Shown: piece after piece, positions 1-23,692 of the stretch
Layout: every line of letters starts with the position of its first letter
How positions within the stretch are numbered: position 1 is the first letter of the stretch
Virus record (IMG/VR): IMGVR_UViG_3300045902_000255
Coordinates: 1-23,692 of that record
Strand: one strand, 5' to 3'
Origin: a virus
Length of the DNA stretch: 23,692 nucleotides
Position numbers and translations under genes: made by a program
Notes under the pieces: model-generated
Databases searched by the model: none
Told to the model about the DNA's origin: nothing
What the model saw: only the letters and a program-made list of their open reading frames with translations

Positions 1-282
1 GTTACCAGTGTTTCGGTTACCAGAGTTCCAATCACCAGAGTTGTAATCACCAGAGTTGCCGTCCCCAGAGTTACAGTTACCAGAGTTCCTGTCACCAGAG
101 TTGTAATCACCAGAGTTCCAATCACCAGAGTTGCAATCACCAGAATTCCTGTCGCCAGAGTTGCGGTTACCAGAATTCTCGTAACCAGAGTTCCAGTTAC
201 CAGAGTTCCAGTGACCAGAGTTCCAGTCACCAGAATTGTCGTCACCAGAGTTGCCGCCACCAGAGTTGCCATCACCCGTATT
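1..282. repeat. 15-bp tandem repeat, about 19 copies
   Basis: Period 15 bases, core CCAGAGTT on the plus strand, with variation concentrated in the bases that encode places four and five of the protein repeat. Copies differ in sequence, so this is an old or selected array rather than a fresh slippage expansion. The period is a multiple of three, so gain or loss of copies would keep the reading frame. Confidence 0.9.
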
Positions 283-297
283 GTTTTTATTGTCCAT
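1..297 (-). CDS. NSGxx pentapeptide-repeat protein, C-terminus cut by window edge
   Basis: The reading frame starts at the ATG at 295-297 and stays open to base 1, giving 99 residues with no stop, so the gene continues outside the window. After a short head (MDNKN) the protein is 18 full five-residue units plus one partial, nearly all N-S-G followed by two variable residues: mostly D or N at place four, and W, R, Y, C, G, D or E at place five. The repeats lack the central Leu/Phe of the classical A(D/N)LXX pentapeptide fold, so a right-handed quadrilateral helix cannot be assumed. They resemble WNSGN/NTGN-type repeats seen in phage and mycobacterial proteins. It is the last visible gene of the leftward operon and is separated from dut by a structured intergenic stretch. 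Function unknown. The strand is favoured because the plus frame (211-408) gives only a shadow of Thr-Arg-Val repeats. Confidence 0.75.
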   Translation of the reverse strand, partial: MDNKNNTGDGNSGGGNSGDDNSGDWNSGHWNSGNWNSGYENSGNRNSGDRNSGDCNSGDWNSGDYNSGDRNSGNCNSGDGNSGDYNSGDWNSGNRNTGN

Positions 298-348
298 TGT
301 TTTATTGTTTCTACCCAAAGGGGTGTTAATTATATTTATTGTTTTTAC

Positions 349-508
349 AGAGAGCCGAGGGAGTGGGGACGGAGAGGTTTGACTCTCAGAAGTCGTTTTA
401 AGAACTAGTATCTTAGGGTGGTAAGGAATCGCTGGTTTCGCTCCAGCCCGTCTTCTCCACCAGTCCTACGGCTCACAGTCCGCAACATCCCCACACCCTT
501 AGCTCTCT
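349..508 (-). ncRNA. Candidate structured RNA closed by a long helix
   Basis: Between dut and the repeat protein there is no convincing gene in 298-510. Bases 349-369 pair with 488-508: AGAGAGC with GCTCTCT, GGG with CCC and GTGGGGA with TCCCCAC, with two mismatches and one near-pair over 21 positions. Inside are further stems: GAGAG/CTCTC (372-376 with 383-387), GGTGG/CCACC (417-421 with 457-461) enclosing GCTGG/CCAGC (431-435 with 443-447). The stretch looks more GC-rich than the genes around it. Minus-strand sense is preferred because it lies inside the leftward operon, and one further pairing (401-406 with 462-467) works only with a G-U on that strand. It does not fit a tRNA. It could be a stable small RNA, a leader of the repeat-protein gene, or a processing/attenuation element. 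Confidence 0.5.
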
Positions 509-510
509 TG

Positions 511-933
511 TTATTTATCTCCACTACTTCCAAATCCGCCACTACCACGCTCAGTATTCTCGTTAATTTCTTCTAATACTTCAATATTATTATCATCTTC
601 TACTGGACACACTAATAACTGAGCAACTTTAGTTCCGGTCTTAAATTCAATTGGCTTTGCACTAAAATTCTGAATAATAACATGAATATTTCCACGATAG
701 TTATTATCGACAATCCCACCTCTTACTTGTAAGCCAAGGGCTGCGAGACCTGATTTGTCCTCGACTCTGTAATATTTACCACGTTCACCTTCTATTCTAA
801 TACGTAAATCAACTTTTGCAAACTCTGCAGGTTGGAGAGTAAAATCGAATGGGGTTCGTAAATCCCATCCAGCATCTCCTTCATAAGCTTTTGTAGGCGC
901 AATTCCACCTTCTTCCAATTTAATTTTTAACAT
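511..933 (-). CDS. dut: dUTP diphosphatase (trimeric dUTPase)
   Basis: 140 residues, normal for the homotrimeric family. All five motifs are visible in order: AGWDL (21-25), DKSGLAAL (59-66, replacing the usual GRSS-type motif 2), GGIVDNNYRGNI with the catalytic-site tyrosine Y79 (72-83), GTKVAQLL (100-107) and the glycine-rich C-terminal arm RGSGGFGSSG (129-138). The enzyme hydrolyses dUTP to dUMP and pyrophosphate, keeping uracil out of phage DNA. Its ATG overlaps the stop of the gene upstream (TAATG), so the two are likely translationally coupled. Motif 2 starts with DKSG rather than RSS/KSS, a mild deviation. Identification is secure. Confidence 0.95.
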   Translation of the reverse strand: MLKIKLEEGGIAPTKAYEGDAGWDLRTPFDFTLQPAEFAKVDLRIRIEGERGKYYRVEDKSGLAALGLQVRGGIVDNNYRGNIHVIIQNFSAKPIEFKTGTKVAQLLVCPVEDDNNIEVLEEINENTERGSGGFGSSGDK

Positions 934-1493
934 TATAGTAGTTGTCCTTTCTTAATTTTTAATTTATTATTTTTCAAATCTTCTCTGAAGTCAAGATATT
1001 TCTTCGACACAACACTAGTTTTTACAGGTCCCTTTTTACTAGCGAGAAAAACCTCTTCAGTTGGAATACAAAAATACTCATTATCAAACCATTTTTTCTT
1101 AACAATAAATCCTTTCTCTAGAGCATAGTCAATTACTTCCTGTGGTTGATAGCCCAATATTTGATTACGGACTAACTTTATACCTAATGGTTTGAACTTG
1201 AATTTTTTAGTAAAATTAATATTACCCTTCTTAGGATATTCTCGCTTTTGACTTTCCCAATATTCTTCTCTTGTTTTACCATTATACATAATAGTGTCAT
1301 TTTCTTCCTGTGTAAGTTCTTTACGTTTTGGAGGTTCAGTATTATAGTCGGGATGGTCGTCGCCAAAAGCTTCTTTAAATCTGAGATTTTCTTCGTCAGA
1401 TATTTTTCTCTTATTTTTTTCATCCCTGTTAGCGAACTCCATAGTCAAAAAATCAGGGTCTTCTTCAAATAATTTTTTTTGGTTCTTTTTCAT
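933..1493 (-). CDS. Hypothetical protein, 186 aa
   Basis: Not recognised. It is highly charged and rich in Lys and Glu, soluble, with no membrane segment or signal. Residues 1-95 look disordered. The C-terminal half (about 100-186) has regular hydrophobic spacing and an aromatic-rich piece (KKKWFDNEYFCIP) that could be a small folded domain. It sits in the leftward DNA-metabolism operon and its stop overlaps the dut start by one base, so coexpression with dut is likely. A hairpin at 1511-1536 precedes it. Confidence 0.7.
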   Translation of the reverse strand: MKKNQKKLFEEDPDFLTMEFANRDEKNKRKISDEENLRFKEAFGDDHPDYNTEPPKRKELTQEENDTIMYNGKTREEYWESQKREYPKKGNINFTKKFKFKPLGIKLVRNQILGYQPQEVIDYALEKGFIVKKKWFDNEYFCIPTEEVFLASKKGPVKTSVVSKKYLDFREDLKNNKLKIKKGQLL

Positions 1494-1510
1494 AAAATTA
1501 TTTCTTATTA

Positions 1511-1536
1511 TTGCCCTCCTCTACACAGAAGGGCAA
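1511..1536 (-). promoter_or_regulatory. Stem-loop in the gap before the 186-aa gene
   Basis: TTGCCCT (1511-1517) pairs exactly with AGGGCAA (1530-1536) around a 12-base loop. On the minus strand no U-tract follows the stem (TAATAAG), so it is not a standard intrinsic terminator. An SD-like GAGGAGGG spans the loop end and the 3' arm of the stem, but it is too far from the ATG at 1493 to serve it. It may be an RNA-processing or stability element. Confidence 0.5.
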
Positions 1537-1545
1537 CGTAAAAAA

Positions 1546-1740
1546 TTATTTTTTGTGGAGTGCGGCAGCTGCTTTACGCAACTTATCGCTCTCTACTTTA
1601 ATACTCTGCAAAGCTTTGCGAATATCTTTACATGGTGTATAAGGAACTTTCCCATCAATCTCGTTAATTTTATCTCCGAGTTCGATAACTACACCTGCAA
1701 TTTTTTTGAATGTATCTAAATCTAGATTTTGTTTAGTCAT
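1546..1740 (-). CDS. Small helical protein, 64 aa
   Basis: Not recognised. It is predicted almost all helical (a TFKKIAGVVIELGDKINEID stretch, then a Lys/Ala-rich C-terminal helix ending AAAALHKK). One cysteine (CKD) lies near the middle, and the C-terminus is basic. It lies between the acidic 52-residue gene and the 186-residue gene in the same orientation. A small accessory nucleic-acid-binding role is possible but not shown. Confidence 0.6.
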   Translation of the reverse strand: MTKQNLDLDTFKKIAGVVIELGDKINEIDGKVPYTPCKDIRKALQSIKVESDKLRKAAAALHKK

Positions 1741-1759
1741 ATTAGTTAATTTATTTTAA

Positions 1760-1918
1760 TTAATCTTCAAATTCGTCTTCATCTTCATAAGACTCACCTT
1801 CAAACTCAACTGCTACGTCTACACCTTCTGCACGTTCGTCAGCTTGCGCTTCATTGATCGCATTATTGCCTTCTTCGATGTCAGAACCAACGTTTGTCTC
1901 GTCTTCTTCGTTAAACAT
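1760..1918 (-). CDS. Very acidic small protein, 52 aa
   Basis: ATG at 1916-1918, stop at 1760-1762. The 52 residues contain about 22 Asp/Glu and a single Arg, beginning MFNEEDETNV and ending EDEDEFED. The start is well supported: an AAGGAGGTGATGA stretch lies upstream on the minus strand, inside the end of the HTH gene, and the two genes overlap by eight bases. No Cys and no membrane segment. Such charge is seen in DNA-mimic proteins (for example Ocr-type anti-restriction proteins) and in flexible acidic partners, but the protein is short and I cannot assign a function. Confidence 0.7.
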   Translation of the reverse strand: MFNEEDETNVGSDIEEGNNAINEAQADERAEGVDVAVEFEGESYEDEDEFED

Positions 1919-2183
1919 TCTCATCATCACCTCCTTCCAATGGACTAAGGTTTAAGCCTTCACTTTCTGCCTTAGCGAGAAATTTAATAATGTTTTCGCC
2001 TTTAATGTGGTAGCGTGCTCCAGAGCCCGAACCCACTTTAATAGCTTTAAGATTATTCTCTGTCTTCATGTCTGCATCTACCAAATTTGCAAGTGTTGGT
2101 AATGACTTGATCCAAGGGATATATGGTAGTAATTCTGTAAGATTATAAAATCTGTTAGGGTGTATTTTTTCGTTAGTCATCAT
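1911..2183 (-). CDS. HTH_17/excisionase-like DNA-binding protein
   Basis: 90 residues. The core (about 13-73) has the layout of a small winged helix-turn-helix of the excisionase/HTH_17 type: a first helix NLTELLPYIPW, a second with SLPTLANLVDAD, then a short strand with LKAIKVGSGSGARYHI (the wing) and a final helix IKFLAKAE. The C-terminal tail is acidic. Such proteins bind DNA as architectural factors or small regulators. No integrase is visible in this window, so excision is only one option; control of the early operon is another. It overlaps its neighbours on both sides. Confidence 0.6.
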   Translation of the reverse strand: MMTNEKIHPNRFYNLTELLPYIPWIKSLPTLANLVDADMKTENNLKAIKVGSGSGARYHIKGENIIKFLAKAESEGLNLSPLEGGDDENV

Positions 2184-2604
2184 ATTTTAATTTTATTACT
2201 AAGTTTTCTAAATCGGTAATGATTGCCATTTGTTGTTCTATAGTTAGCTCTTTTAAGCTATCTTTAATCATTCCTTTTTTAATTAATTTCTCTTTAATTG
2301 TTTTCTTTACTTGACTGCTCTTCAATTTTTTAACAGCTGCAACATCATCAAATAAAGCGTGAATTTTACGATTTTGCCGGGTCCATTTCTCTTCGTCTGT
2401 TTCAGTTAAAGCCTCATTAGCTTGTTCTCGACTTTCAATTAGGTCTAAATACATAACTACTTGAGGTAATTTCTCTAATTTCTGTAATACAGGATATAAT
2501 GCTTCGCCAAACTCCTTTTGAACTACAAAAGTTATTTTATGTTCACCCATAGCCGTTGGGCCAGAGTGTTTTTCAAATTGTGCTATAATTTTCTGCATGG
2601 ACAA
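2173..2604 (-). CDS. Hypothetical protein, 143 aa
   Basis: Not recognised. The N-terminal part (about 20-60) alternates strand and helix (HKITFVVQKEF, then LPQVVMYLDLIES). The C-terminal two thirds is strongly helical and basic (VKKLKSSQVKKTIKEKLIKKG). Two close Met codons (M1 and M3) could start it. It overlaps the nuclease gene by 22 bases and the HTH gene by 11, so it is translationally coupled to both. The context suggests an accessory factor of recombination or replication. Confidence 0.7.
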   Translation of the reverse strand: MSMQKIIAQFEKHSGPTAMGEHKITFVVQKEFGEALYPVLQKLEKLPQVVMYLDLIESREQANEALTETDEEKWTRQNRKIHALFDDVAAVKKLKSSQVKKTIKEKLIKKGMIKDSLKELTIEQQMAIITDLENLVIKLKYDD

Positions 2605-3293
2605 AAAAATGAATGATTAGGGTTTTTATCAAATTTCTCAGCCTCGACGTTAGCTATGAATTCTTTAATAGTATAAAATAAGTTTTCTAAATCATTAAGA
2701 GTTCTTTCTGTGGTAAATCTATCAACACTAAGAGTCTTTTTTCCAATAACAATATAGTCTATTGGGTATATCTCTCCTTCAAGTGCCCATTTTCCATAAC
2801 AATATATTGTTGCTTGAATTGCTTCATCTACTCTTTGTTGTGTGTAAGGTTGTGTAGTCGACTTGAGTTCTTTAATTCTTTTTTGATCAAAACCATCTAA
2901 ATAACCTTTCAATACAACATCTGGAATTATTTCTTTAGTAGTAGGATGCATTATTGGAACATCAAACCTAATATCAAATGTAGGCTTAACGAATTTATCT
3001 GGGTCCTTCAAATAAACTTCCATTAATTTTCTACTTTCACCAAAGTTTTTAATTCTGTCCTTTGAGTATTTACCTTTGAAATATTTTTTTTTGGCTTCTT
3101 CTAGCCAATCTTTACCTTCATGGTATTTCTTAAACATAAAGTCAAGGATTGACCCTATTTCTAAAGCTGGTCCCTCTTCTACCATAAGCTCTTCTATAAC
3201 TGTAAGATAAAACCCGCGTGGGCAGTCGTGATAACAATTGATGAGAGATGCTGAGATATTTTTTCTAGGGAATTTCATCGTCGTATGGTTCAT
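2583..3293 (-). CDS. PD-(D/E)XK nuclease, Cas4/RecB-like
   Basis: Up to 236 residues. The nuclease signature is clear: GYLDGFD (130-136, acidic D133), KELK (141-144, E142 and K144) and then QATIY (160-164, Q-x3-Y), the order typical of RecB/Cas4-type exonucleases. Cysteines lie at C20 and C24 near the N-terminus and at C231 and C233 at the very end (FFCPCRKL). This bracket resembles the iron-sulfur cysteines of Cas4/AddB nucleases, though the spacing is not the standard one. It probably resects double-stranded ends to feed the annealing protein encoded upstream. The start may be the internal ATG at 3276-3278 (MKFPRKN), which reduces the overlap with the zinc-finger gene. Confidence 0.8.
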   Translation of the reverse strand: MNHTTMKFPRKNISASLINCYHDCPRGFYLTVIEELMVEEGPALEIGSILDFMFKKYHEGKDWLEEAKKKYFKGKYSKDRIKNFGESRKLMEVYLKDPDKFVKPTFDIRFDVPIMHPTTKEIIPDVVLKGYLDGFDQKRIKELKSTTQPYTQQRVDEAIQATIYCYGKWALEGEIYPIDYIVIGKKTLSVDRFTTERTLNDLENLFYTIKEFIANVEAEKFDKNPNHSFFCPCRKL

Positions 3294-3573
3294 TTACTAA
3301 TATGTTTACTGTTTCATCTAATTCGCGTTGTCTTATTTTTTCAACAAATGCTTCAGCTTCAGCTTCATGAATTTCTTCTCTATGTTTTTTACAATAGTCA
3401 CGATCAACTCCTGTTTTTGTTGGTGTTACTTTGAACCACTTACCACATCCTTCATAATGACATTTAACGTTTTTATTTCTCTTTAAAGCTTCGTTGGTTG
3501 TTTTAAAGTGGTATTTTTCCTTTAGTCTATCTGTATTTTTAGGTGGGAAATATATTTTATCTTTTTCAAACAT
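3265..3573 (-). CDS. Small zinc-finger-like protein, 102 aa
   Basis: Residues C38, C43, C61 and H64 (C-x4-C-x17-C-x2-H, within CHYEGC and YCKKH) form a plausible zinc site. It is flanked by a basic N-terminus and an acidic helical C-terminus (EAEAEAFVEKIRQRELDE). It overlaps the nuclease gene that follows and belongs to the recombination block. It probably binds nucleic acid or a partner protein. The family is not recognised. Confidence 0.65.
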   Translation of the reverse strand: MFEKDKIYFPPKNTDRLKEKYHFKTTNEALKRNKNVKCHYEGCGKWFKVTPTKTGVDRDYCKKHREEIHEAEAEAFVEKIRQRELDETVNILVNEPYDDEIP

Positions 3574-3596
3574 AGTTGTAATTTTATTTTAACGGT

Positions 3597-3660
3597 TTGG
3601 AGAAGATGACACTACTAGAGTGTTGTGTTTATTGACCGCCAACTTATTCACACTCTCCAA
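3597..3660 (-). promoter_or_regulatory. Three-way-junction-like leader before the zinc-finger gene
   Basis: TTGGAGA (3597-3603) pairs with TCTCCAA (3654-3660). Between them, read on the minus strand, are ACACT/AGTGT and GTGT/ACAC stems, giving a possible three-helix junction in a 95-base gap between the DUF736-like gene and the zinc-finger gene. There is no U-tract and no clear promoter. It may be a translation or processing signal. Confidence 0.4.
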
Positions 3661-3668
3661 TGGTTTAT

Positions 3669-3941
3669 TTAGATATCGTCGTAATCATCGAAGTCGTCTT
3701 CAAAATCTTCATCGGTATTTTTCTTAGCTTCATTCTTTTCAGTATCAAAGAAAATTAAATAATCTGGCTGACTATCTTTTTTCTTATTCTTATTTTTGAA
3801 AGCAACTAACTTAAACTTACGTTCTTCATCTTCAGGGTCTTCCATCATAATTGATAGATAAGTTTTTCCTGCATTTGACTCATTCTTCCAAATTGAGCCA
3901 ACAAGATTTAGAGTGCTATCTTGGTACTTATTCTTCGGCAT
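3669..3941 (-). CDS. DUF736-like protein with SSB-like acidic tail
   Basis: 90 residues. The core (about 10-68) reads LVGSIWKNESNAGKTYLSI, then KLVAFKNKNKKKDSQPDYLIF, close to the common phage/plasmid DUF736-like pattern (G-x-W-K-N-E ... F-K-N-K ... P-D-Y). The last 15 residues are acidic and aromatic (DFEDDFDDYDDI), much like the C-terminal tip of bacterial single-strand binding proteins that recruits partners. Its start overlaps the end of the annealing-protein gene by 14 bases. I infer a single-strand DNA-binding or recombination-mediator role; this is not proven by family knowledge. Confidence 0.7.
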   Translation of the reverse strand: MPKNKYQDSTLNLVGSIWKNESNAGKTYLSIMMEDPEDEERKFKLVAFKNKNKKKDSQPDYLIFFDTEKNEAKKNTDEDFEDDFDDYDDI

Positions 3942-4560
3942 TTTCTTTTTCCTCTTTCTTGAGTTGTCGCATCTTGCGATTATAGTCGAGAATTAATTGT
4001 TGCATAACTTCTTTTGAAGTACCAGACCTTTTAATAGAGTTTTGCATATCCTTAAGTTGTTCAACATTTTCTGCCTTATTAATCATTTCAGAAATAGCTT
4101 TTGCTTCTTCTTGTTCTTCTGGTTTAATTCTATCATAGTCTGGAGATTTTTCTTTTTTGGTAGCTTTTCCACCACTACCTTCAGCTTTGTTAATCTCATC
4201 AACACTTGCAATAGAGTCAATAACTCCAATACCTAACATACCAAGAGCTCGACCGATAGCTGATGTTTCAGCATTTTCTAAAGCTGATGTTTTGTTAATA
4301 TAACCATCACCAACAACTGCTTGTGAGTGACCTGTATATCGACGGGACGGGTTTTTCTCCCAATCAGGTGTTACAATAGCCTTGATAACAATTCTTTCAT
4401 CGTTTACATTAGATAAAATTGTTGTTTCAATACCACCGTTTGGATAGTTTTCTGCAAAATACTTTACACGATCGGAAACTAAAACATATTTTTTTCCTTT
4501 AATATTGATTGCTACATCTTCTAATGAAGCATTCTTCTCTTCTTTTTTTTCTTTATCCAT
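3928..4560 (-). CDS. Single-strand annealing protein (ERF/Sak type)
   Basis: 210 residues. The conserved stretch is KYVLVSDRVKYFAENYP (24-40) followed by a strand region and then TSALENAETSAIGRALGMLG (91-110) with a following SIASVDEI. This is the hallmark of phage ERF/Sak-like annealing proteins in the wider Rad52-like group. The C-terminal third (130-210) is a charged, probably flexible tail with a helical end. Such proteins anneal complementary single strands during recombination and genome circularisation. It lies with a DUF736-like protein, a PD-(D/E)XK nuclease and a Gp157/Gam-like protein, a complete-looking recombination module. No SD is evident; the start follows the upstream stop closely. 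Confidence 0.8.
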   Translation of the reverse strand: MDKEKKEEKNASLEDVAINIKGKKYVLVSDRVKYFAENYPNGGIETTILSNVNDERIVIKAIVTPDWEKNPSRRYTGHSQAVVGDGYINKTSALENAETSAIGRALGMLGIGVIDSIASVDEINKAEGSGGKATKKEKSPDYDRIKPEEQEEAKAISEMINKAENVEQLKDMQNSIKRSGTSKEVMQQLILDYNRKMRQLKKEEKENAEE

Positions 4561-4561
4561 A

Positions 4562-5017
4562 TTATATTTCTTTAACTGTTAAATAATTTGTCTCTTTAAA
4601 CTCAACACCTTCGACCTCACCACCGATATCAACAATATGTTGAGCAAATTCTTTAGCGGCGGTAGTATTAAGTTTTATAATAGTAAGTCTATCTTGAATT
4701 TCTTTTTTACTAAGTTGAGTAACTTTACGCAAATCTTTATTTTCAATTAAAGATAACATAGTGGCTTTTTCATCAACAATACTTAGAGATTTTCTAGTAG
4801 CGCTGGTTACATTTTTACCTTCATATGTGTAGGTTTTTATATTCTCTTTTTTCATATCCGCTAAAATTGCCTCAGTAACAACTGACATTTCTTCTTGTAA
4901 CTTATTGAGTTGGTCAGTAACAGGTATTAAGTCAGATTTAATACTTTCTATTTTATCTTTCAAAAAAGTTTCTTGTTCTCTGAGCTTATAGAGCTTACTA
5001 AATAACTGATTTTTCAT
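4562..5017 (-). CDS. Gp157/Gam-like coiled-coil protein
   Basis: 151 residues. Residues 1-60 form a long charged coiled coil (KLYKLREQETFLKDKIESIK onward). They are followed by a small strand region (IKTYTYEGKNVTSATRKSLS) and a helix (KATMLSLIENKDLRKV). This coil-then-beta layout with a K-S-L-S-I-x-D-E-K-A piece resembles Siphovirus Gp157 and Gam-like host-nuclease inhibitors, which are often found beside annealing proteins and protect DNA ends from RecBCD-type enzymes. The match is by layout only, so the function is tentative. It is adjacent to the annealing-protein gene with one base between them. Confidence 0.65.
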   Translation of the reverse strand: MKNQLFSKLYKLREQETFLKDKIESIKSDLIPVTDQLNKLQEEMSVVTEAILADMKKENIKTYTYEGKNVTSATRKSLSIVDEKATMLSLIENKDLRKVTQLSKKEIQDRLTIIKLNTTAAKEFAQHIVDIGGEVEGVEFKETNYLTVKEI

Positions 5018-5335
5018 TTAATTACATTTAATTCCTTGATATTTTGGAGTTCGATCTGGTTTGCAAACCGCATACCATTGACCCCAGTGTTTATAAAGTT
5101 TGAATTTTTCCCATGCTCTCTTCACACATTTGTCTAAATCGTGTAATACCGATGGTTCGTTATTAATCTGAAATGGGCAGTAGTCATATGTGCCATTCTT
5201 ATTCATTTTATAAGAGCGTATATTTTGGCATCCACTTTCTTTAAATGATACGAACAAAGCTTGGTCTGTATAATCACCAAAGTATTTTTCTACTATTGGT
5301 TTAATACTTTCACAATTAGTAGACTCAACTTCCAT
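5018..5335 (-). CDS. Lysozyme-like muramidase/transglycosylase with six cysteines
   Basis: 105 residues. The pattern fits the lysozyme/SLT fold: a helix ending in the catalytic-type glutamate (SFKESGC, E33), then YDYCPFQIN (50-58, replacing the usual YGLFQIN), then DLDKCVKRAWEKF and an aromatic HWGQWYAVC. Six cysteines (8, 36, 53, 70, 91, 104) suggest disulfides, which would form outside the cytoplasm, yet the protein starting at this ATG has no signal peptide. The frame stays open upstream for about 25 codons, into the end of the preceding membrane-protein gene. With the two small membrane proteins just upstream it looks like a lysis cassette, but it lies early in a DNA-metabolism operon. 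A role in peptidoglycan cleavage is likely; the timing and export route are unclear. Confidence 0.7.
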   Translation of the reverse strand: MEVESTNCESIKPIVEKYFGDYTDQALFVSFKESGCQNIRSYKMNKNGTYDYCPFQINNEPSVLHDLDKCVKRAWEKFKLYKHWGQWYAVCKPDRTPKYQGIKCN

Positions 5336-5354
5336 AGCTTTGGCGACTTTTACT

Positions 5355-5369
5355 ATCTCAATATGAGAT
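5355..5369 (-). promoter_or_regulatory. Hairpin between membrane protein and lysozyme genes
   Basis: ATCTCA (5355-5360) and TGAGAT (5364-5369) are perfect complements around a three-base loop. On the minus strand the hairpin lies just after the stop of the 77-residue membrane protein, behind AAAGGGGG, and before the lysozyme ATG. It could affect coupling of the two genes or stimulate a frameshift. Confidence 0.45.
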
Positions 5370-5376
5370 TCCCCCT

Positions 5377-5610
5377 TTAGTTGTTTAATTTTTGGTCGTA
5401 AGACACAACTATAAATTCATCAGCAATCCAGTCTCCTAATTTTATTCCAGCCGAGTAAATACCATAAATAATTGCTGAAAGTAATACTATAACTAGAATT
5501 GAAACTACTACGAACTTTTGAAATTTAACTTTGAACCTCTTACGTTTTTCTTCTTTTTCTACTTGCTTACGAGTCTTAATAACTTCGTTATTTTTATTGA
5601 ATGTTGTCAT
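5377..5610 (-). CDS. Single-span membrane protein, 77 aa (holin/anchor candidate)
   Basis: The N-terminal 33 residues are very basic (RKQVEKEEKRKRFKVKFQK), followed by a strong membrane segment (about 34-55, VVVSILVIVLLSAIIYGIY) and a short C-terminal tail. The positive-inside rule places the N-terminus in the cytoplasm. Next to a lysozyme-like gene it could be a type III-like holin, a signal anchor or a spanin-like factor. The family is not recognised. The end of the gene is overlapped in the -1 frame by an open extension of the lysozyme frame. Confidence 0.65.
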   Translation of the reverse strand: MTTFNKNNEVIKTRKQVEKEEKRKRFKVKFQKFVVVSILVIVLLSAIIYGIYSAGIKLGDWIADEFIVVSYDQKLNN

Positions 5611-5632
5611 TTTTTTGTTTTTATTTTTTTAA

Positions 5633-5761
5633 TTAATCTTCCCAAAATGGGTCCCAAACTTCTTCTAAGAATATTTGCCATAACTCACCTACAATTTGGA
5701 GTGCAGATGGTAATGCTGCAATTCCTACTATGATGAGAACAATCCATAATAATATATTCAT
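5633..5761 (-). CDS. Small membrane peptide, 42 aa
   Basis: ATG at 5759-5761, stop at 5633-5635. The protein starts MNILLWIVLIIVGIAALPSA, a membrane span or cleavable signal-like segment, and continues to an acidic, Trp-rich tail (EEVWDPFWED). Codon use and packing match its neighbours: the start lies one base from the stop of the 94-residue gene. A second lysis-associated membrane protein is possible; no family is recognised. Confidence 0.6.
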   Translation of the reverse strand: MNILLWIVLIIVGIAALPSALQIVGELWQIFLEEVWDPFWED

Positions 5762-5762
5762 G

Positions 5763-6047
5763 TTATTTTAGAGAGCTATTTCTCTCTTCCCTTGCTTCTT
5801 TTGAATTATAGAACTTCTGAAATGATTTTCGACCTTTAATCATTTTTATTAATATTTCACTTAATTGATTAGATTTAGTTTTGTCTATTTCTAATTCTCT
5901 TTCTAAATAGACTGGGGCTGCTTCTTTTTTCATGCTAATTTCTTTGAACCTATTAGCTACGTACCAAGCTTTTTCTGTATCTATATTCTCATCAAATCTT
6001 AGAATTGAAGTATAGATGCGATTAGCTAAAAAATTATTATTTTCCAT
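5763..6047 (-). CDS. Hypothetical protein, 94 aa
   Basis: Not recognised. It is mostly helical, charged and soluble (TEKAWYVANRFKEI, then LSEILIKMIKGRKSF). The start is decided by one of the best ribosome sites in the window: AGGAGGT five bases before the ATG on the minus strand, inside the end of the 29-residue peptide gene. It is second in the leftward operon, so it is likely expressed early and strongly. Confidence 0.75.
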   Translation of the reverse strand: MENNNFLANRIYTSILRFDENIDTEKAWYVANRFKEISMKKEAAPVYLERELEIDKTKSNQLSEILIKMIKGRKSFQKFYNSKEAREERNSSLK

Positions 6048-6126
6048 CTTCTACCTCCTCATCATCATCGTTTATTTCTATGTCATCGATATTTTGTTTA
6101 TCGATTGGCAAGTAAGGATTTATCAT
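6037..6126 (-). CDS. Acidic 29-aa leader peptide
   Basis: ATG at 6124-6126, stop at 6037-6039. The sequence begins MINPYLPIDKQNIDDIEIND and ends in an acidic run. An AAAGGA ribosome site lies seven bases before the ATG, and the gene is the first behind the leftward promoter. Its last codons contain the SD of the 94-residue gene, and the two overlap by 11 bases. This suggests translational coupling; the peptide itself may matter less than its translation. Confidence 0.6.
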   Translation of the reverse strand: MINPYLPIDKQNIDDIEINDDDEEVEDGK

Positions 6127-6139
6127 CTATTTTCCTTTC

Positions 6140-6154
6140 ACTGCTTGATGCAGT
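6140..6154 (-). promoter_or_regulatory. Leader hairpin of the leftward operon
   Basis: ACTGC (6140-6144) and GCAGT (6150-6154) pair perfectly around a five-base loop. On the minus transcript the hairpin stands immediately before the AAAGGA ribosome site of the first gene, where it could protect the 5' end or modulate translation. Confidence 0.45.
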
Positions 6155-6173
6155 ATTAGTTACTTATAAATCT

Positions 6174-6202
6174 ATTATACATTATTGTTAAAGACTTGTA
6201 AA
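6174..6202 (-). promoter_or_regulatory. Leftward sigma-70-type promoter
   Basis: Read on the minus strand: TTTACA (6202-6197), a 17-base spacer, and a perfect TATAAT (6179-6174). Transcription would begin near 6166, about 40 bases before the first ATG. This is the only strong promoter I see for the whole leftward gene block. Confidence 0.8.
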
Positions 6203-6379
6203 TAGTAAATATGCATAAAATTGTTCATAAGTTGTTTATAACTCACTTTGGTGCACGCCTGTTTATATTATATTTTGCCAAATTTTCTTAAAAAATGGGA
6301 GATTTGGGCCTATCTGAGACCATATTATGCCCGGTACACCTTTTCTTAATTGCTGCATATTTATAATAAACAAGAAGTA

Positions 6380-6388
6380 TGATATAAT
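6380..6388 (+). promoter_or_regulatory. Rightward extended -10 promoter
   Basis: TGATATAAT gives a TGn extension and a perfect TATAAT (6383-6388); the -35 area is weak (TTTATA-like), as is usual for extended -10 promoters. The start would fall near 6395, so the folded leader at 6404-6469 would be at the very 5' end of the message. A second TATAAT at 6362-6367 has a poor -35. Confidence 0.65.
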
Positions 6389-6403
6389 AAATAAAAGTAT
6401 TAA

Positions 6404-6469
6404 TGTGTGGGTCAAGAGAACTTGACGGACCAGATCGACCACACACGGTCTTGTCCATTAAGTTCTCTT
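6404..6469 (+). promoter_or_regulatory. Switch-like 5' leader with two exclusive folds
   Basis: Fold A: 6404-6410 TGTGTGG pairs with 6439-6445 CCACACA and encloses a perfect hairpin GTCAAG/CTTGAC (6411-6416 with 6421-6426). Fold B: 6414-6423 AAGAGAACTT pairs with 6460-6469 AAGTTCTCTT and continues inward with GGAC/GTCC (6427-6430 with 6453-6456) and AGATC/GGTCT (6432-6436 with 6447-6451), about 23 positions with two mismatches. The two folds use the same bases, so they exclude each other. Both lie at the start of the transcript and seven bases upstream of the AAGGA ribosome site at 6476-6480. No U-tract is present, so control of translation or stability is more likely than termination. Confidence 0.6.
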
Positions 6470-6487
6470 CTCTCCAAGGAAACAAAT

Positions 6488-7198
6488 ATGGCACAACGTA
6501 GAATGTTTAGCCCTAAAATAACAAGCAGCGACGCTTTTCTTGATATGCCAATATCAAGTCAGCTCCTTTACTTTCACTTAGGTATGGATGCTGATGATGA
6601 TGGGTTCGTTAATCCAAAACGAACAATGAGAATTATAGGTGTTGGTGACGACGACCTCAAAATATTACTGGCTAAAAGATTTGTATTATTATTTGAAAGT
6701 GGAGTTATTGTTATCAAACATTGGAAAATTAATAACCTCATTAGAAAGGACTGGCACCACAATACTGTGTATATTGAAGAGAAAGCACAACTCCAGACTA
6801 AGGATAATGGAGCCTACACAGAAAAAGATAAGTCTGTTAACAGTCTGTTAACAGATAATAATATAATTAAACTTAATATAATTAAACCTATAGATAAATC
6901 TATAGGGGGTAGCAAGCTACCTTCACCCAAACAAGAAGCTAAAGAATTCTTTGATTTAACTGAAAAACAAGAGCAAGTTATACATACTTTAACGGAAAGA
7001 GGTATTCCTGAAAAAATTTGCCGCGCCGAAATTTCTCAATTTGTTAATTATTGGTCAGAATTAAATGGTACAGGCAAGAAGCAACGTTGGGAAATGGAAA
7101 AGACCTTTGAGCTTAATCGCAGATTAGCTAAATGGTTTAATAACTATCAAAAATGGAATATGCAAAAAAACAAAGCACCAAGAGGAGTAGAAATATGA
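6488..7198 (+). CDS. Phage replication initiator / replisome organiser (DnaD-like)
   Basis: 236 residues from the ATG at 6488, chosen because AAGGA stands seven bases before it; an in-frame GTG at 6407 lies inside the leader hairpin. The N-terminal domain (1-100) matches phage replisome organisers: MAQRRMFSPKI, SDAFLDMPISSQLLYFHLGM, DADDDGF and the W-K-I-N-N-L-I piece. The middle (about 110-150) is low-complexity and coincides with the palindrome block. The C-terminal domain has QFVNYWSELNGTGKKQRWEM and RRLAKWF, typical of the loader-binding end. It should bind the origin and recruit helicase or its loader. It is the first gene of the rightward operon. Confidence 0.85.
   Translation: MAQRRMFSPKITSSDAFLDMPISSQLLYFHLGMDADDDGFVNPKRTMRIIGVGDDDLKILLAKRFVLLFESGVIVIKHWKINNLIRKDWHHNTVYIEEKAQLQTKDNGAYTEKDKSVNSLLTDNNIIKLNIIKPIDKSIGGSKLPSPKQEAKEFFDLTEKQEQVIHTLTERGIPEKICRAEISQFVNYWSELNGTGKKQRWEMEKTFELNRRLAKWFNNYQKWNMQKNKAPRGVEI
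6834..6921. other. Candidate replication origin inside the initiator gene
   Basis: Within 88 bases: the palindrome CTGTTAACAG twice (6834-6843 and 6845-6854), the 14-base direct repeat TAATATAATTAAAC twice (6859-6872 and 6874-6887, period 15, very AT-rich), the inverted repeat CTATAGAT-AA-ATCTATAG (6888-6905) and the inverted repeat GGTAGC-AA-GCTACC (6908-6921). All four are exact. They fall in the linker of the initiator protein, the place where lambda-type and several Gram-positive phages carry iterons and the unwinding element. Confidence 0.65.
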
Positions 7199-7581
7199 CA
7201 CAATTAGCAAAACAACAAGTATGTATTGTTATGAGAAATGGTCTAGAGATTTGGATCGACCAAGATAAATACGATAAACTCAAGCAGATTATTACTCAAT
7301 CCAATCTTAAGTTTGTAAACTTTGATAAGAGGGTCATAAACCTTGTAGATGTTATAGGAATATTTCTACCTGAAGATATGGATGCCCTTACTCGCCGTAA
7401 GAATGGTCAATGGCAATGTCAAAAAGCAAGTCAATGGCATGATAAAGGAGAAAAATGTGAATGTGTTAGTGATGAAGAGTGGTTTAGGAGGGCACAAGAA
7501 ATTTTAGCGACGAACACGAGTCTTAGAATGAGTGATAAAGATAGGACTAAATACGACAGATTGTCAAAAATATTTACATAA
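7195..7581 (+). CDS. Hypothetical protein, 128 aa
   Basis: The start at 7195 overlaps the initiator stop (ATGA) and has AGAGGAG upstream; the frame opens earlier at 7153 but without a ribosome site. The N-terminal half is a small alpha/beta region (QVCIVMRNGLEIWID, then FVNFDKRVINLVDVIGIF). The second half has a charged W/C/H-rich piece (RRKNGQWQC, QWHDKGEKCEC) that could bind a metal. It is probably coexpressed with the initiator. The family is not recognised. Confidence 0.75.
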   Translation: MTQLAKQQVCIVMRNGLEIWIDQDKYDKLKQIITQSNLKFVNFDKRVINLVDVIGIFLPEDMDALTRRKNGQWQCQKASQWHDKGEKCECVSDEEWFRRAQEILATNTSLRMSDKDRTKYDRLSKIFT

Positions 7582-7584
7582 AAA

Positions 7585-7613
7585 TTGTACAAATATTCTG
7601 AAAGTTTTATAAT
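7585..7613 (+). promoter_or_regulatory. Promoter before the packaging/structural genes
   Basis: TTGTAC (7585-7590), a 17-base spacer and a perfect TATAAT (7608-7613), in the short gap after the replication genes. The -35 matches consensus only in TTG. It probably drives the 122-residue gene and the terminase genes beyond. Confidence 0.6.
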
Positions 7614-7642
7614 AAAATTAATAAGAACAAATTCGAAATAAA

Positions 7643-8011
7643 ATGTCTAAAGACTACTTAGGACACAAACCACCAAAACCAACTAGAAAGGAACAGGAGT
7701 TGTCCCAAGCTATTTATGCACTACAACAGAACTTTCAACTAGTAGTAGCAAATATGAGAGCTCAAGTAAGGGCAGTATGTATAGCCAATGGAATTAGTGC
7801 AGACAAATTTGTTGAAGCTTTCCACAACGCCAAGCTTCAAGATAAATTTGAGTCTACACAGATTATGTTAGAGACTGAAATGATGAAAAAGGCTCAAGAA
7901 GAGGCTAAAGAGAAGAGGAAAGTAAATCTAGAAAATATCCCTGAAGGTGCAAAAATGTCGCAAGACCAGTTGAAAGAAATACTAGAAGCTGAAGGAGATA
8001 AAATCGAATGA
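7643..8011 (+). CDS. Hypothetical helical protein, 122 aa
   Basis: Not recognised. It is almost wholly helical and charged (LSQAIYALQQNFQLVVANMRAQ, then a Lys/Glu-rich coil AQEEAKEKRKVN), with an acidic C-terminus. It is the first gene behind the 7585-7613 promoter and precedes the terminase genes, so it may be a head-assembly or packaging accessory. No SD is obvious; the ATG follows an A-rich leader. Confidence 0.7.
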   Translation: MSKDYLGHKPPKPTRKEQELSQAIYALQQNFQLVVANMRAQVRAVCIANGISADKFVEAFHNAKLQDKFESTQIMLETEMMKKAQEEAKEKRKVNLENIPEGAKMSQDQLKEILEAEGDKIE

Positions 8012-8124
8012 AAATAATAAATATACTTATCAGAACTATAAGAAGATTTTTAAGCCCATGTAAGTGTGGTTGTCATAGTAACGGATATTTTATCTGTAGC
8101 TGGTGCTATAACTATAAACATTAA
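8008..8124 (+). CDS. Cys-rich 38-aa protein
   Basis: ATG at 8008-8010 overlaps the previous stop (ATGA) and has AAGGAG ten or so bases upstream. The basic amphipathic N-terminus (MKIINILIRTIRRFL) is followed by CKCGC at 18-22 and a second pair, C30 and C33, in ICSWC. The spacing suggests a miniature zinc ribbon. It is short and easily missed but well supported by overlap and ribosome site. Function unknown. Confidence 0.6.
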   Translation: MKIINILIRTIRRFLSPCKCGCHSNGYFICSWCYNYKH

Positions 8125-8138
8125 CCAAAAAAAAAGGA

Positions 8139-8172
8139 ATCGGTAGCCAATCCGATATTAGGGAATATTCCC
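8139..8172 (+). promoter_or_regulatory. Two dyads in the gap before terS
   Basis: ATCGG/CCGAT (8139-8143 with 8152-8156) is followed by the perfect 12-base palindrome GGGAATATTCCC (8161-8172). An A-run follows on this strand rather than a U-run, so it is not a rightward intrinsic terminator. A protein-binding site or processing element is possible in this 80-base gap. Confidence 0.4.
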
Positions 8173-8204
8173 AAAAAAATGTAAAATTGATACTTTAACT
8201 CTAT

Positions 8205-8699
8205 ATGGCAAAGCGAGGTGGTAAAAGACCAGGTTCAGGACTCCCAAAAGGATTTAAGTTTCCTGAAACTATAAAGAAGGAAGAGGCGAAGAAACAAATG
8301 CAAAATTATATTATTGCTCAACTTCGTCCACTTTTGTCTGCGCAATCATCTCTTGCTAGAGGAGTTCAGTATGTTTATCAAATTATTACAGAAAAAGATG
8401 ATAAAGGTAAGATTACTCGTCGAGAACATGTTCAACTAAAGGGTGCTGACGAAATACGACACGCCCTGGATGTTCTAGAGGGACTCAGCGAAGCTGGCGA
8501 CAACGAGTATTATTATATTACATCTGAAAAGCCAGATTTAAGAGCGATTGACTCAATGCTTGACAGAGTATTCGGTAGAGCCACTCAATCTATGGAAATT
8601 GATAACCCTAAAGACAACGAAGAGTTGAAACAAATCAACGATACGTTAAAAGAAATGTTCCACAATGTTAAATCTAAAAAAGCTATCAAAAAGAATTGA
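8205..8699 (+). CDS. terS: Terminase small subunit (putative)
   Basis: 164 residues directly before and overlapping the large subunit. It begins with a basic glycine-rich arm MAKRGGKRPGSGLPKG, common in small terminases and their relatives. A helical body follows (QNYIIAQLRPLLSAQSSLAR), then a middle charged strand pair and an acidic C-terminal helix. The small subunit recognises the packaging site and regulates the large subunit. The call rests on position plus the N-terminal arm; no full family signature is seen. Confidence 0.75.
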   Translation: MAKRGGKRPGSGLPKGFKFPETIKKEEAKKQMQNYIIAQLRPLLSAQSSLARGVQYVYQIITEKDDKGKITRREHVQLKGADEIRHALDVLEGLSEAGDNEYYYITSEKPDLRAIDSMLDRVFGRATQSMEIDNPKDNEELKQINDTLKEMFHNVKSKKAIKKN

Positions 8700-10155
8700 T
8701 GAAGACGAGTTAAAGCTTTGTTTAGACTACTTGAAGCTCTTTAAAATCGACGGTCGCAGGGCCGATACTGTAGTAACAGATGGAGAATTAGAGATATTTC
8801 ATGCGATAGTCTTTCGCAATCATAAAAGACTCGAAATACTCTGCTCTACTCAGTATGGAAAATCTCTATTTGTAGCGATGGCATGTATAATCCTCACTTG
8901 TATATTAGGTGAGATGGTTTGTGTAGTTGCACCAACCAACGATAAAGCAAAGATTATTATGCGTTACTACATTGAACATTTAGGAGACTCTTTAAACTTC
9001 CAACAGCGTCTAGAAAAGAATACAAGACTCGATAGACTTCGTTTAGAAGAAAACAAAGAGAGAATTACACTCAATAATGGTGGAGGAATATTTGTACTTA
9101 GTGCAAACGCTTCTAATAGCCAAAAAGGTATAGAGTCTGCGATGGGAGCTGGAGCTAGCAACGTCATTTTAGACGAAGCCGGTTTAATTCCAGACCCCAT
9201 TGAAGCCACTATCTTTCGTATGATTGCAGGAAAAGGCACAGAAGCCTTCTATTGTAAGATTGGTAACCCTTGGTATAGGAACCATTTTCTCAAGAGCTTC
9301 GTTGACCCACTCTACCACAAAATCTTTATTGATTATCGACGTGGAATTGAAGAAGGTCGATACACAGAGGAATTCATAGCGGAAGCTAGAAAGAAACCGC
9401 ACTTTGACATCTTATTTGCTTGTTTATTTCCAGATGAAGATACTGTAGATGATAAAGGCTACATAAGTCTCTTCTCAAGTAAGATAATAGATAATGCTAG
9501 AAAACTAACAGTTATTCCATTTGGAGAAAAGCGACTTGGCTGCGACATTGCAGAAGGTGGAGGCGATTATAACGCTTTTGTCTTAAAGTATAAGAATTAT
9601 ATGAAACTCTTAAAGAAGTTTATTAATCCTAATACAATGCAAACTGCGGCCGAGATTAAATACGCCTGTAACGATGAAGATATAGTTGACAGAAATGTAT
9701 TTCTTGATGCTATCGGCATCGGCAAAGGAGTTCTTGATAACTTACAAGAGCAGAAGTGGCATCCAACTGGGGTAAAGTTCAGTGCAGGTGCCGAAAAAGA
9801 CTATCATTCTGAAGAGTTTTACAATATGCGTGCTCAATGTTATTGGGAATTTGCTAAATGGTTGAGAGAAGGCGGAGCTTTAGAGGATATTGATGATTGG
9901 AACCAACTACTTGTGATAAAATATAAAATCAAAGGTGGTAAGATACTCATTAAACCTAAAGAAGAAATAAGAAAAGAACTAGGATTTAGTCCTGATGTTC
10001 CAGATGCTGCGGCTATGGTATTTGCAAGGTCTAGCAGCGCTATTATTACTAAAAGCGTAGAACAAGCAAAAAGAGATAGAGAAATACTTAAAAATTTCGA
10101 TGCTCATAGAGCTAAAAAGAGGTTTACAGGAAGCCTCTACTTAAGAAGAAAATAA
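8665..10155 (+). CDS. terL: Terminase large subunit
   Basis: 496 residues. The ATPase domain has a variant Walker A, CSTQYGKSL (60-68, with G65-K66-S67), Walker B VILDEA (167-172, D170-E171) and a GNP coupling motif (200-202). The nuclease domain shows the three acidic sites: GCDIAEGG (D294), FLDAIG (D348) and PDAAAM (D447). It translocates DNA into the prohead and cuts the concatemer. It overlaps terS by 35 bases. The loop lacks the usual glycine-rich Walker A start, which is common in terminases. Confidence 0.93.
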   Translation: MLNLKKLSKRIDEDELKLCLDYLKLFKIDGRRADTVVTDGELEIFHAIVFRNHKRLEILCSTQYGKSLFVAMACIILTCILGEMVCVVAPTNDKAKIIMRYYIEHLGDSLNFQQRLEKNTRLDRLRLEENKERITLNNGGGIFVLSANASNSQKGIESAMGAGASNVILDEAGLIPDPIEATIFRMIAGKGTEAFYCKIGNPWYRNHFLKSFVDPLYHKIFIDYRRGIEEGRYTEEFIAEARKKPHFDILFACLFPDEDTVDDKGYISLFSSKIIDNARKLTVIPFGEKRLGCDIAEGGGDYNAFVLKYKNYMKLLKKFINPNTMQTAAEIKYACNDEDIVDRNVFLDAIGIGKGVLDNLQEQKWHPTGVKFSAGAEKDYHSEEFYNMRAQCYWEFAKWLREGGALEDIDDWNQLLVIKYKIKGGKILIKPKEEIRKELGFSPDVPDAAAMVFARSSSAIITKSVEQAKRDREILKNFDAHRAKKRFTGSLYLRRK

Positions 10156-12153
10156 ATGCCAAACGAAAGTAAAGCAAAAATTGCACAATCAACACAAAGT
10201 TCGATACTAACTCCAACGTATCGACCGAGTCCTACTCAAATTCAAGCTTCTAACAGAGTTATGAATGATTGGATTTATGGTCGCCAAGTGTGTAATAGAG
10301 GTTATAACTACTTTAACGGTAGAACTTTATACGATGTAATTGATGATTGGACTACTCGTTGGAATGGCTACATAGAACCACTTGGTCCACTAGCAGAGAC
10401 AAGCTCTAACATTTTCTTAAACTTTACACGTAACTTAATTATTGCCTATCTCGCTAAGGTAGCGATGAGTCCTGTTGAGCCTAAAATTAAGGCCGTCAAT
10501 CGTAAGACTCATATTACAAACCAAACATTTAGTGATTTATTAAAAGAACTAAATAGATATTCATTAAATGAAGAGAATGCTGATGCTAAATTCTTAGCCA
10601 CAGCTTTAGAAGCTACTGTAAAAGGAACCGCTATCGTTTACGAAGGTTATAAGAAGACTACACGAAAGAAGAAGGTTCCTTTGAGTTACAACGCTGAAAC
10701 AGGTAAGGTTATTACTAGAGATATGGAAGTAACCGATTTTGATAATTGCTACCAAGAACTCTTGAATTTAGAAGATTTTTATATTGCAAACCCTTTCACT
10801 CCTAATTTACAAGACCAACCATTCGTTATTTGGAAAAAAATCACTACCTACTATGAAGCAAGTACTGAATTAGGTAGATATGGATCGTGGAAATATGTGC
10901 AGCCTGGTTCATTCCAGTTCCTTGGAGACCCAACTACGTTCTATAACGAAGAAATGAGTGTTGAACTCCAACCAAACCAAGTACAAATTATAAAATACTT
11001 TAATCGTCGTGAAAACCTCTACATTATAATGGCAAACAACGTTGTAATGTATGAAGGACCTTTTCCTTGGGCGCATGGTAAATATCCATTTGCTAAATAT
11101 ATCTTTGAACCATTTGGTAACAACTTCTTCTGGGGGGCGGGAGCTCCGTTCAAGTTCATGGGAGAACAAGACACAGAGAATACCTTTGTGAACATGATGG
11201 TAGATAAGACTTATGGTTCGCTACTTCCTTATGGATTAAGCTCCGATCTTGATGACTTAATTGAAGACGATACATTAGCTCCTAATAAGATACGTAAAGT
11301 TGGTGATATTAATAAGTGGAAGTTTGATACTCTGCCTGGTATTGAAGCTGGTGAAGCTAATATGTTCCAAACCTTCATGAACTTGATCAGAGAAAATTCG
11401 GGCCTAGGCGGAGCAGCTGACCAATTCTCTCCAAAAGGTGGAAGGCTTAATGTCCGTCAAGTATTATTAAAAAACCAAGAACAAATACAGAAAATTCAAT
11501 TTAATATACAATATTTAGAGGACGGCGAACGAGACCGTACAGAACTAAGACTCAAAAACATTTGTCAATTCTACTCTATTCCTAAGATTGAGAAAATTAC
11601 CGGCAAAAATGGTAAAGAAGTAGAAGAATTAGTATACAGAGAAATAGTATTGCATGATGCTGATTTACAACAAGGCAAAAAAGGTACTAAAATAATAAAG
11701 TTAGTCGACCCAGAAGGAATGGATGATAACGAACGAATGAAGCTTGAAGAAGAATTAAGCATCATTGAAGAAATGGGTGAACTCCAAGGTGAGCCAACAG
11801 AAGCAGTAGCAATTCCAATTTCTCTATTTAACGACTTCGACGTAAAGGTTCAAGTTATCAAAGCTTCTTCTTACTCTAAGAATACTGCATTGGAACAAGC
11901 TGAAGCTATGGACTACGCTAAATGGAGATTGACAGTTGCTCAAATGGGAGTACCGACAGATTACAACGAACTTGCCGCTTATGTTGACGAAACTTATGAT
12001 ATTGAGACAGATAGATTTACACCAAAAGAAGGAGGTATGCCTCAAGGTCAACCAGGTGCACAACCTGGACCCGTTCCTCCCGAAGGAGTCCCCAAACCTG
12101 ATGCTGGACCATCTATGAAAATGGATATGACACAATTAAAAGATATATCATGA
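10156..12153 (+). CDS. Portal protein
   Basis: 665 residues, immediately after terL, the classical portal position and a size typical of podovirus-like portals. Features: an aromatic N-terminal region with RGYNYFNGRTLYDVIDDW, a long alpha/beta middle, a stem-like helical segment (about 420-480, NMFQTFMNLIRENSGLGG followed by VRQVLLKNQEQIQKIQFNIQ) and a Pro/Gly/Gln-rich flexible C-terminus (from about 630). It forms the twelve-fold DNA channel at the head vertex and docks the terminase. Start follows the terL stop directly. Confidence 0.8.
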   Translation: MPNESKAKIAQSTQSSILTPTYRPSPTQIQASNRVMNDWIYGRQVCNRGYNYFNGRTLYDVIDDWTTRWNGYIEPLGPLAETSSNIFLNFTRNLIIAYLAKVAMSPVEPKIKAVNRKTHITNQTFSDLLKELNRYSLNEENADAKFLATALEATVKGTAIVYEGYKKTTRKKKVPLSYNAETGKVITRDMEVTDFDNCYQELLNLEDFYIANPFTPNLQDQPFVIWKKITTYYEASTELGRYGSWKYVQPGSFQFLGDPTTFYNEEMSVELQPNQVQIIKYFNRRENLYIIMANNVVMYEGPFPWAHGKYPFAKYIFEPFGNNFFWGAGAPFKFMGEQDTENTFVNMMVDKTYGSLLPYGLSSDLDDLIEDDTLAPNKIRKVGDINKWKFDTLPGIEAGEANMFQTFMNLIRENSGLGGAADQFSPKGGRLNVRQVLLKNQEQIQKIQFNIQYLEDGERDRTELRLKNICQFYSIPKIEKITGKNGKEVEELVYREIVLHDADLQQGKKGTKIIKLVDPEGMDDNERMKLEEELSIIEEMGELQGEPTEAVAIPISLFNDFDVKVQVIKASSYSKNTALEQAEAMDYAKWRLTVAQMGVPTDYNELAAYVDETYDIETDRFTPKEGGMPQGQPGAQPGPVPPEGVPKPDAGPSMKMDMTQLKDIS

Positions 12154-12473
12154 CAGAAATAGCAGACATTAACAGAGCACTCGAACTCATTCATGTAGCA
12201 GACCCACTTGTTGATTGGGATGAGCCAGAGCCTTTACTACCAAAGTCTTATCAAGCTTTAGCGCTTATGTATTCTAACGAAGTTTATAGAAGCTATTTAG
12301 ATAACATGTATCGCCAAGCAGTTAAGACCGCAGCATTGAAAACAAGAAATGATATTGAAGCTGCATTTGCCAAAGCACAGGCACTTACTTATAAAAAACT
12401 TTTGATAGATGCTAAAAAGGCCTTTCAGCATCTTGATAAGTTAAAATTAATTAAACAAAAGAAACATGAATAA
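12150..12473 (+). CDS. Hypothetical protein, 107 aa
   Basis: Starts with an ATGA overlap on the portal stop. It is helical: an acidic N-terminal half (HVADPLVDWDEPEPLLP) and a basic C-terminal half ending in KLIKQKKHE. Not recognised. Its position between portal and scaffold suggests a head-assembly accessory. Confidence 0.7.
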   Translation: MTEIADINRALELIHVADPLVDWDEPEPLLPKSYQALALMYSNEVYRSYLDNMYRQAVKTAALKTRNDIEAAFAKAQALTYKKLLIDAKKAFQHLDKLKLIKQKKHE

Positions 12474-12651
12474 AGTCTCTAAAGTTATGAAAGAATTTAA
12501 AGGCGGCAAGCTTCATTCTGGTTCAAAGAAAGGACCAGTTGTGAAAAGTCGAAAGCAAGCTGTTGCAATTGCTCTTTCAGAAGCTGGTAAATCAAAAGCT
12601 CCACGTCAAACATTTGAAGGAGCTCGAAAGAAATTTTACGGATTAAAATAA
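12466..12651 (+). CDS. DUF6496-like small basic protein
   Basis: 61 residues with the pattern KVMKEFKGGKLHSGSKKGPV and then SRKQAVAIALSEAGKSK, which I recognise as the conserved core of a small phage/bacterial family (DUF6496-like: K-V-M-x-E-F ... G-P-V-V-x-x-R-x-Q-A-x-A-I-A-L-S-E-A). Strongly basic, no Cys. It overlaps the preceding gene by eight bases. Function not established; the charge and position suggest association with packaged DNA or the head. Confidence 0.75.
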   Translation: MNKVSKVMKEFKGGKLHSGSKKGPVVKSRKQAVAIALSEAGKSKAPRQTFEGARKKFYGLK

Positions 12652-12652
12652 T

Positions 12653-12790
12653 ATGAAAACATCACATAAAAATGTTAAACTTAAGCATTCAAACATGGGT
12701 GGAAAAGCTGGTAAAGCAGCTCCGAAAGCTTCGAAACCAACATCTAAAGCCTTTCGCTTAGGTCAAAAAGAAGACGCTGGGAAAGTTTAG
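12653..12790 (+). CDS. Lys/Ala/Ser-rich basic protein, 45 aa
   Basis: ATG at 12653-12655, stop at 12788-12790, one base after the previous stop. The composition is histone-tail-like: MKTSHKNVKLKHSN, a glycine/alanine/lysine stretch, KASKPTSKAFRLGQK. With its neighbour at 12466-12651 it makes a pair of tiny basic proteins between portal and scaffold genes. Not recognised; possible DNA condensation or capsid-interior role. Confidence 0.6.
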   Translation: MKTSHKNVKLKHSNMGGKAGKAAPKASKPTSKAFRLGQKEDAGKV

Positions 12791-12799
12791 ACCCTCACT

Positions 12800-12885
12800 C
12801 AGTCAATAAATAATTATTGACTGGATTGAGAGGCTAATCTCTCTCTAAAATTCAATCATTAAGGTTCCCTCTATGCTCAGCATAG
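12800..12885 (+). promoter_or_regulatory. Three hairpins in the gap before the scaffold gene
   Basis: Hairpin 1: CAGTCAATAA (12800-12809) pairs perfectly with TTATTGACTG (12814-12823) around ATAA. Hairpin 2: GAGAG (12828-12832) with CTCTC (12839-12843). Hairpin 3: CTATGC (12871-12876) with GCATAG (12880-12885) around TCA. None has a U-tract, so read-through is expected. They may mark an RNA processing point that sets higher expression of scaffold and capsid genes. Confidence 0.55.
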
Positions 12886-12894
12886 TCTCGGCGG

Positions 12895-13695
12895 ATGGGT
12901 AAAGTCCTTCGTAAAACAATGCCTAATGAAAACGAAACTCCTACAATAGAGACCACAACTCTACCTCAAGGAGAAAACCAGGAACATTCTGGTGCTAACC
13001 AAACTGGTCCTGCAAATGAGGGTCAAGGTTCTGTGACTGATGCTGAGATCGCAGCTAAAGAACAGAAGAAAGCTAATCTTGACAAAGCCATCGCTGAAGC
13101 AGAAGAAGAACTTCGCAAAAAGCGACAAGCAGCCAAGCAACAAGCTGAAAATAAAGAAGATGAGGATGAAGAAGAGGAGGAAGAGGAAACTCCACAATCC
13201 ATGAACGTCCAAATCGACTTTAACGATCCCGCTGCTAAAGCCTGGGATAAACATATTCGAAAGAATGTTAGTCCTATAGCTCAGGAGCGAGAAGCGGAAA
13301 AAGCTGAAATCCGCAAATTTGCTATAAAGGAATTTCTAGCAGATAAACCAGCAATAGCTCGTGATCCAGAGAAGATTAAAGAGCTTATGGAAATGTACCA
13401 ACGCGTCGCAACTAATACCGGACTCACAAAGGAAGGTGTTACTGCAGACTTAAGCCGGGCCTTCGGTGCGTTATATCATGAACAGCTCGTCGAAGCTGCT
13501 AAAACCCAGAAGTTCGATAGAGTGAAAGAAATGGAACTCTTCTCGGACCCTGGTGTCGACAAAGGTGCAACTGGATACGTTAATGAAGAACGAAAGATGC
13601 CAAATCTTTCACCTGATGATTTAAAGGTTCTCAACAGCTGGGGATTAACTCCAGAACAATGGTGGGAAATGCAGAAAAATCAATCATCTGAATAA
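12895..13695 (+). CDS. Head scaffolding protein (putative)
   Basis: Up to 266 residues; a second ATG at 12919 (MPNENETP) is an equally plausible start. The composition is typical of a scaffold: a disordered Thr/Gln/Asn-rich N-terminus, a Lys/Glu/Ala coiled coil (about 55-90), an acidic run (about 92-105), further helices (about 125-200) and a conserved-looking C-terminal LSPDDLKVLNSWGLTPEQWW. The position between portal and capsid supports the call. It would guide prohead assembly and leave before or during packaging. Confidence 0.65.
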   Translation: MGKVLRKTMPNENETPTIETTTLPQGENQEHSGANQTGPANEGQGSVTDAEIAAKEQKKANLDKAIAEAEEELRKKRQAAKQQAENKEDEDEEEEEEETPQSMNVQIDFNDPAAKAWDKHIRKNVSPIAQEREAEKAEIRKFAIKEFLADKPAIARDPEKIKELMEMYQRVATNTGLTKEGVTADLSRAFGALYHEQLVEAAKTQKFDRVKEMELFSDPGVDKGATGYVNEERKMPNLSPDDLKVLNSWGLTPEQWWEMQKNQSSE

Positions 13696-13744
13696 CGTAG
13701 AATAAAGGTCGCGTTGTGCCAAGAAATATAAACAATCACAACAT

Positions 13745-14248
13745 ATGTCTAGAACAATTTATGGTGCTGAGTTAAACAAAACTCCTGATGGTAAAGGTGC
13801 AGTTAACTTCGACGGTGGTAAAGTTATCGGTAAAAACTCCGAAGCTTTTACAGCTGGCGATCCCGTAACTATCGCTTCCGGTCTACTCGTGGTAGCTGGA
13901 ACAACTGATACTATTTATGGTATTGTTCAAAAAACTCAGACTATGGCTTCCAACAACCAAACTGTTGATAAAGTAAAGCCAGTTGTACTCGTTCCTGATT
14001 TGGGTTACCAATTCTTGATGGGTACTAACTCTGACCTTGCTGCAACTAATGTTGGTACTTACTACAAATTGACCGCTGCCACTACTGGTGCTGTTCAAGT
14101 TGATGTAAGTGCGGGTGCTATGACTGGAACTGCCCGAGTTGTTGAGTGTACTGCGGTAGACCCATTCAACGAAGGTGGAACCGGTTCAGGTTCAGGACTT
14201 CGTCAAGGATTGTTCAGATTTGTCAAAGTTACTAACGCTCAAGATTAA
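13745..14248 (+). CDS. Head decoration-like protein
   Basis: 167 residues, beta-rich, with many Gly/Thr/Ala/Val and no Cys except one near the C-terminus (VVECTAV). The layout (GGKVIGKNSEAFTAGDPVTI, then IYGIVQKTQTMAS) fits cement/decoration proteins often found just before the major capsid gene. Its stop overlaps the capsid ATG (TAATG), so output of the two is coupled. A coat accessory role is inferred from position and composition. Confidence 0.6.
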   Translation: MSRTIYGAELNKTPDGKGAVNFDGGKVIGKNSEAFTAGDPVTIASGLLVVAGTTDTIYGIVQKTQTMASNNQTVDKVKPVVLVPDLGYQFLMGTNSDLAATNVGTYYKLTAATTGAVQVDVSAGAMTGTARVVECTAVDPFNEGGTGSGSGLRQGLFRFVKVTNAQD

Positions 14249-15171
14249 TGAACTTACAACGTTTATTTGAATTAGCAGACCCTCGAATTCGTCGTATTTG
14301 GGATGAAAAGCAGACACAATTGTCTACTCGTCTAGAATACAGCGAACTAGGTTTGACTGACTATACAGCTGAAATTCTCGACTCTAAGTTTGAGAACTTC
14401 ACTGGTCTTGGTATTGCTCAAGCAACTGGTGAACAAGAACCTTACTCTTATGAAGATATTGACGCTGGCGACAGTGTAACAATTACTCCGATTAAGTTTA
14501 CTAAGGAAATCAATATCACAGAAGAAATGTTGCGTTTCAATCTATGGCCAAAAATCAACAATCTTGTTGGTGCTGTAGGAAATGCATTAAATGCTCGTAT
14601 CGATACCGATGCAGCTAAGATTTTCTATCTAGGTTTTGGTACTACTTTCTTCACTGGTGGTGATGGTGTTGCATTGTTTAGTGCTGCTCATCCTATGGGT
14701 GACGGTTCTATTCAATCTAATACTCTTGGAACCGCACCGTTATCTTATGACAATCTGAAAGATGCTTGTCAGAAAATGGACCGATTCCGTGACGACAAAG
14801 GTATTCAATTGCTTCCTGCTCGCAAACTACGTTTAATCGTAGCTCGTGAGAATAAGGAACGCGCAATGGAAGTCTTAAAGTCTATCGGTAACCCAGACAG
14901 TGCTAACCGTGTAACTAACGTATTCACCAACGGTGAAGGTTATATTGATCTAAAAGTTGCTAACTGGATTCCTTCCGGTTACAGCAAGTACTGGTTCCTT
15001 ATTGACCTTGAACGTGCATCCTACATGGCTTACATGGTTTGGGGATGGCGCCCACGTTTTGATAGCGACAACGTTATAAATAACGGTACCAAGGTTTACA
15101 CCGGTTCTACTATGTTCCGTCCAGGATTCCAATCTTGGCAATGGGCCATCGGTAGTGCAGCTACAACCTAA
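14248..15171 (+). CDS. Major capsid protein (HK97-type fold, putative)
   Basis: 307 residues. The stretch with YEDIDAGDSVTITPIKFTKE and then EINITEEMLRFNLWPKI, followed by an aromatic-hydrophobic FFTGGDGVALFSAAHPMG and later ARKLRLIVARENKERAMEVL, is characteristic of Mu gpT-like/HK97-type capsid proteins (loop, spine helix, P-domain). It lies after scaffold and decoration genes, as expected. It forms the icosahedral shell. Confidence 0.85.
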   Translation: MNLQRLFELADPRIRRIWDEKQTQLSTRLEYSELGLTDYTAEILDSKFENFTGLGIAQATGEQEPYSYEDIDAGDSVTITPIKFTKEINITEEMLRFNLWPKINNLVGAVGNALNARIDTDAAKIFYLGFGTTFFTGGDGVALFSAAHPMGDGSIQSNTLGTAPLSYDNLKDACQKMDRFRDDKGIQLLPARKLRLIVARENKERAMEVLKSIGNPDSANRVTNVFTNGEGYIDLKVANWIPSGYSKYWFLIDLERASYMAYMVWGWRPRFDSDNVINNGTKVYTGSTMFRPGFQSWQWAIGSAATT

Positions 15172-15179
15172 TCGAACGT

Positions 15180-15255
15180 CTCTATTCGTTTATTACTCAA
15201 GATAGAGCAGTTAAGAGGTTCTGTACAAAAACCTCAGTATCGGTTAAAGCGATAC
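15180..15255 (+). promoter_or_regulatory. Three hairpins downstream of the capsid gene
   Basis: CTCTAT/ATAGAG (15180-15185 with 15202-15207), GAGGTT/AACCTC (15215-15220 with 15230-15235) and GTATCG/CGATAC (15237-15242 with 15250-15255), all perfect. No U-tract follows, so they are more likely stabilisers of the capsid message or weak terminators than strong stops. Confidence 0.5.
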
Positions 15256-15278
15256 CTAATAATTAACAATTGGCAATC

Positions 15279-15386
15279 ATGATAGGTACTAATCTACTTA
15301 CTTTAGTTCCAGAGTCCACAATTATTCGTGTTGCTTTGGCCGATGCTACTCACCACGCCTGCGCAACATGTCAAAAAACTACCTAA
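15279..15386 (+). CDS. Possible 35-aa protein with HHxCxxC
   Basis: ATG at 15279-15281, stop at 15384-15386, filling part of the 228-base gap after the capsid gene. The end of the protein reads ATHHACATCQKTT, a compact HH-x-C-x2-C metal-like site. Upstream is an A/T-rich leader without SD, as for neighbours. It is short and may be chance; kept at low confidence. Confidence 0.35.
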   Translation: MIGTNLLTLVPESTIIRVALADATHHACATCQKTT

Positions 15387-15399
15387 TTAAATAACAACT

Positions 15400-15765
15400 A
15401 TGTTTACAACTCAAGTTGCATTACTAAATGCAGTTACAGAAGACAAAACAGGAGATACATTTGAAGTCGGAATGAGAAGCAAAATCTCAGTTCAGTTTAT
15501 AGCTTCAGGTGTTACCTCCGGAAACGGTGTATTCACAATTGAGGTGTCAAATGACGGTATAAATTGGGTTCAATATAACCGTCTTAATGATAACCTCGCA
15601 AATTCAAATACACAGGGAGATACTCGTGTTGCTTCCTGTACTTTAAACAGTAACACAAATAAGATTTATTTCTTCCCTGAAGGCGATCACTTCCGTTATG
15701 TTCGTGCAAAAGTCGATGTTACAACCGACGGAACTTATAGTGCTCTTCTTCACGCAGTAAGTTAA
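15400..15765 (+). CDS. Beta-sandwich structural protein, 121 aa
   Basis: A single beta-rich domain: ISVQFIASGVTSGNGVFTIE, then NDGINWVQYNRL, then a KIYFFPEGDHFRYVRAKVDV piece. The pattern (N-D-G-x-N-W, then F-R-Y-V-R) is typical of small phage head or tail accessory beta-sandwiches. No known enzyme motif. It lies between capsid and adaptor genes, so a virion surface or connector role is likely. Confidence 0.6.
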   Translation: MFTTQVALLNAVTEDKTGDTFEVGMRSKISVQFIASGVTSGNGVFTIEVSNDGINWVQYNRLNDNLANSNTQGDTRVASCTLNSNTNKIYFFPEGDHFRYVRAKVDVTTDGTYSALLHAVS

Positions 15766-15774
15766 TTAAAAAAC

Positions 15775-16410
15775 ATGCCAAAATTCACAAGAGAAGATTT
15801 AGAACAGATGACTATTCGACAGCTACGTTTGATTGACATCAATTCTGTAGATGATGAAAGAATAGTACAAGAAGTTCTAAACTCAAAAATGGAGCAAATG
15901 ACTCCAAATGTTGATATCTCCGATCTAACGAAAGTAGATATCAAAACTCCTGAGCAGGAAGCAGAGGTTCAAGCTCAGATTGATGAACGTAGAGCCGCTG
16001 CGAAAGAGCGAATGCTCTCAAATACTATCCCTTCTGATGACACTGGAACACTCGCAGAGGAAGCATCTCAAGTGGATGATAAAACTATTGATGAACAACC
16101 AAAAGTTGAACCTGGGTCCAACCAGGGTGACAGCAAATTCATCGATTATGTAGTTACTGAAGACGATATTATAAATAACCCTCAGTTTGCTGAAAGAGGA
16201 ATCGTTATTGGAGAAATCGTTGAAATTCCAAACCCAAATTATGAAGCTCCAGAAAAACCCGAAGCTAAATCAGAAATTGAATTAAACAAAATGAAAAAAG
16301 ATGAGTTGATTGCTTACGCTCAAGAAATTGGATTAGAATTTGATGACGATAAAGTTACAAATAATCCAGAACGCATTAAAGCAATTCTTGATTTTCAAAA
16401 TAAAGAATAA
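15775..16410 (+). CDS. Structural protein with C-terminal SAP/HeH-like helix pair
   Basis: 211 residues, acidic. The N-terminal helical region begins MPKFTREDLEQMTIRQLRLI, the middle (about 60-115) is disordered, and the region from about 165 (ELNKMKKDELIAYAQEIG, then a loop and ERIKAILDFQ) looks like a helix-extended-helix/SAP-type module, which often binds DNA or protein. Such modules are common in small phage head-completion proteins. Function not established. Confidence 0.55.
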   Translation: MPKFTREDLEQMTIRQLRLIDINSVDDERIVQEVLNSKMEQMTPNVDISDLTKVDIKTPEQEAEVQAQIDERRAAAKERMLSNTIPSDDTGTLAEEASQVDDKTIDEQPKVEPGSNQGDSKFIDYVVTEDDIINNPQFAERGIVIGEIVEIPNPNYEAPEKPEAKSEIELNKMKKDELIAYAQEIGLEFDDDKVTNNPERIKAILDFQNKE

Positions 16411-16412
16411 TT

Positions 16413-17780
16413 ATGCAAATTAGACCGTTAATTCAACTTAGATATGGTAGAATAAATGAACCTGTGCGTATTCCTATGTACCCACAGCTTGTTGATGCTA
16501 CAAAAACTTTTTTGATAGCTGATACAGCTGAGGCATCAGGAACTTTAAGTGTGAAGAATATCACAGGCCTAGCTATAAACCAAATTCTATTAATTGGGGA
16601 AATTGGAAATGAAAATAGTGAAATTATCAAAACTCATCCAACTACTGCGCCTACAGGAAACACAGTTACTCTTGCGTCTAACACTATATTTCCTCATTCT
16701 GCTAACACTCCTGTATATGTATTAAAATTCGACCAAGTTGAAATTAGTAATGCTCCAACCATTGGAGGTGTTAAATCTGTTTTAACAACGACCGCTCTAG
16801 TAGCCGACTCTGAAACTACAGATTATAACGATACTACCTCTAATGCAGGTTATTACTATGCACGGTTTAAAAATTCAATTACAAATGTATTCTCTTCTTA
16901 CTCCGATCCTGCACCTTATGATGGTTATACTTTATACAGCGCAAGAAGCATTATTGATAAAGCTAAAAATGCTATTAATAAATTTGACGATACACAAGTA
17001 TTGACCGATGAGTTTGCATTTAGTGAGCTTGACAATTGTCAAATTGAATGTTTGAGAGAATTCAAACGTTGGAGTTTTATGCAAGAATTTAACACAATTA
17101 TAGGTGAGGCTATTGAGAACCAACTCCGAATAGCTTTGCCTACGAATTGTGATGACCAAGAAACTACTAAAAGTATCTATAATTTCCGTCTTGGTAAAAA
17201 CCCAGATTTAATTTGGATTGACAAAGAAGAATGGGATGCTTTAATGGTAGGAATTGCATATACAACTCTAGCAACTTCTATCGCTTTAAATGATTTAACT
17301 ATCGTATTAACAGACTCTAGTGATTTTGACGATGAAGGTGTAGTCTACATTGGTGGAAACTCTTATGAGTATACTAATAATAATAGAGCAACAAATACAT
17401 TAACAATAACAGCTGCAACTACAACAAACACAGCTGGTGAAGATGTAACACAATCTCCAAATACAGGCCTCCCAACGTACTTTACAGTATTTGGTGGCTA
17501 TGCTTATTTCTACCCTCAAGTTAGTGCTAGTTATAGCGGACTTAATTTCTATCTTGATTATTATAAGAGTTTAACTCAAATTCAACGTGATAGCGATAAT
17601 ATTGTTTTACCAGACCCAACTGTTGCACAATACTATCTTGAGTGGAAATTCCTTAAAAAGATTAATAACGGAAGCGAAGACGCTGCATCTCTCGGAGCGA
17701 AAGCTAATTATGTCGACCGTAGAGAGCAGATGAAACGAAAAGAATGGATTAATCGTAAATTCATATTTAAACCTGAATAA
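16413..17780 (+). CDS. Head-tail adaptor/tail tube-region protein (putative)
   Basis: 455 residues. The N-terminal half is beta-rich ([20 protein letters not shown], an Ig-like piece with [16 protein letters not shown]). The centre has a helical block ([14 protein letters not shown], then [18 protein letters not shown]). After a further beta domain comes a C-terminal helical arm with [20 protein letters not shown] and [15 protein letters not shown]. This last pattern is common in adaptor/connector proteins that dock to the portal. Position after the capsid genes and before fibre genes agrees. The exact family is not identified. Confidence 0.55.
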
Positions 17781-17782
17781 TT

Positions 17783-19102
17783 ATGACACTATTTCGAAGA
17801 AACAAAAGGCCATATGAAAATAGAGTCGTAGCAGTTCCTGTTGCTGGCTCTATTGGCGCTACTGGTCCACAAGGAGCTACTGGAGCATTAGGACCAACTG
17901 GAGCAACAGGTGCTACTGGTCCACAAGGAGCTACTGGACCGACAGGACCTCAAGGTGTCACTGGCCCACAAGGTGAAGCACTCAATTATAGAGGAGATTG
18001 GAATAATACTGATACTTATGACCCATTAGATGCGGTTACTCATGATGGTTCTTTATGGGCAGCAACAACAACAAATACTAATTCAGAACCGACTTTAGTA
18101 AATACTGATTGGGTTTTAATTGGAGCACAAGGAGCTCAGGGTGAAACTGGAGCAACAGGCCCACAAGGAGCAACTGGAGCAACAGGCCCACAAGGAGCAA
18201 CTGGAGCAACAGGACCACAAGGAATTCAAGGAACTACAGGACCAACTGGTCCACAGGCTGGTAATGTCCAAACTTTTTCTACTGTTGGTGCTGATACTTG
18301 GGTAAAACCAAGCGGTACAACTGCTAACTCTTATGCCATTATCGAAGTATGGGGTGCTGGCGGTGGAGGTGGTTTTCGCACGGGTAGCGGTGCATCTGGC
18401 GGTGGGGGTGGTGGAGCTTATGTGTTTGCAAAAGTTCCTGTTAGCGGACTTAACGCTACAGAAGTAATTAATGTAGGGCAAGGTGGTGCTGGTGCATCTG
18501 GAACAAATGGAACTGGAAGTATTGGGAATATTTCTACTTTTGGTAATGATGCAAAAATAATAACTGCTTATGGTGGTGGTGGTGGTGGTGAAGGTGCTAC
18601 AAGAGCTGGTGGAGGCGGTGGAGGAGGTATGCACTCTAATGGTTCTAATGGCGGTCTATCAGGTGGTCCTGGGGGTGGTAGGGTTTCAGGTTCAGGCAAC
18701 CCAACAGCTGACCCTTACTCAGGTGTTCCTAATCCATATCAAGGAGTTGGCGGTGGCTATAATAGTGTAAGCGATGTATTAATTAACGCAGCCTTATTCG
18801 GTGGTGGTGGAGGAGGAGGGGGTAATAGGAGTAATCAGTATACCGGAGGACCATCAGTTTATGGTGGCGGTGGCGGTGGTGCTTCGGATATTGGCGGTAA
18901 TGGAGGATTTTCTCAGTTTGGTGGCGGTGGTGGTGCTGGAGTAGCCTCAGGAAGTGTTGGAGGTCTTAGCTGGGGTGGTGGAAAGGGAGGAAATCGCTTC
19001 ACTGATGGTTCACAGCCAGGTGGAGGTGGAGGAGCTGGTCAAGGTGGAAGTGCTGCAGGGAATGGGGGGAATGGAATGGTTCGAGTAACTGTAATTTTCT
19101 AA
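17783..19102 (+). CDS. Collagen-like glycine-rich tail fibre / adhesin
   Basis: 439 residues in five parts: a basic N-terminal anchor (1-21); Gly-X-Y collagen repeats, mostly GATGPQ (about 22-65); a small insert with [20 protein letters not shown] and W110 (66-113), similar to a chitin-binding-like module; a second collagen stretch (114-159); and a Gly-rich domain (160-439) with seven or more poly-Gly runs separated by short motifs, ending [12 protein letters not shown]-like. The poly-Gly runs recall the polyglycine sandwich tips of phage adhesins. It probably trimerises and binds the host surface. It is followed by sugar-modifying enzymes. Confidence 0.8.
18149..18223 (+). repeat. 27-bp tandem repeat in the second collagen stretch
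   Basis: A 27-base unit starting GGAGCAACAGGCCCACAAGG is repeated exactly at 18149-18175 and 18176-18202, with a third, partial and slightly changed copy to about 18223. Each copy encodes nine residues (three Gly-X-Y triplets). Exact copies suggest recent expansion and a length that could vary between phages without breaking the frame. Confidence 0.85.
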
Positions 19103-19107
19103 AATAT

Positions 19108-19785
19108 ATGAAAAAAATTATCTACACACTTAATATAAACAATTACGCACCAGAGCTTGTAGCTTTAACAAGACCCCGTCTTGAGTTTTATGCCAAGCGT
19201 ATTGGTGCAGAAATCGTTGATATTACCGAGCGTAAGTTTCCTGATATGCCTGTAGTCTATGAAAAGTTGCAAATCTACGAACTAGCCAAAGAGAACAAAG
19301 CAGACTGGAATATCTATATTGATAGCGACTGTCTTATTCATCCAGAAACCATTGACTTCACTAACTTCATTTCTAAAGACACCGTTTTTCAGGTAGGACA
19401 CGATATGGCAGCTATTCGTGCTCGTTATGATAAATACTTCTTAAGGGATGGTAGAAATATCGGAACCTGTAATTGGTTTACAATTTTCTCTGACTGGTGT
19501 TTGGACCTTTATCACCCATTAGATGATATGACTTTAGAAGAAGCGAGAGAATGTATGTTCCCTACAGTGTCTGAGTCATATGTTTTTAATAAAGACCACT
19601 TAATTGATGACTTTGTAATCTCTAGGAATGTGGCTCGTTATGGTTTGAAATATGTTAATATGCCAGAGATTTTGGAAAAGATTGGTCTACCTGATGCTAG
19701 GTTTTTATGGCATGAATACTTAATTACCACTGAAGAAAAAGTTAAAAAAGCTAAAGAGGTAATCGAGGCTTGGAAATTAAAATAA
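19108..19785 (+). CDS. GT-A-type glycosyltransferase (putative)
   Basis: 225 residues. The N-terminus reads MKKIIYTLNINNYAPEL; the key stretch is NIYIDSDCLIHPE (68-80), a DxD-type metal/nucleotide-sugar site (D72, D74) after a hydrophobic strand, as in GT-A enzymes. A later DDFVISRNVARYGLKYVNM and an HEY near the end fit the acceptor side. It would use a nucleotide-sugar. No membrane segment. The sugar and acceptor are unknown. It is first in a trio with a methyltransferase and a GT-B enzyme, right behind the fibre gene. Confidence 0.7.
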   Translation: MKKIIYTLNINNYAPELVALTRPRLEFYAKRIGAEIVDITERKFPDMPVVYEKLQIYELAKENKADWNIYIDSDCLIHPETIDFTNFISKDTVFQVGHDMAAIRARYDKYFLRDGRNIGTCNWFTIFSDWCLDLYHPLDDMTLEEARECMFPTVSESYVFNKDHLIDDFVISRNVARYGLKYVNMPEILEKIGLPDARFLWHEYLITTEEKVKKAKEVIEAWKLK

Positions 19786-19805
19786 TTACATAATAACTCA
19801 TTAAA

Positions 19806-20402
19806 ATGAAAGACCAACATCAACTTGACCACGACAGAGCTCAGCATGAAGAGTCTTCTTGGTGGGGTGATTGTGCTAATATGTTAGGTGAAGAATTAAA
19901 ACAACTTATCTACGCCCATCATATGGGGTTAACTCATCAAGAAATTAATGGTAAACCTTACATCTTTGATTTAGAAGGAAAAACAATTGTAGATATTGGT
20001 GGAGGCCCTAACTCACTTCTTCTCAAATGTATTAATTTTAGAGGAGCAGTTATAGACCCTTGCGACTATCCTAATTGGGTCGCTACGAGATATTCTGAAT
20101 TAGGTATAGATTATATTAAACAGACCGGCGAAGATGTATCTGAGTCAATCCTGGAATCAGCTGATGAAGTCTGGATTTATAATGTCCTTCAGCATACAAT
20201 TGACCCTGAAAAAATTATCAAGAAAGCTAAATTAGCTAAAAAAATTCGTATTTTTGAGTGGATTGATGCTGAACAGAACCACGCTCACCCTCATGTTTTG
20301 ACTGAAGAAAAACTAAATGAGTGGCTTGGAGGCAAAGGCAAAATAGAAACATTTAACGGCATCAATGGGTGCTATGGAAAGGCTTTTTATGGAACGTTTT
20401 AA
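19806..20402 (+). CDS. SAM-dependent methyltransferase (class I, putative)
   Basis: 198 residues. Motif I is IVDIGGGPNS (61-70), motif II AVIDP (81-85) and motif IV EVWIYNVLQHTIDP (121-134), as in class I methyltransferases of small-molecule/sugar type. The N-terminal 50 residues carry His/Trp-rich helices (HQLDHDRAQHEESSWW). It lies between two glycosyltransferase genes, so a methylated sugar product, possibly as a cap, is a reasonable inference. It is not a DNA methyltransferase by its motifs (no DPPY/NPPY). Confidence 0.75.
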   Translation: MKDQHQLDHDRAQHEESSWWGDCANMLGEELKQLIYAHHMGLTHQEINGKPYIFDLEGKTIVDIGGGPNSLLLKCINFRGAVIDPCDYPNWVATRYSELGIDYIKQTGEDVSESILESADEVWIYNVLQHTIDPEKIIKKAKLAKKIRIFEWIDAEQNHAHPHVLTEEKLNEWLGGKGKIETFNGINGCYGKAFYGTF

Positions 20403-21540
20403 GTTTCATGTTGTATCACTTCCGCATACTCAAGTTACTAAAGAATATTTGCCGTGTGCTTATACTCAAAAAATTCGTAATTTTTGTATTATGATGAAGA
20501 GTCTAGGCCATGAAGTGATTTTATACGCAAGTGAAGATACAGACATTGAAGTAGATGAGTTGGTTACTTGTATTACTAAAGAAGAGCAACAGAAGCATTT
20601 TGGCCACAATGATTGGAAAAAAGACTTCTTTGATATTAGTTGGGATTCAAATCTTCCTTATTGGCAGATTATGAATAATCGAGCAGCTTTAGAGATTAAA
20701 AAACGAGCAGCTAAAAAAGACTTTGTAGCTTTAATTGGTGGTTACTGTCAAAAACCAATAGCTGACCAAATGCCTGAAATGATGAGTGTTGAAATTGGAA
20801 TTGGCTACAAAGGAGTATTTAGTCCTTACAAAGTATTTGAAAGTTATGCTTGGATGCATTATGTATATGGTCTCCAAAAATTTGAAGTAGGTCAAGCTTA
20901 TGACTCGGTTATTCCTAATTATTTTGACCCTAATGATTTTCCATTTAGTGAAGAAAAAGAAGACTACTTCTTATTTATAGGAAGAATGATTACTCGTAAA
21001 GGCGCTCATATTGCTGCTGAAGCTACAGGAAGAATGGGAATGAAACTTAAAATGGCTGGCCAAGGAGTTCTTTCAAGAGATAATGGAATACTTAAATCAC
21101 CAGAATTAGAACTATCAGGTGACCACCTGGAGCACGTAGGAACTGTTGGAGTTAAAGAAAGAGGTGAGTTGATGAGTAAAGCTAAAGCTGTATTTGTTTT
21201 AACTCAGTATATTGGGCCATTCGAAGGAGTTGCTGTAGAAGCTATGATGAGCGGAACACCTATTATTACGACAGATTGGGGTTGCTTCACTGAATACAAT
21301 ATTGATGGAGTGACGGGGTTTAGAACTCGTACACTTGCTGAAATAATGGAAGCCATGAAAAATGTAGACAAATTAGACTATGCTAAAATCAGAGAATATG
21401 CAATAAACAATTTTAGTATGGATAGAGTAAAATATCAATATCAAGCTTATTTTGAACAATTATATGAACTATGGAAAGATGGTTGGTATAGTACCAAACA
21501 ACCAGGAGATTATAAACGTTATCAAATGAATAGAATATAA
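20389..21540 (+). CDS. GT-B (GT4-like) glycosyltransferase
   Basis: 383 residues from the ATG at 20389; earlier in-frame ATGs at 20365 and 20374 lie further inside the methyltransferase gene. The C-terminal nucleotide-sugar domain is clear: DYFLFIGRMITRKGAHIAAE, then GTVGVKERGELMSKAKAVFV, then PFEGVAVEAMMSGTPII, with the glutamate pair of the GT4 family (FEGVAVEAM). The N-terminal domain is shorter and less conserved. It likely adds a sugar to a virion or surface acceptor. It overlaps the methyltransferase by 14 bases and the next gene by one (TAATG). Confidence 0.8.
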   Translation: MERFKFHVVSLPHTQVTKEYLPCAYTQKIRNFCIMMKSLGHEVILYASEDTDIEVDELVTCITKEEQQKHFGHNDWKKDFFDISWDSNLPYWQIMNNRAALEIKKRAAKKDFVALIGGYCQKPIADQMPEMMSVEIGIGYKGVFSPYKVFESYAWMHYVYGLQKFEVGQAYDSVIPNYFDPNDFPFSEEKEDYFLFIGRMITRKGAHIAAEATGRMGMKLKMAGQGVLSRDNGILKSPELELSGDHLEHVGTVGVKERGELMSKAKAVFVLTQYIGPFEGVAVEAMMSGTPIITTDWGCFTEYNIDGVTGFRTRTLAEIMEAMKNVDKLDYAKIREYAINNFSMDRVKYQYQAYFEQLYELWKDGWYSTKQPGDYKRYQMNRI

Positions 21541-23021
21541 TGCAACAATTACAACCATTTCAATTTAGAGATTTTAGAGGAGGTAGATATACTAAATCAC
21601 ACGTCGCGTCTTTTCTAACGCCCGAAAATAGTGTGGCTAATTGTATGAATGTTAATTTTGATGATATTATTGGACTCGCTAAAGTAAGAAAAGGAACCAC
21701 AAAACTTGGAGATACAGTCGCATCAACACGTTCTCCACTTGGTATGACTGAGTTTGTTGGTCCATTAGGAACACCAAATCTAATTATAGCAGTATTTAAA
21801 GGAGCATCCAACGCTAGTGTTTATTACTATAATGGTAGTTGGAACACTAGTGGATTAACCACTTTAAGTAATACTAAACCTACTAGATTTGCAACTTTAG
21901 GTGGAAGGTGTTTTCTTACAAATACGGCTGATGGAATGTATTCGTCGGCTAACGGTAATACATGGACAACTGGTGGAAATGCAATTCCAACATCTATAAA
22001 ACCTGCATTTGTAAAACGTTATGCTGGTAAATTGTTGTGTGCGGGAGACCCAGCATATCCTGATAGAATTTGGTTTAGTTCGGTAATTGAGCCTGCGGCT
22101 AGTCCATTTATAAAATGGAATATTGACCCGACTAAAGGTGATTTTATTGATGTAAATCCAGACGACAATGGAAATATTACAGGCTTCTCGGAAACATCAA
22201 CATATTTGCTCGTATTTAAAGACACTGGCATGTATCGTTTAGATGTATTGACAAAGACTGCCGATCCTGAAAGCATCGTAAACATTGGAGCAGTTTCACA
22301 AGAAGCAATTACACTCTGCCAAGGTATTACCTACTTTTATAGTGGAAAAGATATTCGTAAAACAGATGGTGGGTATCCAGTTCAAATTTCTAGAGCTGGT
22401 GTTCAAGACTTTTTAGATGCAATTCCTGAAGCTAATAGAGCTAATGTAATGTTAGTTAGTGATGAAAATACAGTTAGAGTATTTATTGGAGACGTAACTC
22501 TAAATACAAATCAAGATACACAAACAACTTACAATAATGTTTGTTTAAAGTTTAGTCCTAGAGACCAAAGCTGGTCGGTTCACTCTTATGCTGATGAATT
22601 TCAAAGAGGTATTGTCTATACTGATCCTATAAATGGAGAAAAAATTCGGGTAGCTGATACTGATGGTGATGTTCAAACTCTTGATTTAGGAACTTCTGAT
22701 AATAATTCTCCTATTTATTACTTTGTAGAAAGCCAAGATTTAGAGTTTAATAACCGTGCTCATAAAAAACAAATTAGTGATAAGATTGCAGTATTTACTC
22801 GTTTTGGCCAAGATAGCCAACTTCAAATCAAATCAAATGGAAATAACTATCAACCAATACAATTAAGTTTAAATGGTGATATTAAAATTGGAAATTTGCC
22901 TAAAATTGAAGGTCAATACTTTAATATTATGTGGTATGGTAATACGATAAATACTCAAAAGGCTCCGGTTTATGAAGGTTTTTACATTGAAAAAATAATA
23001 GACCAAGGACTTGTAAAATGA
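21540..23021 (+). CDS. Tail hub/stabilisation-like protein (propeller-like)
   Basis: 493 residues, beta-rich with short repeated blade-like motifs (RFATLGGRCFLTNTADGMY, SVYYYNGSWNT, YLLVFKDTGMYRLDV, GITYFYSGKDIRKTDGGYP). The start FQFRDFRGGRYTKSHVASFL and this layout resemble podovirus tail stabilisation proteins (P22 gp10-like group) that sit beneath the portal and hold the spikes. The call is by layout and position only. It overlaps the tailspike gene by four bases (ATGA). Confidence 0.55.
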   Translation: MQQLQPFQFRDFRGGRYTKSHVASFLTPENSVANCMNVNFDDIIGLAKVRKGTTKLGDTVASTRSPLGMTEFVGPLGTPNLIIAVFKGASNASVYYYNGSWNTSGLTTLSNTKPTRFATLGGRCFLTNTADGMYSSANGNTWTTGGNAIPTSIKPAFVKRYAGKLLCAGDPAYPDRIWFSSVIEPAASPFIKWNIDPTKGDFIDVNPDDNGNITGFSETSTYLLVFKDTGMYRLDVLTKTADPESIVNIGAVSQEAITLCQGITYFYSGKDIRKTDGGYPVQISRAGVQDFLDAIPEANRANVMLVSDENTVRVFIGDVTLNTNQDTQTTYNNVCLKFSPRDQSWSVHSYADEFQRGIVYTDPINGEKIRVADTDGDVQTLDLGTSDNNSPIYYFVESQDLEFNNRAHKKQISDKIAVFTRFGQDSQLQIKSNGNNYQPIQLSLNGDIKIGNLPKIEGQYFNIMWYGNTINTQKAPVYEGFYIEKIIDQGLVK

Positions 23022-23692
23022 GAGAAATGACACCTAAAGAAAAATTTGCAATGGATTATAACCTTGGGGTTAAGCAAAACCCTCAAGATTTTACTATGGA
23101 TGAAAATACTCTAATTCCTAATCCTGTTACAGACCCATTGTTTCCTAACACTTCTAAAAGCGGTAGTTTTAACAAAAATATTGGTCTTCCAAACGCAACA
23201 ATTGGCCAAGGTGTGTTAACAATTAGTAGTGCTAGTCAATTACAACCAGCATTAGATGCTTTAAGGTCTCTTGGAGGTGGAATTCTTAATTTACAAAATG
23301 GAGTATATTTACTTAACAAAGATATTGAAATCCCAGCTGGTGTTACTATTCAAGGTGTTTCTCGTGATGCTGCTATTATAGATTGTAATGGAGCTTATTC
23401 TGTCAAAATTATAGGAACCAATGCTTACACAACTGGAACAATATCAGCTACAAGTGGTGATACTACAATAACAGGAACAGGAACAACATTTACAGCAGAT
23501 ATGGTTGGTCAATTTATTATGATCGGCGGCTTATATTATGAAATTGTTACTTTTATAGATGCAACGCATATTGAGATTAGTGACTATTCGGCTCCTAGTG
23601 TAACTGGAGTTCCAACTATTATTGCAAGTGTCAATTTTTATAGTGTTATTAAAGATTTAACGATTATTAATTCTGACACTGCAGGTTTAAAA
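23018..23692 (+). CDS. Tailspike/tail fibre with pectate-lyase-type beta-helix, cut by window edge
   Basis: ATG at 23018 overlaps the previous stop (ATGA); 225 residues are visible and open to the edge. Residues 1-65 are a probable virion-binding head. From about 70 the sequence QLQPALDALRSLGGGILNLQ and then GVYLLNKDIEIPAGVTIQGV is the classical entry to a parallel beta-helix of the pectate-lyase superfamily. Residues about 140-195 (TFTADMVGQFIMIGGLYYEI) look like an inserted beta domain, often seen in phage tail proteins. It probably binds and perhaps degrades a host polysaccharide. The catalytic part would lie beyond the edge. Confidence 0.75.
   Translation, partial: MREMTPKEKFAMDYNLGVKQNPQDFTMDENTLIPNPVTDPLFPNTSKSGSFNKNIGLPNATIGQGVLTISSASQLQPALDALRSLGGGILNLQNGVYLLNKDIEIPAGVTIQGVSRDAAIIDCNGAYSVKIIGTNAYTTGTISATSGDTTITGTGTTFTADMVGQFIMIGGLYYEIVTFIDATHIEISDYSAPSVTGVPTIIASVNFYSVIKDLTIINSDTAGLK

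Follow-up and report, generated by a model that had tools for sequence, protein, structure and literature searches.

The window, the whole stretch of 23,692 nt that was analysed (positions 1 to 23,692 of the IMG/VR virus record IMGVR_UViG_3300045902_000255), carries an initiator gene with a dense block of direct and inverted repeats in its interior. The features discussed in the following are:

6488..7198, + strand: initiator gene, DnaD-like helicase loader / phage Rep, 236 aa (PHROG 5708, Tuc2009 Rep homology)
6488..6832, + strand: winged-helix-like N-domain, aa 1-115 (AlphaFold model; residues 80-89 covary with the iteron sequence)
6831..6855, no strand: two 11-nt iterons AGTCTGTTAAC at -25 and -14 relative to the array start; they and the bases after them make up a perfect 11-1-11 inverted repeat
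6833..6910, + strand: codons of the disordered linker, aa 116-141 (AlphaFold model, pLDDT under 50)
6859..6888, + strand: AT-rich array (TAATA TAATT AAACT twice) with six [TA]A[AG] triplets at 5-nt spacing, the presumed melting element
6887..6906, no strand: hairpin 1, inverted repeat CCTATAGAT-AA-ATCTATAGG
6908..6921, no strand: hairpin 2, inverted repeat GGTAGC-AA-GCTACC
6926..7171, + strand: helical C-domain, aa 147-228 (AlphaFold model; sub-threshold match to the DnaT DNA-binding domain PF17948)

The gene had been called an initiator in an earlier note made from the letters of this DNA alone, and the call is borne out by the family match of the 236-aa product to PHROG 5708 (DnaD-like helicase loader, E 6.4e-59) and by its homology to Rep of the lactococcal phage Tuc2009. 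In the AlphaFold model (mean pLDDT 76, pTM 0.46, 30-sequence alignment) residues 116-141 are the sole long low-confidence stretch and separate the N-domain from the C-domain; they are encoded by 6833-6910, so that the repeat block indeed overlaps the linker, as had been proposed. A search of the PDB by sequence gave no match to the initiator, and a fold search returned as top matches 5kbj and 4pta, both weak (E 0.03-0.1), which to judge by their entry titles are RepA_N proteins; the RepA_N domain PF06970 itself gave no Pfam match to the window initiator. No relatives of the C-domain were found in viral contigs, and searches with Rfam and for tRNAs yielded nothing. A strong hairpin at 6414-6469 in the leader of the gene (RNA fold z -4.25) ends about 18 nt upstream of the start codon and may regulate expression of the initiator.

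All elements claimed for the block in the earlier note are present and correct to the base. The iteron AGTCTGTTAAC occurs in two exact tandem copies at 6831-6852, inside which CTGTTAACAG starts at 6834 and 6845, and the perfect 11-1-11 inverted repeat occupies 6833-6855. The array consists of the copies TAATATAATTAAACT/C at 6859-6873 and 6874-6888, 15 nt each and identical at 14 of 15 positions. Chance was assessed by shuffling the synonymous codons of the initiator gene 4000 times with the protein kept: the 11-nt periodicity was matched in none of the 4000 shuffles, and low probabilities were likewise obtained for the number of inverted repeats (P=0.0015), the longest inverted-repeat arm (P=0.0135) and the 15-nt periodicity (P=0.013). 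Against base shuffles, the period-5 chain of six [TA]A[AG] triplets gave P=0.0026; against synonymous shuffles it gave P=0.115, because the residues NIIKLNIIK largely force the chain; the claim for the array therefore rests on comparison with relatives and not on the shuffle test. On both strands of the 23.7 kb, chains of at least six [TA]A[AG] at 5-nt spacing occur in the array only, and the longest period-3 triplet chain of the window is 2 as against 6 at period 5. By nearest-neighbour energies, no 45-nt segment of the record is less stable than 6859-6903, and the 96-nt block folded as single-stranded DNA reaches z = -6.35. The doublet GTTAAC-3-GTTAAC, found in 110 other viral stretches, was rejected as a DNA marker for relatives, since none of the 80 stretches examined encodes this initiator; by itself the doublet is not diagnostic.

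An alignment search with the N-domain provided 160 loci, drawn from contigs of viruses and of bacterial genomes; once loci of the first searches had been added, a non-redundant set of 110 genes, the window among them, was retained, which together with Tuc2009 makes 110 relatives. These related phages and prophages have mostly Firmicutes hosts; the same origin layout was also seen on two contigs (L091, L128) binned as Patescibacteria, one of them as Candidatus Magasanikbacteria, although the binning may be wrong. In 88 of the 110 relatives, four or more TAG/AAG triplets follow one another at exactly 5-nt spacing. The strict TAG array is missing in the remaining 22 and also in the window, where the strict TAG/AAG chain is 2 only and a TAA/AAA chain of 6 occupies the same place with the same spacing. 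Chains of at least five at 6-nt spacing account for four more relatives, and chains of four at any other spacing occur in at most five loci. In L094, L148, L149 and L169 the array triplets are 6 nt apart and not 5, as in TAGATATAGGTTTAGATA of L148.

Synonymous shuffling reduced the mean longest chain in the relatives from 5.9 to 2.2, and the codons used in their arrays are near-fixed, with fractions of 1.00 for S=AGT, 0.99 for D=GAT, 0.96 for L=TTA and 0.96 for I=ATA, as compared with 0.24, 0.63, 0.26 and 0.37, respectively, in the remainder of the same genes. Furthermore, the iterons of the relatives, described by the motif TGNNN[AC]C[ACG] (defined by eye from the same loci), lie upstream at -14, -25, -36 and -47 from the array start, and 138 of 203 motif matches fall in a single phase modulo 11. 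The window iterons at -25 and -14 keep this family register, with the array start having been located independently by the chain search alone. Hairpins with arms of at least 6 directly after the array are about four-fold enriched among the relatives, occurring in 40% of 87 loci as against 9-12% in the controls, which were synonymous shuffles and positions elsewhere in the same genes (p 5e-9 versus C-terminal windows). It is mainly the near-fixed array codons and the iteron-array register of the relatives that uphold the suggestion that the linker DNA is under selection. The earlier note had named relatives with the protein linker and without the repeats as evidence against its reading; the only such group is that of five Blautia-type loci (L132, L144, L146, L156, L158), which have the N-domain in common and carry no iterons or array in the linker at about codons 100-150, and their linker protein differs too.

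The residues that may read the iterons emerge from covariation within the N-domain. Columns 86, 84, 85 and 80 lead the covariation with iteron class (z 32, 18, 15 and 9; all others at most 4.9), and residue 86 is R in 29/29 loci with CAACC iterons and Q in 26 of the 34 with TATMC/GATAC. A tree-based test offered only 3 independent pairs on supported branches, nearly all in the same direction and too few for significance, and closest-pair contrasts were used for that reason: 24 of the 29 closest disjoint pairs differ at residue 86 as R/Q. Since identity outside the region is practically equal within and between iteron classes (0.661 and 0.654), and pairs up to 91% identical still differ according to the residue-86 rule, shared ancestry does not explain the covariation. 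Residue 89 deviates from R in nine loci, seven of which have CG-containing sites, compared with 3 of the 84 R89 loci; L091 and the window are the two of the nine that deviate. The latter combines R86 and W89 with TGTTAACA and stands outside both main iteron classes, a misfit to the R/Q rule for which W89 may account. As judged from these sequence comparisons, the N-domain very probably reads the iterons. In the model, residues 80-89 come after the predicted wing, in a region of lower confidence, and they would be the candidates for direct contact with the iterons.

In its design the locus resembles lambda O/ori, as the earlier note had recognized: there, iterons and an AT-rich stretch lie inside the initiator gene, the N-domain binds and the C-domain recruits helicase loading. 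The lambda iterons are about 19 nt long in contrast to 11 nt here, the pentamer array is a feature of the present locus, and neither Pfam nor PHROGs gave a match of the initiator to the lambda O families; the initiator stands closer to Tuc2009 Rep and, through a weak similarity of fold, to the plasmid RepA_N initiators. Rep2009 of the P335-group phage Tuc2009 shares 58% identity with the window protein over 110 aa of the N-domain, its product also matches PHROG 5708, and iterons followed by a 5-nt [TA]AG array lie in the linker directly after the N-domain. The two systems differ in the iteron core (GNCAACC in Tuc2009, GTTAAC in the window), in the array (TAG/AAG versus TAA/AAA) and in the C-domain, which in Tuc2009 is Rep_Org_C (PF06926), absent from the window initiator. 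The Tuc2009 gene is annotated as 'contains origin of replication', and the direct repeats that act as ori lie within this gene and are bound by its product Rep2009 (PMC8965321). Along these lines, Rep of plasmid pSK41, which has DnaD-like domains, binds with its winged-helix N-domain to sites located centrally within its own rep gene, and this origin inside rep encodes a linker that is dispensable (PMC5703833); the RepA_N initiators of the pSK41 type thus share the origin-in-rep plan, in addition to the weak fold matches. In SPP1 gene 38 and ORF20 of phage 80alpha the origin is embedded, or proposed to be, in the gene of a replisome organizer (PMC5499656), and these are likened to the window by origin placement only. 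TP901-1 ORF13 was rejected as a homolog, its N-domain being unrelated (8 aligned residues).

Because of the homology and layout shared with Tuc2009 Rep, the ori described in the literature and the pSK41 plan, the block most probably belongs to an established class of origins, the Tuc2009 type, with a variant array. In all likelihood, 6831-6921 is the phage's own replication origin inside the initiator gene, at which the N-domain would bind the iterons, the array would open and the C-domain would take part in loading. The origin claim of the earlier note thus finds support in homology and in the literature, as far as sequence can tell. The minimum of the GC skew lies where the note expected it, at about 6.25-6.5 kb; this minimum coincides with a switch of the coding strand, adds little and was set aside as origin evidence, being confounded with coding direction.

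It is very unlikely that the block is instead an operator, with the initiator binding the repeats to regulate its own expression and replication starting elsewhere. Inverted repeats with 11-nt spacing are typical of operators too, the leader hairpin at 6414-6469 (z -4.25) indicates that expression of the initiator is probably regulated, and the roles in binding and as origin are not exclusive; on the other hand, the site is situated some 345 nt into the gene, the least stable stretch of the record comes after it, the adjoining array is conserved in register among relatives, and the Tuc2009 counterpart of this region is both annotated and described as an origin. It is more improbable still that the repeats arose from slippage and the amino-acid bias of a low-complexity linker and have no DNA function, for although tandem duplication can give 11- and 15-nt repeats and the significance of the array is weak with the protein held fixed, the array codons of the relatives are nearly fixed relative to the rest of the genes, and slippage would predict neither the iteron-array register nor the covariation of residue 86.

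For the origin reading, a sequence of events can be proposed in which the N-domain, via residues at about 80-89, would bind the 11-nt iterons, one per turn of the DNA, and the bound complex would open the adjoining AT-rich pentamer array. Tethered by the flexible linker, for which the origin itself codes, the C-domain would then bring in the helicase/primase machinery. The hairpins at the outer edge may keep hold of the opened strand or indicate where loading takes place. The repeat block would in this way turn into a testable rule for the position of the origin, the initiator residues that read it and the opening element across phages of many bacterial groups, and it offers a route to origin annotation in metagenomic phages.

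The array appears to extend beyond this initiator family. A scan of viral contigs with the array pattern gave at least 80 loci; among the matches listed, 63 array ORFs have the N-domain of the window initiator, and a few more resemble the same family cut at contig ends. Other N-domains among the matches listed are Lin1244-like (L287 and L336, with further copies L339 and L343), of the Phage_rep_org_N type (L342), that of a replication initiation protein of PHROG 2509 (L309) and of the primosomal-protein type (L283). In L287, L309, L336, L342 and L283 the array is mostly preceded by other short repeats and often followed by a hairpin. The repeats are retained in L309 and six relatives, most of which also retain the array, though it is weaker in the most distant. 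Given the size of the collection, chance matches to the 18-base pattern can also arise, and L346 and L360 look like such cases. A description of the array in phages was not found in the open-access literature, and the shared array is a novel lead. Tentatively, and with somewhat less than even confidence, a common melting element may be proposed for phages with unrelated initiators: [TA]A[GA] triplets at intervals of 5 nt (rarely 6), recognized by a conserved factor of the host or a conserved loader, within an iteron-array-hairpin layout placed in linker codons. The window would carry the TAA-type version, and the iteron specificity would be set by a few residues (86, 84, 85, 80, 89). If true, specificity set by so few residues would make it possible to match an initiator to its origin by sequence only.

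Possible readers of the array are the initiator or loader, host DnaA and primase. In bacterial DnaA-trios, repeated TAG/AAG/TAA triplets stand beside double-stranded initiator sites (PMC10316083), and the TAG and AAG triplets of the phage arrays, as well as TAA in the window, are the same. The phage may thus borrow the host factor, with DnaA holding the triplets as single strand in DnaA-trio fashion, a proposal that gains from the occurrence of the array beside unrelated initiators, for which the reader may be a common factor. It is nevertheless rather doubtful: the spacing is 5 (rarely 6) and not 3, the array runs, with respect to the binding sites, in the opposite direction from the B. subtilis DnaA-trios (PMC10201434), and a perfect DnaA box lies within 300 nt in only 2 of 92 loci, near-boxes not being clearly enriched. 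Whatever the reader, DnaA-trio triplets at another spacing beside unrelated initiators would bear on how origins separate their strands and hold them single. Less likely by a clear margin is that the opposite strand, with CTA in relatives and TTA in the window every 5 nt, provides primase start sites. Several Firmicutes primases start at CTA and TTA (PMC5204125), and the change from TAG to TAA in the window still leaves a start triplet; the strict 5-nt spacing would be unneeded, however, and the Clostridium prophages L100 and L106 (the latter with a shorter chain) carry the TAG array despite the preference of the C. difficile primase for CCC, with hardly any use of CTA or TTA (PMC5204125).

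Outside the initiator gene, one end of the record (4-276) holds 18 copies of the 15-nt tandem repeat ACCAGAGTTCCAGTC. The product of an ORF at 17783-19102 combines GATGPQ repeats of collagen-like character with a long tail rich in glycine, and the DNA of this ORF contains tandem repeats of 9 and 27 nt; 19108-21540 holds ORFs that, judged from their translations, are methyltransferase- and glycosyltransferase-like and lie between structural-type genes.
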